From the NCBI RefSeq assembly GCF_022810765.1, contig NZ_CP094494.1:1488001-1552000 (forward strand): a stretch of 64,000 bases of DNA, given 5' to 3'. The notes under the pieces are model-generated. The model worked only from the letters and a program-made list of their open reading frames with translations, was not told the DNA's origin and did no database searches. Positions 1 to 64,000 of the stretch are shown piece by piece. Numbering within the stretch: the stretch's first letter is position 1; every line of letters starts with the position of its first letter. Made by a program: the position numbers and the translations under genes. Source of the DNA: Winogradskyella sp. MH6 (lineage in GTDB: Bacteria > Bacteroidota > Bacteroidia > Flavobacteriales > Flavobacteriaceae).

Positions 1-482
1 GTTATAAATTGGCAAAACCATCAACATTTAAAGCTATGTATGATGGAGGATGGATGCAGTTTGTGCCATTTATTGTAACTGTTTTAGGAATTGTATTTTT
101 AGATCTTTTAAAAGGGATAGGTTTAGGTCTAGCTATAGGTATATTTATTGTACTTTACAGAAGTTACAAAAACTCCCATTTTTTACATAAAGAAGGAGAA
201 GATATTGATGATGGTAAAATTAAAATGACCTTGGCTGAAGAAGTTACCTTCTTTAACAAAGGTGCAATTCTAAAAGAATTAGATCGTGTACCGCACGATT
301 CTACTTTAGAATTAGATGTTAGAAATACTAAGTATTTGGATAATGATATTATAGAAATTCTCGAAGACTTTGCTTTTAAGGCCAAAGAGAGAAATATTAA
401 TATTAAATTGTTTTCAGAACGAGGAATAGTTGAAAATCCAGATAGTTTTGTATCATTTTTTAAAACTAAAAAGAAGAAATAA
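1..482 (+). CDS. SulP-family inorganic anion transporter, C-terminal part (5' end outside window)
   Basis: The frame is open to the left edge (codons Tyr-Lys precede the TTG at 9), so this is the 3' end of a longer gene and the TTG is not a start. The visible ~159 residues hold the last membrane segments (about residues 18-55, hydrophobic and glycine-rich) and then a soluble domain of about 85 residues with the alternating strand/helix pattern of a STAS domain ('STLELDVRNTKYLDND'). SulP proteins carry sulfate, bicarbonate or other anions across the inner membrane, and the STAS domain is cytoplasmic. A beta-carbonic anhydrase follows 39 bp downstream on the same strand, which suggests bicarbonate as substrate. 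That substrate call is inference; the family call is firm. Confidence 0.85.
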   Translation, partial: YKLAKPSTFKAMYDGGWMQFVPFIVTVLGIVFLDLLKGIGLGLAIGIFIVLYRSYKNSHFLHKEGEDIDDGKIKMTLAEEVTFFNKGAILKELDRVPHDSTLELDVRNTKYLDNDIIEILEDFAFKAKERNINIKLFSERGIVENPDSFVSFFKTKKKK

Positions 483-521
483 AATAATGCTTCAATAAAA
501 GAAGCGCATAAAATTGAACAA

Positions 522-1151
522 ATGAAAGCACATACAAGAGAAACTCAAGCGACAATGACGCCTGAAAAAGCGCTTCAATATCTCAAAGAGGGAAATATAA
601 GATTTCAAAAAAATTTAAAAGCAAATAGAAACCTACTAGAGCAAGTCAATGATACAGCAGAAGGACAATTCCCATTTGCAACTATTTTAAGCTGTATAGA
701 TTCTAGAGTATCAGCTGAATTGGTTTTTGACCAAGGATTAGGGGATATTTTTAGTGTAAGAATCGCTGGCAATTTTGTAAACCAAGATATTTTAGGAAGC
801 ATGGAATTTGCATGTAAGCTTGCAGGTACAAAACTTATAGTAGTTTTGGGTCATACAAGTTGTGGTGCTATTAAAGGTGCTTGTGATCATGCAAGAATGG
901 GTAACTTAACTGCGCTTATAAACAAAATTGAACCAGCAGTATATGCAGTAGAAGAACCAACAGATAAATCTGAGCGTAATTCTTCCAATTTAGAATTTGT
1001 AGATGCCGTTTCTAAAAAGAATGTTGAAATGACTTTGGAAAACATAAAAAATCAAAGTGTTATTTTAAATGAGATGGAAAAAAATGGGGAAATAAAAATT
1101 GTTGGAGGTATGTACGATATAAGTACAGGTGAAGTTGAATTTTATTCTTAA
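522..1151 (+). CDS. can: beta-class carbonic anhydrase
   Basis: Interconverts CO2 and bicarbonate in the cytoplasm. The zinc ligands and catalytic dyad of beta-CAs are all visible: Cys58-x-Asp60-x-Arg62 in 'SCIDSR', and His111 with Cys114 in 'LGHTSCGAIKGA'. The length of 209 residues is usual for the family. It lies 39 bp after a SulP transporter, so the pair probably supplies or retains bicarbonate: the transporter moves it and the enzyme equilibrates it with CO2. A rho-independent terminator begins 25 bp after the stop. I see no promoter of its own in the short spacer, so it is likely co-transcribed with the transporter gene. The symbol is given by function; the class is certain. Confidence 0.93.
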   Translation: MKAHTRETQATMTPEKALQYLKEGNIRFQKNLKANRNLLEQVNDTAEGQFPFATILSCIDSRVSAELVFDQGLGDIFSVRIAGNFVNQDILGSMEFACKLAGTKLIVVLGHTSCGAIKGACDHARMGNLTALINKIEPAVYAVEEPTDKSERNSSNLEFVDAVSKKNVEMTLENIKNQSVILNEMEKNGEIKIVGGMYDISTGEVEFYS

Positions 1152-1176
1152 ACCTTTCATAAAATCTAAATAGAAG

Positions 1177-1199
1177 AGCCACGTTTAGTGGCTTTTTTT
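1177..1199 (+). terminator. rho-independent terminator after carbonic anhydrase
   Basis: Inverted repeat AGCCAC (1177-1182) / GTGGCT (1188-1193) with a 5-nt loop, followed by a T-run to 1199. It ends the SulP/carbonic anhydrase transcript. Its tail touches the last codon of the convergent cvpA gene. Confidence 0.85.
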
Positions 1200-1716
1200 A
1201 TGCTTCTTCCTCATTGCTAGCTTCCTGCTCTGATTCACTTTTAATGAGATTAGGAAAAATCATTGGAGCTAGAGACTTTACAGGTTCGTAAAGTACACTT
1301 TTTTCCAAGTCTTCTTTTTCCATAAAAGGTAAGGTGTTATTTAATTTACCAAAAACAATAAGGATTATACTAAGTATTAGTCCTATTTTAAGAGCGCCAA
1401 ATACACCTCCCAAAAGCTTATTTAAAAGTCCCAAAGCAGCAAAATCAGCAAGTTTTGTTAAGGCTTTTCCAGCTAGGCTAATGGCCAAAACAATAATTAC
1501 AAAGGTAACAGCAAAAGCAACAATATTGATGGTTTTTTCACTCCAATCCACTTTAGATTCAAGCAAATCAGCGGCAAAATAACTAAAATGAATCGCACCA
1601 TATATACCTAGGACTAAAGCAACAAGAGATGCGATTTCAACAAAAAGTCCTTTAAAAAGCCCTCTAATAAATCCAAATAGTAAAAGGGCAGCTAAAACAA
1701 TATCAATAATACTCAT
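1198..1716 (-). CDS. cvpA: CvpA-family membrane protein
   Basis: A 172-residue inner-membrane protein with four predicted hydrophobic segments (about residues 4-22, 27-50, 65-88 and 103-125) and a short acidic cytoplasmic tail ('SESEQEASNEEEA'). The N-terminal pattern 'IDIVLAALLLFGFIRGLFKG' is typical of CvpA, named for a colicin V production phenotype in E. coli; its molecular function is still unclear, with links to envelope stress. The gene is monocistronic with its own -7 element at 1734-1741, and its end meets the terminator of the carbonic anhydrase gene. Confidence 0.85.
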   Translation of the reverse strand: MSIIDIVLAALLLFGFIRGLFKGLFVEIASLVALVLGIYGAIHFSYFAADLLESKVDWSEKTINIVAFAVTFVIIVLAISLAGKALTKLADFAALGLLNKLLGGVFGALKIGLILSIILIVFGKLNNTLPFMEKEDLEKSVLYEPVKSLAPMIFPNLIKSESEQEASNEEEA

Positions 1717-1733
1717 AGAGAAAGCGGTTTAAA

Positions 1734-1741
1734 CAAAAGTA
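1734..1741 (-). promoter_or_regulatory. -7 promoter element for cvpA
   Basis: TACTTTTG on the minus strand matches the Bacteroidota sigma-A -7 consensus TAnnTTTG, 17 bp upstream of the cvpA start codon. Confidence 0.6.
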
Positions 1742-1795
1742 CATGAATTTTTGCCATTTTAAACTAATAACGATTAATCAGAGCTTTTAGTTTAT

Positions 1796-1803
1796 TAACT
1801 TTG
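1796..1803 (+). promoter_or_regulatory. -7 promoter element for the 1829 gene
   Basis: TAACTTTG matches TAnnTTTG and lies 25 bp before the ATG at 1829. It is divergent from the cvpA promoter. Confidence 0.65.
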
Positions 1804-1828
1804 AAGCTTCAAAATAGAGTGGTGATTT

Positions 1829-2185
1829 ATGGCACGAGACGAACAATTAAAAGAGCGATGGGATTTAGTAGTAGAAAAGCTATCTAAGCAATTTGCCGAT
1901 GGTGATACGCTTGACTTAGATTCTATTATTTATCTTATAGGTGTGCAAGAGCTAGGACAAATACATCGGGAATACAAAAAAGACCATAAGTTAGACTTAA
2001 TGCATATAGCCATCTGTAAGCTATTGACGCCTTATGGATTTTACGAATTTGATTTTGTAGACGATGATGGCTGGCCTCATTATAAAGTAAAAGAACAATT
2101 GCCATTTCTTAAAGCAGGTGAGCAAAGTGTACTGATGAAAGAAGCTATTGTCAACTATTTTGTTGAAACAGAGTATATCGATTGA
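1829..2185 (+). CDS. conserved Bacteroidota protein of unknown function, pheS-adjacent
   Basis: A 118-residue soluble acidic protein with no signal peptide or membrane segment. It begins with a charged helix ('DEQLKERWDLVVEKLSKQF'). The middle ('SIIYLIGVQELGQ', 'KLDLMHIAICKLLTPYGFYEF') looks like a compact helical fold with a central amphipathic helix. I recognise it only as one of the small conserved flavobacterial proteins; I cannot name a domain. It has its own promoter, and pheS follows 56 bp later behind another promoter, so the two need not be co-expressed. Intact, with codon use like its neighbours. Confidence 0.75.
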   Translation: MARDEQLKERWDLVVEKLSKQFADGDTLDLDSIIYLIGVQELGQIHREYKKDHKLDLMHIAICKLLTPYGFYEFDFVDDDGWPHYKVKEQLPFLKAGEQSVLMKEAIVNYFVETEYID

Positions 2186-2192
2186 TATTTTT

Positions 2193-2200
2193 TAAATTTG
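2193..2200 (+). promoter_or_regulatory. -7 promoter element for pheS
   Basis: TAAATTTG, a perfect TAnnTTTG, 41 bp before the pheS ATG. Confidence 0.65.
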
Positions 2201-2241
2201 CACTCCAACAAATAAAAATACTGGATTAAATTCAGCTAATT

Positions 2242-3261
2242 ATGATAGATAAGTTAAAAGAACTAATAGCGGAAGCTGAAGCATTTTCTGCACAATCTAA
2301 GGATGAGATAGAAGCATTCCGAATAAAATACTTAGGATCTAAAGGACTTTTAAAGCAATACTTTGCTGAATTTAAAAATGTAGCAAACGAGCAGAAAAAG
2401 GAATTTGGACAAACCATAAATCAGTTAAAGAAAACGGCCGAAGATAAGGTTAATGATTTAAAGCAAATTCTTGAAAGTCAAGAAGAAGATAAGGGTATTT
2501 ACGGTGACTTGTCTCGTCCAGGAGAACCAATTGCCATTGGTGCTCGTCATCCAATATCTATCGTGAAAAATCAAATTATTGATATTTTTTCTCGTATAGG
2601 TTTCAATGTCAGTGAAGGTCCAGAAATTGAAGACGATTGGCATAACTTTACGGCACTAAACTTACCAGAATATCACCCAGCACGCGATATGCAGGATACG
2701 TTTTTTATTCAAACAGATCCTGATATTTTATTAAGAACACATACAAGTTCTGTGCAGGTACGTTATATGGAAAACAATAAACCACCTATCCGTACTATTT
2801 CACCTGGTCGTGTATATCGTAATGAAGCTATTTCTGCACGTTCACATTGCTTTTTTCACCAAGTAGAAGGTTTATATATTGATAAAGATGTAAGCTTTGC
2901 TGATTTAAAACAAACGCTTCAATACTTTACAACAGAGATGTTCGGAAAGTCTAAAATTCGTTTACGTCCATCCTACTTCCCATTTACAGAGCCAAGTGCT
3001 GAAGTAGACGTATATTGGGGATTAGAAACCGAAACAGATTATAAAATCACCAAAGGAACAGGTTGGCTAGAGATTATGGGCTGTGGTATGGTAGACCCTA
3101 ATGTTTTAGAAAACTGTGGTATCTATTCTAAAGAATATTCAGGATTTGCCTTTGGTATGGGAATTGATAGAATTGCGATGCTACTGAACCAAATCAGTGA
3201 CATTAGATTATTAAGTGAAAATGATGTTCGATTCTTAGAACAATTCAAATCTGCTCTATAA
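2242..3261 (+). CDS. pheS: phenylalanine--tRNA ligase alpha subunit
   Basis: Charges tRNA-Phe with phenylalanine in the cytoplasm as half of the (alpha-beta)2 enzyme. At 339 residues it has the usual bacterial length. The N-terminal coiled coil that contacts tRNA covers about residues 1-90. The class II catalytic core follows, with motif 2 in 'RVYRNEAISARSHCFFHQVEG' (arginine, and the Phe pocket around 'HQVEG') and motif 3 in 'GFAFGMGIDRIAML' near the C terminus. pheT is not in the window, so the two subunits are not encoded together here. A terminator follows 27 bp after the stop. Confidence 0.97.
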   Translation: MIDKLKELIAEAEAFSAQSKDEIEAFRIKYLGSKGLLKQYFAEFKNVANEQKKEFGQTINQLKKTAEDKVNDLKQILESQEEDKGIYGDLSRPGEPIAIGARHPISIVKNQIIDIFSRIGFNVSEGPEIEDDWHNFTALNLPEYHPARDMQDTFFIQTDPDILLRTHTSSVQVRYMENNKPPIRTISPGRVYRNEAISARSHCFFHQVEGLYIDKDVSFADLKQTLQYFTTEMFGKSKIRLRPSYFPFTEPSAEVDVYWGLETETDYKITKGTGWLEIMGCGMVDPNVLENCGIYSKEYSGFAFGMGIDRIAMLLNQISDIRLLSENDVRFLEQFKSAL

Positions 3262-3288
3262 AAAGACACACAAATCATAACTTATTAT

Positions 3289-3322
3289 AGCCGATAGCAC
3301 TAAAAATACTATCGGCTTTTTT
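3289..3322 (+). terminator. rho-independent terminator after pheS
   Basis: AGCCGATAG (3289-3297) / CTATCGGCT (3309-3317), a perfect 9-bp stem with an 11-nt loop and T6 at 3317-3322. Confidence 0.9.
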
Positions 3323-3348
3323 ATTTAACAATAATTTAACTTCGTTTA

Positions 3349-3366
3349 GTTCGGTTTGTTCCGAAC
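3349..3366 (+). promoter_or_regulatory. palindromic operator candidate of the efflux operon
   Basis: Perfect inverted repeat GTTCGG (3349-3354), 6-nt spacer, CCGAAC (3361-3366). It ends 6 bp before the -7 element of the gbsR-like gene and therefore covers the -33 region. A dimeric winged-helix regulator bound here would block polymerase. The first gene of the operon encodes such a protein, so autorepression is the simplest reading (inference). Confidence 0.6.
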
Positions 3367-3372
3367 CAATCA

Positions 3373-3380
3373 TATTTTTG
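3373..3380 (+). promoter_or_regulatory. -7 promoter element of the RND efflux operon
   Basis: TATTTTTG, 20 bp before the ATG at 3401. The palindrome at 3349-3366 occupies its -33 region. Confidence 0.65.
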
Positions 3381-3400
3381 CATCATAAAATTAAATTACA

Positions 3401-3889
3401 ATGGAAAACCTAGAAAAAAGAAAACTCGCATTAGTTGAAAAACTAGGTATCTTTTTAGAAAAAAAAGAGCAAATAGCACCTGTGGCTGCTAGAATTTTTT
3501 CGTTCATCATTTTAACTGGTAAGCAAGGAACTACGTTTGAAGATTTAGTAACCAACCTTTGTGCGAGTAAAAGCACAATTTCTACACACTTAAATCATCT
3601 TCAAGATCTAAAAAAACTAGAATATTTTACAAAACCAGGCGACCGAAAAAAATACTTTATAGTTAATGTAGACACCATGCTTCAAAGTATAGATAATATG
3701 CTGAAAGAGTGGAAAAGCGAAAAAGAACTTCACGAAGAAATAAAAGCGTACAAAGTAGATGTAAACACCATTTTAGACCAAGAGCATCAATTTGAATTTG
3801 GCTATCACGATAGCTCTATTGAGTTTTTAAGTGGAGCGATTTCCTCAATAACCAAACTAAAAGAATCCCTAATTAATAATGATCATTAA
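3401..3889 (+). CDS. GbsR/MarR-family winged-helix transcriptional regulator
   Basis: A 162-residue regulator. The N-terminal helix (about 1-25) leads into a winged helix-turn-helix: 'GTTFEDLVTNLCASKSTISTHLNHLQDLKKLEYF' is the HTH with its recognition helix, followed by a wing at 'KPGDRKKYF'. The C-terminal part (about 100-162) is helical and probably the dimer interface. GbsR-type regulators are commonly the first gene of RND efflux operons in flavobacteria. The next gene starts only 16 bp after this stop if the downstream ATG is used. It is most likely the local repressor acting at 3349-3366; the ligand is unknown. Confidence 0.85.
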   Translation: MENLEKRKLALVEKLGIFLEKKEQIAPVAARIFSFIILTGKQGTTFEDLVTNLCASKSTISTHLNHLQDLKKLEYFTKPGDRKKYFIVNVDTMLQSIDNMLKEWKSEKELHEEIKAYKVDVNTILDQEHQFEFGYHDSSIEFLSGAISSITKLKESLINNDH

Positions 3890-3905
3890 TCAATTTTTTC
3901 AAAAC

Positions 3906-5036
3906 ATGAAACAATATAAAATACATATCATAACCGCGTTAAGTATTGTAGCATTAGTTAGCACAAGCTGTAAGCAAGAGAAACCGCAGCAACAATCGCA
4001 ACAGCAACAAGCAATGCCATTGGCAGTAACTACTGTACCTCAAAAAAAGGTGACAACATATAACACTTACCCAACTACCATAGAAGGCACTATTAATAGT
4101 GAAGTAAGAGCAAAAGTGTCTGGTTACATCAATAAAGTTTTAGTAGACGAAGGTCAAAAAGTAAGCAAAGGACAAACACTTTTTAAATTAGAAACAGAAT
4201 CTTTAAGTCAAGATGCAGAAGCAGCAAAAGCTAGTGTTAATGTAGCGCAAGTAGAGGTTGATAAATTAAAACCTTTAGTAGAAAAAAACATTATTAGCGA
4301 AGTACAGTTAGAAACAGCAAAAGCAAATTTAGCACAAGCAAAAAGTGCTTACAATAGTGTTGTTGCTAATATTGGTTACGCAACCGTAAAAAGCCCAGTA
4401 GATGGTTACGTAGGCGCAATTCCTTACAGAGAAGGATCTTTAGTAAGTGCAACTAGCGTAAATCCTTTAACTACTGTTGCTAGTATAGAAAGAGTATTTG
4501 CTTATTTTTCTATGAATGAAACAGAATATTTAGACTTCTTACAAGATACAGAAGGCACGACACTTCAAGAAAAAATCAGCAATTTTCCAAAGGTTGAATT
4601 ACTATTAGCTAACGGTCAAGTTTATGACCAAAAAGGAACTATTGAAACCGTTACAGGTCAAATAGACGCTAACACTGGTACAGTAAGTTTTAGAGCTGTT
4701 TTTGACAACCCAAACAGATTGTTAACTAACGGAAATAGCGGAACAATAAAAATACCTAAAACCTATGAAAATGCTGTTGTTGTTCCTCAATCAGCTTCGT
4801 TTGAGCAACAAGGACAAACGTATGTGTATACCGTTGGTGATGACAATACAGCAAAATCATCTTTAATTTCAATTAAGGATAAAAACGATTTATTTCTTAT
4901 TGTAGAATCTGGTGTAAAGAAAGGTGATTTAGTAGTTGTAAAAGGTATTGGTAAAATTAAAAACGGAACACCTTTACAACCTCAAAAAGTAGCGTTTGAC
5001 AGTATTGTTAAACCCTTAAAACCTTTATTTCAATAA
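3906..5036 (+). CDS. RND efflux periplasmic adaptor (membrane fusion protein), lipoprotein
   Basis: Links the inner-membrane pump to the outer-membrane channel. The start at 3906 was chosen over 3879 because it begins directly with a lipoprotein signal peptide ('ITALSIVALVSTSC', lipobox Cys at residue 22), and because 3879 would overlap the regulator gene. A Gln-rich linker follows. Then come a lipoyl-like half ('VRAKVSGYINKVLVDEGQKV'), an alpha-hairpin (about 90-135), the second lipoyl half ('ATVKSPVDGYVGAIPYREGS'), and beta-barrel and membrane-proximal domains. Full length for the AcrA type. It is second in a tightly packed operon with the pump 16 bp downstream. Substrates cannot be read from sequence. 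Confidence 0.93.
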   Translation: MKQYKIHIITALSIVALVSTSCKQEKPQQQSQQQQAMPLAVTTVPQKKVTTYNTYPTTIEGTINSEVRAKVSGYINKVLVDEGQKVSKGQTLFKLETESLSQDAEAAKASVNVAQVEVDKLKPLVEKNIISEVQLETAKANLAQAKSAYNSVVANIGYATVKSPVDGYVGAIPYREGSLVSATSVNPLTTVASIERVFAYFSMNETEYLDFLQDTEGTTLQEKISNFPKVELLLANGQVYDQKGTIETVTGQIDANTGTVSFRAVFDNPNRLLTNGNSGTIKIPKTYENAVVVPQSASFEQQGQTYVYTVGDDNTAKSSLISIKDKNDLFLIVESGVKKGDLVVVKGIGKIKNGTPLQPQKVAFDSIVKPLKPLFQ

Positions 5037-5052
5037 TATTTAGAAAAAAATT

Positions 5053-8000
5053 ATGTTAAAGACATTTATAGAAAGACCGGTATTATCTACCGTAATTTCC
5101 ATCATCATAGTTATTTTGGGTGTTTTAGGGTATTCTGCTTTACCTGTAGAACAATACCCAGACATTGCACCACCAACTATTCAAGTTAATGCAACTTATC
5201 CTGGTGCAAGTGCAGAAACCATTTTAGAAAGTGTAATCATTCCTATTGAAGAACAAATTAACGGTGTTGAGGGAATGACTTATATGACCTCTTCAGCAGA
5301 TAATAATGGAGCTGCTAATATTACAGTTTTCTTTAGTCAAGAAATGGACCCAGATATTGCAGCTGTAAACGTTCAAAACCGTGTAGCTAGAGCCAATCCA
5401 TTATTGCCACAAGAGGTAATACAAACAGGTGTAACTACACAAAAACAGCAAACATCTGCCTTGATGTTCTTGTCTGTATATTCTTCTAACGAAGATTATA
5501 GTTCAACTTATGTTCAAAATTATTTAAAAATCAATGTTATACCAGCATTACAAAGAATTAATGGTGTTGGTAATGTAAGTGTATTTTCTAACCAAGATTA
5601 CGCTATGCGAATTTGGTTAAAACCAGAAAAACTTGCCGCGTACAATTTAGTGCCTTCTGAAGTTACAGCAGCTTTAAGAGAGCAAAGTTTAGAGGCTTCT
5701 GCTGGTTCTTTAGGGCAGAATGATGGTCAAGCGTTTTCTTATAACATTAAGTATAGTGGACGTTTTAAGACTGAAAAACAATACGAAGACATTATTATAA
5801 AAGCTTTGGATAATGGCGAATATCTTAGATTAAAAGATGTTGCACAAATTGAGCTTGATGCCCAAGGATACGATTCTTACGGTTTTACCGAAGGTTACCC
5901 AAGTGTAAATATGGGTATTTATCAAACTGCTGGATCTAATGCACAAGAAATTATTAAAACAATAAAATCTGAGCTAACAAGACTTTCAGCAGATTTCCCA
6001 GATGGTATTGCTTATGAAATTAATTACGATACCAATAATTTCTTAACAGCATCTATGAACAAGGTGAAAAATACACTTATAGAAGCGTTCTTATTAGTAT
6101 TCTTAGTAGTGTTTATTTTCCTTCAAGATTTCCGTTCTACATTAATACCAGCTATAGCTGTACCTGTAGCAATTGTAGGTACGTTTTTCTTCTTAAACCT
6201 TTTTGGTTATTCGGTCAACCTTTTAACCTTATTTGCATTAGTATTAGCCATTGGTATTGTGGTAGATGATGCTATTGTTGTTGTAGAAGCTGTACATGCT
6301 AAGATAGATGAAGGAGCAAAAAGTGCAAAAACAGCAACATTAGATGCTATGCACGAAATCTCTGGAGCCATCATTTCTATTACATTGGTAATGGCTGCGG
6401 TATTTATTCCGGTAACGTTTATACAAGGACCAACAGGTGTATTTTATGAGCAGTTTGGTGTGACGTTAATTGTTGCCATATTAATTTCGGCAGTAAACGC
6501 TTTAACATTAAGTCCTGCATTATGTGCTTTATTCTTAAAAAGTCATGATGACGACGAAGAGCATAAAAATAAAAGCTTTTTACAGAAATTTTACGACAAG
6601 TTTAATGCTGGTTTCAATGCAACAACAGAACGTTACGGTAAATCATTAAGCTTTTTATATAAAAACAAATGGATAACAGGTGCTTTACTAATCTTATCTG
6701 GTATAGGAATTTGGTGGGCAGCAAATAGTACACCAACTGGTTTTGTACCAGATGAAGATCGTGGTGTAATATTTATGAATGTAGAGTTACCTGCTGGTGC
6801 GTCTATGGATAGAACAAATGTTGTAACTCAAGAGTTGTATGCAAAAGCCAAACAAATACCTGGTGTTAAAGGTGTAACAGTAATTAACGGTAGAAGTTTA
6901 ATTAGTGGTGCAGGTACAAACTACGGATTAGGTTTTGTGATGTTAGAAGACTGGAGTCAACGTGAAACGGATGATACATCTTCTGAAGCTATTATAGGAA
7001 AACTATTTGGTGTTGCAGCCACTATACCTGATGCCAATATCATTTTCTTTGCGCCACCAAGTATACCTGGTTTTGGACTTTCAGGTGGTTTTGAAGTAAA
7101 TTTAATGGATAAATCTGGTGGTAGTTTTGAAGACTTAGATGCCACAACGCAACAGTTTATTGGTAGTTTAATGAAGCATCCAGAAATTCAATATGGGCAA
7201 TCGTCATTCAATACAAAATATCCACAATATGAACTAGAGATTGATGTGCCTTTATCTAAAAAATATGGAGTATCTGTAAGTAGTATATTCTCTACTTTAC
7301 AAGGTTATATAGGTGGAATTTACGCAGCTGATTTTGCTAGATTTGGTAAGCAATATAGAGTTTACGTACAGGCCTTACCAGAAGACAGAACAGATGCAAG
7401 TTCTTTAAATGAATTATACATAAAAACAGGAAGTGGTGAGATGGCACCAATTACACAGTTTGTAGATTTAAAACGTGTATATGGTCCGCAATCTGTAACG
7501 CGTTTCAACTTATATAATTCGTCAAAAATTAGTGGTGCAGCAAACCCAGGTTTTAGTACAGGTGATGCACTTGCAGTTGTTAACGAAGAAATTAAAAACT
7601 TACCTAACAACTACGATGTAGCTTACTCAGGATTATCTAGAGAAGAGGTAAATGCAGGTAATCAAACTGTTATTATTTTCATATTAGTAATTGTGTTTGT
7701 TTTCTTCTTACTAGCTGCGCAATATGAAAGTTACTTACTACCATTAGCCGTAATATTCTCTTTACCGCTAGGTGTGTTTGGAGCCTTTTTCTCAACCAAA
7801 ATGTTAGGCTTACAGAATAACATTTATTTCCAAATAGCCTTAATAATGCTGGTTGGTTTATTAGCCAAAAACGCCATCTTAATTGTAGAGTTTGCGCTAC
7901 AACGTAGACGTAGTGGTGAAGATTTAGTAGACGCAGCTATACATGGTGCAAAAGCCAGGTTACGACCAATTTTAATGACATCTTTTGCCTTTATCTTAGG

Positions 8001-8190
8001 ATTAATGCCATTGGTGTTAGCAAACGGTGTTGGTGCTGCTGGTAACAGATCTATTGGTACTGGTGCTGCTGGGGGAATGTTAATTGGAACCATTTTAGGA
8101 ATTTTTGTAATCCCTATTCTATTCATCTTATTCCAATGGTTGCAAGAGAAAGTTTCAGGTCAACCAAAAACAAAAACTATCGAGAACTAA
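5053..8190 (+). CDS. RND multidrug efflux pump, AcrB/HAE1 type
   Basis: A proton-driven inner-membrane exporter of 1045 residues, the normal length. It has twelve membrane segments in two repeats. TM1 starts at residue ~10 ('VLSTVISIIIVILGVLGYSALP') and a large periplasmic loop follows. TM4 carries the proton-relay pair of acidic residues in 'ALVLAIGIVVDDAIVVVEAVHAK', and TM10 carries the conserved lysine in 'MLVGLLAKNAILIVEFA'. The family signature 'VEQYPDIAPPTIQVNATYPGA' follows TM1. It lies between the adaptor and outer-membrane factor genes, completing a tripartite pump. The drug range is unknown. Confidence 0.96.
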   Translation: MLKTFIERPVLSTVISIIIVILGVLGYSALPVEQYPDIAPPTIQVNATYPGASAETILESVIIPIEEQINGVEGMTYMTSSADNNGAANITVFFSQEMDPDIAAVNVQNRVARANPLLPQEVIQTGVTTQKQQTSALMFLSVYSSNEDYSSTYVQNYLKINVIPALQRINGVGNVSVFSNQDYAMRIWLKPEKLAAYNLVPSEVTAALREQSLEASAGSLGQNDGQAFSYNIKYSGRFKTEKQYEDIIIKALDNGEYLRLKDVAQIELDAQGYDSYGFTEGYPSVNMGIYQTAGSNAQEIIKTIKSELTRLSADFPDGIAYEINYDTNNFLTASMNKVKNTLIEAFLLVFLVVFIFLQDFRSTLIPAIAVPVAIVGTFFFLNLFGYSVNLLTLFALVLAIGIVVDDAIVVVEAVHAKIDEGAKSAKTATLDAMHEISGAIISITLVMAAVFIPVTFIQGPTGVFYEQFGVTLIVAILISAVNALTLSPALCALFLKSHDDDEEHKNKSFLQKFYDKFNAGFNATTERYGKSLSFLYKNKWITGALLILSGIGIWWAANSTPTGFVPDEDRGVIFMNVELPAGASMDRTNVVTQELYAKAKQIPGVKGVTVINGRSLISGAGTNYGLGFVMLEDWSQRETDDTSSEAIIGKLFGVAATIPDANIIFFAPPSIPGFGLSGGFEVNLMDKSGGSFEDLDATTQQFIGSLMKHPEIQYGQSSFNTKYPQYELEIDVPLSKKYGVSVSSIFSTLQGYIGGIYAADFARFGKQYRVYVQALPEDRTDASSLNELYIKTGSGEMAPITQFVDLKRVYGPQSVTRFNLYNSSKISGAANPGFSTGDALAVVNEEIKNLPNNYDVAYSGLSREEVNAGNQTVIIFILVIVFVFFLLAAQYESYLLPLAVIFSLPLGVFGAFFSTKMLGLQNNIYFQIALIMLVGLLAKNAILIVEFALQRRRSGEDLVDAAIHGAKARLRPILMTSFAFILGLMPLVLANGVGAAGNRSIGTGAAGGMLIGTILGIFVIPILFILFQWLQEKVSGQPKTKTIEN

Positions 8191-8194
8191 AATT

Positions 8195-9607
8195 ATGATA
8201 TCACATTCAACATATAAAAAATTAAGTAAACCATTTTTACTTATTGTAGTTGCGATAACAATGCAAAGTTGCTTTGTAGCTAAAGATTATACGCGACCAG
8301 AATTAGAAGAAACAGACCATTTATTTAGAACAGATAATTTGCCAGCAGACAGTTTGTCTATGGCAGATATATCTTGGAAAGATTTATTTTCTGATAGCTA
8401 TTTACAGCAGTATATTAATGAAGGTCTTCAAAATAACTTAGATATTAGAACTGCAATTCAGCAAATTCTAGTAACCGAAGCTTACTTAAAACAAGGTAAA
8501 GCAGGTTATTTACCAACGGTTAGCGCTACTGCGCAGATGACACATCAAGAATTGTCTGGAAACAGTCAGTTTGGATCTTTATTTTCATCTTTAGATCAGT
8601 ATGAATTATCAGGAAGTCTATCTTGGGAAGCTGATATTTGGGGAAAAATTAGAAGTAATAAACGTGCTAGCGAAGCCACTTATTTACAAAGTGTTGCTGC
8701 ACACAAAGCAGTAAAAACGCAGTTAGTATCTAGCATTGCAACTACATATTATCAACTGCTAGCTTTAGATGCGCAGTTAAAAGTGACAGAGCAAACAGTA
8801 GCTGCAGCAGACAGCAGTGTTGTAACTATTAAAGCGCTAAAAGACGCCGGACAAGCAAATCAAGTTGCGGTAGACCAAAATATTGCACAATACAATAATG
8901 CAAAAGCGCTTTTAGTGGATATAAAAGCTACAATTTTTAAAACTGAAAATGCTTTAAACCTTCTATTAGGAAGATCATCTCAGCCTATTCAACGAGGTTC
9001 TTTAGAAAACCAAAACTTTGATTCCGATATAAAAGTTGGTGTACCTGCTACTTTATTAAGTAACAGACCAGATGTTATTGCTTCAGAATATGGTTTAATC
9101 AACGCTTTTGAGTTAACCAATGTAGCACGAAGTAATTTTTATCCATCTTTGACTTTAACGGCTAATTCTGGTTTTCAAAGTCTTGAGCTAGATCAATTAC
9201 TTAATGCTAATTCACTATTTGCAACATTAGTTGGCGGATTAACTCAGCCTATTTTTAATCAAAGACGTATTAAAACGCAGCACGAAGTTGCCAAAGCACA
9301 GCAGGAACAAGCTTTATTAGCCTTTAAAAACACGCTTTTAACAGCAGGAAACGAAGTATCTAATGCACTTTACGATTATGAGGCAGAAACAGAGAAATTT
9401 GAATACCGCCAAAATGAAGTTGAAGCATTAAGAAATGCTGAAAGTAATTCGGAAGAATTATTGAAAAACGGATATGCCAATTACTTAGATCTATTAACGG
9501 CTAGACAAAGCGCGCTAAGTGCAGAACTTAATTTAATTGATAACAAACTACAACAAATGTTAAGCGTTATCAACCTTTATGAAGCTTTAGGTGGTGGCTG
9601 GAAATAA
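8195..9607 (+). CDS. TolC-like outer-membrane factor, NodT-type lipoprotein
   Basis: The outer-membrane channel of the tripartite pump. It has a signal peptide with a lipobox ending 'AITMQSC' at about residue 26, followed by a 470-residue protein with two repeats of long helical hairpins ('WKDLFSDSYLQQYINEGLQNN' opens the first, and 'LSNRPDVIASEYGLINAF' opens the second, where NRPDV is the family hallmark). It starts 4 bp after the pump stop and is surely co-transcribed. The acylated cysteine would anchor it to the outer-membrane inner leaflet. Confidence 0.94.
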   Translation: MISHSTYKKLSKPFLLIVVAITMQSCFVAKDYTRPELEETDHLFRTDNLPADSLSMADISWKDLFSDSYLQQYINEGLQNNLDIRTAIQQILVTEAYLKQGKAGYLPTVSATAQMTHQELSGNSQFGSLFSSLDQYELSGSLSWEADIWGKIRSNKRASEATYLQSVAAHKAVKTQLVSSIATTYYQLLALDAQLKVTEQTVAAADSSVVTIKALKDAGQANQVAVDQNIAQYNNAKALLVDIKATIFKTENALNLLLGRSSQPIQRGSLENQNFDSDIKVGVPATLLSNRPDVIASEYGLINAFELTNVARSNFYPSLTLTANSGFQSLELDQLLNANSLFATLVGGLTQPIFNQRRIKTQHEVAKAQQEQALLAFKNTLLTAGNEVSNALYDYEAETEKFEYRQNEVEALRNAESNSEELLKNGYANYLDLLTARQSALSAELNLIDNKLQQMLSVINLYEALGGGWK

Positions 9608-9616
9608 AATTTAAAA

Positions 9617-9901
9617 GTGAAAAAGAATAATAAATACAGGTTGACTTTAGACGAAATTACGTTAAAAGATAACCCAAACCCAACTGGAAATTTACAGTTT
9701 GAATTTGAAAATCATGATGATATTTTAAGCATTTTAGAAAAAATTAAGCAGAAAAATATCTTTGATGAAAACACAAATAAAGAGTTTGCAGTTGGGTTAA
9801 AATTGTTTAGTGAAGTCTTATTAATAAACAGAAAGCATGAACTTTTCAAAGATTTCTTTCCCCATTTTTCGGATTTCATGAAAAAGCTTAAAGCCATGTA
9901 G
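9617..9901 (+). CDS. DUF3861-like small protein
   Basis: A 94-residue cytoplasmic protein starting with GTG at 9617 (Met-Lys-Lys-Asn-Asn). The opening 'KYRLTLDEITLKD' and the compact alpha/beta pattern resemble DUF3861 proteins, which have no known function. It begins 9 bp after the outer-membrane factor gene, so it is likely the last gene of the efflux operon or is read together with the UspA gene after it. No signal peptide or membrane segment. The domain name is from memory of the family pattern and should be treated as probable. Confidence 0.7.
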   Translation: MKKNNKYRLTLDEITLKDNPNPTGNLQFEFENHDDILSILEKIKQKNIFDENTNKEFAVGLKLFSEVLLINRKHELFKDFFPHFSDFMKKLKAM

Positions 9902-9956
9902 AATAATCGTTTTGTTAGTTATTCACTTTCAAAACAAAGAAAATCGACACAAAATT

Positions 9957-10772
9957 ATGAGACCTATCTTAGTTGCCACTAATTTTTCAGAACGATCTAA
10001 CAATGCTGTACTATATGCAGCTTCACTTGCTCAAGTATTCAATTCAAAATTGATATTATTTAATGCCTTTAGGCTACCTGTGCATGCTGCCAACTCTAGG
10101 TTAACTGTAAAATCTATGGATGGCTTAATTAAGAAGAATAGTGACAAATTAAAGGACCAAGCACTAAACCTATCTAAGGCATTTGATATTGATGTTGAGT
10201 ACGAATGTAAGTATGTTGATTTAGAGCAAGAGATAGAACATCTTATGGAAGAGAATGATTCTCGTTTATTGGTTATGGGCATGTCTCCAAAATCTATGGA
10301 ACAAAACTTATTAGGAAACCCAACCACAACGTTGATTAGTATGAGAAAATTTCCTGTGCTTGCCGTGCCATTAAACGCTAAATTTTCTGAAATTAAAAAT
10401 GTACTTTTTGCATGTGATTTAATGGAAGCGATACCGCTAAAATCATTAGCAAGACTTAGACAGATTGCTATGCTATTACAATCTAAGGTCACTATATTTC
10501 ATGTGGAAAATAAGATAAACGAGTTATTAACTAAAGGCGATGCGCTAAAACACATTGATAACGAATTAGAACCTGTTACACACATATACAAAAATGTAAA
10601 GTCTAATGCCGTAATCGAAGAAATTGAAAAAGAAATCAAAGCCTCAAGTGCTGATTTATTAGTAATGATTCCTAAAAAATATGGATTTTGGGAATCCATA
10701 GTTCATAAAAGTAAAACCAGAGTTATGGCTTCGGGTATGAATATTCCATTATTATCTATAGCAGTAGAATAG
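9957..10772 (+). CDS. universal stress protein with two UspA domains
   Basis: A 271-residue cytoplasmic protein of two tandem UspA folds (about 1-140 and 145-271). The start at 9957 ('MRPILVATNFSERS') fits the family N terminus; the longer frame from 9912 adds 15 residues of no family character. The first domain keeps a nucleotide-binding-type loop near 'VMGMSPKSMEQNLLGNPTTTLI', although it departs from the classical G-2x-G-9x-G(S/T). The second domain ('LLVMIPKKYGFWESIVHKSKT') lacks it, so ATP binding by the C-terminal half is doubtful. It sits between the efflux operon and a TetR regulator, 18 bp before the latter, which suggests a stress-linked cluster. Confidence 0.88.
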   Translation: MRPILVATNFSERSNNAVLYAASLAQVFNSKLILFNAFRLPVHAANSRLTVKSMDGLIKKNSDKLKDQALNLSKAFDIDVEYECKYVDLEQEIEHLMEENDSRLLVMGMSPKSMEQNLLGNPTTTLISMRKFPVLAVPLNAKFSEIKNVLFACDLMEAIPLKSLARLRQIAMLLQSKVTIFHVENKINELLTKGDALKHIDNELEPVTHIYKNVKSNAVIEEIEKEIKASSADLLVMIPKKYGFWESIVHKSKTRVMASGMNIPLLSIAVE

Positions 10773-10790
10773 TATATAATCACACAAGTA

Positions 10791-11381
10791 ATGATAGATA
10801 AATGCGAATTGATAAAAACTGCCATTGACAGTTTTACAAAGTTTGGGAGTAAACGTTACACCTTAGACGAACTAGCGACATCAGTTGGTATTTCAAAAAA
10901 AACAATTTACAAGTACTTTAGGAGTAAAGAGCATTTGGTTGTAGAGAGTGTTGCTTTTTTAATTGATGATTTTAAAAAAGAGGTACATGCTATTTTAGAA
11001 ACGGAAGATGATGCTATAACCCAAATCATAAAAATTTATGAGAAAGCCTTTACTAGACTAAAGCACTTTAAACCTTCTTTTATTTTTGGGCTGAAAAAGT
11101 ACTATCCCAAGGCCAATGATATTTTTGAGAACTTTAGGAACGAAATTGTAAACGATACAATATATAATCTACTATTGAAAGCTAAGCAGGAAGGGATTGT
11201 AAAAACCGAAGTTAATTTACAATTGTTTTGTGGGCTTTACTTTAAACGCTTTGAAGAAGTTGCTTATAGAAACAGTAATCTTGTGGAAGAATACACTAAC
11301 GAAGAATTACTTAATCACTTTGTGGTGTATAGCTTAAGAGGTATTTCGGTTTCTGGATACAAGAATACATATTTTGAATAG
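10791..11381 (+). CDS. TetR/AcrR-family transcriptional regulator
   Basis: A 196-residue repressor. The N-terminal HTH is clear: 'KFGSKRYTLDELATSVGISKKTIYKYFRSKEHLV' (about 17-50) has the TetR recognition helix 'KKTIYKYF'. The rest is the all-helical ligand and dimer domain, rich in aromatic residues. It starts 18 bp after the UspA gene, too close for a separate operator, so it is probably co-transcribed. With the GbsR-type protein at 3401 the cluster has regulators at both ends; whether TetR also acts on the efflux genes is not shown. Confidence 0.88.
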   Translation: MIDKCELIKTAIDSFTKFGSKRYTLDELATSVGISKKTIYKYFRSKEHLVVESVAFLIDDFKKEVHAILETEDDAITQIIKIYEKAFTRLKHFKPSFIFGLKKYYPKANDIFENFRNEIVNDTIYNLLLKAKQEGIVKTEVNLQLFCGLYFKRFEEVAYRNSNLVEEYTNEELLNHFVVYSLRGISVSGYKNTYFE

Positions 11382-11386
11382 TTTGC

Positions 11387-11394
11387 TATTTTTG
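11387..11394 (+). promoter_or_regulatory. -7 promoter element only 4 bp before the 11399 start
   Basis: TATTTTTG ends at 11394 and the ATG is at 11399. Transcription normally begins about 4-8 nt after this element, so the mRNA would have no leader or almost none. Confidence 0.6.
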
Positions 11395-11398
11395 CAAC

Positions 11399-11794
11399 AT
11401 GAAAAAAGACATCACTATTCCAGAGGTAAAAGACGTATACGTAGCTGTAGTACAAGAACAACATTTAGAGTATAAAACTCTAGATTGGAATGCTTATATC
11501 ATCAATAACTCAGATAAAGATTTAGATACTGTCCTTATTGTTTCACAAGGCTATAACGATAAAAAGATGACGCCTCCAATGCGTCATACCTTAGCAAAAT
11601 TACCAGCACGTAGTTATGCCAAAATTGAGTTTTTACAGGAAAAAGTTTTAGAGCTTAACAACTCATTTAAGGTGACTTATTTTGAAGGCAACCAAATGTT
11701 TGATAAAACGTATTTATTCAGAAAAAACACCATTAACGAAAAGGCACTTCAAACTATTCCTTTAATGCAGTTGAAGGGTGTGTTGGTGAAATAA
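11399..11794 (+). CDS. conserved Bacteroidota protein of unknown function
   Basis: A 131-residue soluble protein, mostly beta-strand in pattern ('VYVAVVQEQHL', 'LDTVLIVSQGYN', 'YAKIEFLQEKVL', 'FKVTYFEGNQMF'), suggesting a small beta-sandwich. I recognise relatives in flavobacteria that carry a misleading database name linking them to phenylalanyl-tRNA synthetase; nothing in this sequence supports a synthetase role. It probably has its own leaderless transcript. Three palindromic repeats lie just downstream. Confidence 0.75.
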   Translation: MKKDITIPEVKDVYVAVVQEQHLEYKTLDWNAYIINNSDKDLDTVLIVSQGYNDKKMTPPMRHTLAKLPARSYAKIEFLQEKVLELNNSFKVTYFEGNQMFDKTYLFRKNTINEKALQTIPLMQLKGVLVK

Positions 11795-11817
11795 ATTCCT
11801 GTGAAGGCAGGAATCTC
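11795..11817. repeat. small palindromic repeat, copy 1
   Basis: ATTCCTG / CAGGAAT stem (11795-11801 / 11808-11814), 6-nt loop, ending in the ATCTC tail also seen in copy 2. It begins at the stop codon of the 11399 gene. Confidence 0.7.
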
Positions 11818-11844
11818 TTATTTAATTGCTGTTAACATAATGAT

Positions 11845-11873
11845 TTGTCATCCTGAACTTGATTCAGGATCTC
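11845..11873. repeat. small palindromic repeat, copy 2
   Basis: TTGTC flank, then ATCCTGAA / TTCAGGAT stem (11850-11857 / 11863-11870) around loop CTTGA, then CTC. Same layout as copy 3 in reverse. Confidence 0.75.
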
Positions 11874-11884
11874 ATATAAAAATT

Positions 11885-11912
11885 AGATTCCGCATCAAGT
11901 GCGGAATGACAA
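11885..11912. repeat. small palindromic repeat, copy 3 (inverted to copy 2)
   Basis: ATTCCGCA / TGCGGAAT stem (11887-11894 / 11900-11907) with loop TCAAG, the reverse complement of copy 2's loop, and a GACAA flank matching TTGTC of copy 2. It lies just past the gpsA stop codon. Confidence 0.75.
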
Positions 11913-11921
11913 TGCAATTTG

Positions 11922-12923
11922 TTAATCTAACTTCTCAGTCAGTTTCTGAAATACCTTTTTAGGATTTTTACTTTCGTAAAGTACTTCGTAAACTGCATTG
12001 ATGATTGGTAAACGTGTTTTCTTATTGTTCTTCTTGTTTAATTCAAAAGCGCTTTTGGTAGCATAATAGCCTTCAGCAACCATATTCATTTCCATTTGTG
12101 CAGATTTTACGGTGTAGCCTTTGCCAATCATATTACCAAACATTCTATTTCTAGAGAAAACAGAATAACCAGTTACCAGTAAATCACCTAAATACGCAGA
12201 GTTATTAATGTTGCGTTTCATTTTGTGCATTTTCTTAATAAAACGCTTCATTTCACGAATAGAGTTACTCATCAAAACGCTTTGGAAGTTATCTCCATAA
12301 CCCAATCCATGAGCAATTCCTGCAGCAATAGCGTAAATGTTTTTCAACATTACAGCATATTCTACACCAATAATATCGTCGCTAATTTTGGTTTTTATAT
12401 AATCGCTAGATAGATTTTTAGCAATAGCTTTTGCTTTAACAGCATCTGCACAAGAAATTGTAAGATATGATAAACGCTCTAAAGCAACCTCCTCAGCGTG
12501 GCAAGGACCAGCAATTACAGCAATATTTTCAAAAGGAATATTATAAATATCGTGAAAATGCTCGCCAACCAACAATCCAGATTCTGGGATGATGCCTTTT
12601 ACCGCAGAAACAATAATTTTATCACTGATATCTGAAGTGAGTTTTTCTAACTCAGAATGCATAAAAGCTGATGGAATTGCGAAAATGAGGACATCTGCCC
12701 AATTTGCAATTTCATTAATATCATTACTTAGTTTTAACTGCTCTGTATGAAACTCTACAGAGCTTAAATAACTAGGGTTATGCTGTTCTTTTAATATGTG
12801 TTCTTTGGTGTAAACGCTACGCATGTACCAACCTACTTCATCTAAGTTTTCGCAAAGCATTTTTACAATGGCTGTTGCCCAACTTCCTGCACCAAATACT
12901 GCATATTTTTTAGATTCACTCAT
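11922..12923 (-). CDS. gpsA: glycerol-3-phosphate dehydrogenase [NAD(P)+]
   Basis: Reduces dihydroxyacetone phosphate to sn-glycerol 3-phosphate for phospholipid synthesis. The Rossmann motif is at the very N terminus ('YAVFGAGSWATAIVKML'). 'VIAGPCHAEEVA' and 'LKNIYAIAAGIAHGLGYGDN', with the catalytic lysine region, follow. The start at 12923 (Met-Ser-Glu-Ser-Lys) was chosen because the longer frame from 12950 would begin inside the -7 element at 12948-12955. The protein is 333 residues, normal for GpsA. It is monocistronic and bracketed by palindromic repeats on both sides. Confidence 0.95.
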   Translation of the reverse strand: MSESKKYAVFGAGSWATAIVKMLCENLDEVGWYMRSVYTKEHILKEQHNPSYLSSVEFHTEQLKLSNDINEIANWADVLIFAIPSAFMHSELEKLTSDISDKIIVSAVKGIIPESGLLVGEHFHDIYNIPFENIAVIAGPCHAEEVALERLSYLTISCADAVKAKAIAKNLSSDYIKTKISDDIIGVEYAVMLKNIYAIAAGIAHGLGYGDNFQSVLMSNSIREMKRFIKKMHKMKRNINNSAYLGDLLVTGYSVFSRNRMFGNMIGKGYTVKSAQMEMNMVAEGYYATKSAFELNKKNNKKTRLPIINAVYEVLYESKNPKKVFQKLTEKLD

Positions 12924-12947
12924 AGAATATATGTCGATTTTGTATTT

Positions 12948-12955
12948 CAAAAATA
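12948..12955 (-). promoter_or_regulatory. -7 promoter element for gpsA
   Basis: TATTTTTG on the minus strand, 24 bp upstream of the ATG at 12923. It fixes that start against the longer frame. Confidence 0.65.
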
Positions 12956-12987
12956 CATAAATTAAGTGATTTCCTTAACGAATTGTA

Positions 12988-13011
12988 TGTCAGACTGAGC
13001 TTGTCGAAGTC
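12988..13011 (+). repeat. palindromic repeat arm, GTCGAAG family (left)
   Basis: A 24-bp unit beginning TGTCA and containing CTGAGCTTGTCGAAG. It matches the reverse complement of the unit at 13036-13059 at all but a few positions, so the pair can form a long hairpin with a 24-nt loop. Confidence 0.8.
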
Positions 13012-13035
13012 TTTATTATTGTTATGGTTTTAAAT

Positions 13036-13059
13036 CGCTTCGACAGGCTCAGCGTGACA
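13036..13059 (-). repeat. palindromic repeat arm, GTCGAAG family (right)
   Basis: Inverted partner of 12988-13011; read on the minus strand it begins TGTCA and contains CTGAGCCTGTCGAAG. Dispersed copies of this kind are common in flavobacterial genomes. Confidence 0.8.
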
Positions 13060-13083
13060 AATACAAAAATTGAATTTAGATTT

Positions 13084-13100
13084 TTGGCACAGGTTTTGAA
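13084..13100 (+). promoter_or_regulatory. sigma-54-like promoter candidate for the 13136 lipoprotein
   Basis: TTGGCAC (13084-13090), 5-nt spacer, TTGAA (13096-13100). The -24 half is a perfect match to the RpoN consensus TTGGCAC; the -12 half reads TTGA where TTGC is expected. It is 35 bp from the ATG. No TAnnTTTG is visible in this spacer. Confidence 0.45.
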
Positions 13101-13135
13101 ATTATATCAACAGTAACCCTTAAAACCGTTGAATT

Positions 13136-14086
13136 ATGAAGACATTAAAATTACTTTTCGGATTTGCACTTAGTGCTACGCTCCTTACATCGTGTTATAC
13201 GGAAGAGTTACATATTAACGATAATGGGCCTACAATTTCTTTAAATCAATTATTGCAGTCTTACGATTTATGGTATGTAGATATTAATGCAACTCAAGGC
13301 TATGGAGAAACACCATTTTTGCAAATTGCATTTACCTTAACTTTTGATAATGGTCGCCTTTTTGCTAATAATAATTTAGTGGATTTTGGTAGTCAAGGCA
13401 ATGGTTTTGGTGTACAAATAGGAAACTATGATGCATATGACATGATATTAGATGTTAACCATGTAATTGATGGGTATGATAGTTTTGATGTGTATCAAAT
13501 AGACAACAACACAATAGAATTGTATAACCCATATAATGATACCTCCTACTTTTTAGATGGCTATCAGAGATCTACGTTTGATTACGATTTTGTATTCTAT
13601 GATAACATTCATTATTTCTTGCAAGAGTATGAAGCTTGGGAAAAAGTTTATACAAGCAACTATGGAGCTATAAATGAATTTGATAATGAGAACTACTTAC
13701 AGTTTTTATCTGGCGGAAATGATGCTACGTTTAGAAGTTCTCAGGATGTAAATATCTATAATCCAGATAATATCCATTGGGATTATACAGGTGTGTATGG
13801 CGTAGGTGATGTGTCTGGAAATATGTACCTAAAAACATTAACATTAGATTATGATTTCTTCGACAATGAATTCTTTGAATTGAGCGTTATTAATGATGGA
13901 ACTATAGAGCTATATCATCCAAATTCTGGAACAGTATATGAGTTTGAAGGTAGAGGATATATAGCGTATTATAGAAGTTCTGATACGCAAGGCAATATTA
14001 CAAAGAAAGAAGAAATGCCTAAAAAGCGTAAACAAAAAACACCTAAGGTTGATAACCCTAGAGAAAACACAAGAATAGGAAGCTAA
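13136..14086 (+). CDS. two-repeat lipoprotein of unknown function
   Basis: A 316-residue exported lipoprotein: signal peptide 'MKTLKLLFGFALSATLLTSC', acylated Cys20. The mature part is rich in Asn, Asp, Tyr and Phe and holds two related halves (about 35-150 and 165-285), each ending in a matching segment: 'NNTIELYNPYNDTSYFLDGY' and 'DGTIELYHPNSGTVYEFEGR'. The C-terminal ~30 residues are basic and low-complexity ('KKEEMPKKRKQKTPK'). I recall relatives in flavobacteria under a doubtful adenylyltransferase name; no nucleotide-binding motif is visible. The possible sigma-54-like site upstream suggests conditional expression. Confidence 0.8.
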   Translation: MKTLKLLFGFALSATLLTSCYTEELHINDNGPTISLNQLLQSYDLWYVDINATQGYGETPFLQIAFTLTFDNGRLFANNNLVDFGSQGNGFGVQIGNYDAYDMILDVNHVIDGYDSFDVYQIDNNTIELYNPYNDTSYFLDGYQRSTFDYDFVFYDNIHYFLQEYEAWEKVYTSNYGAINEFDNENYLQFLSGGNDATFRSSQDVNIYNPDNIHWDYTGVYGVGDVSGNMYLKTLTLDYDFFDNEFFELSVINDGTIELYHPNSGTVYEFEGRGYIAYYRSSDTQGNITKKEEMPKKRKQKTPKVDNPRENTRIGS

Positions 14087-14110
14087 ATTTTGGTTGGTTA
14101 TTTAGTTTCA

Positions 14111-14149
14111 AAAACGCTCAGATAAAGTACTTGCTTTACTGAGCGTTTT
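14111..14149. terminator. bidirectional terminator between convergent genes
   Basis: AAAACGCTCAG / CTGAGCGTTTT outer stem plus TAAAG / CTTTA inner stem with one bulged A. It serves the lipoprotein gene and overlaps the 3' end of the convergent transglutaminase gene. Confidence 0.85.
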
Positions 14150-15155
14150 CTTTTGAATGAACCTTAAAGGTGTAAGTAGCGACAATATCATTATTGAGTT
14201 TAAGATGAATATCATACCAGCCTTTGTGTTTTAATTTTGAAGTAAAGGTGATAGTATCATTATTATTTTCAATGTCTTCAATTTTTAAGTTGTGCTCGTT
14301 TTCACTAATGTACTGGACTAGTTTGATTTTATTGATATCACAGTCTTTTAATTCTTTAAACTGAAATTTGATACTTTCATTTTTTTCAACTTCAGTTATT
14401 AGCTCTTTTGGATACTCAGGAATAATATTGTGTTTAAATGTTTCGCCATAGATTATCGGTGAAGCATAAAATTCTGAATGCTCAAGCTCATCATTGAGTA
14501 ACCATTCTTTTTTTAACGGATAATGACTTTTTGCAAACAAAACAGGATCAGCTAAAAAATAACCGTCGTTATAATCTTTTATAAATCTACCATTTTCAAT
14601 ATAACCACATGCCCAAATAGCATCTACCAAGTACCATTTGTTATTTAAGTTTACAGCATTCCAAGAATGATTAGCCAGTTCTAAAGATTCTGTATTTGTT
14701 GTTGCTGTTCTTGCAAAACCATTGACTATTTCGCAATCTATGTTTACCAAAAAGCAAAGCTCTTTTATGAGGTAAGCAAAACCGGTACATACAGCCTTTT
14801 TTTGTTTTATTAACCGTTTAAATGTGTTGTTTTTTAGGTATTTATTATTCCATGCTTTGAAGGAGATACTGTCATATTTAAGACGTTCTCTCTTGCTTAA
14901 AACTCTATTACCTTGATTAGCATCAACTTTTATGTTTTGGCAAACCCATAAATAGATAGCTCTAAATTTTTCAACATCAGTATCTAGTTTTGATGTTAGC
15001 TCATAGGCAAGTAATGGTAAATTTTCTAGGCTGTGACCGTAATTTAGTTTTACAATGTTATTTGCTTTAGTAAAGTCTATAGTGTCAAAGTCCCTTTTTT
15101 GGGCAGTGCATAAGTTCTGGATAACGATGAAGCATAAAAAAAGCCATTTTTTCAT
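14136..15155 (-). CDS. secreted transglutaminase-like protein
   Basis: A 339-residue protein with a signal peptide ('MKKWLFLCFIVIQNLCTAQ') and a transglutaminase/protease-like fold. The triad is readable: Cys123 in 'AVCTGFAYLIKELC', His163 in 'NHSWNAV' and Asp178 in 'WYLVDAIW'. The C-terminal ~100 residues are beta-rich ('KHKGWYDIHLKLNND'), like an Ig-type accessory domain. Likely a periplasmic or surface peptidase or cross-linker; the substrate is unknown. It starts 2 bp after the gene at 15158-15835, so the two form an operon. Confidence 0.85.
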   Translation of the reverse strand: MKKWLFLCFIVIQNLCTAQKRDFDTIDFTKANNIVKLNYGHSLENLPLLAYELTSKLDTDVEKFRAIYLWVCQNIKVDANQGNRVLSKRERLKYDSISFKAWNNKYLKNNTFKRLIKQKKAVCTGFAYLIKELCFLVNIDCEIVNGFARTATTNTESLELANHSWNAVNLNNKWYLVDAIWACGYIENGRFIKDYNDGYFLADPVLFAKSHYPLKKEWLLNDELEHSEFYASPIIYGETFKHNIIPEYPKELITEVEKNESIKFQFKELKDCDINKIKLVQYISENEHNLKIEDIENNNDTITFTSKLKHKGWYDIHLKLNNDIVATYTFKVHSKENAQ

Positions 15156-15157
15156 TG

Positions 15158-15835
15158 CTACTCTCTCTTTTTTGATTTGTAAACTTCTTTTACGGCAACT
15201 TTACCCATAAGTACTATTTCACAAGAATCCATATTTACTTCTAATTCTATATTGAGATTGCTTTTTTCTGTAATTGTAATTTTTTTGGTATCTAGACCAA
15301 CATAGCTAAAGATTAAAACATCCCCCTTTTTTAGTTTTTGAGGAAATTCAAAATATCCATCAAAATTAGTTTGTGTTCCTATTGCAGAGCCTTCTAAGAT
15401 TACATTGGCACCAGGTAGAGGTAGCCCATCATCAGATGATAATACAGTGCCTTTTACTGAAATAAGATTCTCTTTGGATGCATCTTCATTTTTTGTATTG
15501 TCATTATCCATACTAGAGTTAGTTGTGTTTTGGGCTTCTGTTTTAAAGGAAAACAATGAGAGACAAACCACAGTAATACCACTTAAAAAATTGAAAAATT
15601 TAGTTTTCTTTTTTGGTTGAATAGTAGTGTTAAGTTGACTTTTGGTAAATCTTCCACAAGTATCAGCAGTCATTTTGTTTTTAAAATAATTAGAGATGTC
15701 TTCTGATGTCATTTGTGTAAAATCTATGACTTCTTTAGTACAAGTTGCACAAAATCCACCTTTTTCTGTTTTTTGGAAATTTTTGAAATTTTCATGACAA
15801 GGCTCACTTATGGATAGATTTAATTCATTTTTCAT
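15158..15835 (-). CDS. membrane protein: N-terminal cysteine-motif domain, TM, CarboxypepD_reg-like domain
   Basis: 225 residues from the start at 15835; the longer frame from 15862 would begin inside the -7 element. The N-terminal ~65 residues form a recurring flavobacterial module with Cys13 ('EPCHENF'), Cys29 and Cys32 ('GGFCATCTKEVIDFT') and Cys60 ('DTCGRF'). I read this as a possible metal or Fe-S site. A basic linker and one membrane segment ('FLSGITVVCLSLFSF', about 80-98) follow. Then comes a carboxypeptidase-regulatory-like beta domain ('VKGTVLSSDDGLPLPGANVI', about 120-200) that should be periplasmic. It is the first gene of a two-gene operon with a transglutaminase-like enzyme. Function unknown. 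Confidence 0.8.
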   Translation of the reverse strand: MKNELNLSISEPCHENFKNFQKTEKGGFCATCTKEVIDFTQMTSEDISNYFKNKMTADTCGRFTKSQLNTTIQPKKKTKFFNFLSGITVVCLSLFSFKTEAQNTTNSSMDNDNTKNEDASKENLISVKGTVLSSDDGLPLPGANVILEGSAIGTQTNFDGYFEFPQKLKKGDVLIFSYVGLDTKKITITEKSNLNIELEVNMDSCEIVLMGKVAVKEVYKSKKRE

Positions 15836-15859
15836 GAGAATAGTTTTAAAGTTACGCTT

Positions 15860-15867
15860 CAAACCTA
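15860..15867 (-). promoter_or_regulatory. -7 promoter element for the 15835 gene
   Basis: TAGGTTTG on the minus strand, 24 bp upstream of the ATG at 15835. It excludes the ATG at 15862. Confidence 0.6.
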
Positions 15868-15956
15868 TCCTTTAATTAGAAAAGAAAAAATTTATATTGA
15901 GTTAACAGTCCGTTATAAAAAGTGAACTAGCTAAATGAATGAGTAATGAGTTATGA

Positions 15957-17258
15957 TTATAAATCCTTTAAAACCACCTCCAGATCCTCAAAAGCATAAG
16001 GCTTTGCTATAATAATCTTGTCGCTGCTCAACAAAAAGTACATTGGTGTAGCTGCAATGCCATAGGTTTTTACAATTGGGTTTTCCCATTTGCCTAATCC
16101 TATAGTGTGTACAAAATCGGGATAGTTTTTAATTTCCTCAGTCCATTTAGAAGGTTCTTCTTCTAAGCCAAAAGCAACAACTTTTAGATTATCGTTATTA
16201 GCTACTAATTCTTTTACTTTTGGGAGTTCATTAAGGCAATGTCCACAAGTACTGCTCCAAAAGATAAGTAAATAGTATTCAGAACCTTTAAGATCGTGGA
16301 GACTTGTGGTGTTTTGTGATGAAGCAATTTCAAAATTTGGTGCTTTTGTACCAATAGACGTGTTTTTATAAGAGCTTATTGTTTCGGCTAACACTATATT
16401 ACCTGTTTGATTTGCTAAATCTAATAAGTACTTATCTGTAATGTAATTAGCAACTGTATTATTTTCCTCAGAAGCAAAACGTTGCCATAAAAGATCTAGG
16501 AGGTATGTTTTAATAACCAAATCTTTATTGTTTATAGCATTAGCTACATCGTCTATCAAAGATTTGTAAGTGTCGTTAGTAGGATTTTCTACCAAATTAA
16601 AAATATAAGATAGTACACGATCTACCAAAAACGTTGAACTTTGTAATATGTAGTTACTAAAGTCTATTTGACTGAAGTAGTGCTTTTTTACATTTTTGGA
16701 GTAGGTGTTTAGATCTTCATATTCCGTTGGAATATAAGGTCTATTAGCCATAATAAATGCTGAAGCTAATCGTCCTATGGCTAAAGCTTCGTATGATGTT
16801 TGAGTGTCTTTTAAAACTTTAAAAACAGCTTTAAAACCTTCTTTGTCTTTTCCATCCCTTTCGTAATAATTGGCAATGGTTTGGTTAACCATATCCATAC
16901 TTTTTAAGTATGATGCCCAAAGTTTGTTTTCTTCGGATTCTGTAAATTCTACACCATTTTCTTGACTAAATTTGAAAGCTACAGTCTCTTTTCCGTCGTA
17001 AATAAAATCAAAGTTGTTTTCTTCTGGTGGAATGGCATATACGATTTTATAAATGCCTGGAGCAGCACTGGAATCTATTTTAATTTCAAACTTTCCTTCG
17101 GTATTTAACTCACCATGATTTACATAATTAGCACCTTGTGGTGTAGCCTCGTATAAAAAGGCATGTGTAAAATCTTTGGCAGGCGAAAAGGTACCTTTTA
17201 CACTTTGACCTATAGCTAAAAGCGGAAGTATTAATAAAACGGTTGCTAGTTTTTTCAT
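15957..17258 (-). CDS. TlpA-like thiol-disulfide oxidoreductase
   Basis: 433 residues from 17258, which begins with a signal peptide ('MKKLATVLLILPLLAIGQS'); the frame from 17285 only adds nine residues ahead of it. The N-terminal third is a beta domain of the DUF4369 kind, the middle is helical, and the C-terminal ~130 residues are a thioredoxin fold with the redox motif Cys338-Gly-His-Cys341 ('FWSSTCGHCLNELP') and the cis-proline loop 'ATPMYF'. Periplasmic; it probably reduces or oxidises exported cysteines. It starts 41 bp after mfd with no promoter seen in between, so some read-through from mfd is likely. Confidence 0.9.
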   Translation of the reverse strand: MKKLATVLLILPLLAIGQSVKGTFSPAKDFTHAFLYEATPQGANYVNHGELNTEGKFEIKIDSSAAPGIYKIVYAIPPEENNFDFIYDGKETVAFKFSQENGVEFTESEENKLWASYLKSMDMVNQTIANYYERDGKDKEGFKAVFKVLKDTQTSYEALAIGRLASAFIMANRPYIPTEYEDLNTYSKNVKKHYFSQIDFSNYILQSSTFLVDRVLSYIFNLVENPTNDTYKSLIDDVANAINNKDLVIKTYLLDLLWQRFASEENNTVANYITDKYLLDLANQTGNIVLAETISSYKNTSIGTKAPNFEIASSQNTTSLHDLKGSEYYLLIFWSSTCGHCLNELPKVKELVANNDNLKVVAFGLEEEPSKWTEEIKNYPDFVHTIGLGKWENPIVKTYGIAATPMYFLLSSDKIIIAKPYAFEDLEVVLKDL

Positions 17259-17299
17259 ATTCAGTTTTAAAATTTCGATGCACAAAACAACTTCAATAA

Positions 17300-20200
17300 T
17301 TAAGCCATAATAGGCTGCAATGCCTTTAGCGCTGTTGAAACGTTATTGATCCTCTCAAAAGTAATTAATAATCTCAAACCATTTCGGGTTTGTTTTTCTT
17401 TCATTTTACATTTTGAAGCATTCATTTGTACAAACCGTAAAACGCTACTAAAATCGTTACTCTGATAAAATTTACTTTGCTGATCTTGAATAAAGTAACC
17501 GATAAGTTTTCCTTTTTTCATAATCACTTTTTCAAGTCCCATTTTAGTAGCAATCCATTTTAAACGAACACTATCAAACAAATCTTGAACTTGTGTTGGC
17601 AATTCACCAAAACGGTCTATAATTTCAGATTCAAATTTCTGAAGTTCTTCTTCAGTTTTTATCTCGTTGAGTTTGGTGTACAGATTTAGACGTTCTGTAA
17701 TATTGTTAACGTAATCATCTGGAAATAGCAATTCAAAATCCGTATCTATGGTAATGTCTTTTACATATTGCTTAGGCTTGCTATCATCTTTGTATAAGTC
17801 TGCAAATTCTGACTCTTTAAGCTCTTCAATAGCTTCATTTAATATTTTTTGATAAGTGTCAAAACCGATATCATTTATAAAACCACTTTGCTCACCACCA
17901 AGCAAATCTCCGGCTCCACGAATTTCTAAATCCTTCATAGCAATATTAAAGCCGCTACCAAGCTCGGTAAATTGTTCTAATGCTTGTATACGTTTACGCG
18001 CATCGGTAGTCATAGCAGAATACTCTGGTGTTATAAAATAACAGAATGCCTTTTTGTTACCACGGCCAACGCGACCTCGCATTTGGTGCAAATCACTTAG
18101 TCCAAAATTATTAGCGTTATTAATAAAAATAGTATTGGCATTAGGGACATCTAAACCACTTTCTACGATAGTAGTACTTACTAAAACATCAAATTCACCA
18201 TTCATAAACGCTAGCATTAACTGTTCTAGCTTTTTACCATCTAACTGACCGTGACCAATGGCAATTTTAGCATCTGGTACCAAACGTTGAATCATGCCTG
18301 CAACTTCCTTAATATTCTCTATGCGATTATGAATAAAGAACACCTGTCCACCACGTTGAATCTCGTAACTCACAGCATCTCTAATCGTTTCTTCGCTAAA
18401 ACGAATAACGTGACTTTCTATAGGATATCGATTTGGAGGTGGAGTTGTAATGACCGATAAATCTCTGGCAGCCATTAAACTAAATTGCAACGTACGCGGA
18501 ATAGGTGTTGCTGTTAGTGTGAGGACATCAACATTTTCTTTAATGGTCTTCAGTTTTTCCTTTACAGCGACTCCAAATTTTTGCTCTTCGTCTACAATGA
18601 GCAGTCCTAAATCTTTAAATTTTACGGTTTTATTAGCGAGTTGGTGCGTACCAATTATAATGTCTACACCACCTTTTTCAAGGCTTTCTAAAGTTTCTCG
18701 TTTTTCCTTGGCAGTTCTAAAACGGTTCACATAATCTACCGTAACCGGAAAATCTTTTAAACGTTCTTTAAACGTTCGGTAATGTTGATAAGCTAATATA
18801 GTTGTAGGTACTAAAACTGCAACTTGTTTACCATTATCTACTGCTTTAAAAGCAGCTCTTATAGCAACTTCAGTTTTACCAAAACCAACATCGCCACAAA
18901 CTAAGCGATCCATTGGTCTTTCGCTTTCCATGTCTGCCTTTATATCTGCTGTAGATGAAACTTGGTCTGGAGTATCTTCATAAATAAATGAGGCTTCTAA
19001 CTCCAACTGCATATGACTATCTGGAGCGTACTGAAAGCCTTTCTTTAACTTACGTTTGGCGTAAAGTTTAATAAGATTAAAGGCTATTTCCTTAACACGA
19101 GATTTAGTCTTTTGCTTAAGTGCTTTCCAGGCTTTACTTCCTAGTTTGTAAACTTTAGGGGGTTTACCGTCTTTACCATTAAACTTGGTAATTTTATGTA
19201 AAGAATGTATACTTAAATATAGTACATCGCGCTCTCCATAAACCAATTTTATAGCCTCTTGTTTTTTACCTTCTACATCTATTTTTTGAAGTCCTCCAAA
19301 TCTTCCAATACCATGGTCTATGTGCGTAACATAATCTCCGACTTCTAAGTTGGTGAGCTCCTTAAGCGTAATAGCTTGCTTTTTGGCGTAACCGTTTTTT
19401 AGGTGGAACTTATGATAACGATCAAAAATCTGATGGTCTGTATAAACTGCAATTTTATTGTCGCTATCTATAAAACCTTGATAAAGTGATAATACGACTG
19501 TTTTATAATGAATTTCTTCTTGTTCGGCATCATCAAAAATATCGTGAAAACGCTTGGCTTGCTGTTCGCTCACACAGGCTATGTAACTGGTAATACCGTT
19601 AGCATGATTGTCGTTTAAATCTTCAATTAAAATATTGAATTGCTTATTAAAAGACGGTTGTGGTTTGGTGTTGAAAGAGATAACATCACTGCTAAGTACT
19701 TGAGATGAACCAAACTCAACCAAGTTATAGTCTAAAAATTGTCGTTTTAGTAATTCTGAATTACAAAACAATTCTTCAGGAACTGCGTGCTTAATCTCTT
19801 TAGATAAATTTTTGAAGGCCTCTTCAGCCTTTCCAAAAAACTCATCAATTCTTGAGAAAATAAATGAAGGGTTTTTAGCAAATAAAACCGTCTTGCTAGA
19901 AATATATTTTAAAAAGCTTTCACGTTGCTCTGCAATCTGCTTGTTAGCAACATTTGGAATGATGCTTACTTTTTTAATACGCTCGGTAGAGAGTTGTGTT
20001 TCTACATCAAAAGTTCTAATACTATCTACTTCATCTCCAAAAAATTCAATTCTGTAAGGCTCATCATGCGAAAATGAAAAGACATCGATGATTCCGCCTC
20101 TTACAGAAAATTCGCCTGGTTCTGTAACAAAATCTACACGTTTAAATTTGTATTCAAAAAGAACTTCGTTTACAAAATCGATACTCAATTCATTACCTAC

Positions 20201-20638
20201 AGCAATCTTTAAGGTGTTTTTTTCTAGTTCTTTTTTGGTAACCACCTTTTCAAAAAGCGCATCAGGATAAGTGACAATAATACACGGCTTTTTGCGAGAA
20301 TTGATGCGATTAAGCACTTCTGCTCTTAAAAGTACATTGGCATTGTTGGTTTCCTCTATTTGGTATGGTCTTCTATAACTGCCAGGATAGAATAAAACAT
20401 CCTTATCATTGATGAGTTGTTCTAAATCGTTGAGATAATAGGCAGCTTCTTCCTTGTCATCAAATATGAGTAAAAATGGTTTTTCAGCCGACTTAAAAAC
20501 TTCAGAAACAACAATAGAAAAAGATGAGCCTACAAGGCCTTTTAGGTGTGTCTTATTTTGAGTTTGGGCAATAGAATTCTGCAGATTTTGCAGTTGCAAA
20601 GTCTGTGAAAAGGTTTGCGAGATTAGAGTTTTGCTCAC
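17300..20638 (-). CDS. mfd: transcription-repair coupling factor
   Basis: An ATP-dependent translocase that removes RNA polymerase stalled at DNA lesions and recruits UvrA. At 1112 residues it is full length. The N-terminal UvrB-like module (about 1-330) comes first. Then follow the RNA-polymerase-interacting domain ('LEVGDYVTHIDHGIGRFGGLQ') and the RecG-like helicase lobes with Walker A 'MDRLVCGDVGFGKTEVAIRAAF', the DEEQ box 'LLIVDEEQKFGV' and 'HQMRGRVGRGNKKAFCY', and the C-terminal TRCF domain ('ERLNLYTKLNEIKTEEEL'). Translation begins with GTG at 20638, placed 27 bp after its -7 element. Confidence 0.97.
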   Translation of the reverse strand: MSKTLISQTFSQTLQLQNLQNSIAQTQNKTHLKGLVGSSFSIVVSEVFKSAEKPFLLIFDDKEEAAYYLNDLEQLINDKDVLFYPGSYRRPYQIEETNNANVLLRAEVLNRINSRKKPCIIVTYPDALFEKVVTKKELEKNTLKIAVGNELSIDFVNEVLFEYKFKRVDFVTEPGEFSVRGGIIDVFSFSHDEPYRIEFFGDEVDSIRTFDVETQLSTERIKKVSIIPNVANKQIAEQRESFLKYISSKTVLFAKNPSFIFSRIDEFFGKAEEAFKNLSKEIKHAVPEELFCNSELLKRQFLDYNLVEFGSSQVLSSDVISFNTKPQPSFNKQFNILIEDLNDNHANGITSYIACVSEQQAKRFHDIFDDAEQEEIHYKTVVLSLYQGFIDSDNKIAVYTDHQIFDRYHKFHLKNGYAKKQAITLKELTNLEVGDYVTHIDHGIGRFGGLQKIDVEGKKQEAIKLVYGERDVLYLSIHSLHKITKFNGKDGKPPKVYKLGSKAWKALKQKTKSRVKEIAFNLIKLYAKRKLKKGFQYAPDSHMQLELEASFIYEDTPDQVSSTADIKADMESERPMDRLVCGDVGFGKTEVAIRAAFKAVDNGKQVAVLVPTTILAYQHYRTFKERLKDFPVTVDYVNRFRTAKEKRETLESLEKGGVDIIIGTHQLANKTVKFKDLGLLIVDEEQKFGVAVKEKLKTIKENVDVLTLTATPIPRTLQFSLMAARDLSVITTPPPNRYPIESHVIRFSEETIRDAVSYEIQRGGQVFFIHNRIENIKEVAGMIQRLVPDAKIAIGHGQLDGKKLEQLMLAFMNGEFDVLVSTTIVESGLDVPNANTIFINNANNFGLSDLHQMRGRVGRGNKKAFCYFITPEYSAMTTDARKRIQALEQFTELGSGFNIAMKDLEIRGAGDLLGGEQSGFINDIGFDTYQKILNEAIEELKESEFADLYKDDSKPKQYVKDITIDTDFELLFPDDYVNNITERLNLYTKLNEIKTEEELQKFESEIIDRFGELPTQVQDLFDSVRLKWIATKMGLEKVIMKKGKLIGYFIQDQQSKFYQSNDFSSVLRFVQMNASKCKMKEKQTRNGLRLLITFERINNVSTALKALQPIMA

Positions 20639-20665
20639 TAGATTTTCCCTTATTTAGTAAAAGGG

Positions 20666-20673
20666 CAAATATA
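20666..20673 (-). promoter_or_regulatory. -7 promoter element for mfd
   Basis: TATATTTG on the minus strand, 27 bp before the GTG start. Confidence 0.65.
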
Positions 20674-20694
20674 AGTATGTTTTGATTAATTGCT

Positions 20695-21333
20695 CTAAAA
20701 TTGAATATTCTTTGCTCCCAAATAAGTTTTATACAATTCAGGATAATTGTCTTTGAAAATAGATTTGATATAGTCTAGAGGTACATCTTCAAAATGACCA
20801 TAATCCTCTAAGTAGGTCATAAATTTATCACTGTCTTTGTTATATTCTTGCAATACAGAATCTTCTGTGCCATCAAAATCTAACACATCAACATTATACA
20901 TTTTGCAAAGTTCCTTGTTAAAAGCAGGTGAGCATTTTTTCCATTGTCCATTGAGAAATACGTCTACCAAACCATGAGGTGCAAGTTCGTTGGTGCCCAA
21001 TTTTGCTTCTAAACGTTCTGTTGCAATATGATTAGAAACTTTAGCTAGCCTCAACCTTGCAGGAATATCCAATGCGCGCAAACCAGCAATAAGAAGTATG
21101 GCTTTATCTATACAATGTGCTTGTTGTTTTTTGGCAATAGTACTGGCTTTATAATGTTCTTCAGTAAGTCCGATTTCAAAAGGACTGTAGCGCCAACTGT
21201 CTCTAACCTTTAGATAGAGATTTTCAATTTTTTCCTGATTTGAATTCAAAAGACACGCCTCTTTAATTAAATCCTGAATTTGAGGACTATTATAATCGTA
21301 GTAATAGGTTTCTTCTAGATATTTAGTGTTCAT
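20695..21333 (-). CDS. transglutaminase-like family protein, atypical acid residue
   Basis: 212 residues, cytoplasmic (no signal peptide). The start at 21333 was chosen because the frame from 21360 begins inside the -7 element. The fold is recognisable from 'QAHCIDKAILLIAGLRALDIPARLRLAKVS' (nucleophile Cys74) and 'APHGLVDVFLNGQWKKCSPAFN' (His120). Where most members have Asp after the 'W..' strand, this one has Ser135 ('KCSPAFN'), so the classical triad is incomplete. It could be a non-peptidase member or use another acid. It stands alone between mfd and terB. Confidence 0.78.
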   Translation of the reverse strand: MNTKYLEETYYYDYNSPQIQDLIKEACLLNSNQEKIENLYLKVRDSWRYSPFEIGLTEEHYKASTIAKKQQAHCIDKAILLIAGLRALDIPARLRLAKVSNHIATERLEAKLGTNELAPHGLVDVFLNGQWKKCSPAFNKELCKMYNVDVLDFDGTEDSVLQEYNKDSDKFMTYLEDYGHFEDVPLDYIKSIFKDNYPELYKTYLGAKNIQF

Positions 21334-21357
21334 ATTAGAATAGGAATCAATATGTAA

Positions 21358-21365
21358 CAAACTTA
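21358..21365 (-). promoter_or_regulatory. -7 promoter element for the 21333 gene
   Basis: TAAGTTTG on the minus strand, 24 bp before the ATG at 21333. Confidence 0.6.
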
Positions 21366-21487
21366 TTATTTTAAATCTTAAACAAATAAAGGATATGGGA
21401 TTTTATGAAAAATATATAACGTCAATTCTCAATCTATAACAATTGAAAAATCTTTAAATTTTCATTTTAAAACCTTAAGGTTTAGAC

Positions 21488-21495
21488 TATATTTG
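21488..21495 (+). promoter_or_regulatory. -7 promoter element for the terB-like gene
   Basis: TATATTTG, 21 bp before the ATG at 21517. Confidence 0.65.
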
Positions 21496-21516
21496 TGCCC
21501 ATTAAAAACATAAACT

Positions 21517-21948
21517 ATGTCATTTTCAGATTTATTCGATAGTGGTTTTAAAAAGCGTAATGAAGATCATTTTGCAGCTATAGTAAGAGTTGCCATGAGT
21601 GATGGTGTTATTAGCGATGCTGAAAAAGCGTTTTTAGACCGATTAGCGACACGACTAGATATTACAGAGATTGAGTATAAAGAAATACTTAAAGATTACA
21701 AATCTCACCCAATTAATCCACCAACATCTTATGATATGCGTTTAGAGCGTTTATATGATTTGGCTCGTATGGTTTGGGTAGATGATATTGAAGGTCCTAA
21801 CCAACATTGGTTACTAGAAAAGATATGTGTAGGCTTAGGTTTTCATGCTCAAAACGTAAAGTATATTGCAGATAAAGCTTTAGCTTTAGCTTACGAAAAA
21901 GTAGACTTGGATACTTTTATTGATGAAATGAAAAACATGAATAAATAA
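21517..21948 (+). CDS. TerB-family (tellurite-resistance-like) protein
   Basis: A 143-residue all-helical acidic protein. The pattern 'HFAAIVRVAMSDGVISDAEKAFLDRLATRLDITEIEYKEIL' is the TerB signature, with acidic residues that bind metal in characterised members. Cytoplasmic. In most bacteria that lack a ter operon such proteins have no proven tellurite role; no other ter gene is near, so a general stress or metal-sensing function is as likely. It is monocistronic, with its own promoter and terminator. Confidence 0.85.
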   Translation: MSFSDLFDSGFKKRNEDHFAAIVRVAMSDGVISDAEKAFLDRLATRLDITEIEYKEILKDYKSHPINPPTSYDMRLERLYDLARMVWVDDIEGPNQHWLLEKICVGLGFHAQNVKYIADKALALAYEKVDLDTFIDEMKNMNK

Positions 21949-21963
21949 CCAAAAGATTCAATA

Positions 21964-21993
21964 AAAAAAGCGAACAGAAATGTTCGCTTTTTT
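21964..21993. terminator. bidirectional terminator between terB-like gene and fbp
   Basis: AAAAAAGCGAACA / TGTTCGCTTTTTT with a GAAA tetraloop; A-runs and T-runs on both sides serve both convergent genes. Confidence 0.92.
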
Positions 21994-22000
21994 TATTTTG

Positions 22001-23008
22001 TTATTCAGCATTTCGCATAAATTCTTCAGCTTTTTCAACCATGTTTTTACTACCACAAATAAATGGTACACGCTGATGTAATTCGGTTGGCTTAATGTCT
22101 AAAATTCTATTAAAACCATCACTTGCCTTACCATTAGCTTGTTCTGCTAAAAAAGCCATAGGATTACATTCGTATAACAATCTGAGTTTACCGTTACTTG
22201 CTTTAGAGCTTTTAGGATACATGTAAATACCACCTTTAATCATGTTTCTATGAAAGTCTGAAACCAAAGACCCTATGTAGCGACTCGTGTAAGGTCTGTC
22301 TCCTTCTTCCATCTGGCAATATTTTATATAGTCTTTTATGCCTTTTGGAAAATGAATATAGTTACCTTCATTAACAGAATAGATTCTTCCATCTTCTGGG
22401 AACTTCATGTCTGGATGTGATAAGTAAAATGATCCAATTGCTGGATTTAAAGTAAATCCATTAACACCATGTCCAGTAGTGTATACCAGCATGGTAGACG
22501 TACCATAAATAATGTAACCAGCAGCAACTTGTTGATTTCCTTTTTGAAGAAAATCTTCAATGGTAACAGGTGTTCCTACAGGAGTTACACGCCTGTAAAT
22601 AGAAAAAATAGTTCCTACAGAAACATTAACATCAATGTTTGAAGAACCGTCTAAAGGATCTATCAAAACCACATATTTATTTTGGTGGTTTTCATCTTGG
22701 CTATTTATAGCTATAAAGTCATCTTCTTCTTCACTGGCAATACCACAAACAATGTTTCTTTTGGTCATAGTTTGTATAAACTTGGTATTAGCATATACAT
22801 CTAACTTCTGCTGATCTTCTCCTTGTACATTGGTGTCTCCAGCAGCTCCAAGAATATCAACTAAACCAGCTTTGTTAACTTCATGATTAACTACCTTGGC
22901 AGCAAGTCTAATAGAATTAATAAGACGAGAAAGTTCTCCTGATGTATATTTAAAGGATGCTTGGTTTTCAATTATAAATTCACCAAGGGTTTGTTTGCGT
23001 TGAGACAT
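22001..23008 (-). CDS. fbp: class 1 fructose-1,6-bisphosphatase
   Basis: Hydrolyses fructose 1,6-bisphosphate to fructose 6-phosphate in gluconeogenesis. 335 residues. The metal-binding motifs are visible: '[10 protein letters not shown]' and '[25 protein letters not shown]' (the DPLDGS signature). Substrate-binding residues lie in '[24 protein letters not shown]' and the C-terminal '[17 protein letters not shown]'. Monocistronic. The upstream spacer shows only a degenerate GATATTTG for a -7 element. Confidence 0.97.
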
Positions 23009-23107
23009 GAAGCTTTATATTGGTTAACTGCAACAAATATCGCATTTTTTAACAAACTATAACGTTTTCGTGATTTAAATAAATTGTTATCTAAACTCAG
23101 TTTAGAT

Positions 23108-23115
23108 TATATTTG
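23108..23115 (+). promoter_or_regulatory. -7 promoter element for the GNAT/lysC genes
   Basis: TATATTTG, 23 bp before the ATG at 23139. Confidence 0.65.
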
Positions 23116-23138
23116 AGTTCTTTTTTATAAAGTAAAGA

Positions 23139-23627
23139 ATGAACCAACCAAGACTTGCAACAAAAGCGGATATGCCAAGAGTATTAGAGCTCATTAATGA
23201 ATTGGCAGTATTTGAAAAGGAACCAGATGCTGTAGAGGTAACCCAAGAAATGTTAGAGTGTGATGGATTTGGTGATAACCCAAAGTTTACCTGTTTTGTA
23301 ATAGAGGTTAACAATAAAGTTGAAGGCATGGCCTTGGTTTACACAAGATATTCTACATGGAAAGGCGAGGCCTTACATTTAGAAGATTTAATTGTAAGTC
23401 AATCGCAAAGAGGAAAAAACTTAGGAACGCAACTTTTAGATACAGTTGTGGCATATGGGAAATCTCTAGGAGTAAAACGTATTAGTTGGGAGGTGTTAGA
23501 TTGGAACGAGCCAGCAATAACCTTTTATCAAAACAAAGGAGCAAATGTAATGAGAGATTGGGATGTGGTTCATTTAGATGAAAAAGCTATAGAAAACTAT
23601 TTAAAAAATTGTGATGCGCGTTTATAA
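23139..23627 (+). CDS. GNAT-family N-acetyltransferase
   Basis: 162 residues. Strand-helix order and the acetyl-CoA loop 'LIVSQSQRGKNLGTQLLDTVVAYGKSLG' (Q-x-x-R-G-x-x-L/G type) identify the fold. The N-terminal 'ATKADMPRVLELINELAVFEKEPDAVEVT' and C-terminal 'WEVLDWNEPAITFYQNKGANVMRDWDVV' resemble the SAT/diamine-acetyltransferase branch, so a polyamine or small amine is a reasonable but unproven substrate. The end overlaps the start of the aspartate kinase gene, indicating translational coupling. Confidence 0.88.
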   Translation: MNQPRLATKADMPRVLELINELAVFEKEPDAVEVTQEMLECDGFGDNPKFTCFVIEVNNKVEGMALVYTRYSTWKGEALHLEDLIVSQSQRGKNLGTQLLDTVVAYGKSLGVKRISWEVLDWNEPAITFYQNKGANVMRDWDVVHLDEKAIENYLKNCDARL

Positions 23628-24864
23628 ATTTGGTGGTGCTTCGGTAAAGGATGCGGATGGTGTAAAAAATTTAGCCTCTGTTTTAAAAGAAACAGGTTAT
23701 GACAATACATTAGTTGTTGTCTCTGCAATGGGAAAAACAACCAATGCAATGGAAGTTGTTATCAAAAATTATTTTGAGAATAAAGGAGAGTTACAAAGCT
23801 CTATTCACGATGTTATTAAATACCACAATGAGATTCTGTTAGATTTATTCGATAACGAACGTCATGAAGTATTTACTGCTGTAAAATCACTTTTTGATGA
23901 ATTGAATATGTTTTTTAAAAGTAATAAGTCACCAGATTACAATTACGTATATGACCAAACTATCGGTTTTGGTGAGTTAATATCTACAACAATAATTAGT
24001 TATTACTTAAATGAGATAGGTTTAAAAAATAATTGGTTAGATGTTAGAGAGTATATAAAGACAGATAACTACTATAGACGAGCTAACGTAAATTGGGACT
24101 TAACGCAAGAGTATATTTCTTCAAAATTTAATAAGTCAGTTCTTAATATTACACAAGGTTTTTTGGGTAGTGATTCTAATAATTTTACAACAACTTTAGG
24201 ACGAGAAGGAAGTGATTACACTGCAGCTATTTTTGCATATTGCCTCAATGCTAATAGTGTTACCATTTGGAAAGATGTTCCAGGTGTATTAAATGCAGAT
24301 CCACGTTATTTTGAAAATGCTCAGCTACTCAACCAAATTTCGTACAGAGAAGCAATAGAGTTGGCATTTTATGGTGCATCTGTTATTCATCCAAAGACCT
24401 TGCAGCCATTACAGCAAAAGGAAATTCCGTTGTATGTAAAATCATTTGTAAACCCAAAAACAGAAGGTACTTGTGTAAGTAAAGGAAAAGCGATAGAGCC
24501 AGAAGTGCCTTGTTTTATCGTTAAGAAAAATCAGATTTTAATTTCATTATCGTCATTAGACTTTTCGTATATCGTTGAAGAAAATATTAGTGAAATATTT
24601 AGTTTATTGCATCTTTACAAGATGAAAGTAGATGTTATTCAGAATTCAGCGATAAGTTTTTCGGTATGTATTGATAATATTTACAATAATCGTGATAAAT
24701 TGTTGCAACATTTAAAAGCTAAATTTAACGTAACATGTTATGATGACGTTAGTCTTTATACAGTTAGACACTATAATGAAGAGGCTATAAATGAGCTCGA
24801 AAAAGATAAAACCGTGTTGCTTAAGCAACTAACACGAGAAACAGTTCAAATTGTAACTAAATAA
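23614..24864 (+). CDS. lysC: aspartate kinase
   Basis: Phosphorylates L-aspartate, the first step toward lysine, threonine and methionine. The N terminus 'VYKFGGASVKDADGV' is the ATP/aspartate signature. 'VVVSAMGKTTNAM' and 'TTLGREGSDYTAAIFAYCL' are catalytic-core motifs. The C-terminal ~110 residues ('QILISLSSLDFSYIVEENISEIFSLL') form the ACT regulatory region. The ATG at 23614 is preferred to the GTG one codon earlier. No homoserine dehydrogenase domain is fused. It overlaps the GNAT gene by 14 bp. Confidence 0.93.
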   Translation: MRVYKFGGASVKDADGVKNLASVLKETGYDNTLVVVSAMGKTTNAMEVVIKNYFENKGELQSSIHDVIKYHNEILLDLFDNERHEVFTAVKSLFDELNMFFKSNKSPDYNYVYDQTIGFGELISTTIISYYLNEIGLKNNWLDVREYIKTDNYYRRANVNWDLTQEYISSKFNKSVLNITQGFLGSDSNNFTTTLGREGSDYTAAIFAYCLNANSVTIWKDVPGVLNADPRYFENAQLLNQISYREAIELAFYGASVIHPKTLQPLQQKEIPLYVKSFVNPKTEGTCVSKGKAIEPEVPCFIVKKNQILISLSSLDFSYIVEENISEIFSLLHLYKMKVDVIQNSAISFSVCIDNIYNNRDKLLQHLKAKFNVTCYDDVSLYTVRHYNEEAINELEKDKTVLLKQLTRETVQIVTK

Positions 24865-24871
24865 CATTTAC

Positions 24872-24879
24872 TACATTTG
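24872..24879 (+). promoter_or_regulatory. -7 promoter element only 4 bp before the 24884 start
   Basis: TACATTTG ends at 24879 and ATG is at 24884. It implies a leaderless or near-leaderless transcript for the acyltransferase gene, separate from lysC. Confidence 0.55.
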
Positions 24880-24883
24880 TTTA

Positions 24884-26713
24884 ATGAGGAAATCATCTGA
24901 TATGGGTTTAGTAACTGCAAAGGAAGTCGCAAAGGCTATTAACGCTGATAAGTATGGTTTCTTAGGAACTTTCTTTGGTTGGCTACTCATGAAAGTACTT
25001 AAAATCTCTACGATAAATAAGATATACAAGCGTAATAAGCACCTATCTGAATTAGATTTCTTAAATGCGCTGTTAGATGACTTTCAGATAAAATTTGAAA
25101 TTCCAGAAGAAGATTTAAAACGTTTACCAAAGGATGGAGCTTATATTACGATTTCAAACCATCCTCTCGGTGGAATAGATGGTATTTTACTTTTAAAACT
25201 GATGCTTGAGCAACGCGATGATTTTAAAATTATAGCCAATTTTCTTTTGCATCGAATAGAACCTTTAAAACCTTATGTAATGCCTGTTAATCCTTTTGAA
25301 GATCGAAAGGATGCTAAGAGCAGTATCACAGGTTTTAAAAATGCTATTTTACATTTAAAAGAAGGGCACCCATTAGGTGTTTTTCCTGCAGGTGAAGTGT
25401 CAACTTACAGAGACGGCAAGTTGGTGGTAGATAGACCATGGGAGGAAGCGGCTATGAAATTGATAAAGAAAGCTGAAGTACCAGTCGTTCCAATTTATTT
25501 TCATGCTAAAAACAGCAGATTATTTTATAGGCTTTCAAAAATTAGCGATACACTAAGAACAGCCAAATTACCTTCGGAATTATTGACTCAGAAACGGAGA
25601 ACTATTAAAGTAAGAATAGGTAGACCAATTTCCGTCAATGACCAAAAAGAGCATGAAACACTAGAGGATTTTACAGATTTCTTAAGAAGAAAAACCTATA
25701 TGCTTTCTAAAACTTTTGAAGATAAGCCTAAGATTTTAGACAATATTAAGTCAACAGTAAAAGTACCTAAACCACCTAAGCGTATTATAACTCCAATCGA
25801 TACAGAATTGATGGTTACTGAGGTGGAAAACCTAAGAGAAAAAGATTGTAGATTGTTGGTAAGCAAAAATTATGAAGTGTTTTTAGCTTCTGCCAATGAC
25901 ATGCCAAATATCTTAAGCGAACTAGGAAGGTTGAGAGAGATTACCTTTAGAGAAGTTGGAGAAGGTACAAATGAAGCTACCGATTTAGATCAGTTTGATG
26001 CCTATTACCATCATATGTTTTTGTGGGATAGCGATAAAAACATAGTTGCTGGTGCCTATAGAATGGGATTAGGTTCTGAAATTTTTGAGCGTTATGGTAT
26101 CGATGGGTTCTATCTTCAGGATTTATTCCGCTTTGAGCCAGAGCTATACAAAATGATGAGCCAATCTATTGAAATGGGTCGCGCTTTCATTATTAAAGAA
26201 TACCAACAAAAGCCAATGCCATTGTTTTTGCTCTGGAAAGGCATTGTGCACACCACATTACGTTTTCCTGAACACAAGTATCTGATAGGTGGTGTAAGTA
26301 TTAGTAATCAATTTTCAAACTTCTCTAAGAGTTTGATGATTGAGTTTATGAAATCGCATTACTACGACCCTTATGTGGCGCAATATGTGCATCCTAAAAA
26401 AGAATTTAAGGTAAAGCTAAAAGATGCTGATAAAGAATTTGTTTTTGATGAAGCGGAAGCCGATTTAAACAAACTCGACAAGCTGATTGATGAAGTAGAA
26501 CCAGGAGCACTACGTCTACCCGTTTTATTAAAAAAGTACATTAAACAGAATGCCAAAATTGTAGCATTTAATGTAGATCCATTATTCAATAATGCTGTAG
26601 ATGGATTAATGTATATTAAGATTGCAGATTTACCAGAAAGTACGGTAAGACCTGTTATGGAAGAGTTTCAGGCAGAGTTAGAACGTAAATTTATGGACAG
26701 TAATGATAAGTAG
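24884..26713 (+). CDS. olsF: OlsF-like bifunctional acyltransferase (PlsC-type domain fused to GNAT/hemolysin-type domain)
   Basis: 609 residues with two acyltransferase domains. The N-terminal half is PlsC-like: 'ISNHPLGGIDGILLLK' (His93-x5-Asp99) and 'LGVFPAGEVSTYRDG' equal the acceptor motifs I and III. The C-terminal half (about 310-520) is the OlsB/hemolysin-type N-acyltransferase ('FREVGEGTNEATDLDQFDAYYHHMFLWD', 'GAYRMGLGSEIF', 'SIEMGRAFI'). Fused proteins of this kind make ornithine or related amino-acid lipids in two steps, first N-acylating the amino acid and then O-acylating it; a flavobacterial OlsF is known. Whether the head group here is ornithine or glycine cannot be read from sequence. 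Membrane-associated. The next gene overlaps by 11 bp. Confidence 0.85.
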   Translation: MRKSSDMGLVTAKEVAKAINADKYGFLGTFFGWLLMKVLKISTINKIYKRNKHLSELDFLNALLDDFQIKFEIPEEDLKRLPKDGAYITISNHPLGGIDGILLLKLMLEQRDDFKIIANFLLHRIEPLKPYVMPVNPFEDRKDAKSSITGFKNAILHLKEGHPLGVFPAGEVSTYRDGKLVVDRPWEEAAMKLIKKAEVPVVPIYFHAKNSRLFYRLSKISDTLRTAKLPSELLTQKRRTIKVRIGRPISVNDQKEHETLEDFTDFLRRKTYMLSKTFEDKPKILDNIKSTVKVPKPPKRIITPIDTELMVTEVENLREKDCRLLVSKNYEVFLASANDMPNILSELGRLREITFREVGEGTNEATDLDQFDAYYHHMFLWDSDKNIVAGAYRMGLGSEIFERYGIDGFYLQDLFRFEPELYKMMSQSIEMGRAFIIKEYQQKPMPLFLLWKGIVHTTLRFPEHKYLIGGVSISNQFSNFSKSLMIEFMKSHYYDPYVAQYVHPKKEFKVKLKDADKEFVFDEAEADLNKLDKLIDEVEPGALRLPVLLKKYIKQNAKIVAFNVDPLFNNAVDGLMYIKIADLPESTVRPVMEEFQAELERKFMDSNDK

Positions 26714-27728
26714 ATTATTATGCTTTCTACTACTTCCAACCATCTGTTTTTCACAAACACTTACAGGTATTATTTTAGATGCCTCCACTAGCAAACCTTT
26801 AGAAACTGTTGCTGTTTATTTTGATAATACTACCATTGGAACTACTACCGATGGTGAAGGTAAGTTTTCCATAAGTTATTCCGATGCTATACAATCATCT
26901 CTTGTGATTTCTTATTTAGGCTACGAAAAAGTAATTATAGAAGATTATAGAGCCAAAAACGATATTACAATAAAACTAAAACCCACAGATGTAAGTCTTG
27001 ATGAGGTGTTTATAGATTTTGATGATGGTTTAACCAGAAAACAAAAACTTCGATTATTTAGAAAAGAATTTTTAGGAAGTTCAAAATATGGTAAATCTTG
27101 CAAAATTTTGAATGAAAAAGACATCGTATTACGATATGATAAAAAAAGAAAGACTTTATATGCCAATGCGGATGTACCTATTATCATAAAAAATAAAGTG
27201 CTTCAGTACGAGATATCTTTTGATATGATAGACTTTGAAGCTATCTACCGATATGTAAATTTAAAACAACAAGATTTTGCTTTAGATAGAGTGGCTTATG
27301 CTGGCACATCATATTATAAGAACCTAGAAAAAGCAGATAAAAAAAGAACAAAGAGAGCACGAGAAAAAGTATATGAAGGTTCTGTACAGCATTTTATGAG
27401 ATCGTTGTTTCATAAAAGTCTAAAAAAAGAAGGCTACGAGATTTACAACAAAGGGTTTAAAGTAGATGAGTATAAGTACTTTAAAATTGAGGAGAAAGAC
27501 AGTTCTGGTCTTAAAGAAGTTTCACTAAAGCAAAAAGTATCAATTTTATACGACAGAAAGGAACAGAGTGATATAAACGTATATGTTGATAGCTTTTTTT
27601 TAGACGCTTATGGCAATTATTCAGCAATAAAAGGTGTTTATTTTAACGGTGCCATGGGAAGCCAACGTATGGGAGATACGTTGCCTCTTGATTATGGATT
27701 AAACACAAAAAAAGAAACTCAGAGCTAA
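26703..27728 (+). CDS. secreted CarboxypepD_reg-like domain protein
   Basis: 341 residues with a signal peptide ('MISRLLCFLLLPTICFSQ') followed by a carboxypeptidase-regulatory-like beta domain (about 20-100: 'LTGIILDASTSKPLETVAVYF', 'VISYLGYEKVIIEDY'). The remaining ~240 residues are charged and mixed ('LSLDEVFIDF' region onward, 'SVQHFMRSLFHKSLKKEGYEIYNKGF') and match a family common in flavobacteria whose role is unknown. Probably periplasmic or at the outer membrane. It overlaps the acyltransferase gene by 11 bp, so the two are co-translated. Confidence 0.85.
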   Translation: MISRLLCFLLLPTICFSQTLTGIILDASTSKPLETVAVYFDNTTIGTTTDGEGKFSISYSDAIQSSLVISYLGYEKVIIEDYRAKNDITIKLKPTDVSLDEVFIDFDDGLTRKQKLRLFRKEFLGSSKYGKSCKILNEKDIVLRYDKKRKTLYANADVPIIIKNKVLQYEISFDMIDFEAIYRYVNLKQQDFALDRVAYAGTSYYKNLEKADKKRTKRAREKVYEGSVQHFMRSLFHKSLKKEGYEIYNKGFKVDEYKYFKIEEKDSSGLKEVSLKQKVSILYDRKEQSDINVYVDSFFLDAYGNYSAIKGVYFNGAMGSQRMGDTLPLDYGLNTKKETQS

Positions 27729-27742
27729 ATAATTCTGAGTTT
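27715..27742. terminator. weak hairpin at convergent ends
   Basis: AAACTCAGA / TCTGAGTTT, 9-bp stem with a 10-nt loop that includes the stop codon of the 26703 gene; only a short T-run, so terminator strength is doubtful. Confidence 0.45.
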
Positions 27743-27765
27743 AAAAAATTTAAAGGATTCTATAA

Positions 27766-28242
27766 TTACTTCTTACCAAATAACTTACTAAAAAAGCCTT
27801 TAGTTTTTTCTTTAGCTTCGTTATAGGTTTCTTTTGCATCTTCTGCTAAGTCTTCTAGTTTTTCCTCTGCCTCGTCGGCAAATTCACTTATTTTCTCACT
27901 AGCCTCATTTGCAAACTCTTTAGCTTTAACCTTAGCTTCCTGATAAGTTTCTTTGGCATCTTCAGCAAATTCCGCTGCCTTTTCTTTTGCATTGCTGTAG
28001 ATTTCTTTAGCATCCTCGTTAATAAACTCAGTTGCTTTATCTTTAGCTTTACCATACATTTCTTTAGCATCGTCAGCAAGTTCGCTAGCCTTTTCTTTTG
28101 CAGAATCAAAAGCTTCAGAAGCACTTTCTTTAAAGTCCTTTGCTTTTTCAGATGCAGCTTCTGTAGTTTCATTAACCGTTTCCTCGGTTTGGTCTACAGC
28201 CTCTTTTGCTTTGTCTTTTAAATGTTTGTTTTCTTCTGTCAT
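27766..28242 (-). CDS. LEA-like repeat protein
   Basis: A 158-residue, highly charged, Ala/Glu/Lys-rich protein made of degenerate 18-residue units of the form KEKAxEFAxDAKExYxxA (about 49-66, 67-85, 86-103, 104-122 and 126-143). The pattern predicts amphipathic helix or coiled coil that may be disordered in dilution, as in late-embryogenesis-abundant group 3/YtxH-like proteins. The C terminus is 'GFFSKLFGKK', a short basic-aromatic tail. No signal peptide. LEA-like proteins protect cells against desiccation or osmotic stress; that role here is inference. Monocistronic. Confidence 0.75.
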   Translation of the reverse strand: MTEENKHLKDKAKEAVDQTEETVNETTEAASEKAKDFKESASEAFDSAKEKASELADDAKEMYGKAKDKATEFINEDAKEIYSNAKEKAAEFAEDAKETYQEAKVKAKEFANEASEKISEFADEAEEKLEDLAEDAKETYNEAKEKTKGFFSKLFGKK

Positions 28243-28299
28243 TGTTAATGGTTTTTAGTGGTAATTATATGTAGAAGAATATGCCAAATCGTTACAGAA

Positions 28300-28686
28300 T
28301 TATTTAAATGCTTGATCTACTGGCTCCCAAAGTTCTATTTTGTTGCCGTCATTATCTAATATCCAACCAAACTTTCCGTAGTCGTATTCTTCCATTTCTC
28401 CAACTATTGTGACACCTTCTTGCTTTAAAGTCACTAATAATTCTTTTAAATTTTCAACTCTATAGTTAAACATAAAGTCTTTCTTAGAAGGCTCAAAATA
28501 TTTTGTGTCTTCAGCAAACGGACTCCATTGTGTAGAACAATCGTTACCTTCTTTGTCTTTCCACCAAAACGTACAACCATAAGCATCAGTGTTAAAACCT
28601 AAGTGTTTTTTATACCAATCTTTTGAGGCTTGCGGATCTTTTGTTTTGAAAAATAATCCACCAATTCCTGTTACTCGTTTTTTCAT
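28300..28686 (-). CDS. VOC/glyoxalase-family protein
   Basis: 128 residues with two beta-alpha-beta-beta-beta halves: 'VTGIGGLFFKTKDPQASKDWYKKHLGFN' and 'EYDYGKFGWILDNDGNKIELWEP'. The closing 'D-x-x-G-N-x-I-E-L-W-E' carries the usual metal-ligand glutamate of vicinal-oxygen-chelate proteins. Substrate unknown. The start lies 1 bp from the stop of the DUF1801 gene, so the two are coupled in the small operon driven from 29696-29703. Confidence 0.88.
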   Translation of the reverse strand: MKKRVTGIGGLFFKTKDPQASKDWYKKHLGFNTDAYGCTFWWKDKEGNDCSTQWSPFAEDTKYFEPSKKDFMFNYRVENLKELLVTLKQEGVTIVGEMEEYDYGKFGWILDNDGNKIELWEPVDQAFK

Positions 28687-28687
28687 T

Positions 28688-29146
28688 TTATTTTTTCTTT
28701 AAGGCTGATTCATAAATATCTATCCATTCTTCACTACTCATCTTTTTAGTAAGTTCACCAATGAGCTCAAAGGGTATCTCATCCATTTTTTTAAATCTAA
28801 TACAACTTTTGCCCATATCTAATTTGCGTTTGCAATGTTTAGGATATTCACCAACAAACCAATCAAGTAATTCTTTCTTAGCATAAATGCCCATATGATA
28901 TAAGTTTATAGAGTTTTTTTGCGAAGCAAAACTCATAAAAGGTAGTGGTGTATTAGGATCACAATGGTAACCATCAGGATAAACTGAGTGTGGTACGTAG
29001 TATCCAATCATTTTGTATTGCATGCCTTCTTCAAAACCTTTAGGTAAGTTATCTTTTATAACCTTACGAAGTTTTTTGAGAGTGTCTTGCCGTTCTTCTG
29101 GTACCTGACTTATATAATCTTCTGGTGATGTTGCGTCGTATTGCAT
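28688..29146 (-). CDS. DUF1801 (YdhG-like) protein
   Basis: 152 residues, cytoplasmic. The N terminus 'SPEDYISQVPEERQDTLKKLRKVIKDNLPKGFEEGMQYKMIGYYVP' is the DUF1801 signature, followed by 'GYHCDPNTPLPFMSFASQKNSINLYHMG'. The fold is known from structures but the function is not. It is the middle gene between DUF4199 and VOC in an apparent three-gene operon. Confidence 0.87.
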   Translation of the reverse strand: MQYDATSPEDYISQVPEERQDTLKKLRKVIKDNLPKGFEEGMQYKMIGYYVPHSVYPDGYHCDPNTPLPFMSFASQKNSINLYHMGIYAKKELLDWFVGEYPKHCKRKLDMGKSCIRFKKMDEIPFELIGELTKKMSSEEWIDIYESALKKK

Positions 29147-29166
29147 TTTATAGATTGATTTAGTAG

Positions 29167-29673
29167 TTATTTTCTTTGAAGGATTAATCCTGAAATTAAA
29201 GATATGATAAATCCTATTACAAGTACGGTAAAAAACATAATGGCGGCCATAAAGCCTGAGCCACCATAGTTTTTCATTTGGGTAGTTAATTCAGTTTTTT
29301 TGTTTTCAAGTTCTTGGCCAGAGTATAACGTTTCGTAGCTTTTCAAAGTTTTTGCTAAATAGTCTTCTGCAAAATCTGGATTGATAACGGTTGTATACAA
29401 ATAATCAACTATTCCAACACCAAGACCAACAAAAGCAGATATTAAAACACCAATTAAAAGCGCTTTGCCAAAAGTTACTTTTCCATCATTAACTTGATCT
29501 CTAAAATGTTTGATTCCAAAATAAACAAATGATAAGGAAGCGACCATTGAGCCATAACCAATAATTTCTTGAGTAGTGTAACTTAAGCCACCACCAAAGG
29601 TTAGTGCTAATCCAAAAATAACGGCTCCAAGTATTAATCCGTAGCCGCCAAATTTAAGTACTGTATTTTTCAT
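29167..29673 (-). CDS. DUF4199 membrane protein
   Basis: 168 residues with four membrane segments (about 8-30, 36-58, 70-95 and 140-165) and an extracytoplasmic loop after TM3 ('TTVINPDFAEDYLAKTLKSYET'). The layout and the C-terminal 'FIISLISGLILQRK' fit DUF4199, a Bacteroidota family of unknown function. It is the first gene of the operon, with a clear -7 element and upstream direct repeats at 29729-29759. Confidence 0.85.
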   Translation of the reverse strand: MKNTVLKFGGYGLILGAVIFGLALTFGGGLSYTTQEIIGYGSMVASLSFVYFGIKHFRDQVNDGKVTFGKALLIGVLISAFVGLGVGIVDYLYTTVINPDFAEDYLAKTLKSYETLYSGQELENKKTELTTQMKNYGGSGFMAAIMFFTVLVIGFIISLISGLILQRK

Positions 29674-29695
29674 GTTTTATAATTTTAGTTTACAG

Positions 29696-29703
29696 CAAAA
29701 GTA
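29696..29703 (-). promoter_or_regulatory. -7 promoter element for the DUF4199-DUF1801-VOC operon
   Basis: TACTTTTG on the minus strand, 22 bp before the ATG at 29673. Confidence 0.65.
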
Positions 29704-29728
29704 GTTTGAGAGTTGATTTTGAGACTCA

Positions 29729-29759
29729 TACTAAAGTACCAAAGCAGTAGTACTAAAGT
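29729..29759 (-). promoter_or_regulatory. 9-bp direct repeats, activator-site candidate
   Basis: ACTTTAGTA (minus strand) at 29759-29751 and again at 29737-29729, start to start exactly 22 bp, with a looser copy between them. They lie 26-56 bp upstream of the DUF4199 -7 element. A regulator gene of LuxR type ends 17 bp away. Confidence 0.5.
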
Positions 29760-29775
29760 CTAAAAGTAGATATTT

Positions 29776-30186
29776 TTAAATAATTTTAAGTGATTTTGCA
29801 ATTTGGATGGCTTGCGTTCTACGTTTAGCATTAAGTTTTAATAATAAATTTGAAACATGCGTTTTAATGGTACTTTCTGAGAGAAAGAGTTTTTCACCAA
29901 TTTCTTTATTAGATAAACCGTCAGAAATAAATTTAAGAACCTCGTATTCTCTTGTAGTAATTTCTAATTCTGTTATTTTGTTTTCATCAATTTCAGTTGA
30001 ATTTGATGCGCTCTTATGAAGTGATTTTTTATTGATATAAATACCAATGAAGAAGAAAGTTAGTGCAATAACTGAGACCACAACTTCAATACTAATATTT
30101 CCTGTGGTTAAAGTATATTTACTAAACTGAAATAGTAATAAAATTGCTAAAATCAACAATCCAAAAACAAGAATGGTTTTCTTCAT
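29776..30186 (-). CDS. membrane-anchored LuxR-type DNA-binding protein
   Basis: 136 residues. Two membrane segments (about 5-22 and 28-50) are followed by a LuxR/GerE helix-turn-helix at the C terminus ('EITTREYEVLKFISDGLSNKEIGEKLFLSESTIKTHVSNLLLKLNAKRRTQAI', about 73-126). There is no receiver domain, so it is not a standard response regulator. It would bind DNA while tethered to the inner membrane. The gene starts 9 bp after the D-2-hydroxyacid dehydrogenase gene. Candidate target: the repeats at 29729-29759 (inference). Confidence 0.85.
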   Translation of the reverse strand: MKKTILVFGLLILAILLLFQFSKYTLTTGNISIEVVVSVIALTFFFIGIYINKKSLHKSASNSTEIDENKITELEITTREYEVLKFISDGLSNKEIGEKLFLSESTIKTHVSNLLLKLNAKRRTQAIQIAKSLKII

Positions 30187-30195
30187 GTTTTAAAA

Positions 30196-31134
30196 TTAGC
30201 AAAATTTTGCTTTAATTTTATCTACGATGGTTTGTGCAAGTTTAATATTGCTCTCAACCGTCCAACCTGCTACATGAGGTGTTAGGAGTACATTTTCTGC
30301 ATTAATAAGATATTCAAAAGCTGCTGGCATTTTGCTAGATGTAAAGAGGTTTTCAAAAGACGATTTTTCGTATTCTAAAACATCTAATCCAGCACCTAGT
30401 ATTTTACCAGTTTCTAAAGCGTTAACTAAATCAGCTGTTACAACACTTTTACCACGAGCTGTATTGATAAGCCAAAACGGCTTCTTGAATTTATTGATGA
30501 ATTCTGAATTTACCATGTTTATAGTTAATTCAGTTTGGGGTGTATGTAGGCTTATGACATCCGCTTTTGTCTGAAGTTCTTCTAACGAGACTTGTCTGCA
30601 ATTCTCATCTCCAACATTATCTTTTATGTCATAACAAAGCACGTCAACATCAAAACCTCTTAGCTTTTTAGCAAAGGCTTTGCCCATATTACCATAACCG
30701 ATTAAGCCAACTGTTTTGCCATCGAGCTCTATACCTCTGTTGGCTTCTCTTAGCCATTTGCCTTGTCTTACTTCGCGATCAGCTTTGTTCAATTTATTAA
30801 AAAGCGATAAGAGCATCCCTAATGCATGCTCGCCAACGGCATTTCTGTTACCTTCTGGTGCAGAAATTAAATACACACCCTTTGCTTGAGCGTATTCACA
30901 GTCAATATTCTCTATGCCAGCTCCAACACGACCTATGAATTTAAGATTTGTAGCTGCATTTAAAAATTGTTGGTCAATGGTAAACCGACTTCTTATAATA
31001 ATGCCATCATAGGTTTCAATTTTAGCTTCAATTTCTGATTTGGATGTGGTATAATCTTCGTGATTGGCAAACCCTAAATCGTTCAGTTGATTTAAGAGTA
31101 AAGGATGGTTTTTGTCTAAATGGAGAATCTTCAT
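30196..31134 (-). CDS. D-2-hydroxyacid dehydrogenase (SerA-like)
   Basis: 312 residues. The NAD-binding Rossmann region is 'GKTVGLIGYGNMGKAFAKKL'. The signature and catalytic residues lie in 'VGAGIENIDCEYA' (Arg/Gly region), 'ADVISLHTPQTELT' and 'LINTARGKSVV', with the closing His in 'VLLTPHVAGWT'. The length fits a short phosphoglycerate-dehydrogenase-like enzyme without an ACT domain, but the substrate could be another 2-oxoacid. It is the first gene of a two-gene unit with the LuxR-type protein. Confidence 0.9.
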   Translation of the reverse strand: MKILHLDKNHPLLLNQLNDLGFANHEDYTTSKSEIEAKIETYDGIIIRSRFTIDQQFLNAATNLKFIGRVGAGIENIDCEYAQAKGVYLISAPEGNRNAVGEHALGMLLSLFNKLNKADREVRQGKWLREANRGIELDGKTVGLIGYGNMGKAFAKKLRGFDVDVLCYDIKDNVGDENCRQVSLEELQTKADVISLHTPQTELTINMVNSEFINKFKKPFWLINTARGKSVVTADLVNALETGKILGAGLDVLEYEKSSFENLFTSSKMPAAFEYLINAENVLLTPHVAGWTVESNIKLAQTIVDKIKAKFC

Positions 31135-31141
31135 AGTTGTT

Positions 31142-31162
31142 ATTCTGAATTTGTTTCAGAAT
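31142..31162. repeat. inverted repeat in the leader of the 31134 gene
   Basis: ATTCTGAA / TTCAGAAT, 8-bp perfect arms with a 5-nt spacer, followed on the plus strand by T8 (31162-31169). It sits between the -7 element and start codon of the minus-strand gene, so an operator or mRNA hairpin is possible. Confidence 0.5.
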
Positions 31163-31181
31163 TTTTTTTATTGTTGAGATA

Positions 31182-31189
31182 CAAAATTA
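31182..31189 (-). promoter_or_regulatory. -7 promoter element for the D-2-hydroxyacid dehydrogenase gene
   Basis: TAATTTTG on the minus strand, 47 bp before the start codon. Confidence 0.55.
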
Positions 31190-31216
31190 ATTTCAGTGTC
31201 TTAACTCAAAAAAAAC

Positions 31217-31582
31217 TTATATTTTCGGATAATGCGTTTGCGTCTTTTCGTGTTTTATGTTTCCAGTATGTGCTGTACTTAGTTTTTCAAAAAGTAATAC
31301 ATGTACCTCTTCATCGTTTTTTGTATAAGGGTTATGTTCTACACCTTTTGGTACAACAATTAATTCGCCTTCTTTAACGACTTCTGTGCGGTCTCTATAT
31401 TGCATGTATAGTGTCCCTTTAATGACTTGAAATAACTCGTCTTCATCTTCATGACTATGCCAAACAAACTCGCCTTTTAATTTAGCCAGAATTACTTGCA
31501 TGTCGTCAACTATAGCTATCTGATGAGGATGCCAGTTTTTATCGAATTTTGAAAATTTTTCTTTGATGTTTATTGCTTTCAT
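31217..31582 (-). CDS. cupin-domain protein
   Basis: 121 residues with a single cupin barrel. Motif 1 is 'FVWHSHEDEDELFQVIKGTL' (two His and a Glu as metal ligands) and motif 2 is 'VPKGVEHNPYTKND' (the last His). Cytoplasmic; the substrate is unknown. Such small cupins often act on sugars or as metal-dependent dioxygenases, and the fold alone does not decide. The gene stands alone between mgtE and the dehydrogenase gene. Confidence 0.88.
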   Translation of the reverse strand: MKAINIKEKFSKFDKNWHPHQIAIVDDMQVILAKLKGEFVWHSHEDEDELFQVIKGTLYMQYRDRTEVVKEGELIVVPKGVEHNPYTKNDEEVHVLLFEKLSTAHTGNIKHEKTQTHYPKI

Positions 31583-31609
31583 GTAGTAAAGTTACGAAAG
31601 CAGTTACAA

Positions 31610-32983
31610 TTAGATACCAAGAATTAATTTTGAAATCATTAAATAAATAATTATTCCAAAAATATCATTGCTCGTAGTAATGAAAGGTCCTGTAGCAATA
31701 GCAGGATCAATACCTCTCTTGTCTAAAAATAAAGGAATAAATGTACCAACGAGACCTGCAACAATAATAACAGCAATTAATGATATTGAGATTGCTAAAG
31801 CAAATAAAGTATCTCCTTGGAAAATAGCTACAAAACCAAAAAGAAAAACAGATAAAATTACACCGTTAAGTGCTGCTAAAAGCATTTCTTTAATTAGTCT
31901 TTTGTTGATACTTCCTTTGACATCGTCATTTGCTAAACCTTGTACAATGATAGCACTAGATTGTACACCAACATTACCAGCCATTGCTGCTATAAGAGGT
32001 GCGAATAAAAATAAAATCTTAAACTCCTCAGGCAATCCACTTTCAAAAAAATGCATAATTACATAAGCTCCAACACCACCAACTAAGCCTAAAAATAACC
32101 AAGGTAAACGTGCTTTGGTGAGATCAAAAATACTGTCATCAGAATCTACATCTTGCGTAATACCTGCTGCTAATTGGTAATCTTTGTCTGCTTCTTCTTT
32201 TAAGACATCAACGATATCATCAATGGTAATTCTACCCAAAAGTGTTTGGTTATCATCAACCACAGGAATGGCCTCCAAATCGTATTTAGCCATAACTCTT
32301 GCTACATCTTCAGCATCATCTTTTACGTTAACATAATCTACATTGTCCTTAGCTATGTCTGCAATTTTCTGATCACTCTTTGCAACAATTAAATCTTTAA
32401 GTGATAAGCGACCAATCAACTTTTCTTCTTTATTGACTACATAAATAGAGTGTACGCGAGTAACCTCCTTGGCTTGTCCTCTTATGCGACGTAAACAACC
32501 AGCAACAGTCCAGGTTTCGTAAACTTTAACAAGCTCTTTTGCCATTAAACCACCAGCAGTATCATCATCATAAGCCAAAAGCTCTTTGATTTCTGCTTTG
32601 TGTTCTTCATCTTCAATCTGAGAGATTACAGCTTCTTGTCGCTCTTCGGGAAGTTCCGCAATAATATCTGCTGCATCATCGGTATCTAGCTCTTCAATTT
32701 CTTCGGCGATTTCTTTAGCCGATAGATTTTTTAAAACCTTCTCACGATTGTCCTCATCGAGTTCCATTAAAACATCAGATGTGGTTTCAGAATCAAGAAG
32801 TTTTATGACATAAAGCGCATCATCGAGATCTAGCTCATCAAGAATTTCTGCAATATCAGCGTAGTGAAACTCATTTAAAAGCAATTTGAGTTCTTTGTCG
32901 TTTTTGTCTTCGACAAGGACTTCTACTTTTTCAATAAGCTCATCTGTAAGTTGAAATTGTATGTTGTCTTGAGTTTCTTCCAC
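31610..32983 (-). CDS. mgtE: MgtE-type magnesium transporter
   Basis: 457 residues in the usual order: an N-terminal acidic superhelical domain (about 10-130, 'LNEFHYADIAEILDELDLDDA'), two CBS domains (about 140-270, 'AKYDLEAIPVVDDNQTLLGRITIDDIVDVL'), then five membrane helices starting near 'LPWLFLGLVGGVGAYVI', with the ion-selectivity region 'MAGNVGVQSSAIIVQGLA'. It imports Mg2+, gated by cytoplasmic Mg2+ binding to the N and CBS domains. Translation starts with GTG at 32983. Its own -7 element overlaps the rsmA stop codon. Confidence 0.95.
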   Translation of the reverse strand: MEETQDNIQFQLTDELIEKVEVLVEDKNDKELKLLLNEFHYADIAEILDELDLDDALYVIKLLDSETTSDVLMELDEDNREKVLKNLSAKEIAEEIEELDTDDAADIIAELPEERQEAVISQIEDEEHKAEIKELLAYDDDTAGGLMAKELVKVYETWTVAGCLRRIRGQAKEVTRVHSIYVVNKEEKLIGRLSLKDLIVAKSDQKIADIAKDNVDYVNVKDDAEDVARVMAKYDLEAIPVVDDNQTLLGRITIDDIVDVLKEEADKDYQLAAGITQDVDSDDSIFDLTKARLPWLFLGLVGGVGAYVIMHFFESGLPEEFKILFLFAPLIAAMAGNVGVQSSAIIVQGLANDDVKGSINKRLIKEMLLAALNGVILSVFLFGFVAIFQGDTLFALAISISLIAVIIVAGLVGTFIPLFLDKRGIDPAIATGPFITTSNDIFGIIIYLMISKLILGI

Positions 32984-33034
32984 GTGATGGTTTTAATTTT
33001 TTTGATTTCATTTTAAAATCAATCGAAATGACAG

Positions 33035-33042
33035 CAAAATTA
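33035..33042 (-). promoter_or_regulatory. -7 promoter element for mgtE
   Basis: TAATTTTG on the minus strand, overlapping the stop codon of rsmA and 51 bp before the GTG start of mgtE. Confidence 0.55.
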
Positions 33043-33828
33043 ATTTTGGTCATTTTCAATAAGCGAAGTCAGCTCAATAAATTGTGAAACACTTAATTGC
33101 TCTGGTCGCTGCCCAAAGATAGTATTTGCTTTTAAATTATCGGAAAGATTGAAGGTTTTTAAACTATTTCGCAATGTTTTTCTGCGTTGCTGAAAACCTG
33201 TTTTCACAACTTTAAAGAATAAAGCTTCATCACAAGGCAATGTAAAATTTTCTTTTCGTTTTAGTAATAGCACACCAGAATCTACCTTTGGTGGCGGATT
33301 AAATACTGAAGGTGGCACTGTAAATAAATATTCAGCATCATAAAATGCTTGGGTTAAAACAGAAAGAATACCATAGATTTTAGAACCTTCTTTAGAACAA
33401 ATGCGCTGTGCAACTTCCTTTTGAAACATACCTGAAAATTCTGGTATTTGATAACGCATTTCCAAGGTTTTAAAAACTATTTGAGACGATATGTTGTATG
33501 GAAAATTACCAATGATAGCAAAAGCTTGATCCTTAAAAATTTCAGTTAAATCGTATTTTAAAAAGTCCTTTTCGTAGATTCTATCTGAAAGGTTGAGGTA
33601 GTTGTTTTTAAGATACTCAACAGATTCTGTATCAATCTCTATAACGTGAGTTTTAATATCTTTTTTGAGAAGATATTTAGTCAATACACCCATTCCAGGA
33701 CCAATTTCTAACACGTCTTTATAGCCTTGCAGTGTTAAGGTGTCTGCAATTTTTTTGGCAATATTTTCATCTCTTAGAAAATGTTGTCCTAAATGTTTTT
33801 TTGCTCTAACTTGATCTTGATTTGACAC
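33040..33828 (-). CDS. rsmA: 16S rRNA (adenine1518/1519-N6) dimethyltransferase
   Basis: KsgA/RsmA dimethylates two adjacent adenines of helix 45 in the small subunit. 262 residues with SAM motif I '[15 protein letters not shown]' and catalytic motif IV '[14 protein letters not shown]' (N-F/L-P-Y), preceded by '[18 protein letters not shown]'. The GTG start at 33828 gives the family N terminus. It is the last gene of the DUF4286 / small membrane protein / rsmA operon, beginning 3 bp after the preceding stop. Confidence 0.97.
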
Positions 33829-33831
33829 TGA

Positions 33832-34032
33832 TTAAGACTGGTTTTTGGGTTCTTTAAGGGAAACAAAAATTATAAAAAAAGCGAATCCTGCGCCACATAA
33901 AAAGCCACCAATGGTCTCCCAAGGTTCGGAATCGTAACAAAAATAAGCAATAACTACACCTAAAAACATCATAAAAACACTTATAATTCTTAAGGTTTTT
34001 CTGTTGTTGTATATTTTCTGATTGAGTGCCAT
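33832..34032 (-). CDS. small two-TM membrane protein
   Basis: 66 residues with two hydrophobic segments (about 13-29 and 39-57, 'FLCGAGFAFFIIFVSLK') joined by an acidic loop ('YDSEPWE'). I do not recognise a named family. It lies between DUF4286 and rsmA with spacers of 7 and 3 bp, so it is a real operon member and not an accidental frame. Confidence 0.8.
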   Translation of the reverse strand: MALNQKIYNNRKTLRIISVFMMFLGVVIAYFCYDSEPWETIGGFLCGAGFAFFIIFVSLKEPKNQS

Positions 34033-34039
34033 TATTGAC

Positions 34040-34363
34040 TTAATTGAAATTTACAGAGTATTCATCTATGACTTCTAATTCGGTTCTAAATGCCAACATT
34101 TTGTCAGCAAACCGCTTTAAACCATCACCTCTTAGTCGCTCAGCATCTTCTGCATAATACGCATCTAAAGCTTCTCTGGAGTGTGCCTTATATTGCACAG
34201 AATAGGTTATGCCTCCCATGTCTTCTTTTACCAATACTCTAGTGAGTTTGGCATCTACAAATTTCCCTGTAGCTAAAACTTGCGGAATATGTTCTCTTAT
34301 CCAGGCTAACCATTCATCGTGAACGGATTCATCTATGTTTACTGTGACGTTGTATATGATCAT
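34040..34363 (-). CDS. DUF4286 protein
   Basis: 107 residues, cytoplasmic, ferredoxin-like alpha/beta pattern ('MIIYNVTVNIDESVHDEWLAWIREHIPQVL', 'GITYSVQYKAHSREALDAYYAEDAERLR'). Matches DUF4286, a Bacteroidota family usually beside rsmA; the resemblance to dimeric alpha/beta barrel monooxygenases is in shape only. It is the first gene of the operon behind a clear -7 element. Confidence 0.87.
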   Translation of the reverse strand: MIIYNVTVNIDESVHDEWLAWIREHIPQVLATGKFVDAKLTRVLVKEDMGGITYSVQYKAHSREALDAYYAEDAERLRGDGLKRFADKMLAFRTELEVIDEYSVNFN

Positions 34364-34392
34364 GATAAGAAAAAGAGATTAGGAATTAGTTG

Positions 34393-34400
34393 CAAAGTTA
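34393..34400 (-). promoter_or_regulatory. -7 promoter element for the DUF4286-rsmA operon
   Basis: TAACTTTG on the minus strand, 29 bp before the ATG at 34363. Confidence 0.65.
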
Positions 34401-34439
34401 GGGAATTGAAACTAATAACTATTAATCTTAGCTTGTCAT

Positions 34440-36227
34440 CTAGTTTATACTATCACCTCTCAGCATCCTAAACTTTTTTCGGGATTCGATAAAGTAAATA
34501 CTGTCTTCAAAATCGAAGATTATTTTTTCGTAAAGCTGCTTAGCTTCTTCAGGTTTGGCTAAATGTGTATTGTATAATTCTGCCAAATAATAGTGTGCAT
34601 CGTCCGCTAAGATATCTTCTCTATAGTCTGCGATAATTTTTAGATAGTTGGCTTCCGCCTTGTTGTATTGCTTTTTCTTTTCAAACAATTTGGCTTGTTG
34701 AAATAAAGCTTGGTCTATGATACTTTCACCTTTATGTTCTTCTAAAATTTTGTCTAAAAGCGAAATAGCTTCATCTGTTTTATTCTGAAATGAATACAAG
34801 TCGGCTTTGGCATAGTACTTTAATGCGGTTTGTGTGCTGTCTTCCCACTTGTTATCTGAGATTAAAAGTTTTAGATCCAGAGCGTCGTTGGCGATAAGTT
34901 GTGAGGTTGATGATTTTAAAATTTTGAGTTGCGATTCTGCCCAATCAAAATCGCCTTTGTAGTAACTCGTTTTTGCTACTTTAAACCTTGCTTCTTGCGA
35001 AATGGTACTGTTTTTAAGACTTAACTGAATTTGAGAGTAAAAGATTAACGCCTCATTAAAACGTTCTTGTAAGACTAAAATATCAGCCAAAAGCAACTTT
35101 ACCTTAGCTTCTTGAAATTCTGAAATATTCAGTTTCATACTTTTTCGTAAAAAAGATGTTGCGCTTTCAGTATCCTTTAGATGAAAGGCTAAAAACTCAC
35201 CGTAAGCTAGTTGCAGAGGTAAGGTTAATTCAGACTTTCCAAATTGGTCAAACAGTTCATTATAGGCTTTATCGATAACATCTAACTCTTTTTTAGACGT
35301 TGCGTTTTGGGTATCAATTTCAAGGATATATTGATGTGCTGTTAGTGCTGTAGTAGCATCTTGAGTGGTTTCTAAAACGTAATTAAAAATGTCCTTTGAG
35401 GTCTCACTATCATTGTCGCCTAACGCAGTTACAGCCAGTTCAATTATTCGGTCTAAGCTTTCAGGATTACGTTTATACAATGCCTTTTCTTGAATAAAGG
35501 ATTTGTTATAGGCTTTCTCTTGTACATATAGCCAGCTTAAAAGTTCATACCAATAAGGATTTGGCTCTTGCTGAATTTTCTTTAGCAATAATCGCCTTAA
35601 GTAAACATTGTTTTCGTTATCCTTGTTTTCGGATATAAAATCACTTACGGCTCTTTTTATATTGTTGATGTAGTTTGGTCTGTAGGCTATATATTCGATG
35701 TAGTTTTCAAACATTTTTTCGATATTGCCTTGATCACCATAAATTCGAGCTAATTGGATACTATAATTTTTTTCTGGCATTAAAATCTTGCCTTTGTCAT
35801 ACACTTGTATGGCTTCGTCTAAAAGCGAGTGGTCTTCAAATTTTCTGGCAACACTATAGACGTAGTTTGGTTTTTCGTCTAAGTAATCTATTGCTTCTTT
35901 GTATAAGTTTTTTGCTTTAACTAAACTGTCTTTAAGTTGATAGTTATAACCTAATTCCACAACAAGAGTAGGATTTTTTCGTTTCTCCAAACGCTGAATT
36001 AAGATGTTTTCAGCAGCATCGAACTGTTCTAATTGCTGATGCGTATCAATGAGTTTGAACAGGTAATTGTAATTGTATGGTTTCTCTTTATTGAGGTTTT
36101 CGTAGATAACGAGAGCTTTGTTAAACTCACCTTTTTTATAATAGCTGTCAGCAAGCACTTCACTGTTTTGTGCATTGGCAAAAGTAAGTGTAAAAACAAG
36201 TAATATTAAAAGCAGACAGTTCTTCAC
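34440..36227 (-). CDS. secreted TPR-repeat protein
   Basis: 595 residues with a signal peptide ('MKNCLLLILLVFTLTFANAQ'; GTG start at 36227) and tetratricopeptide-type helix pairs over nearly the whole length ('SYYKKGEFNKALVIYENLNKEKP', 'RFNEALIFYSQIQLSL', 'QYNKAEANYLKIIADYREDILADDAHYYLAELY'). Probably periplasmic scaffold; the C-terminal part resembles BamD/YbgF-like repeats but the protein is much longer. The start codon lies within a short palindrome (ACAAAAA, 3 nt, TTTTTGT at 36226-36242). Confidence 0.87.
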   Translation of the reverse strand: MKNCLLLILLVFTLTFANAQNSEVLADSYYKKGEFNKALVIYENLNKEKPYNYNYLFKLIDTHQQLEQFDAAENILIQRLEKRKNPTLVVELGYNYQLKDSLVKAKNLYKEAIDYLDEKPNYVYSVARKFEDHSLLDEAIQVYDKGKILMPEKNYSIQLARIYGDQGNIEKMFENYIEYIAYRPNYINNIKRAVSDFISENKDNENNVYLRRLLLKKIQQEPNPYWYELLSWLYVQEKAYNKSFIQEKALYKRNPESLDRIIELAVTALGDNDSETSKDIFNYVLETTQDATTALTAHQYILEIDTQNATSKKELDVIDKAYNELFDQFGKSELTLPLQLAYGEFLAFHLKDTESATSFLRKSMKLNISEFQEAKVKLLLADILVLQERFNEALIFYSQIQLSLKNSTISQEARFKVAKTSYYKGDFDWAESQLKILKSSTSQLIANDALDLKLLISDNKWEDSTQTALKYYAKADLYSFQNKTDEAISLLDKILEEHKGESIIDQALFQQAKLFEKKKQYNKAEANYLKIIADYREDILADDAHYYLAELYNTHLAKPEEAKQLYEKIIFDFEDSIYFIESRKKFRMLRGDSIN

Positions 36228-36288
36228 AAAAAGTGTTTTTGTAAATATAACAAATGCAATATCTAGTTATTGTAAATGTTATGATAAA

Positions 36289-36319
36289 AAAATGCCTAAA
36301 CGTAGTGTTTAGGCATTTT
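36289..36319 (-). terminator. rho-independent terminator downstream of the 36405 small frame
   Basis: AAAATGCCTAAAC / GTTTAGGCATTTT, 13-bp perfect stem with a 5-nt loop; on the minus strand it is followed by a T-run of 7. It lies 285 bp past serS, so it more likely ends a short separate transcript or an extended serS mRNA. Confidence 0.88.
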
Positions 36320-36404
36320 GACCAGCAAAATAAATGCGCTATTAACCATTATTTGTTTAAATATGATTCAATTACTTTGTCGTGGTGTTTTCAATACTTT
36401 ATAG

Positions 36405-36473
36405 TTAGAAAAAAACCTTGCTTACCATAACAACTAGTGCAACGAGTAGTACAATACGTTTTACATTTTTCAT
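36405..36473 (-). CDS. candidate 22-residue hydrophobic peptide
   Basis: ATG at 36473 to TAA at 36405. The sequence opens 'MKNVKRIVLLVALVVMVSK': two basic residues and then a 12-residue hydrophobic stretch, the look of a single membrane helix or a signal peptide cut short. A strong minus-strand terminator lies 86 bp downstream. It may be a small membrane protein, a remnant of a lipoprotein gene, or part of a small RNA. Confidence 0.4.
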   Translation of the reverse strand: MKNVKRIVLLVALVVMVSKVFF

Positions 36474-36603
36474 AAATAGGCTAATCCTTGATTTGGATTG
36501 CTAACTTGATAAAAATAAATAAAAAAAGCGAAGAAATACACGAAAAATCGATTAAATACGCATTTTTTTAACAAATGAGTCCGAATTTTTTGACGAAAAT
36601 TAT

Positions 36604-37875
36604 CTATGAAATCATATCAAACCCAGTGTATGGTACTAATACGTCAGGAATTTTAATGCCATCTTCGGTTTGGTAGTTTTCTAAAATTCCGGCTAATACT
36701 CTTGGTAATGCTAAAGAACTACCGTTTAAAGTATGGCATAATTCGTTTTTACCTTCGTTGTTCTTAAAGCGCAATTTTAAACGATTGGCTTGAAAGGTTT
36801 CAAAATTTGAAACTGAAGAAATTTCTAACCAGCGATCTTGTGCTGTAGAAAACACTTCAAAATCATAAGTCAGAGCAGAAGTAAAGCCTAAATCTCCACC
36901 ACACAAACGTAATATTCTGTATGGTAGTTTAAGTTCTTTCAAAATACCTTTTACGTGTTCTACCATGCTGTCTAAAGCTTCGTAAGATTTGTCTGGATGC
37001 TCAACTCTAAGGATTTCTACTTTGTCAAATTGATGTAGACGATTTAATCCTCTTACGTGTGCTCCATAGCTACCTGCTTCTCTTCTAAAACAAGGCGTGT
37101 AACCTGTTATTGCTTTAGGTAAATCATCTTCGTCTTGAATAGTGTCTCTAAAGATGTTTGTTGCAGGAACTTCTGCAGTTGGAATTAAATATAAATTATC
37201 ATCAGTAACATGATACATCTGACCCTCTTTGTCTGGTAATTGACCTGTGCCAAAACCAGAAGCCTCATTTACTAAGTGAGGTACTTGCATTTCGGTATAA
37301 CCTGCTTCGGTATTTTTATCTAAGAAATAAGTGATAAGTGCACGTTGTAATTTTGCACCTTTTCCTTTATACACAGGAAAACCAGCACCAGTGATTTTGT
37401 TACCTAATTCAAAATCTATGATATCGTACTTTTTTGCAATTTCCCAATGTGGTAAAGCACCTTCAAATAATGTTGGGATATCACCTTCGCGATACACTTC
37501 TTCATTGTCTTCATCAGTGTTTCCGGCAGGAACAATTTCGTTAGGTACATTAGGAATTTTGTACAATAACTCATTAAGCGCATCTGCTTTTTCATTGAGC
37601 TCTTGCTCCAAGGTTTTAACCGTCTCTTTTAACTGAGTTGTTTTTTCTTTTAAAACATTGGCTTTTTGTACTTCACCAGATTTAAATAAGTTACCAATCT
37701 CTTTTGATAGGGAATTAGATTCAGCTTTTGAGTTATCTAATTGTGTCTGAAGATTTCTTCGGTCTTCATCTAAAGCAATAACACCATTAATCATCTCGGT
37801 AGCATCGATATTTCGTTTTGCTAAACCGTTAATAACAGCCTCTTTATTCTCTCTAATAAAAGCAACTTGTAACAT
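36604..37875 (-). CDS. serS: serine--tRNA ligase
   Basis: 423 residues. The N-terminal long antiparallel coiled coil (about 28-105, 'SNSLSKEIGNLFKSGEVQKANVLKEK') reaches to the tRNA variable arm. The class II core follows with motif 2 'FRREAGSYGAHVRGLNRLHQFDKVEI' and motif 3 'LNGSSLALPRVLAGILENYQ'. It charges tRNA-Ser (and tRNA-Sec where present) in the cytoplasm. Own promoter; its leader contains a 16-bp perfect palindrome (37895-37910). Confidence 0.97.
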   Translation of the reverse strand: MLQVAFIRENKEAVINGLAKRNIDATEMINGVIALDEDRRNLQTQLDNSKAESNSLSKEIGNLFKSGEVQKANVLKEKTTQLKETVKTLEQELNEKADALNELLYKIPNVPNEIVPAGNTDEDNEEVYREGDIPTLFEGALPHWEIAKKYDIIDFELGNKITGAGFPVYKGKGAKLQRALITYFLDKNTEAGYTEMQVPHLVNEASGFGTGQLPDKEGQMYHVTDDNLYLIPTAEVPATNIFRDTIQDEDDLPKAITGYTPCFRREAGSYGAHVRGLNRLHQFDKVEILRVEHPDKSYEALDSMVEHVKGILKELKLPYRILRLCGGDLGFTSALTYDFEVFSTAQDRWLEISSVSNFETFQANRLKLRFKNNEGKNELCHTLNGSSLALPRVLAGILENYQTEDGIKIPDVLVPYTGFDMIS

Positions 37876-37894
37876 ATCTAAAAAAATTTGAATT

Positions 37895-37910
37895 TACGCT
37901 TTAAAGCGTA
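37895..37910. repeat. perfect 16-bp palindrome in the serS leader
   Basis: TACGCTTTAAAGCGTA, lying between the serS -7 element (37924-37931) and its ATG (37875). It could be an operator or, as RNA, a TACGC/GCGTA hairpin. Confidence 0.5.
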
Positions 37911-37923
37911 TAAAATAGGGCAA

Positions 37924-37931
37924 CAAAAGTA
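37924..37931 (-). promoter_or_regulatory. -7 promoter element for serS
   Basis: TACTTTTG on the minus strand, 48 bp before the serS ATG. Confidence 0.6.
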
Positions 37932-37954
37932 ATAAGAATTTAAGCAGATAAAAA

Positions 37955-39262
37955 CTATTTTGAAGGCAATATCCAGTCGTGGTGTTTAAAATGGTGCCAT
38001 TCTTCGTTTGCGAGGTCTACTTTTGGGTCTATAAGTGGTTTAGGTTGCTTACCATTTATGCTAACATAAGCTCTAACATAGACTTTAACAGACTTTCCTT
38101 TTTTAGCAAAATCTTCTTTTAAGTGTTGTGCAAATTGCCAAATAATATCTGGTTTAGTGCTTGCTCCCCTTTGTTGCTTTTTTGTGAGATAATCACTGAG
38201 CTTAATAGGAATCTGCTTATTAGTGGCCTCATCTATTACTCTGTAACTAGCAGTGCCACTTTTAGCACGCAGCATCATTCGCCAAGATAGGCGATGGCCT
38301 TCTTCTGTCCAGAGTACATCATCTTCAAAATAATGATGGCGAAGTGGTAAGGCTATATGAACAAGAAAATAAGTGATAAAAACGGTAATGAATACATTAC
38401 TGTACTTTGGTATTATAACTTCATTTGTGCTATAGAGTTCTTTCTTTTTGAGAAAAATATTTCTAATGGTTTTAGGTTCAAAAAAGAAGAGGCTAAACGC
38501 TATGGCCAAATAAGGGAAAATGCCAACTTGTAATACAATGGAGTTAAATAGATGAAAGAATATTGAAATAAAAAAGGCAAATTTTCGTGTTGGTTTAAAT
38601 AATAAAGCAGGAATAATTAAACCATCAAATAGAAGACCTCCATACGCCAAAAAATAATGAAGCCACTCTTTTTGTAGTAAACCACCAATTATGGGATAAT
38701 CTGCTTTGCCTTCCATTAATATTCTAATGAACGTTGTATCTAACCAATCTGGATATAACTTAGCAATAGTTGCGTAGGTGTAGAGTATAAACAGTTGTAT
38801 GACAAACACCCATTTGCACCATGCAGGCATTGAAATTCGCTTTAATGAAGGGTTTAATTTTACATCTACAGAAGCATATCTGTTTGCTGGCATCAAAACC
38901 ATTAAAAAACTCAAAATAAAGAGAAAGTAATAATGGTTGTTGTATGAAGACTTTTGCATTAGGTAGGTTGCTGTCCACATTATGGCAAACATGAACATGC
39001 TAAAACGGTACTTGTATCCAACCATAATGAGTAGCCCAAAAATTCCCATTATAATATAGTAGGCATACATCCAATTACCAGGTAAAGGTTGTAACCACTC
39101 AAAACCAATGAACGAGAAGGTGAATTGAGGATCGATAAGAGTGCGTTTTACCCAACCAAAAAAAATAGCTCCAAAAGATTCTAAAAAACAGAGTAAACCA
39201 AAGATAATCCTAAAGACAATAAGGCCGGAATTATCGATATGTTTATACAAAAACTTATGCAT
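37955..39262 (-). CDS. HTTM-domain membrane protein (vitamin-K-carboxylase-like fold)
   Basis: 435 residues. The first ~285 hold the horizontally transferred transmembrane domain: about eight membrane segments with the characteristic starts 'SGLIVFRIIFGLLCFLE', 'WMYAYYIIMGIFGLLIMVGYKYRFS', 'YNNHYYFLFILSFLMVLMPANRYASVD' and 'FFHLFNSIVLQVGIFPYLAIAFSLFFF'. The C-terminal ~150 residues are soluble ('TEEGHRLSWRMMLRAKSGTASYRV'). HTTM shares its fold with gamma-carboxylase, but bacterial substrates are mostly unknown. It overlaps the ribF stop by 8 bp, so its translation is coupled to ribF. Confidence 0.87.
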   Translation of the reverse strand: MHKFLYKHIDNSGLIVFRIIFGLLCFLESFGAIFFGWVKRTLIDPQFTFSFIGFEWLQPLPGNWMYAYYIIMGIFGLLIMVGYKYRFSMFMFAIMWTATYLMQKSSYNNHYYFLFILSFLMVLMPANRYASVDVKLNPSLKRISMPAWCKWVFVIQLFILYTYATIAKLYPDWLDTTFIRILMEGKADYPIIGGLLQKEWLHYFLAYGGLLFDGLIIPALLFKPTRKFAFFISIFFHLFNSIVLQVGIFPYLAIAFSLFFFEPKTIRNIFLKKKELYSTNEVIIPKYSNVFITVFITYFLVHIALPLRHHYFEDDVLWTEEGHRLSWRMMLRAKSGTASYRVIDEATNKQIPIKLSDYLTKKQQRGASTKPDIIWQFAQHLKEDFAKKGKSVKVYVRAYVSINGKQPKPLIDPKVDLANEEWHHFKHHDWILPSK

Positions 39263-40157
39263 TGAGTAATTTTATATGCTCTAAAGCATCTGTCATATCT
39301 TTGCTGAGCTGTTTTTTTAGAGCTTCAAGATTTTTGAATTTCTGTTCGCTTCGTAACCAATGTAAAAACTCAATTCTTAAAGTTTCTCCATAAATATCTT
39401 TATCAAAATCAAAGAAGTGAACTTCTATAGATCTCGTTTTTCCATCTACTGTTGGGTTAGTGCCAATATTCATCATACCATAAATTGTTAAACCTTCTAT
39501 TTCAGATTTAACAACATAAACACCATCTCTAGGTATTAATTTGTAGGATTCTTTGATATCTATATTTGCTGTAGGGTAGTCTAAAGTTCTTCCTATACCT
39601 TTTCCTTTTACAACATCACCAGAAATGAAATAATTATAGCCTAAATACGAATTAGCAACTTCAATATGTCCATTATTTAAAGCATTCCTAATTTTGGTAG
39701 AGCTTACAGTAACATCCTCAATTTCTTGAGCAGTGATTTCTTCAACTTTAAAGTTAAACGCTTCAGCAAAGACTTTTAAGTCATCAATATTGGCACTTCG
39801 GTTTTTACCAAAATGATGATCGTAGCCAATAACAATTTGCTTGGTATTAAGCTCATCTACAAGAATGTGTTCTACATAGTCTTTGGCAGAAAGGTTAGCG
39901 AATTCTTTTGTAAATTCTTTCACAATAACCTCTTCAATTCCTAAATTCTTAAGAAGCTGAATACGCTCATCAATGGTGTTGAGAAGTTTTATGCTATTAT
40001 CTTTTTGAAGTACCATACGAGGATGCGGAAACAATGTTAATACCGTAGGAACAAGATCCTCTTCTTGAGCAAGAGCAACAACGCGTTTTAGTATTTTTTG
40101 ATGCCCAATATGGACTCCGTCAAACGTACCTATAGTTAAGATTTTTTCAGACTTCAA
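39255..40157 (-). CDS. ribF: bifunctional riboflavin kinase/FAD synthetase
   Basis: Makes FMN from riboflavin and then FAD. 300 residues: the N-terminal FMN adenylyltransferase domain has 'TIGTFDGVHIGHQKIL' (G-x-F-D-G-x-H-x-G-H), and the C-terminal flavokinase domain has 'VVKGKGIGRTLDYPTANI' and 'LIPRDGVYVV'. Translation starts with TTG at 40157; no in-frame ATG gives the family N terminus, and a -7 element lies 20 bp upstream. The end overlaps the HTTM gene. Confidence 0.95.
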   Translation of the reverse strand: MKSEKILTIGTFDGVHIGHQKILKRVVALAQEEDLVPTVLTLFPHPRMVLQKDNSIKLLNTIDERIQLLKNLGIEEVIVKEFTKEFANLSAKDYVEHILVDELNTKQIVIGYDHHFGKNRSANIDDLKVFAEAFNFKVEEITAQEIEDVTVSSTKIRNALNNGHIEVANSYLGYNYFISGDVVKGKGIGRTLDYPTANIDIKESYKLIPRDGVYVVKSEIEGLTIYGMMNIGTNPTVDGKTRSIEVHFFDFDKDIYGETLRIEFLHWLRSEQKFKNLEALKKQLSKDMTDALEHIKLLNA

Positions 40158-40177
40158 AGCAATTCTTGTATAATTAT

Positions 40178-40185
40178 CAAAGTTA
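40178..40185 (-). promoter_or_regulatory. -7 promoter element for ribF
   Basis: TAACTTTG on the minus strand, 20 bp before the TTG start. Confidence 0.65.
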
Positions 40186-40207
40186 GAAAATTAATAATGT
40201 AGTAAAG

Positions 40208-40840
40208 CTATTTCCCATTAAATTGATTCATGGTGTTGTTAACTCCAGCTAGAGCGAAGGACTTAACTAATTCTGCCGAAATTTTTAGACGTTCTTCGAG
40301 TTTAGAGTTTTCTTCTTCATTCCATTCTCCAAGGACATAATCAACTTGTCTTCCTTTGCTAAAGGCATCGCTAATTCCAAATCTAAAACGATTGTACTTT
40401 GTGGTTTGCAGCTTGTCTTGAGTGTCTTTTAAACCATTGTGTCCTCCATCACTGCCTTTTGTTTTTAGTCTAAGTGTGCCAAAAGGTAAGTTGAGATCGT
40501 CAGTAATAACCAATAAGTTGTTTAGTGGTATTTTTTCTTTTTCTAACCAATACTTTATAGCTTTACCACTAAGGTTCATATAAGTGCTTGGTTTAAGAAG
40601 AATTAATGTCCTCCCTTTAACTTTTATGGTTGTTACATCTCCAAGTTTTACGGTTTCAAAAGTAGCTTCTTCTTTTTCAGCTAAATAATCTAAAATTTTA
40701 AAGCCAATATTGTGCCTAGTGTTATGGTATTTTTCACCAATATTGCCCAGTCCAACAATTAAGAATTTTTTCATAAGGTCTTCTTCATTTTCGTTAATGG
40801 TGTTACCAAAACCAAACCACTTTTTTAAGTGTTTCCACAT
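40208..40840 (-). CDS. pth: peptidyl-tRNA hydrolase
   Basis: Releases tRNA from prematurely ended peptidyl-tRNA. The catalytic region is clear: 'MKKFLIVGLGNIGEKYHNTRHNIGFKIL' (Asn and His), 'LLVITDDLNLPFGTLRLKTKGSDGGHNGLKD' (Asp, and the GGHNGL signature). The core would start at 40774; the frame from 40840 adds a 22-residue extension (Trp-Lys-His-Leu-Lys-Lys-Trp, then acidic), and I recall similar extensions in flavobacterial Pth, so I keep it with reservation. It follows rplY after a hairpin terminator at 40864-40892. Confidence 0.93.
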   Translation of the reverse strand: MWKHLKKWFGFGNTINENEEDLMKKFLIVGLGNIGEKYHNTRHNIGFKILDYLAEKEEATFETVKLGDVTTIKVKGRTLILLKPSTYMNLSGKAIKYWLEKEKIPLNNLLVITDDLNLPFGTLRLKTKGSDGGHNGLKDTQDKLQTTKYNRFRFGISDAFSKGRQVDYVLGEWNEEENSKLEERLKISAELVKSFALAGVNNTMNQFNGK

Positions 40841-40863
40841 TCTGTTTAATTTGTGTAAAAATA

Positions 40864-40892
40864 AAAAAGCATTCTGTAAAAGAATGCTTTTT
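40864..40892 (-). terminator. hairpin between rplY and pth
   Basis: AAAAAGCATTCT / AGAATGCTTTTT with 5-nt loop. On the minus strand it ends with TTTTTT, 23 bp after rplY and 24 bp before pth. It probably lowers pth expression relative to rplY. Confidence 0.85.
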
Positions 40893-40914
40893 AAATATTT
40901 GAAAAGTTTTTGAA

Positions 40915-41559
40915 CTATTCTTGAGCTTCTGCTGCTGGAGTTTCAGCTGCACCTTCTGCAGTTTCTCCTTCTTCAGTTTCATCTTCATCATCGTCAGCAC
41001 CTGCAACAGACAATCTACTACGTCTTACTTGGCAAACAACGATGTTGTCTGGGTGCATAAATTTATAATCTTCGTTAGTCAGCTCTTTTATGTAAAGCTT
41101 AGTTCCGATTTTTAATGGAGTAATATCTACCTCGATAAAATCAGGAAGCTTTGAAGGTATAGCTTTAACTCTTAACTTACGGTAAGGTACTCTTAAGTTA
41201 CCACCATTAAGAACACCTCTAGAAGTTCCAACGGTTTTAACAGGAATTTCCATAGTGATTTCTCTATCTTCATAGATTTCATAAAAATCTATGTGAAGAA
41301 TTTTGTCGGTTACTGGGTGAAACTGAATGTCTTGCATTACAGCGTTAAAACTGTCACCATTATCTAAGGTAATCACAACTGTATGCGCATTTGCGGTATA
41401 TACAAGTTTTGAGAATGCCAACTCTGGTGCAAAGAAATGCACTGGCTTAGCTTCCGCTCCGTATAATACGCAAGGAACCTGACCAGCATTACGTAAGGCT
41501 TTTGTTGACGATTTGCCTACGCTTTCTCTTTGAGATCCATTAATTGTAATTGATTTCAT
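40915..41559 (-). CDS. rplY: 50S ribosomal protein L25, CTC form
   Basis: 214 residues: an N-terminal 5S-rRNA-binding L25 domain (about 1-95, '[32 protein letters not shown]'), a C-terminal TL5/CTC beta domain (about 96-180, '[31 protein letters not shown]'), and a low-complexity acidic tail of about 35 residues ('[20 protein letters not shown]'). It stands upstream of pth as in many bacteria. Own promoter, and a leader of about 45 nt with a CCTCA/TGAGG hairpin (41591-41603). Confidence 0.95.
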
Positions 41560-41607
41560 TTTAAAAGTTTAATTATTAAATATTTAATTTCCTCATTTTG
41601 AGGGCTG

Positions 41608-41615
41608 CAAATTTA
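41608..41615 (-). promoter_or_regulatory. -7 promoter element for rplY
   Basis: TAAATTTG on the minus strand, 48 bp before the rplY ATG. Confidence 0.6.
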
Positions 41616-41737
41616 AACATATAATAGAGAAATACTAGTCTTTTTGCACTATTTTTTGAAGTAATAATACTTTAATAGAGAAAACGCTTTATTTATTTTG
41701 ATAAGACTAGGTAAAAATGTATGTAAAGTTACCAGCT

Positions 41738-42679
41738 CTACATCACAAACTTATTACTAATTGACTTGTTGTGATGTACATTATACATTACACCAGCAAA
41801 CAAATTGGCGCAACTTAAAACTCTAAGTTTTTTGCTTTCTTGTTTTAGAGGAATAGAATTGGTAACAATTAATTCTTCAAGTTTAGAATTTTCTAATCGC
41901 TCGTATGCACTACCAGATAAAATAGGATGTGTACAAATAGCTCTAACACTTTTAGCTCCACGTTCCATCATAAGATCTGCAGCTTTAGTAAGCGTACCAG
42001 CTGTATCAACCATATCATCTACTAAAACTACGTTTTTACCAGTAACATCACCAATGAGCTCCATGTGTGAGATAACATTGGCTTTAGCACGTTGTTTATA
42101 ACAAATTACTACGTCACTTTTTAAAGCTTTAGAGTATGCATAAGCACGTTTAGAACCTCCCATGTCTGGGGAAGCAATGGTTAGATTGTCTAGGTTTAAA
42201 CTTTTTAAGTATGGTAAAAAGATTGTAGATGCAAATAAATGGTCTACAGGTTTTTCAAAGAATCCTTGTATTTGGTCTGCGTGCAAATCCATGGTAATAA
42301 TACGCGTTGCACCAGCAGCCTCCAGCATTTTAGCCACTAATTTTGCAGCTATTGGTACCCTTGGTTTATCCTTTCTATCTTGTCTTGCCCAACCAAAATA
42401 AGGCATCACGGCTGTAATATGTCTTGCAGAAGCACGTTTGGCAGCATCAATCATCAATAACATTTCCATTAAATTTTCTGGTCCGGGATGTGTAGAGCCA
42501 ATGATAAAAATACGTGTACCTCTAATAGATTCTTCGTATGATGGTTGAAATTCACCATCACTATAAGTAGAAGTAATAACATTACCTAATTCAACTCCGT
42601 AGGCAGCTGCAATTTCTTCTGCTAAATCTTTGCTTTGTGAACAAGTGAAAATCTTGGCTTCTGTGATATTATTAGGCAT
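41738..42679 (-). CDS. prs: ribose-phosphate pyrophosphokinase
   Basis: Makes PRPP from ribose 5-phosphate and ATP for nucleotides, His and Trp. 313 residues with the flexible-loop motif 'YFGWARQDRKDKPRVPIAAK', the cation-binding 'TMDLHADQIQGFF', and the PRPP-binding loop 'NVVLVDDMVDTAGTLTKAADLM'. Full length. Monocistronic; divergent from the tRNA-Leu gene. The 178-bp spacer to rplY contains only a pair of distant inverted arms (41635-41642 / 41703-41710). Confidence 0.97.
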   Translation of the reverse strand: MPNNITEAKIFTCSQSKDLAEEIAAAYGVELGNVITSTYSDGEFQPSYEESIRGTRIFIIGSTHPGPENLMEMLLMIDAAKRASARHITAVMPYFGWARQDRKDKPRVPIAAKLVAKMLEAAGATRIITMDLHADQIQGFFEKPVDHLFASTIFLPYLKSLNLDNLTIASPDMGGSKRAYAYSKALKSDVVICYKQRAKANVISHMELIGDVTGKNVVLVDDMVDTAGTLTKAADLMMERGAKSVRAICTHPILSGSAYERLENSKLEELIVTNSIPLKQESKKLRVLSCANLFAGVMYNVHHNKSISNKFVM

Positions 42680-42727
42680 TTTAGAAAGTAATTAAAAAGG
42701 GTTGTTAGTTGGATTATTTAATGCGTT

Positions 42728-42735
42728 CAAAGTTA
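42728..42735 (-). promoter_or_regulatory. -7 promoter element for prs
   Basis: TAACTTTG on the minus strand, 48 bp before the prs ATG. Confidence 0.65.
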
Positions 42736-42802
42736 GAAAAATTATTCACTCACTAAAAGTATAAAACCTACTATTTTTAGTTGGTTGCCGAAAAATATTT
42801 TA

Positions 42803-42810
42803 TATTTTTG
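42803..42810 (+). promoter_or_regulatory. -7 promoter element for tRNA-Leu
   Basis: TATTTTTG, with TTGG at 42781-42784 as a possible -33 element (18-bp spacing); the tRNA begins 27 bp downstream. Confidence 0.65.
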
Positions 42811-42837
42811 CCTCCCAATATTTATTGAAACTAATTT

Positions 42838-42919
42838 GCTCAAGTGGCGGAATTGGTAGACGCGCTGGATTCAAAATCCAGTTTCTTCGGAAGTGTGGGT
42901 TCGATTCCCACCTTGAGTA
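42838..42919 (+). tRNA. tRNA-Leu (anticodon CAA)
   Basis: Class II tRNA cloverleaf by eye. Acceptor GCTCAAG / CTTGAGT (first pair G-U), D arm with GG at 'AATTGGTAGA', anticodon stem CTGGA / TCCAG around loop TTCAAAA, anticodon CAA at 42872-42874 reading UUG, long variable arm with TTCG loop, T arm GTGGG-TTCGATT-CCCAC. CCA is not encoded. Confidence 0.96.
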
Positions 42920-42920
42920 C

Positions 42921-42956
42921 AAAACTTCTAATGTTTAAATACGTTAGAAGTTTTCT
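42921..42956 (+). terminator. terminator after tRNA-Leu
   Basis: AAAACTTCTAA / TTAGAAGTTTT, extended by a G-T and a G-C pair, with an 8-nt loop, then a pyrimidine-rich tail. Confidence 0.85.
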
Positions 42957-43020
42957 TTTCTGAGAAGAATGTCAAAAATAGTCTAGTTTATTATATTGGC
43001 CTATAAAACCTTTTCAAACT

Positions 43021-44142
43021 TTGAAAGTACAATTTTTAATTTTTGCTTTTTTTTCACTCACTCAGCTTGTTGTTGGGCAAAAGTTTCAGGATACTATTCC
43101 CTTTCGAAACGATTTGGGTTTAGTCATAATTCCAGTTTCATTTAATGGTGTAGAAAAACAGTTTGCTTTAGACACTGGTGCTGAATATTCGGTAGCCTAT
43201 GACTGGGCGAATAATGAATTAAAAAAGACCAACAAAACACTCAATGTAGTGTCTTCGAGTGGTCTGCGTAGTAAAATGAGATTTTATAAAAGTGGCACTA
43301 TTAATATTGGTAGCAGAAAAATTACAGGACATCGCATTTTAAATACGGCAAGGAATGATATCTTTTCTTGTCATAATATTGATGGTATTCTTGGTATAGA
43401 TATTATTAAAGAACTCAATTGGAAGATTGATTTTAAGCAGAAATTATTGGTCATGTATCCATCAGATTATATGCCAGACGATCTTGATTCAATGCATGAA
43501 TTGGATTTTAATTTTACTGATAACCATCCCTATGTTTATATGCAGCGCAAAGGCAATCGCTTTGAATTTTTACTAGATACAGGTGCAGGTAAATCATCTA
43601 ACATATCTCAAAAGGATTATAATTTGACCAACATTGATGATTTTCCACAAGCAGAAATTTACACTGGTAATTATGATGTTAATGGTTTGTTTGCTACCAC
43701 TAAACCAAAGGTGTTTCAGTTTCCTGAAAGTTCATCTAAAAATGTAAAAATATCCCCTGTTATTTATTACAATAACCAAAAGTCTTCAAAAATTGGAAAC
43801 AATCTATGGGAGGGTTTATCACTTTTTCTAAGCTTAAAAAAGAATCGACTCTATGTATCATCTTCTCAGATAAAAGAGGCATATGATAACTATCCTTGTT
43901 ATGTTTCTTTTCATAAAGGTGCGATGAGAATTATGAGCATAGTAAAAGGAAGTGCAATTTGGAATTTGGGTGTTAGACAAGGGGATGAGATATTACGATA
44001 TAACGAGCAGCAATTTACAGACTTTTGCACTTTAGATCAGTACCAACGTCAATTAACAAAGTCAGGAGAGCCATTCACCATAGAATTAAAAAGTGGTGTA
44101 AAAGTAACGCTTTCAAAAAGCGAGAGCTTAAAAAATAAGTAG
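43021..44142 (+). CDS. secreted retropepsin-like aspartic protease with PDZ domain
   Basis: 373 residues. TTG start at 43021 gives a signal peptide ('KVQFLIFAFFSLTQLVVGQ'); no ATG does. Two aspartic-protease half-sites are visible: Asp51-Thr-Gly-Ala ('FALDTGAEYSVAYDW') and a second DTGA in 'FEFLLDTGAGKSSNIS', each with the hydrophobic strands of the retropepsin fold; the flap-like 'GIDIIKELNWKIDF' follows the first. The C-terminal ~80 residues form a PDZ domain ('IVKGSAIWNLGVRQGDEILRYNEQQFTD'). Probably a periplasmic protease; the substrate is unknown. No -7 element was found between the tRNA terminator and this gene. Confidence 0.85.
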   Translation: MKVQFLIFAFFSLTQLVVGQKFQDTIPFRNDLGLVIIPVSFNGVEKQFALDTGAEYSVAYDWANNELKKTNKTLNVVSSSGLRSKMRFYKSGTINIGSRKITGHRILNTARNDIFSCHNIDGILGIDIIKELNWKIDFKQKLLVMYPSDYMPDDLDSMHELDFNFTDNHPYVYMQRKGNRFEFLLDTGAGKSSNISQKDYNLTNIDDFPQAEIYTGNYDVNGLFATTKPKVFQFPESSSKNVKISPVIYYNNQKSSKIGNNLWEGLSLFLSLKKNRLYVSSSQIKEAYDNYPCYVSFHKGAMRIMSIVKGSAIWNLGVRQGDEILRYNEQQFTDFCTLDQYQRQLTKSGEPFTIELKSGVKVTLSKSESLKNK

Positions 44143-44186
44143 TAACACTATCCTCAAAACATTAATCTTAGGCTTTTCACCTCATG

Positions 44187-44194
44187 TAGATTTG
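44187..44194 (+). promoter_or_regulatory. -7 promoter element for the 44248 TPR gene
   Basis: TAGATTTG, 53 bp before the ATG. A 7-bp inverted repeat lies in the leader. Confidence 0.55.
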
Positions 44195-44207
44195 GTACGT
44201 TTTTTGT

Positions 44208-44227
44208 GGTTATTTAGTTGAATAACC
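44208..44227. repeat. inverted repeat in the leader of the 44248 gene
   Basis: GGTTATT (44208-44214) / AATAACC (44221-44227) with a 6-nt spacer, just downstream of the expected transcription start. Operator or mRNA hairpin. Confidence 0.5.
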
Positions 44228-44247
44228 AACTATAAATCAACTACATT

Positions 44248-45636
44248 ATGAAACTAAAAACCCTCACTTTTTCTGTGGTTTTGCTATTGAGCTTTGGCAT
44301 TAATGCTCAAACCGAATTAGAATGTAAGACCAAACTTTCCATTTTTCACGAACCTACTAAAGCCAAAAAATATGATGCTGCATACGAGCCATGGTTGTTT
44401 GTGAAAAAGAATTGTCCTGATTTAAATTTAGCCATATATGCTGATGGTGAGAAAATCCTTAAACACAAAATTGAAAACTCAAAAGGCGAGGTTCAATTGA
44501 GTTTTGTAAATGCTATGTTAGATTTATGGATTCTGAGAAATGAGCATTTTAAAAGTGATACTCCGCAAGGTGAATTTAATGCAAAAGCCTGTCAATTACA
44601 ATACGATTTTAAAGATGAATTAAGTAAAACGTCCTTAGAACTATTTAGTTGTTTTGATGCTGCTTTTAATGCAGATAAAGAAACCTTTACACATCCCAAA
44701 AGTTTGTACACCTATTTTTCTTTGATGGTAGAGTTATTTGATGCTGGAAAAAAATCTTCAGCAGAGTTGTTTGATAACTATGATGATGTTAGTGAAAAAA
44801 TAGAAGTAGAAATTCAGAATTATTCTGAAAAATTAAATGCCTTGGTAGCGAAAATTGATAATGGATCAAGGCTTACTGGTAGTGAAGAAAATAAGAAAAG
44901 AGCTTACGAAAGCTATCTTAAAAACTATACGCTTATTCAGAATAATATGAATGTTATCGTAGATAAAAGAGCTACCTGCAAGAATTTAATACCTCTTTAC
45001 ACCAAGGATTTTGAAACACATCAAAACGATTCTATTTGGTTAAAGCGTTCCGTGAGTAGAATGTACCATAAAGATTGTACAGGTGATGACCTATATGAAA
45101 CGTTAGTTAAGCAATATGATAAAGTGGCGCCATCTGCGGATACTAAAGTATATATTGCTACACTCTTATTTAAAAAAGGAAAAGATAATGAAGCTCTTGA
45201 ATATTTGGAAAAAGCAGGTGAGTTAGAAACAAGACCGTATAATAAAGCCAATATTTTATTTAGAATTGGTGCTATTCTTAAAGAAAAAAGACAGTACTCT
45301 AAAGCACGAAATTATTTATCAGAGGCACTAAAGTTAAATCCTTCAAACGGGAAACCACACCTATTAATAGCGCTTATGTATGATGATAGTGCTAAGGATA
45401 AAAATTGCGGTAAAGATAGTTTTGAACAAAGAGCGGTTTTTTGGCTAGCGGCAGAGGAAGCTCAAAAAGCTTCTAGAGTAGATCCAACCTTAAATGACCT
45501 TGCGCAAAAATATGTAAATAGTTACTTAGCTAAGGCGCCAACCAAAGAAGATATATTCCTTAGTGGTTTGGCTGGTAAAACGCTAAAAATAGGATGTTGG
45601 ATTAATAGGTCTATAAAAGTGCCGACTATTGATTAA
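44248..45636 (+). CDS. secreted TPR-containing protein
   Basis: 462 residues with a signal peptide ('MKLKTLTFSVVLLLSFGINAQ') and a mostly helical mature part. TPR units are clearest at 300-400 ('KVYIATLLFKKGKDNEALEYLEKAGELE', 'ANILFRIGAILKEKRQYSKARNYLSEALKLNPSNGKPHLLIALMY'). Paired cysteines are spread through the protein, which suggests periplasmic disulfides. A flavobacterial family without known function; likely a scaffold at the outer membrane or periplasm. Terminated at 45666-45696. Confidence 0.85.
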   Translation: MKLKTLTFSVVLLLSFGINAQTELECKTKLSIFHEPTKAKKYDAAYEPWLFVKKNCPDLNLAIYADGEKILKHKIENSKGEVQLSFVNAMLDLWILRNEHFKSDTPQGEFNAKACQLQYDFKDELSKTSLELFSCFDAAFNADKETFTHPKSLYTYFSLMVELFDAGKKSSAELFDNYDDVSEKIEVEIQNYSEKLNALVAKIDNGSRLTGSEENKKRAYESYLKNYTLIQNNMNVIVDKRATCKNLIPLYTKDFETHQNDSIWLKRSVSRMYHKDCTGDDLYETLVKQYDKVAPSADTKVYIATLLFKKGKDNEALEYLEKAGELETRPYNKANILFRIGAILKEKRQYSKARNYLSEALKLNPSNGKPHLLIALMYDDSAKDKNCGKDSFEQRAVFWLAAEEAQKASRVDPTLNDLAQKYVNSYLAKAPTKEDIFLSGLAGKTLKIGCWINRSIKVPTID

Positions 45637-45665
45637 TAAGAAAAGATTTCTTTGAGATTTAGTAT

Positions 45666-45696
45666 AAAAAGCCTAAAGTTATTCTTTAGGCTTTTT
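45666..45696 (+). terminator. rho-independent terminator after the TPR gene
   Basis: AAAAAGCCTAAAG / CTTTAGGCTTTTT, 13-bp perfect stem with a 5-nt loop. Confidence 0.92.
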
Positions 45697-45710
45697 ATCA
45701 ATATTAATTG

Positions 45711-45718
45711 TAACTTTG
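45711..45718 (+). promoter_or_regulatory. -7 promoter element for the HupE-like gene
   Basis: TAACTTTG, 29 bp before the ATG at 45748. Confidence 0.65.
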
Positions 45719-45747
45719 GTCTGTCCCAAATTAAATAAATTTAAACT

Positions 45748-46338
45748 ATGTTAGAGAACTTTTGGTTTAATGTGCAATACGGCATTAATCACGTACTGGA
45801 TTTAAATGGTTACGATCATGTCCTTTTTTTAATGGTACTAGCAGTACCTTATATCTTTAAAGATTGGAAACGTGTTTTACTTCTGGTTTCCATGTTTACT
45901 TTAGGACATACCTTGTCATTGGTTTTAGCTGCTTATGGTGTTGTTTCTGTAGATGGAGGACTGGTTGAGTTCTTAATACCTATAACCATATTAATTGCAG
46001 CGGTTTACAATGTCTTTACAGCAGGTAAAAAAGATAAAGGCAAAAAAATAGGCTTGCTCTTTTTTGCTACATTATTTTTTGGTCTAATACACGGTTTAGG
46101 CTTTGCCAGAGAGTTTAAAATGTTTGCTGGTCAATCTGAAAACAAAGTAGAGCTTCTTCTAGAATTCGCACTAGGAATTGAAATAGCACAGGTTATCATT
46201 GTTTTTGTGGTCTTGTTCCTTGGGTTTTTGTTTCAAACTCTATTTAGATTTTCGCGTCGCGATTGGATTATGGTACTTTCAGCAATTGTAATAGGATTAG
46301 TTTTTGAAATGCTAATTCGTAACGACTACTTGTGGTAA
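45748..46338 (+). CDS. HupE/UreJ-like membrane protein
   Basis: 196 residues with about six membrane segments. Histidines and acids in the membrane match the HupE/UreJ_2 pattern: 'NGYDHVLFLMVL', 'FTLGHTLSLVLA', 'GLIHGLGFAREF' and 'LEFALGIEIAQVIIV'. HupE proteins are nickel or cobalt permeases in some bacteria, but no hydrogenase or urease gene is near and this branch in Bacteroidota is uncharacterised, so the metal is unknown. It has its own promoter. A short AAAGTTTT / AAAACTTT hairpin follows the stop (46343-46360), without a T-run. Confidence 0.82.
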   Translation: MLENFWFNVQYGINHVLDLNGYDHVLFLMVLAVPYIFKDWKRVLLLVSMFTLGHTLSLVLAAYGVVSVDGGLVEFLIPITILIAAVYNVFTAGKKDKGKKIGLLFFATLFFGLIHGLGFAREFKMFAGQSENKVELLLEFALGIEIAQVIIVFVVLFLGFLFQTLFRFSRRDWIMVLSAIVIGLVFEMLIRNDYLW

Positions 46339-46429
46339 TGCTAAAGTTTTGTAAAACTTTAACGACAGCGTAATTGCTTATACAATTCTATCCTATTATA
46401 TTCGTTACTTACATTGTATAAAACACTTA

Positions 46430-46858
46430 ATGTCAAACAAAAAACAATTACGTTACGATAAAGCTTATTTGCGTATTGCTCAAGAATGGGGAAAACTTTC
46501 GCATTGCAAACGTAAGCAGGTTGGCGCACTTATTGTAAAAGACCGAATGATTATTTCAGACGGTTATAATGGCACACCAACAGGTTTTGAGAATTATTGC
46601 GAAGATGATGAAGGCTACACAAAATGGTATGTGCTTCACGCCGAGGCCAATGCTATTTTAAAGGTAGCTTCTTCTACACAATCATGCAAAGGAGCAACTT
46701 TGTATATTACATTATCGCCCTGTAAGGAGTGTAGCAAGTTAATACATCAAGCAGGTATTGTAAGAGTTGTCTATTCTCAGTCATATAAAGATGATTCTGG
46801 TATAGAATTTTTGAAAAAAGCTGGAATAGAGTTGGAGTTAATAGAAGAGTTAAACTAA
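46430..46858 (+). CDS. dCMP deaminase (ComEB-like)
   Basis: 142 residues of the zinc-dependent cytidine/deoxycytidylate deaminase fold: zinc ligands His70 ('VLHAEANAI', with catalytic Glu72), Cys98 and Cys101 ('SPCKECSKLI'). The N-terminal 'YDKAYLRIAQEWGKLSHCKRKQVGALIVKDRMIISDGYNGTPTGFENYCE' is typical of dCMP deaminases and not of TadA. It supplies dUMP for thymidylate synthesis. The next gene starts 23 bp downstream on the same strand. Confidence 0.92.
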   Translation: MSNKKQLRYDKAYLRIAQEWGKLSHCKRKQVGALIVKDRMIISDGYNGTPTGFENYCEDDEGYTKWYVLHAEANAILKVASSTQSCKGATLYITLSPCKECSKLIHQAGIVRVVYSQSYKDDSGIEFLKKAGIELELIEELN

Positions 46859-46881
46859 GATTCCCATAAAAGGGAAATAAT

Positions 46882-48489
46882 ATGGCAACAAAGAATAAAT
46901 ACATACCACTTATTGTTGGTGTAGCTATTGCTGCAGGTGTTGTCATTGGCGGAAAGTTAAACTTTACAGATACTTCAGATAACCTTTTTACGACCAATAG
47001 TAAAAAGGATAAACTCAATCGCTTAATAGATTATATAGATTACGAATATGTAGATGATGTGAATACCGACAGCATTGTAGATGTTACGGTTAACGGGATT
47101 TTAGACAATCTAGATCCGCATTCAACATATATCCCAAAGGAAGACCTAGAAAGAATCACTGAAAACATGAAAGGTGATTTTGTTGGTATTGGTATCAATT
47201 ACTATCCTTACAAAGATACTATTGCTGTTATAAAACCAACTGAAGATGGTCCTAGTGAAAGTGCTGGTATAATGAGTGGAGATCGTATTTTGTTAGCAGA
47301 TGGAGATACAATTTATGGCAGAAATATTACTAACGAGTACATTTCAAAAAAATTAAAAGGAGACAAAAACACCAAAGTTAAGCTCACAGTATACAGAAAA
47401 AGCGAAGATGAGATTTTAGAGTTTGAAGTTAAGCGTAAATCAATTCCGATTAAAAGTGTTGATGCCGCTTATATGTTAACCGATGAGTTAGGCTACATAA
47501 AAATGAATCGCTTTGCAGAGACGAGTTTCAAAGAATTTAAGACGGCTTTAGAAGATCTGCAAGATCAAGGTGCTACAAAACTAGCTTTAGATTTACGAGA
47601 TAATCCAGGAGGTTTTCTTGGTATTGCAGAGCAAATTGCAGATGAGTTTTTAGAGGACGATAAACTCATTTTGTTTACAAGAGATAAAAAGGGACGAGAA
47701 GAGCGTACCTATGCCACAAGAAGAGGTGATTTTGAAGATGGTGAAATCTATATTCTCATCAATGAAAATTCAGCCTCAGCAAGTGAGGTTATTGCAGGTG
47801 CGTTACAAGATAATGACAAAGGGATTATAGTTGGAAGACGATCGTACGGTAAAGGTTTGGTACAACGTGAAATGGCACTAGGTGATGGTAGTGCTGTGCG
47901 TTTAACCGTTTCTAGGTATTACACACCAACAGGACGTTCCATTCAGAGACCATATACCAACGGAGACAATAATGCTTATTACAATGATTACTATAAACGT
48001 TTAAGAACAGGTGAGTTAGCAGACGAAGATAATATTGAAGTTGATGATTCGCTAAAATTCACAACGCCAAAAGGAAAGGTAGTGTATGGTGGTGGTGGAA
48101 TTATACCTGATGTTTTTGTGCCTGTAGACCGTTCTTTTGATAACGAAACGATTAACTATCTAAGACGCAGAGGTCATTTTGGTTACTTTGTTTTTGAAGA
48201 GTTAGATAAAGACAGAAGTATTTATCAAGATGTCACAAAATATGATTTTATAAATAATTTTGAGGTGAGTGATGATATCGTTGTTCGCTTTCAAGATTAC
48301 GTAAATCAAAAGGAAGGTACAAATATTACTTTTGTGGCTTATAATGATGAAATAAGACGTCTTATAAAAGCAACCCTAGCCAGACAGTTATTTGATGATA
48401 ATTCCTTTGAAGAAGTCCTAAACAAGGAAGATATCATGGTGCAAGAAGTGATTCTTCTTAGCAACGAATACCCAAGTTTTAAACAATAA
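46882..48489 (+). CDS. S41-family C-terminal processing protease
   Basis: 535 residues. An N-terminal anchor ('YIPLIVGVAIAAGVVIGGKL') comes first, then a PDZ domain (about 85-170, 'GIGINYYPYKDTIAVIKPTEDGPSESAGIMSGDRIL') and the S41 core with the Ser-Lys dyad: Ser in 'INENSASASEVIAGALQD' and Lys in 'GRRSYGKGLVQREM'. 'LALDLRDNPGGFLGIAEQIADEFL' is the family strand-turn signature. The extra C-terminal ~150 residues are charged. It degrades or trims exported proteins in the periplasm. Its stop overlaps the convergent FAD oxidoreductase gene by 11 bp. Confidence 0.93.
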   Translation: MATKNKYIPLIVGVAIAAGVVIGGKLNFTDTSDNLFTTNSKKDKLNRLIDYIDYEYVDDVNTDSIVDVTVNGILDNLDPHSTYIPKEDLERITENMKGDFVGIGINYYPYKDTIAVIKPTEDGPSESAGIMSGDRILLADGDTIYGRNITNEYISKKLKGDKNTKVKLTVYRKSEDEILEFEVKRKSIPIKSVDAAYMLTDELGYIKMNRFAETSFKEFKTALEDLQDQGATKLALDLRDNPGGFLGIAEQIADEFLEDDKLILFTRDKKGREERTYATRRGDFEDGEIYILINENSASASEVIAGALQDNDKGIIVGRRSYGKGLVQREMALGDGSAVRLTVSRYYTPTGRSIQRPYTNGDNNAYYNDYYKRLRTGELADEDNIEVDDSLKFTTPKGKVVYGGGGIIPDVFVPVDRSFDNETINYLRRRGHFGYFVFEELDKDRSIYQDVTKYDFINNFEVSDDIVVRFQDYVNQKEGTNITFVAYNDEIRRLIKATLARQLFDDNSFEEVLNKEDIMVQEVILLSNEYPSFKQ

Positions 48490-49090
48490 CTTTATCGTGT
48501 ACTTTGGTGTGTTTGCCACTATTCCAAAGTGTAAGAATATCTGTGGCTACATGAGCACCACTTCCAGAGGCCATAGCAAATTGACTTCTCCAGCCAGCTA
48601 AAGTACCAGCAACGTATAAATTATCTTCTACTAAATGATCTGTGTTTTTTAACCAGATTCTGTCTTTTTCTTTGGCAGCTCTAGGATGAGGTTCAATATA
48701 ATTTTCTAACCCTTTTATAGTAAAAAGATTAGTGTAGCCAACAGCTATTACTACAACCTTAGATGAGTATTCATTTTTATTAGTGGTAACCCTAAAGCCA
48801 TCTGTGTTTTTCTCTATGCGAGTTACCTTCTCGTTATCTATTTGGGTAACGTGAGGATATAAGTCTTTAAGCTGTTGCGTACCGTCCTTTAAAATGTCCT
48901 CTCCCAAAGTACCGGGTTTAAGTCCAAGGACATTATTAAACAATGCTGTTTGAAGATGAGAGGTTTTTTGATGTGCTATAATACCAATCTTTTTGTCTTT
49001 TGCAAAAGGCTTATCTTTTGCAGAACCTAAAACTAAAGCACAAGATAAACCAGCTGCACCAGCACCAATGATTAGTACATCAAAACTCAT
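48479..49090 (-). CDS. FAD-dependent oxidoreductase, short thioredoxin-reductase-like
   Basis: 203 residues. An FAD dinucleotide-binding motif is at the N terminus ('DVLIIGAGAAGLSCALVLG') and a second FAD motif near the C terminus ('DNLYVAGTLAGWRSQFAMASGSGAHVATDIL'). Between them the NADPH-binding insert and the CxxC redox pair of thioredoxin reductase are absent, so it is about two thirds the length of that enzyme and cannot reduce thioredoxin the usual way. It is the last gene of the MarC / small membrane protein / FAD protein set. Reaction unknown. Confidence 0.82.
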   Translation of the reverse strand: MSFDVLIIGAGAAGLSCALVLGSAKDKPFAKDKKIGIIAHQKTSHLQTALFNNVLGLKPGTLGEDILKDGTQQLKDLYPHVTQIDNEKVTRIEKNTDGFRVTTNKNEYSSKVVVIAVGYTNLFTIKGLENYIEPHPRAAKEKDRIWLKNTDHLVEDNLYVAGTLAGWRSQFAMASGSGAHVATDILTLWNSGKHTKVHDKVIV

Positions 49091-49290
49091 TTTCTTTTTT
49101 TGCTTAAAGTTTCAATTTTTTTAGAGATTCTAAGAATTTGTAATAAAAAAATAGCACAAAGTGCTGCAACAATTGTTATAACTGCTGTTTGGCTTTCGCC
49201 AGTTAATAATGCATCAAAGTTCAATTTTGTGGCGTTAAAAATTATAAGACCTACAGCAATAATGGTTAGTACCCAGATAAAAATTTTCAT
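49087..49290 (-). CDS. small two-TM membrane protein
   Basis: 67 residues: two membrane helices (about 2-19 and 34-53, 'AVITIVAALCAIFLLQILRI') and a basic C terminus ('KKIETLSKKRK'). No recognised family. It overlaps the start of the FAD oxidoreductase gene by 4 bp and follows marC after 11 bp, so it is an operon member. Confidence 0.75.
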   Translation of the reverse strand: MKIFIWVLTIIAVGLIIFNATKLNFDALLTGESQTAVITIVAALCAIFLLQILRISKKIETLSKKRK

Positions 49291-49301
49291 GTTAAAAAAG
49301 T

Positions 49302-49883
49302 TTAAGCTAATAGCATTTTAATGTTATGTGCAAATAATTTTACGGCTATCGCTAACAAAATTACACCAAAAACTTTTCTAATTATGTTAATGCCATTTTT
49401 ACCTATAATTCTTTCAATTTTTGCAGAGGTTTTAAGAACAGCATAAATTACAATAACATTACAGATTACGGCAACGATAATGTTTTCAATTTCAAATTCT
49501 GCCCGTAAAGATAACAAGGTTGTTAAGCTTCCTGGTCCGGCGATTAAAGGGAAAGCTAAAGGAAAGACTGATGCTGTTACGGCACTACTTTCATCATCTT
49601 TGTATAGTGTTATACCTAATATCATTTCTAATGCAATAAAGAAGATGACAAATGCACCGGCTACAGCAAATGAATTAACATCAATGCCAATGAGGTTTAA
49701 TAAACTTTTACCCACAAAAAGAAAAACAATCATAATTATACCAGCAATTAATGATGCTTTTTCACTCTGTATATGACCAACTTTTTTGCGTAAATCGATA
49801 ATGATTGGAATATTCCCTACAATATCAATTACAGCAAATAAAACCATAAAAGCAGTAAATATTTGTTTAATTTCTAACTGCAT
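49302..49883 (-). CDS. MarC-family integral membrane protein
   Basis: 193 residues from 49883 ('MQLEIKQIFTAFMVLFAVIDIVGNIPIIIDL'), which is the family N terminus; the longer frame from 49937 adds 18 residues that are not hydrophobic. Six membrane segments; 'FPLAFPLIAGPGSLTTLLSLRAEF' is the MarC signature. The name comes from the mar locus of E. coli, but a role in antibiotic resistance was not upheld; the function is unknown. Confidence 0.88.
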   Translation of the reverse strand: MQLEIKQIFTAFMVLFAVIDIVGNIPIIIDLRKKVGHIQSEKASLIAGIIMIVFLFVGKSLLNLIGIDVNSFAVAGAFVIFFIALEMILGITLYKDDESSAVTASVFPLAFPLIAGPGSLTTLLSLRAEFEIENIIVAVICNVIVIYAVLKTSAKIERIIGKNGINIIRKVFGVILLAIAVKLFAHNIKMLLA

Positions 49884-49960
49884 AGCTCCCGTTTTTAAAA
49901 TTCGCCGCAAAGGTCTTATTTTATTGTGGATTAACAATATAAATAACGGTAAAGTTTATT

Positions 49961-49968
49961 TATTTTTG
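49961..49968 (+). promoter_or_regulatory. -7 promoter element only 4 bp before the DUF3109 start
   Basis: TATTTTTG ends at 49968 and ATG is at 49973: a leaderless transcript is predicted. Confidence 0.6.
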
Positions 49969-49972
49969 TGGC

Positions 49973-50542
49973 ATGTTTCAGTTAGGAAAAACCATAGTTT
50001 CAGAAGATATTATAGAAAAGGATTTTGTGTGTAATCTCTCGGCATGCAAAGGCGCATGTTGTATAGATGGTGATGCAGGCGCACCTTTAGATGAAGAAGA
50101 AATCAAAATTTTAGATGATATCTATCCAAAAGTAAGGCCTTTTTTGCGCAAGGAAGGTGTTGAGGTTCTTGATGCTCAAGGTGCTTGGGTAAAAACGTCT
50201 TATGGCGAATTAGAAACTCCGCTTATTAATGGTGCTGAGTGTGCTTACGTTATTTTTGATAACAAAAATACCGCATTATGTGGTATTGAAGAGGCTTACA
50301 ACCAAGGAGAAATAAGCTGGAAAAAACCTGTGTCGTGTCATCTTTATCCAATTAGAGTTAAGGACTATTCTGAATTTTCTGCAGTTAACTACGAAAAATG
50401 GGAAATATGCGATGATGCCTGTACTTTAGGCAAAGAATTACAAGTACCTATCTATAAATTTGTAAAGGAAGCTTTGATTAGAAAATTTGGTGAAGATTGG
50501 TATGCCGAATTGGAAAAAACTGCAGTGAAGAATTTTAAGTAG
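49973..50542 (+). CDS. DUF3109 cysteine-cluster protein
   Basis: 189 residues, cytoplasmic. An N-terminal cluster Cys20-x4-Cys25-x3-Cys29-Cys30 ('FVCNLSACKGACCIDGD') is followed by further conserved cysteines in 'AECAYVIF', 'ALCGIEEA', 'VSCHLYPIRV' and 'EICDDAC'. It matches DUF3109, related in pattern to the YkgJ-type zinc/iron-chelating cysteine-cluster family. Metal binding is likely; the activity is unknown. Monocistronic between divergent marC and convergent OmpA genes. Confidence 0.88.
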   Translation: MFQLGKTIVSEDIIEKDFVCNLSACKGACCIDGDAGAPLDEEEIKILDDIYPKVRPFLRKEGVEVLDAQGAWVKTSYGELETPLINGAECAYVIFDNKNTALCGIEEAYNQGEISWKKPVSCHLYPIRVKDYSEFSAVNYEKWEICDDACTLGKELQVPIYKFVKEALIRKFGEDWYAELEKTAVKNFK

Positions 50543-50568
50543 TCTAGTATCAAATATAAACATAAAAT

Positions 50569-50610
50569 AAAAAGCACTCAATGCCGAACTGTACGGGAGA
50601 GTGCTTTTTT
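50569..50610. terminator. terminator between DUF3109 and OmpA-like genes
   Basis: AAAAAGCACTC / GAGTGCTTTTT, 11-bp stem with a 19-nt loop; T6 on the plus strand, weaker tail on the minus strand. Confidence 0.85.
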
Positions 50611-50630
50611 ATTTCTAAAAAATGGATTAA

Positions 50631-51482
50631 TTAATTTGCTTCCATTAAAGCAAAGAACTTATCAATGTTAGGCATTAGTATAATGCGTGTTCTACGATTT
50701 TTAGATCGGTTTTCTCTAGTATCGTTATCTACTAAAGGTTGGTAACTACTACGACCAGAGGCTATAAGTTTTGCTGGGTCTACTTTGTACTTGTTTTGTA
50801 ATTTTCTAACTACCGAAGTGGCTCTTAATACACTTAAGTCCCAGTTGTCTTGTATTTTTTCTGTATTAATGCTTCTAGAATCTGTGTGCCCTTCTACCAT
50901 AACATCAATACTTTCTTCAGAATTAATAACATCTGCTAGCTTTTGTAAAATGTGATCCGCTTTATTGCTTATTCTGTAGCTTCCAGAATTAAATAACATT
51001 TTGTCTGAGATAGAAATCATTACTACAGTTTCATTAATGTTTACAGCAATATCTTCATCTTCATTTAAATCTGAGCTGTTCATTGTTTTTTCAAGATTGT
51101 ATTGAATGGCTAAATTCATTGAATCTTTTAAAGTCTTTGCTTCGGCTAGCTTTGCTGGATCGACATTTTCTAACGTAGCAAGCATTTTGCGTTTACTTTC
51201 ATTAGACATAACAGTGCCATCTTTATTGACATCTAGCTTTATGTCGTTTTCTATTTTAAGACCTTCTACATCTTCACTTAGTGAGTTGATTTTATCATTG
51301 TATCTATCAACACGTTCTTGAATTTTTGCAAATTTGTTTTCTAGATCTTCTTTCTCTACTTGGGTTTTGGTTAGTTGGCTTTTAATCTCGCCATTTTCTT
51401 GCTCAAGGGCCAAATATTTCTTTTTAGAAACACAAGAGCTTAACAGAATTGTTGCTACTAAAAGCATTGAAATTTTTTTCAT
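50631..51482 (-). CDS. OmpA/MotB-family lipoprotein
   Basis: 283 residues: signal peptide with lipobox 'LLSSC' (Cys16), a coiled coil (about 25-80, 'KYLALEQENGEIKSQLTKTQVEKEDLENKFAKI'), then an OmpA-like peptidoglycan-binding domain (about 165-275) with 'VMVEGHTDSRSINTEKIQDNWDLSVLRATSVVRKLQ' and 'ASGRSSYQPLVDNDTRENRSKNRRTRIIL'. It would tie the outer membrane to peptidoglycan. Monocistronic. Confidence 0.92.
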   Translation of the reverse strand: MKKISMLLVATILLSSCVSKKKYLALEQENGEIKSQLTKTQVEKEDLENKFAKIQERVDRYNDKINSLSEDVEGLKIENDIKLDVNKDGTVMSNESKRKMLATLENVDPAKLAEAKTLKDSMNLAIQYNLEKTMNSSDLNEDEDIAVNINETVVMISISDKMLFNSGSYRISNKADHILQKLADVINSEESIDVMVEGHTDSRSINTEKIQDNWDLSVLRATSVVRKLQNKYKVDPAKLIASGRSSYQPLVDNDTRENRSKNRRTRIILMPNIDKFFALMEAN

Positions 51483-51578
51483 GTTTTTGATTTAAATATG
51501 GTTATCTAATACAAATACATATACGACCAAACACGTTTTTTGGATGTTGAAGTGTAATAAAATTTAAGAATAGACAAT

Positions 51579-51609
51579 AAAAAAGCCTTAGATTTTCTAA
51601 GGCTTTTTT
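51579..51609 (-). terminator. rho-independent terminator after the Pi transporter gene
   Basis: AAAAAAGCCTTAGA / TCTAAGGCTTTTTT, 14-bp perfect stem with a 3-nt loop, 19 bp past the stop codon. Confidence 0.92.
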
Positions 51610-51627
51610 ATGTTTATGAAGTGTTAT

Positions 51628-53901
51628 TTATTCTTCTTGGTCAGAAATCAGTTTAGCAGGTTTAACAGAGCTGTCATGCGATTGATAGTACTCCTCTAAG
51701 AGATTCATCATAGCGGTCAATAGGTCTTTAGTTTCTAGTAATAAACTAAAATATAGCGTTGTGTTTTTAGGACTTGATTCTTCGCTTCTTGTACGTTCTA
51801 CCTGCTTTTGTATTTTGTCTTTGACTAAATTAAAGATCTCAGTTTTTCTTTCTAGGACAGCACCAATTTGCTCAAAAGATCTAGACTCAAATGCAGTTTG
51901 TGTTGTTGCAAATAATGTCTCTAGTTTTGTGTCTAAATCCTTAAGTTCTTTTATCTGGCTAAACTTTAACTTTTTGTGATTATTGTTAACGTGTTTATGG
52001 CTTGCTTTAGAAATATAGTCTAAAGATTGGGTTATGTCTTGTAAATGCCCAAGTATATTAATATAGAAATTACTAGCAGCAACACTAGGTTCATCTAGAT
52101 TTCTGATAAAATAGAAAATATTGTCCTTAAGATCATCAATTTCAGTTGATAATTTGTCAATTTGTCTTCTATTCTTCTTTAAGAGTTTTAAATCTTGTAC
52201 AGCTAAACCGTTAATGGCTGAGGTATAAATTCTGTTTCCACGCTTTATAACATTGGCAATATTTGAAGCGCTTTCGTGAATAACACCTTGTGTAGAACTA
52301 CTCTCGGCTTTTTCTAGCTGATCCTCTTCACGCATTATTTTAGAACTTTTGCGGTGAGCTAAATAACTTCTAATTAGTAAAACAATAGCTAGTACCAATA
52401 GTCCGGCTAAGGCATACCCACCACCAAAATATAAAATAAAAGCCATTATTGCTGCTGCAACAAAAGCACTAAAGGCCGTAAAGAACCAGCCTCCAATTAC
52501 ATTAAGTACTCCGGCAACTCTATATACCGCACTTTCACTTCCCCAAGCTCTGTCTGCTAAAGAGGTTCCCATAGCTACCATAAAAGTAACGTAGGTAGTA
52601 GAAAGTGGTAACTTCATAGATGTGGCAATAGAAATAAGAACAGATGCTACCATTAAATTAACAGCGGCTCTAACCAAATCAAAAGCAGGTTTGTCTTGCT
52701 CTTTTACCACAACTGTTGGTTTTAAGAACTGTTTTTCAGACCATTTTTTATACGAATTAGGTAGAATTCTATTCACGCTCTCATTAAGTCCAATAGTAAG
52801 CCTTACAATATTTCTAGACATATAATTAGGCTCAAAACGCTCTTTAACATCGTCCTGTCTTGACAAGTCAACCGAAGTTTTTACTACAGCTTTAGCTTTG
52901 CTAGAAAACCAAAGAGTAAGTACCATAATAAGTCCTGCAATAAGTAATAGGTAAGGTTCGGTTTGCACAGGTTCACCTAAAGCAGTCATTACGTAATTTG
53001 TAGGTTCGGCACCACTGATTGACCATGCCTCATAAGAGTTATATGCAGCAATCGGTACACCTATAAAGTTAACTAAATCATTTCCTGCGAAAGCAACAGC
53101 TAGTGCAAAAGTTCCAATAATGATGATGATGGTATAAATCTTGGCATTAAATAATTTAATGGCCAAAATTGAAAGTATAGTAAAAGCTAAAAAGCTTAAG
53201 CCTATAAAAGTAAAAGGGTTTGTATTTAAAAATTCTTTGACACTTGAAGGCATGAAAGCAGCATTCTTTAAACCTTTTACTATGATAAAGTACATAATTG
53301 AGGTAACTGCAAAACCACTAAAAATTGCACTATACCAATCTGGTTTTTCTTCAAATTTAAAAGACAATAGTAAGCGCGATACATATTGAATAATGGCACC
53401 AATGGTAAAAGCAACAACTACTGATAACAGAATACCAAGTATAATTTCAATGGCTTTTTCATTGTTAATATAATTACCTAAGTCTATTATGGATTGAGAA
53501 TTATCTGCATAAATTTTGATTAAAGCCACAGCAACCGAAGCACCTAATAATTCAAATACAATTGAAACCGTAGTAGAAGTAGGTAAACCAAGCGTGTTGA
53601 AGAAATCTAACAGTAGAATATCAGTTAACATCACAGCCATAAAAATGACCATGATTTCGTTAAACATAAACTCGCCAGGGTTAAAGATGCCTTTTCTTGC
53701 CACTTCCATCATACCACTAGACGTCATTGCTCCTATAGCAACACCAAGACTGGCAACAATCATTATGGTTTTGAAAGAAACGGCTTTAGAGCCAATAGCA
53801 GAATTTAAAAAATTTACAGCATCATTACTTACACCAACAACTAAGTCTGCAACAGCTAAGAATGCTAATGCAGCTAGCATATAGATATAAAGGTTTTCCA
53901 T
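51628..53901 (-). CDS. PiT-family inorganic phosphate transporter with C-terminal PhoU-like domain
   Basis: 757 residues, well above the usual 400-500 of bacterial Pit. The PiT signature appears twice: 'VGVSNDAVNFLNSAIGSKAVS' with 'LGLPTSTTVSIVFELLGAS' near the N terminus, and 'MKLPLSTTYVTFMVAMGTSLADRAWG' in the second half, with about twelve membrane segments. Residues ~570-740 are soluble helical hairpins ('RQIDKLSTEIDDLKDNIFYFIRNLDEPSVAASNFYINILGHLQDITQSLDYISKAS'), the pattern of PhoU/DUF47 partners that gate Pit. The fusion suggests built-in regulation of Pi uptake. The promoter is weak (GAAATTTG), with an 11-bp-spaced repeat pair just upstream. Confidence 0.9.
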   Translation of the reverse strand: MENLYIYMLAALAFLAVADLVVGVSNDAVNFLNSAIGSKAVSFKTIMIVASLGVAIGAMTSSGMMEVARKGIFNPGEFMFNEIMVIFMAVMLTDILLLDFFNTLGLPTSTTVSIVFELLGASVAVALIKIYADNSQSIIDLGNYINNEKAIEIILGILLSVVVAFTIGAIIQYVSRLLLSFKFEEKPDWYSAIFSGFAVTSIMYFIIVKGLKNAAFMPSSVKEFLNTNPFTFIGLSFLAFTILSILAIKLFNAKIYTIIIIIGTFALAVAFAGNDLVNFIGVPIAAYNSYEAWSISGAEPTNYVMTALGEPVQTEPYLLLIAGLIMVLTLWFSSKAKAVVKTSVDLSRQDDVKERFEPNYMSRNIVRLTIGLNESVNRILPNSYKKWSEKQFLKPTVVVKEQDKPAFDLVRAAVNLMVASVLISIATSMKLPLSTTYVTFMVAMGTSLADRAWGSESAVYRVAGVLNVIGGWFFTAFSAFVAAAIMAFILYFGGGYALAGLLVLAIVLLIRSYLAHRKSSKIMREEDQLEKAESSSTQGVIHESASNIANVIKRGNRIYTSAINGLAVQDLKLLKKNRRQIDKLSTEIDDLKDNIFYFIRNLDEPSVAASNFYINILGHLQDITQSLDYISKASHKHVNNNHKKLKFSQIKELKDLDTKLETLFATTQTAFESRSFEQIGAVLERKTEIFNLVKDKIQKQVERTRSEESSPKNTTLYFSLLLETKDLLTAMMNLLEEYYQSHDSSVKPAKLISDQEE

Positions 53902-53926
53902 TTAAAAGAGTAACTATAATTGTACG

Positions 53927-53934
53927 CAAATTTC
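53927..53934 (-). promoter_or_regulatory. weak -7 element for the Pi transporter gene
   Basis: GAAATTTG on the minus strand differs from TAnnTTTG at the first base. A weak -7 with a repeat pair 18 bp upstream is what an activator-dependent promoter looks like. Confidence 0.4.
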
Positions 53935-53952
53935 CTCTTTTAATTTCAACGT

Positions 53953-53970
53953 TATGTTACCAAAATGTTA
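53953..53970 (+). promoter_or_regulatory. 11-bp-spaced repeat pair at the Pi transporter promoter
   Basis: TATGTTA (53953-53959), 4-bp spacer, AATGTTA (53964-53970). Same 7+4+7 layout as the array at 54100-54150. It covers the -33 region of the minus-strand transporter gene. Confidence 0.6.
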
Positions 53971-54099
53971 TGATATGCTTTAGGGTTTAAAAAAATAAAG
54001 AAATGTTTTTGCAGTAAACATGGGAACTTAATTAAATGTTATCGAATGATGATGTTTTGTTAAGGTATAAAATACTAAAAATCAATTATTTATATTTCT

Positions 54100-54150
54100 A
54101 ATGTTAATTTAATGTTACGTAATGGTTGTTTAAATGTAAATTAAATGTTA
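54100..54150 (+). promoter_or_regulatory. five-unit 11-bp phased repeat array
   Basis: Seven-base units begin at 54100 (AATGTTA), 54111 (AATGTTA), 54122 (ATGGTTG), 54133 (AATGTAA) and 54144 (AATGTTA), each 11 bp apart with 4-bp spacers. The last unit overlaps the -7 element TATGTTTG (54149-54156) by two bases. Direct repeats at one helical turn are typical of PhoB/OmpR-family response regulators. A further AATGTTA lies at 54035. Confidence 0.7.
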
Positions 54151-54156
54151 TGTTTG
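54149..54156 (+). promoter_or_regulatory. -7 promoter element for the MORN-type gene
   Basis: TATGTTTG, a perfect TAnnTTTG, 26 bp before the ATG at 54183 and abutting the repeat array. Confidence 0.6.
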
Positions 54157-54182
54157 TGATGTAATCATTAATTAAAGCCCAA

Positions 54183-54545
54183 ATGAATATGAGAAATTTA
54201 GTAATTGTTCTTATGATGCTTAGTGTAGCATTCTCTTATGCTCAAGACAGTAAAGAACCAAAGTTAGAGAAGAAAGGCGACTTAACTTACGTTACGTATT
54301 ATCATGATAATGGTGAAATAAGTCAAACAGGTGTGTTTAATGCAGATGGCAATATTCATGGTGAATGGAAAAGCTACGATGCTGAAGGTAATAAAGTAGC
54401 ATTAGGAAACTATGATAACGGTAAAAAAGTTGGAAAATGGTTTTTCTGGCAAGGAGAATCTTTAAAAGAAGTAGATTTTATCGATTCTAAAATTGTAAGT
54501 GTTAACCAATGGGATAACAAAACCAAAGTTGCCATTAACAACTAG
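54183..54545 (+). CDS. secreted MORN-repeat (YwqK-like) protein
   Basis: 120 residues with a signal peptide ('MRNLVIVLMMLSVAFSYAQ', the Met at 54189 being an equally good start). Three MORN_2-type strand pairs follow: 'LTYVTYYHDNGEISQTGVFN', 'GNIHGEWKSYDAEGNKVALGNYDNGKKVGKWFFWQ' and 'SLKEVDFIDSKIVSVNQW'. Proteins of this kind are sometimes labelled antitoxin YwqK, but no toxin gene is adjacent and this one is exported, so that label is not supported. Function unknown. The promoter carries the five-unit phased array. Confidence 0.85.
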   Translation: MNMRNLVIVLMMLSVAFSYAQDSKEPKLEKKGDLTYVTYYHDNGEISQTGVFNADGNIHGEWKSYDAEGNKVALGNYDNGKKVGKWFFWQGESLKEVDFIDSKIVSVNQWDNKTKVAINN

Positions 54546-54564
54546 TAGTTGTCGATACTTAAAT

Positions 54565-54598
54565 AAAAAAGGCGTTCTAAATTTAGAACGCCTTTTTT
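54565..54598. terminator. bidirectional terminator between MORN gene and TonB receptor
   Basis: AAAAAAGGCGTTCTAAA followed directly by its exact reverse complement; A- and T-runs on both sides serve both convergent genes. Confidence 0.93.
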
Positions 54599-54623
54599 AT
54601 TTATGGACAATTTAATGTTTGCC

Positions 54624-57467
54624 TTAGAACTTAAGTGTGTAACCTAAAGATATTTCAGTACCAGGCTCTCTCAATGAAAAAATTTGATTGCTTGCACCAA
54701 AAGACTCATATTCACTTAATCTTTCGTCACCAAGTATATTAGATACTTTAAGGTCTATAGATGAACGTTGATTCTCGCCAAAAGATTTGTTTAACGTAAA
54801 GTTTAAACTGTTAAAAGGCTGAGTATAAACATCTGGAACTTCACGAATACCAACAACTTCTAAAGTTTCACCTTGTACGTTGTAGAATAATCCGGTTCTT
54901 AAACCAATATCACTATTGTCGTAATTTAAACCAACATTAATTAAATAAGGAGCTTGTCCTTGCATATCTCTTTTTCTGTCAATTGATTCTCCATCTCTGG
55001 CTGAAGCAACTCTACCGTTATACTCGTCATCAGACATGGTTAACTCAGATTTAATTAAAGAGAAATTGGCTGTTAGTTTAAGATTGTTTAAACCTTCAGA
55101 AATAAATCCTAATCGTTGTCTTGCTTCAAATTCTGCACCATAAACAACAGCGTCACCTAAGTTACCAACAGTAAGCTGTGTTGGAGCAGAGACAAAGAAT
55201 GTTTGCTCAATTACGTCTGTAAAGTCTTTGTAGAAACCACTTATAGCAAACATTTGTCCTTCTTCACCAAAAAACTCATAACGTATATCAAAGTTGTTGA
55301 TATATGTTGGTACTAAGTTAATATCACCAATAAACAATCTACTTGTAATTGGATCGAAGATTTGTGCTACAGAAGCTTCTTTAAAAGAAGGTCTTGCTGT
55401 AGTGCGAGAGTATGATGCTCTTAAATTAGTTTTATCGTTAACTGCATAAATAACATTAGCTGATGGGAATAAATCAAATTCATCTAAGATTAATTCTCTA
55501 TCAAATACATTATCAGCATCTTCACCAGTGTAGAATGAGCTAAAGAACTCAGTTCTTAAACCAACTACTGTTTTTAATTTTTCAGTGATATTAAATTCAG
55601 TTGAAAAATAAGTAGCTCCAATTTGTTGCTCACCTTCATAAGCATCTCTTGGGTTAAAGTTGTCTGTATAGACAACATAAGTACCAGCATCTGTTTCTGG
55701 TGTCCAAAGGTTTTCAGTAGCTAACAAATTATCTGCATTACCGCTTGCAATATAAGATTGATCTCCACGAATGTTAAAGGTAAAGTCATCAATACTAAAA
55801 TCTCTAAACTTATACGTGAATGCACCTCCAAATTTTATTTTAGCTTGGCGACCAAATAACTCTACAGTTTTGTCAAAATCTGCTTTACCAGCCCAAGACT
55901 CTTCAAGTAAGTTTCTCCATAACTGAATAGGTAATGTTGAAGCAGAAGGACTTAAGAATGAATTACCATTATCAGCTTGCTGAAATGGCGTAATTCTATG
56001 GTTTTTATCCATTACCTTAGAGAAGGTAGGAGATAATTTCCATTCAAAGTTAAAAGGCTTATCGTCTGTAATGCTATTTAACCTGTGCTTACCCGTAAGA
56101 AATAAGTTGGTAATTGATCGCTCTGTATAGGTAATAGAGTTTTTTGTTAGTGGTTCTAATCCACCTCCAGTACCGTCCTGAGATATTACCTGGTTAAAGA
56201 AACCTGCAGTAGACTCACCATTTTGTACATGAAGTAAATTTACCTTAAACTTAGATTTATCCGTTTTATAAGCTAAACCTAACATACCATTTAAAATCAC
56301 ATTGTTAATACCTTCAGAACCTTTAGAATCTAGAGCAGCAATTAACTCATTGTCTGATGTGTCTTGTGGGTTTTTTATGTATGCACCATCAAATCTGTTT
56401 TTATAAAACGTTGTTTCGTTTTTATAAGAGAATGATGCTTGGTAACCTAATTTATCATCACCAATGTTGTATTGATTGCCCAAGGTAAAACCAAAGTCGT
56501 AGTTCATACCACTAGTTTCTTGCTTAGCTGCTAGTTCTTTTTCAAAACTATTTGTAAGTGTTGTAAGTGTTGTAGTATTAATACCATTACCTAGTACTCC
56601 TTCCTCAAATTGATATCTGTTAACAGGTACATTTCGCATACCATCATCATAACCTAACCAGTCAGTATCACTACCTCCTGATGTTAAATATGAATTATTG
56701 AAATGCATGTCTGGGTTGTAACCACCTCCCAATGAAATTGAATATTCAGCCTTACTTGGAAAATCTTTTGTAACTATATCTACAATACCACCAGTAAAGT
56801 CTGCTGGATATTCAGCAGATGCAGACTTTAAAACAATAACATTGTCAAGAATATTTGTTGGAAATAAATCCATTTGAATTGTGTTACGGTCTGGATCTAA
56901 ACCTGGGATATCAATACCATTTAAGATAGACTTTGTATAGCGATCACCAAGACCACGTACAAATACATATTTATCACCTTGTATAGAAACACCAGGAACA
57001 CTTTTTACAGCAGCAGCAACATTACTTGCTCCAGTACTTTTAATAGCCTGAGAAGACAAACCATCCATTACAACTGCTGATTTTTTTTGTAAATTTAAAA
57101 CAGCACTTTCTGTGTTTCTTTTTGTAGTTGTAGTAATTACAACTGTGTCTAAAGAATTAGTTTCCATCAAAACATCTAAGGTAAATACCTCGCCGTTTTT
57201 TATGACAACATCTGAAATTTCTTTAGTTGCATACCCAACAAAGGAGAAAACCAATGTGTAAGTACCTTCTTCTAGCTCCATTTCAAACTTTCCATCAAAA
57301 TCTGTAGTAACACCTTTTGAGGTACCTTTAACTAAAATGTTAGCAAAAGCCATTGGTTCATTAAATTCACCATCGATTACTGTTCCGGCTACTTTTCCTT
57401 GTGAGAATGCTGTAGATGTCGCTGAAATGAAAATAAAAAGAGCTAAAACTTTTATTATATGTTTCAT
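54624..57467 (-). CDS. TonB-dependent outer-membrane receptor
   Basis: 947 residues: signal peptide ('KVLALFIFISATSTAFSQ'), an N-terminal CarboxypepD_reg-like domain (about 24-110, 'KVAGTVIDGEFNEPMAFANILVKGTSKG'), a plug domain (about 120-240, 'VAAAVKSVPGVSIQGDKYVFVRGLGDRYTKSILNGIDIPG'), then a 22-strand-type barrel ending in an aromatic residue ('SLGYTLKF'). It imports a bulky substrate using TonB energy. It lacks a SusD partner. Instead, a beta-helix lipoprotein gene lies upstream in the same direction, 69 bp away, with a long hairpin between them. Substrate unknown. Confidence 0.94.
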   Translation of the reverse strand: MKHIIKVLALFIFISATSTAFSQGKVAGTVIDGEFNEPMAFANILVKGTSKGVTTDFDGKFEMELEEGTYTLVFSFVGYATKEISDVVIKNGEVFTLDVLMETNSLDTVVITTTTKRNTESAVLNLQKKSAVVMDGLSSQAIKSTGASNVAAAVKSVPGVSIQGDKYVFVRGLGDRYTKSILNGIDIPGLDPDRNTIQMDLFPTNILDNVIVLKSASAEYPADFTGGIVDIVTKDFPSKAEYSISLGGGYNPDMHFNNSYLTSGGSDTDWLGYDDGMRNVPVNRYQFEEGVLGNGINTTTLTTLTNSFEKELAAKQETSGMNYDFGFTLGNQYNIGDDKLGYQASFSYKNETTFYKNRFDGAYIKNPQDTSDNELIAALDSKGSEGINNVILNGMLGLAYKTDKSKFKVNLLHVQNGESTAGFFNQVISQDGTGGGLEPLTKNSITYTERSITNLFLTGKHRLNSITDDKPFNFEWKLSPTFSKVMDKNHRITPFQQADNGNSFLSPSASTLPIQLWRNLLEESWAGKADFDKTVELFGRQAKIKFGGAFTYKFRDFSIDDFTFNIRGDQSYIASGNADNLLATENLWTPETDAGTYVVYTDNFNPRDAYEGEQQIGATYFSTEFNITEKLKTVVGLRTEFFSSFYTGEDADNVFDRELILDEFDLFPSANVIYAVNDKTNLRASYSRTTARPSFKEASVAQIFDPITSRLFIGDINLVPTYINNFDIRYEFFGEEGQMFAISGFYKDFTDVIEQTFFVSAPTQLTVGNLGDAVVYGAEFEARQRLGFISEGLNNLKLTANFSLIKSELTMSDDEYNGRVASARDGESIDRKRDMQGQAPYLINVGLNYDNSDIGLRTGLFYNVQGETLEVVGIREVPDVYTQPFNSLNFTLNKSFGENQRSSIDLKVSNILGDERLSEYESFGASNQIFSLREPGTEISLGYTLKF

Positions 57468-57481
57468 GTAATATTGTATAT

Positions 57482-57510
57482 ATCCAATGCCTACCTGGTA
57501 GACATTGGAT
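57482..57510. repeat. 29-bp near-perfect palindrome between lipoprotein and TonB receptor genes
   Basis: ATCCAATG (57482-57489) / CATTGGAT (57503-57510) with an inner CTACC / GGTAG pair around a central T; one mismatch in the whole element. There is no T-run on the minus strand, so it is a processing or stabilising stem, or an operator, more likely than a terminator. Confidence 0.7.
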
Positions 57511-57536
57511 TTATTTATATGAATTAAAAGTGTTTA

Positions 57537-58814
57537 TTAGAATCCTAAACCACCTTCTGCATTAGCATAGGTCCAGCTAAGGTTAGAAGTAGTAGCACCA
57601 ACTGTTTGTGCACCTTCTGTAACTGCAGTAGCAGTAGATCCAAAGCCAGATACAGTAACTGTTTCTGCTTTGTTAGCAAAAATGCTAGTAACATCTGTTA
57701 CACCTTCAGGTAATACTATTTCCCAAGCACCAAATGTTAAGATACCATTGTTATAGTTTGTTGCAACACCATCGTTATCTAATTCAACGTCAGATTCAGC
57801 TTTAAAACCATATGCATAAACATTTTCTGTATGACCTTGTGCGTTACTTCTGTAATCAGCATACTCACCGTTTGCAGTTACAGTATTACCAATGATTGTT
57901 GCATTTCTTAAAGTGAATGATCCAGAACCTGTTCCTTCAGGACCGTCAATTTCGAAAGCGTGATCAGAAATATCACCTAAAACAACAACTACATTGTCAA
58001 CTGTTCCAGCGTAAGCTTGGTCAATATCTATAGCGTCATCACCTTGAGCCCATACTAAAATGTTAGATGCATCAACAGTACCTCCAAAGAATTCTACACC
58101 GTCATCAACATTACCAACAACCTCAATATTGTCTATAATTGTACCAGCACCAACACCACCTAAAGTAAGACCGTTGATTTCGTTACCTTCACCAATTAAA
58201 GCACCACCATGACGAATAGAAATATATCTCATGCTACCAGAACTATCGTTTTCATCTGTACCACCATAAAGACCAAAAGTATCATCTGCAGGAATACCTT
58301 CAATTTGAGCTTCAACGATATCTCCAGAGAATGAACAAGGTGCATTACCTAATACGATTAAACCTCCCCAAAGACCTCTGTCGTTTTCATCTAAATTAGT
58401 ACCAGCAGTTTGACCGCAAGTAATGTTATCTTGTGTAGATGTGAAGATAATTGGCTCAGAAGCTGTACCGTTAGCGTTAAGAGTACCACCTCTTGCTACA
58501 ATTAAAGCAGAAGCTAAAGAACCAGTTCCTGAAGAACCTTTAATGATAGTTCCAGGATTGATAGTTAAAGTTGCTCCAGCAGGTACAACAACCTTTTGGT
58601 TTAATTGGTAAATGTTGTCATTGGTCCAAACATCACCATCAGTTATTTCACCAGTTACAGTTACAACAGGACAGTCGTCAGTTGAACCACCACCTGGATT
58701 TTCATTTATTATTGTCGTAGATGTCTCTACAATTAAAGGAGCATCATCATCTTTAAAACAACTAGTAAATACTAGTGTAGAAGTTACTAACGCGATTAAA
58801 AGTAATTTTTTCAT
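57537..58814 (-). CDS. predicted surface-exposed beta-helix lipoprotein
   Basis: 425 residues. The lipobox is 'TSCF' (Cys19), followed at once by Phe-Lys-Asp-Asp-Asp. Lys plus two acids right after the cysteine is the Bacteroidota lipoprotein export signal, so the protein is predicted on the cell surface. A short linker leads to repeating turns rich in G, N, D, T and V ('VPAGATLTINPGTIIKG', 'LGGVGAGTIIDNIEVVGNVDDGVEFFGGTVDASNILV'), the pattern of a right-handed parallel beta-helix, with three mature cysteines in the first half. No catalytic motif of a polysaccharide lyase or pectinase is evident. First gene of the pair with the TonB receptor; it may bind the receptor's substrate. Confidence 0.85.
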   Translation of the reverse strand: MKKLLLIALVTSTLVFTSCFKDDDAPLIVETSTTIINENPGGGSTDDCPVVTVTGEITDGDVWTNDNIYQLNQKVVVPAGATLTINPGTIIKGSSGTGSLASALIVARGGTLNANGTASEPIIFTSTQDNITCGQTAGTNLDENDRGLWGGLIVLGNAPCSFSGDIVEAQIEGIPADDTFGLYGGTDENDSSGSMRYISIRHGGALIGEGNEINGLTLGGVGAGTIIDNIEVVGNVDDGVEFFGGTVDASNILVWAQGDDAIDIDQAYAGTVDNVVVVLGDISDHAFEIDGPEGTGSGSFTLRNATIIGNTVTANGEYADYRSNAQGHTENVYAYGFKAESDVELDNDGVATNYNNGILTFGAWEIVLPEGVTDVTSIFANKAETVTVSGFGSTATAVTEGAQTVGATTSNLSWTYANAEGGLGF

Positions 58815-58858
58815 TGAGTTGAATTTTTAATAAACAATTTTTAGTTTTTATTGTGATG

Positions 58859-58866
58859 CAAAGAAA
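58859..58866 (-). promoter_or_regulatory. weak -7 element for the beta-helix lipoprotein gene
   Basis: TTTCTTTG on the minus strand, one base off TAnnTTTG, 44 bp before the ATG at 58814. Confidence 0.35.
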
Positions 58867-58887
58867 ACGTGATATTCCCTTGAAGAG

Positions 58888-58938
58888 GTTACTCAATGAT
58901 TAAAGTTTTGTGACCAAAAAGTTAGTTAAAGGTTAGTT
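58888..58938 (-). promoter_or_regulatory. 11-bp phased GTTA units upstream of the lipoprotein gene
   Basis: On the plus strand GTTACTC at 58888, GTTAGTT at 58921 and GTTAGTT at 58932: distances of 33 and 11 bp, all multiples of one 11-bp phase. They lie 22-80 bp upstream of the weak -7 element. Confidence 0.45.
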
Positions 58939-59061
58939 TAATATTAAGCGAATTAGCGTTAAGGATACAATTTCTTAACATTGTAAAATATGATAATTGA
59001 AAACAGTTTTTCTAAATGATTCTTTATCAATTTATTTATCTTGCATCTTTAATTTTAAGAT

Positions 59062-60402
59062 ATGAACTGGGAGCAATTATTGTCTTTAAGACGCTTTGGT
59101 GATGAGAATAAACGGTTAAGAAAAGAACAAGACGAAACTCGTGTTGGTTTTGAGGTTGATTATGACCGTATTATATTTTCTTCAGAGTTTAGAAGTCTAC
59201 AAGATAAAACACAGGTTGTACCGCTATCTAAAACAGATTTTGTTCATACCAGATTAACACATAGCCTAGAGGTTAGTGTGGTTGGGCGTTCTTTAGGCAG
59301 GCAAGTTGGAAAGCTTTTGTTAGAGAAACATCCACATTTAGAAAATGTACATGGCTATAATATCAATGATTTTGGGGCTATTGTAGCGGCTGCTGCTTTA
59401 GCACACGATATTGGTAATCCACCTTTTGGTCATTCTGGAGAAAAAGCGATAGGAGCATATTTTAAAAATGGTAATGGAGCACAATTTAAATCTGAATTAA
59501 CTGATAAAGAATATCAAGATTTATGCGATTTTGAAGGTAATGCTAATGGCTTTAAAATTTTAACCGAGAGCAGAGCTGGTAGAATAGGTGGATTGCGGTT
59601 AAGCTATGCCACACTTGGTGCCTTTATGAAATATCCTAAAGAGTCTTTACCAAAAAAGCCTACCAACCATATAGTTGATAAAAAATATGGCTTTTTTCAA
59701 AGTGAAAAAGAGATGTTTTCGGCTGTTGCTTCAGATTTAGGCTTAATTAAGAGAAGTGAAACGGACTTGAGCTACAACAGACATCCTCTAGCCTATTTAG
59801 TAGAGGCAGCCGATGATATTTGCTATACGATTATAGATTTTGAAGATGGAATAAATCTCGGATTAATCGAAGAAGATTATGCATTAGAGTACTTGATAAA
59901 ACTTGTAAAGGGTAGAATCATAACCAAAAATTATAATGCTTTACAAACTACTGAAGACAGAGTTAGCTATTTGAGAGCATTGGCTATTAGCACTCTAATC
60001 GATGAAGCTGCTTCAATATTTATGAAAAATGAAGCTGACATCCTAGAAGGGAAATTTGAAACGGCACTTCTAGATGTTAGTCAGTACAAGGCTCAAATAA
60101 CCGATATCATTAATTTAAGTATCAAGAAAGTCTACCGATCAAAAGAGGTGATAAATAAAGAGATTGCAGGATACGAAATATTAAATCAGCTGCTCAATGC
60201 CTACGGGAATTTAGCCTTAAATGTATACAACGATAGCTTGTCGAATTATGATAAATTATTACAGAATCTTTTGCCAGAAACGGTAAGTTTATCAAATGAA
60301 TCCTTATACGACAATTTGCTTTCTGTGTGCTTATTTATTTCGAAACTTTCAGATACTAACGCTATGTTATTACATAAAAAGCTGAAAGGGAATATTTTAT
60401 AA
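59062..60402 (+). CDS. dgt: deoxyguanosinetriphosphate triphosphohydrolase
   Basis: Hydrolyses dGTP (in many homologues other dNTPs too) to the nucleoside and triphosphate. 446 residues with HD-domain metal ligands: 'FVHTRLTHSLEVSVVGRSLG', 'AAALAHDIGNPPFGHSGEKAIGAYF' (the HD pair) and the distal Asp in 'YLVEAADDICYTIIDFEDG'. The N-terminal 'RRFGDENKRLRKEQDETRVGFEVDYDRIIFSSEFRSLQDKTQV' is the family start. The promoter is not obvious (a degenerate TATCTTGC). Confidence 0.94.
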   Translation: MNWEQLLSLRRFGDENKRLRKEQDETRVGFEVDYDRIIFSSEFRSLQDKTQVVPLSKTDFVHTRLTHSLEVSVVGRSLGRQVGKLLLEKHPHLENVHGYNINDFGAIVAAAALAHDIGNPPFGHSGEKAIGAYFKNGNGAQFKSELTDKEYQDLCDFEGNANGFKILTESRAGRIGGLRLSYATLGAFMKYPKESLPKKPTNHIVDKKYGFFQSEKEMFSAVASDLGLIKRSETDLSYNRHPLAYLVEAADDICYTIIDFEDGINLGLIEEDYALEYLIKLVKGRIITKNYNALQTTEDRVSYLRALAISTLIDEAASIFMKNEADILEGKFETALLDVSQYKAQITDIINLSIKKVYRSKEVINKEIAGYEILNQLLNAYGNLALNVYNDSLSNYDKLLQNLLPETVSLSNESLYDNLLSVCLFISKLSDTNAMLLHKKLKGNIL

Positions 60403-60483
60403 AATGCATTTCATCGAATAAATTTGGTTTTTAACGATATATTATTTTAATTTATTGCATAATTAGCCCCAAAAAACCTACTT

Positions 60484-60654
60484 ATGAGAAATAATATACT
60501 CGGAGGCTTAGTCATTTTTGTAGTAGTACTGACTTGCCTATTAATGCTAGATGATATTTCTAACGTTCAAGATCAACCTGTAAAAAAAGACACTGTTCTA
60601 ATTGAACAAATTGAAGGTAATACTGATTTAGCTATCGTGGAGGATAGTGAGTAA
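60484..60654 (+). CDS. small single-TM or lipoprotein-like protein, 56 residues
   Basis: ATG at 60484 to TAA at 60652-60654. It opens with a short basic N terminus and a hydrophobic stretch ('NILGGLVIFVVVLTCLLML'), followed by an acidic soluble tail ('DISNVQDQPVKKDTVLIEQI', ending Glu-Asp-Ser-Glu). The 'VVLTC' at residues 14-18 could be a lipobox; otherwise it is one membrane helix with the tail outside. Same strand as dgt, 81 bp downstream. Its last 27 bp overlap the 3' end of dxs on the other strand. The composition is what a real exported small protein shows; no family recognised. Confidence 0.6.
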   Translation: MRNNILGGLVIFVVVLTCLLMLDDISNVQDQPVKKDTVLIEQIEGNTDLAIVEDSE

Positions 60655-62397
60655 ATCTTCAATTTTCTTTGTAATCGAAGCAGAATCTAGTTCTTGTAAT
60701 TGCTGCAGTTGCAGTATTGTGCCTTGCTCAATAAATTCATCTGCAATACCTAAAACTTCAATGTGTTGCTTATAGTTATGCGAATTAGCAAAGGCTAAAA
60801 TTGAACTTCCAAAACCTCCTACAATAGTTCCGTCTTCTATAGTGACAATGATTTTGTGTGTTTTAAAAATTTCGTGTAATAACCCTTCATCAAGTGGTTT
60901 TACATATTGCATGTCGTAATGCGAAACGTCCAAATCTATAATAGCATCTTCAATATTTTTTGACATAGTACCAATTGATAAAATGGCTAAATCTGTACCT
61001 TGTTTAAGGCATTCGCCTTTTCCTATTTCAATTTTTTCAAACGGTTTTTTCCAATCTAAAAGATGACCTCTGCCACGAGGATATCTTATGGCAATTGGAA
61101 AATCTATTCCTAATTGAACAGTATACATTATGTTGCGTAACGCTATAGCATCTCTTGGCGCAAAAATTACTAAGTTAGGAATACAGTTAAGGTAAGCCAA
61201 ATCAAAAACACCGTGATGTGTTGCTCCATCTTCTCCCACCAAGCCAGCTCTATCCAAACAAAAGATAACAGGCAAGTTTTGCAAAGCCACATCATGAATA
61301 ATCTGGTCGTAGGCACGTTGTAAAAAGGTAGAGTAGATGTTACAAAACGGAATTAATCCTTGTGTAGCCATACCAGCAGCCAGAGTTACGGCATGTTGTT
61401 CGGCAATACCAACATCAAACGCACGATTAGGAAAAATATCCATCATGTATTTTAAAGAGCTTCCAGTTGGCATAGCTGGCGTAATGCCAATAATTTTTTC
61501 GTTGTTCTTGGCAAGTTCTACAATGGTTTCACCAAAAACATCTTGATATTTTGGTGGCTCACTAACACTCGATTTAGAAATAAGTTCACCTGTTGAAGCA
61601 TTGAATTTTCCTGGTGCATGGTATTTAACTTGGTCTTCCTCGGCTTGTTTTAGCCCTTTACCTTTGGTGGTAATTACATGTAAAAACTTTGGGCCTTTTA
61701 CTGTTTTTAAACGTTTAAGTTCAAAAATTAATGAGGGTAAATCATGACCATCTATTGGACCAGAATAATTAAAATTTAAGGCTTCAAAAATGTTATCTTG
61801 CTTTTGAGTCCCTTTTTTTACATTGGTTAAATACTGTTTTAATGCGCCAACGCTTGGATCGATGCCAATAGCATTATCGTTAAGAATTACCAATAAATTA
61901 GCATCTGTAACTCCAGCGTGGTTAAGACCTTCAAAGGCCATTCCGCTGGCAATTGAAGCATCTCCAATAACAGCAATATGATGTTTGTCTTCACCTTTTA
62001 ATTGAGAAGCAATTGCCATTCCTAATGCTGCCGAAATTGAAGTAGAAGAGTGTCCTACACCAAAAGTATCGTAAATACTTTCACTACGTTTTGGGAAACC
62101 ACTAATTCCTTTTAGTTGTCTGTTGGTTTCGAAACTATCTTTTCTTCCAGTTAAAATTTTGTGACCATAGGCTTGGTGACCAACATCCCAAATCAATAAA
62201 TCTTCTGGTGTGTTAAAGATGTAATGTAGTGCAATGGTCAATTCTATAACACCTAAACTGGCACCAAGATGCCCTTCTTTTGTTGCAACAATATTGATGA
62301 TAAATTCACGCAGTTCTTTAGCTACTTGAGGTAAATCTTCAGCTTTAAGTTGACGTAAATCTTCGGGTAGGTTTATATGTTTTAAAAGGTTTTTCAT
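60628..62397 (-). CDS. dxs: 1-deoxy-D-xylulose-5-phosphate synthase
   Basis: Makes DXP from pyruvate and glyceraldehyde 3-phosphate with thiamine diphosphate, the first step of the MEP isoprenoid pathway. 589 residues from 62397: the ThDP motif opens 'GDASIASGMAFEGLNHAG' and closes 'LNDNAIG'; the transketolase-type 'DVGIAEQHAVTLAAGMATQG' and 'LDRAGLVGEDGATHHGVFDLAYL' follow. The start at 62397 ('MKNLLKHINLPEDL') replaces a longer frame from 62415 because a perfect -7 element (62404-62411) lies inside those extra codons. Confidence 0.96.
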   Translation of the reverse strand: MKNLLKHINLPEDLRQLKAEDLPQVAKELREFIINIVATKEGHLGASLGVIELTIALHYIFNTPEDLLIWDVGHQAYGHKILTGRKDSFETNRQLKGISGFPKRSESIYDTFGVGHSSTSISAALGMAIASQLKGEDKHHIAVIGDASIASGMAFEGLNHAGVTDANLLVILNDNAIGIDPSVGALKQYLTNVKKGTQKQDNIFEALNFNYSGPIDGHDLPSLIFELKRLKTVKGPKFLHVITTKGKGLKQAEEDQVKYHAPGKFNASTGELISKSSVSEPPKYQDVFGETIVELAKNNEKIIGITPAMPTGSSLKYMMDIFPNRAFDVGIAEQHAVTLAAGMATQGLIPFCNIYSTFLQRAYDQIIHDVALQNLPVIFCLDRAGLVGEDGATHHGVFDLAYLNCIPNLVIFAPRDAIALRNIMYTVQLGIDFPIAIRYPRGRGHLLDWKKPFEKIEIGKGECLKQGTDLAILSIGTMSKNIEDAIIDLDVSHYDMQYVKPLDEGLLHEIFKTHKIIVTIEDGTIVGGFGSSILAFANSHNYKQHIEVLGIADEFIEQGTILQLQQLQELDSASITKKIEDLLTILHDS

Positions 62398-62403
62398 TAA
62401 ATA

Positions 62404-62411
62404 CAAATGTA
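62404..62411 (-). promoter_or_regulatory. -7 promoter element 6 bp before the dxs start
   Basis: TACATTTG on the minus strand; the dxs ATG at 62397 follows after 6 bp, so the mRNA is leaderless or nearly so. Confidence 0.6.
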
Positions 62412-62437
62412 CCATTTGAATTTGTATTTTTACAACA

Positions 62438-62887
62438 ATGATACAGCCATTTGACGATACTTATTTTATGAAAAAAGCGCTTCAGGAAGCTGAGGTTGCT
62501 TATGAAAAAGGCGAAATTCCTGTTGGAGCAGTAATTGTTGTGGAAGACCGTATAATTGCTAGAACGCATAATCTTACAGAACTTTTAAATGATGTTACTG
62601 CGCATGCTGAAATGCAAGCTATAACAGCTGCAGCTAATTTTTTAGGTGGAAAATACTTAACCAAATGCACCTTGTATGTGACGTTAGAGCCTTGCCAAAT
62701 GTGTGCAGGAGCATTATACTGGAGCCAAATTGCAAAAATAGTCTACGGCGCTTCAGATGAGCAACGAGGTTTTACAGCTATGGGAACCAAACTGCATCCC
62801 AAAACAAAAGTGGTTGGTGGAGTTTTAGCAGATGAGGCTTCAGAATTAATGAAGCGATTTTTTATTGAAAAACGTAATTTGAATTAA
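62438..62887 (+). CDS. tadA: tRNA-specific adenosine deaminase
   Basis: Converts A34 to inosine in tRNA-Arg(ACG). 149 residues of the deaminase fold: His57 and catalytic Glu59 ('TAHAEMQAITAAAN'), Cys86 and Cys89 ('LEPCQMCAGALYW'). The N terminus 'YFMKKALQEAEVAYEKGEIPVGAVIV' is characteristic of TadA. Divergent from dxs, 40 bp between start codons. The PrcB-like lipoprotein gene starts 12 bp after the stop. Confidence 0.95.
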   Translation: MIQPFDDTYFMKKALQEAEVAYEKGEIPVGAVIVVEDRIIARTHNLTELLNDVTAHAEMQAITAAANFLGGKYLTKCTLYVTLEPCQMCAGALYWSQIAKIVYGASDEQRGFTAMGTKLHPKTKVVGGVLADEASELMKRFFIEKRNLN

Positions 62888-62899
62888 ACACAAAGAAAA

Positions 62900-63352
62900 A
62901 TGCATAAGTTATTAGGAATCGTAATCTTACTGTTTGCATTAAACTGTAAGTCCTCAGAAAATAAAGCAAAAATGACAAAAGAAGCTATTGTTCTTATAGG
63001 AAAGGGTAATCTGTATGGTTCTGGTTCAGAAGGTATAGAGAAACAGAATTTAATTATTACATCTCCTAAAGAATGGAAAGACTTGCTTAATAAAATGAAT
63101 GCAGTCAATAAGGTTTCTGATAGTTTTTCTGAAACAGATATTGACTTTTCTGAGTATACTGTAATTGCTGTTTTTGATGAGGTAAAGAATTCAGGTGGAC
63201 ATAGCCTAAACCTGGTTATTCAAGAAACTAAGGATAAGTTTTTGGTTGAGGTGTTACGGAAATCTCCAGATGGCATAGCTACTTCTGTTATGACACAACC
63301 TTATTATATTGTTAAAGTACCTAAGGGCGAATTACCAATAGTTTTTGAATAA
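62900..63352 (+). CDS. PrcB-like lipoprotein
   Basis: 150 residues: signal peptide with lipobox 'LLFALNC' (Cys16), then a ~110-residue domain matching the PrcB C-terminal pattern ('DFSEYTVIAVFDEVKNSGGHSLNLVIQETKDKFLVEV', 'TSVMTQPYYIVKVPKGELPIVFE'). PrcB is a subunit of the Treponema dentilisin protease complex; free-standing copies in flavobacteria have no shown partner. Probably outer-membrane inner leaflet. Likely co-transcribed with tadA. Confidence 0.85.
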   Translation: MHKLLGIVILLFALNCKSSENKAKMTKEAIVLIGKGNLYGSGSEGIEKQNLIITSPKEWKDLLNKMNAVNKVSDSFSETDIDFSEYTVIAVFDEVKNSGGHSLNLVIQETKDKFLVEVLRKSPDGIATSVMTQPYYIVKVPKGELPIVFE

Positions 63353-63386
63353 AAAAAACGCCCAACCAAAGGAAAGGTTGAGCGTT
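63351..63386 (-). terminator. rho-independent terminator after cspA
   Basis: AACGC-C-CAACC / GGTTG-A-GCGTT with one mismatch and an 8-nt loop; on the minus strand it ends in an eight-T run that abuts the convergent lipoprotein gene's stop. Confidence 0.85.
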
Positions 63387-63409
63387 GAACTAAAAATAAA
63401 GTATATCTC

Positions 63410-63601
63410 TTAAAGAACGCTTACATTAGCAGCAACCATTCCTTTTCTGCCTTCTTCTTCTGTGTACTCTACATTGTCACCTTCGCGTAACTCTACGCCA
63501 TTAAGGTTTGATACGTGAACGAAAATGTCTTTTCCCGTTTCGTCGTTGGTAATGAATCCAAATCCTTTTGAATCATTGAAAAATTTAACTGTTCCAGTCA
63601 T
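63410..63601 (-). CDS. cspA: cold-shock protein, CspA family
   Basis: A 63-residue single cold-shock domain that binds single-stranded RNA/DNA. RNP1 is 'SKGFGFITND' and RNP2 is 'DIFVHVSNL'. It starts 'MTGTVKFFNDSKGFGFI' and ends 'RKGMVAANVSVL'. Short leader after the -7 element at 63627-63634, unlike the long cold-sensing leader of E. coli cspA. Monocistronic with its own terminator. Symbol by family; paralogues probably exist elsewhere. Confidence 0.93.
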   Translation of the reverse strand: MTGTVKFFNDSKGFGFITNDETGKDIFVHVSNLNGVELREGDNVEYTEEEGRKGMVAANVSVL

Positions 63602-63626
63602 TATAAATAAATAAAAAATTAAAACA

Positions 63627-63634
63627 CAAATGTA
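63627..63634 (-). promoter_or_regulatory. -7 promoter element for cspA
   Basis: TACATTTG on the minus strand, 25 bp before the ATG at 63601. Confidence 0.65.
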
Positions 63635-63702
63635 ATGTATTAACTAACACGTAAGGTTAATAAATCGTTTTATTTTAAAATATTGAAAATTAATAACTTA
63701 TA

Positions 63703-63948
63703 TCAGTACTTGTTTTCCCTTTGATTTTCGAGCATCTTTTCAAGATTTTCCTTGGTAAGCATATAGTCTTTAGCATCTTTTCCTTTCCATCTGTAGTAAG
63801 AGAATAAAGGAAATACGACGAAAAATAAACCCAATACACCAAACCCAATGAGCTTTTCGGTGTAATTTGTATCTAAAACTAGTCCACAAACGATACTTCC
63901 TACAGAGGTAATAAATGCAATAAGTGTTATAATATGAATAGGTTTCAT
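63703..63948 (-). CDS. small two-TM membrane protein
   Basis: 81 residues from the ATG at 63948 (a TTG one codon earlier is less likely). Two membrane segments (about 5-24 and 33-51, 'LIGFGVLGLFFVVFPLFSYYRW') and a charged cytoplasmic tail ('KGKDAKDYMLTKENLEKMLENQ'). Resembles the many small flavobacterial membrane proteins without a name. Same strand as cspA but 101 bp upstream, with a separate promoter between. Confidence 0.75.
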   Translation of the reverse strand: MKPIHIITLIAFITSVGSIVCGLVLDTNYTEKLIGFGVLGLFFVVFPLFSYYRWKGKDAKDYMLTKENLEKMLENQRENKY

Positions 63949-64000
63949 CAATTATATTCTAAGATGTAAAATTAATCAATTCGTTACGATACGCTGTTAA

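Follow-up and report, generated by a model that had tools for sequence, protein, structure and literature searches.

The pit and MORN_2 genes and the repeat array between them

The window, by which we mean the whole 64-kb stretch of DNA that was analysed, belongs to a 3.5-Mb genome whose nearest relatives, judged by the pit protein, are Winogradskyella. On its minus strand lies pit (51628..53901), which encodes a Pi transporter of 757 residues (PF01384, E 4.9e-30). The direct neighbour of pit on the plus strand (54183..54545), here called the MORN_2 gene, encodes a 120-residue protein with a signal-peptide-like start, as judged by eye, and one MORN_2 repeat that falls below the Pfam cut-off (PF07661, E 2.3e-5, 24.5 bits against a cut-off of 29.6). 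Genes for a TonB-dependent receptor (54624..57467, minus strand; PF00593, PF07715 and PF13715) and for a lipoprotein-like protein of 425 residues (57537..58814, minus strand) complete the cluster. No Pfam family was matched by the latter, which is related to lipoproteins encoded near phoBR elsewhere and shares 50% and 32% identity with two box-bearing proteins near phoB (L280 and L282). A preliminary description of this DNA had credited the transporter with a PhoU-like domain; its identification as a Pi transporter stands, whereas no PhoU family appears among the Pfam matches of the C-terminal 237 residues up to E 10.

The array between the two divergent genes consists of five 7-bp units with a period of exactly 11 bp (54100-54150): AATGTTA at 54100, AATGTTA at 54111, ATGGTTG at 54122, AATGTAA at 54133 and AATGTTA at 54144, which match the unit consensus at 7, 7, 4, 6 and 7 of 7 positions, respectively. 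The exact period, the identity of units 1, 2 and 5 and the GTT/GTA core present in all five units had been described before and are borne out. So is the overlap, by two bases, of unit 5 (54144..54150, plus strand) with TATGTTTG (54149..54156, plus strand), which we take to be the Bacteroidota -7 element (consensus TAnnTTTG) of the MORN_2 promoter. A TTG inside unit 3 (54126..54128, plus strand), 20 bp before the -7, is the likely -33 element.

A chance repeat would suit AT-rich DNA such as this, and weaker matches occur elsewhere in the window; the two-unit pattern with at most two mismatches occurs eight times in the window against 3.7 expected, only a mild enrichment. Against chance, the five units score 31 of 35, a value never reached when the 64-kb window was shuffled 200 times by dinucleotides (best shuffle 26), although this rarity is somewhat overstated because the unit consensus was derived from the array itself. 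Boxes of the form TAAC-N7-TAAC scoring at least 12/14 number only three in the window, all within this gene cluster. Chance is refuted by conservation, the box being kept in 59 of 59 related promoters, and its probability is negligible.

This conservation was followed in the best 80 of 339 pit relatives. Relatives of MORN_2, with 40-100% identity, were found by tblastn on the strand opposite to pit in 59 of the 80 loci, one of them (L080) on the other side of pit. Conservation upstream of orthologues, on which the preliminary description had staked its proposal, holds at every one of the 59: a box of two units, scoring at least 12/14, lies within 150 bp of the MORN_2 start, against 2.2 expected from shuffles. 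In 50 of the 59 loci the MORN_2 start follows the first base of the array at a distance of 81-91 bp. The distance of the array to pit varies from about 200 bp to about 1.65 kb, with other genes between in some relatives, and pit lies from about 270 bp to 1.7 kb away from MORN_2. Where pit and MORN_2 adjoin, the array stands between them. It remains with MORN_2 where an OprP-type porin gene (L062 and L076) or two other genes (L022 and L024) intervene and pit lies about 1.6 kb off. Because it is phase-locked to MORN_2 wherever pit lies, the array is, by this comparison of sequences, part of the MORN_2 promoter and not of that of the divergent Pi transporter, to which it had earlier been tied; pit has a separate box of its own. 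A role as a distant enhancer of pit would suit the orientation of the array, which is that of pit's own box, and its distance from pit, which in the window it precedes by about 200-250 bp. As the array moves with MORN_2, such an enhancer was rejected; it is largely refuted and very improbable.

Conservation also bears on how the array is built. Over the 59 MORN_2 loci the mean scores of units 1 to 5 are 6.8, 6.9, 5.1, 5.4 and 4.8 of 7. TAnnTT[TC]G follows the box at gap 31 in 48 loci and at gap 32 in two, and 47 loci have a TTG whose first base lies 20-24 bp ahead of the -7. Units 1-4 are conserved in the 48 promoters with identical spacing. Unit 4 sits in the -33/-7 spacer, a stretch without known promoter constraint, yet is conserved (G36 0.96, T37 1.00, A39 0.98), whereas the columns of unit 5 outside the -7 reach only 0.54-0.73. 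Since unit 4 is conserved inside the spacer and unit 5 is constrained only at the -7, we read the array as two tandem boxes, formed by units 1-2 and units 3-4, the second of which would lie on the -33 and the spacer. Box 1 (54100..54117, minus strand) reads TAACATTAAATTAACATT on the minus strand, has nearly invariant units and ends 8 bp before the -33 TTG; box 2 (54122..54139, minus strand) overlaps the -33 TTG and the -33/-7 spacer. Five equal units were rejected for want of clear conservation of unit 5 beyond the -7, so that the array first described is real in its score but independently supported in only four of its units.

The Pho-type box of pit (53953..53970, minus strand) reads TAACATTTTGGTAACATA and has the sense orientation. 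Sense boxes of at least 12/14 occur upstream of pit in 69 of the 80 loci, against 1.0 expected, and the remaining 11 have a box scoring 10-11 at about the same place, ten of them still with TAAC-N7-TAAC. A -7-like element, GAAATTTG (53927..53934, minus strand), follows the box after 18 bp, without a -33. All 80 loci have G or C as the first base of this element, and a TTG near -33 is found in only 13 of the 80. In 52 of the 69 loci the gap from the box to [GT]AnnTT[TA]G is 18; the other 17 have no such element at gaps of 14-23. As pit is without a -33 and has an off-consensus -7, while MORN_2 has both elements, pit seems to have a weak promoter that depends on an activator, and MORN_2 a complete one.

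No box lies directly upstream of the TonB-dependent receptor gene. A weaker array of three units (TAATATT, TAACCTT and TAACTTT; 58918..58946, minus strand) stands 104-132 bp upstream of the lipoprotein gene, and a comparable array is present in all three relatives read.

Distribution of the box and its candidate regulator

In 60 genomes of the genus, TAACATTN4TAACATW has 182 matches against 41 for the reversed pattern. Ninety boxes were examined, of which 30 were returned automatically and 60 were picked among the matches listed of the 182; the latter omitted recognised pit and MORN_2 boxes and some others, so that group sizes are not frequencies. Recurrent target groups take in 84 of the 90 boxes of this chosen set, and only one of the 90 was flagged inside an ORF. 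The concentration of matches in promoters, which the preliminary description had held to be decisive, is therefore seen in this non-random sample of related genomes. Box orientation is constant in every recurrent group except the aroC/metallophosphoesterase pair. The targets in the genus comprise pit, MORN_2, a CAP-domain lipoprotein, DUF4870/DUF4442, a Metallophos_2 protein adjoining aroC, which may be a relative of PlcP, and a CoA-binding protein with a divergent outer-membrane protein. The 44-bp pattern box-N18-[GT]AnnTTnG has 63 matches in the same 60 genomes against one reversed, and 29 of the 63 were inspected (pit 16, CAP protein 7, a 492-residue protein 5, without assignment 1).

Across 296 genomes of the order the same pattern has 44 matches against eight reversed. 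Twenty-one of the 44 are phosphate-linked: 14 at pit, three at a Na/Pi cotransporter, one at DUF47/PhoU_div, one at Porin_O_P and two at the lipoprotein family of the window. Others stand at genes similar to the TonB receptor of the window (4), pirin-like genes recognised by eye (4), a porin-like gene (1) and a CAP protein gene (1); one more meets the end of its contig next to phoB, and the remaining 12 precede genes without assignment. A phoB match is present in 35 of the 38 genomes with the pattern and in 173 of the 258 without it (p = 0.001, ignoring genome size and kinship), that is in 208 of 296 overall at E 1e-50, the three pattern genomes without phoB being G238, G337 and G342. That phoB presence tracks the pattern across the order is only suggestive.

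Further phosphate genes carry the box. Two genomes (G046 and G112) have pstS, an ABC ATPase gene (by eye), phoU and nptA beside divergent phoBR, with a box before nptA; PstS, PhoU and nptA of G046 were confirmed with Pfam. Thirty PBP_like_2 loci among the 53 matches listed were compared. True PstS, recognised by the motif DGSSTV, has a box within 300 bp in 12 of 15 loci, nine of them sense (0.65 expected from shuffles), whereas the non-Pst paralogues, two of whose loci have less than 300 bp upstream, have one in 1 of 15 (0.37 expected from shuffles). The difference (Fisher p = 1.2e-4; p = 0.005 for sense boxes only) is overstated by these p values, since the members of each group are kin and the groups belong for the most part to different families, lineage being a confounder. 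Of 37 loci of OprP-type porin genes, about three of them with cut or misplaced starts, 28 have a sense box.

At PhoX genes a box of 12/14 is found upstream in only four of 18 loci, all weak and with one TAAC missing; the four are distant PhoX relatives (L111, L113, L116 and L117) with the box at -111 to -174. The eight strongest PhoX matches (L103-L109 and L120) have no box within 300 bp upstream, and PhoX genes are strongly Pi-induced in Flavobacterium johnsoniae (PMC8115612). Other regulators may thus mediate some of the response to low Pi. The distant PhoX match of the own genome (L115, C1:669522-670319) contains one in-frame TGA, and its start is not properly placed.

Five Trans_reg_C proteins are encoded in the own genome. 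When four of its response regulators were compared with NCBIfam, only one had PhoB as its best match and two were closest to RprY. The candidate PhoB (C1:1644617-1645294; PF00486, E 4.7e-24), encoded next to a histidine kinase gene, matches TIGR02154 PhoB best, with 219 bits, under the equivalog cut-off of 296 bits, and its gene was found in 41 of 41 genus genomes. All 30 phoB loci studied from these 41 genomes have a reversed box of the AATGTTAnnnAATTGTTA type at a fixed place upstream, which ends 38-39 bp before a -7-like element and clear of the -33 in the loci measured by eye. Among genomes of the same family, L285 has a reversed box of 12/14 at phoB; a shifted match of 12 and one of 11 occur in L282 and L284.

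The observed arrays, with their positions, conservation and gene association, are very probably explained by an operator of the phosphate response regulator PhoB, i.e. a Flavobacteriales Pho box, which would consist of two TTAACAT-type 7-mers with 4-bp spacers and an 11-bp period. Boxes mark the promoters of genes for phosphate uptake (pit, OprP-type porin, nptA and true pstS) as well as that of phoB itself, which upholds the Pho-type regulator of the PhoB/OmpR class proposed earlier. Another OmpR-family regulator, for instance one of the two RprY-like proteins, might bind the array instead, the overlap with phosphate genes being secondary. OmpR-family sites resemble each other, several targets are not phosphate genes, and a PhoP motif of Riemerella, discussed below, was related to that of ArcA by its authors (PMC9603813). 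Opposed to this are the box that all 30 phoB loci share and the boxes at pst, pit, OprP and nptA genes. Moreover, no box of at least 11/14 was found in the 300 bp directly upstream of the three other own response-regulator genes, a weak check for the two that follow another gene and would have an operon promoter outside this range. We consider binding by another family member unlikely and prefer PhoB.

In Escherichia coli, the box takes the place of the upstream promoter element where a gene is activated, and the targets include pst and phoB. The PHO box is described as two 7-nt direct repeats with 4-nt spacers, forming 11-nt units that are bound head to tail, with a consensus that is said to differ from one species to another (PMC4415409). 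The predicted box likewise has at least two 7-nt direct repeats with 4-nt spacers at an 11-bp period. It differs in having TTAACAT-type half-sites where E. coli has CTGTCAT, as the preliminary description recognised, in its Bacteroidota promoter elements, and in the pair of boxes that lie in reverse across the core promoter of MORN_2. The PhoP box of Bacillus subtilis consists of TTAACA repeats, with a 6-mer and a period almost as here, but belongs to another phylum and another promoter type. In this organism PhoP~P represses tagAB and activates tuaA-H (PMC6232261), and the former may be a precedent for repression of MORN_2.

Riemerella anatipestifer is a flavobacterium, and the motif of its PhoP appears compatible with the box described here. 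Its most conserved nucleotides in DAP-seq are TTTAACA; PhoP gave 583 peaks and binds DNA upstream of the operon that encodes it, while the listed direct targets are mostly not phosphate genes (PMC9603813). The likeness is one of motif. In F. johnsoniae, the Pi-starvation regulon resembles the one proposed here in that phoBR adjoins genes for a TonB receptor and an F-type lipoprotein, and in its nucleases and PlcP, but it was defined by expression and its Table 1 lists no MORN_2 gene; the word 'motif' is absent from the main text (PMC8115612). Bacteroides fragilis PhoB binds its pstC promoter, in a paper whose main text contains neither 'consensus' nor 'footprint' (PMC3547664). Putative Pho boxes at plcP clusters of marine bacteria, flavobacteria included, are reported with no sequence in the accessible parts of the paper (PMC4796936). 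No stated Pho-box consensus for Flavobacteriales or Bacteroidota was found in the accessible parts of the open-licence literature, nor was a consensus found stated in those on B. subtilis PhoP, RprY motifs, or MORN/YwqK and phosphate. The PHO-box layout is known; the proposed TTAACAT-type sequence for Flavobacteriales appears to be new.

Proposed regulation of pit and MORN_2

At pit, as at activated genes of E. coli, a box at fixed spacing replaces the upstream promoter element. In the scheme that we infer, a single sense box 18 bp before this -33-less promoter would turn on pit when phosphate is low. The two tandem boxes at 54100-54139 are reversed relative to MORN_2, box 1 just upstream of the -33 and box 2 on the -33 and spacer. 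Phosphorylated PhoB would fill box 1 and then box 2, and the filled boxes would shut off the otherwise complete MORN_2 promoter. Repression of MORN_2 by PhoB, proposed because the two boxes cover its -33 and spacer, is somewhat favoured: conservation places box 2 over the -33 and spacer, as would suit a repressing Pho operator, and a lowered transcription is predicted.

Orientation was rejected as a sure sign of repression. The phoB box is reversed as well, and in F. johnsoniae phoB expression rises when Pi is low (PMC8115612), so that orientation alone does not mean repression; the phoB box, however, ends clear of the -33 in the loci measured. For the same reason PhoB might activate MORN_2 from box 1, reversed upstream of the -33, as it may at phoB, where the reversed box is present in 30 of 30 loci; the end of box 1, 8 bp before the -33 TTG, could be a place for an activator. 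Such activation is possible but doubtful, since a conserved box 2 covers the -33 and spacer, and since the -33 TTG in 47 of 59 loci and the consensus-like -7 in 48 of 59 should make an activator needless.

With repression retained as the preferred reading, the two promoters would form a two-way grammar, in which Pi import is switched on from a single forward box, 18 bp ahead of the -7 in a promoter without -33, and two reversed tandem boxes over an intact -33 and -7 switch off the MORN_2 gene beside it, MORN_2 being an unrecognised partner in phosphate homeostasis. For this combined scheme the arguments seem to us evenly balanced. Flavobacteria play an important part as degraders, both in the sea and on plants; what the accessible parts of the literature say of their phosphate response comes mainly from expression data. 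With a concrete operator at a fixed distance from the promoter elements, sequence would largely suffice to predict the PhoB regulon throughout the order. The locus also offers a testable case of divergent neighbours that a single regulator may switch in opposite directions. If true, the scheme would also point to the small conserved MORN_2 protein as a part of phosphate physiology.

Boxes at other genes and variant repeats

Recurrent boxes are also found at genes without evident phosphate link, namely those of DUF4870/DUF4442, the CoA-binding protein, the ribonucleotide reductase small chain (by Pfam; L012, L192 and L200), a MOSC-like protein and an aat-like protein (by eye; L127, L189 and L209); a phosphoglycerate mutase-like gene (by eye; L131 and L185) is a further case without such a link. 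The box at the aroC/Metallophos_2 pair (L015, at C1:2976417 of the own genome, L190, L197 and L199) varies in orientation among genomes. The divergent DUF4870/DUF4442 promoter, seen at 24 genus loci (L009, at G000:C1:2328166 of the own genome, L126, L135-L139 and others), has besides the box a long, nearly invariant GTACTATGCGTAACATAATACCTT before TATATTTG, and a second regulator may bind this invariant stretch.

Two variants of the repeat keep the 18-bp spacing. Pirin-like genes (by eye) of four genomes of the same family (L325, L327, L328 and L330) have TAACGATTTTATAAC-type repeats, a different half-site in the same layout as the Pho-type box. The gene of the 492-residue protein, which looks secreted, has TAACTATTACTTAACAAA-type repeats with an unusual second half-site in five genus genomes (L221, L224, L226, L230 and L232).
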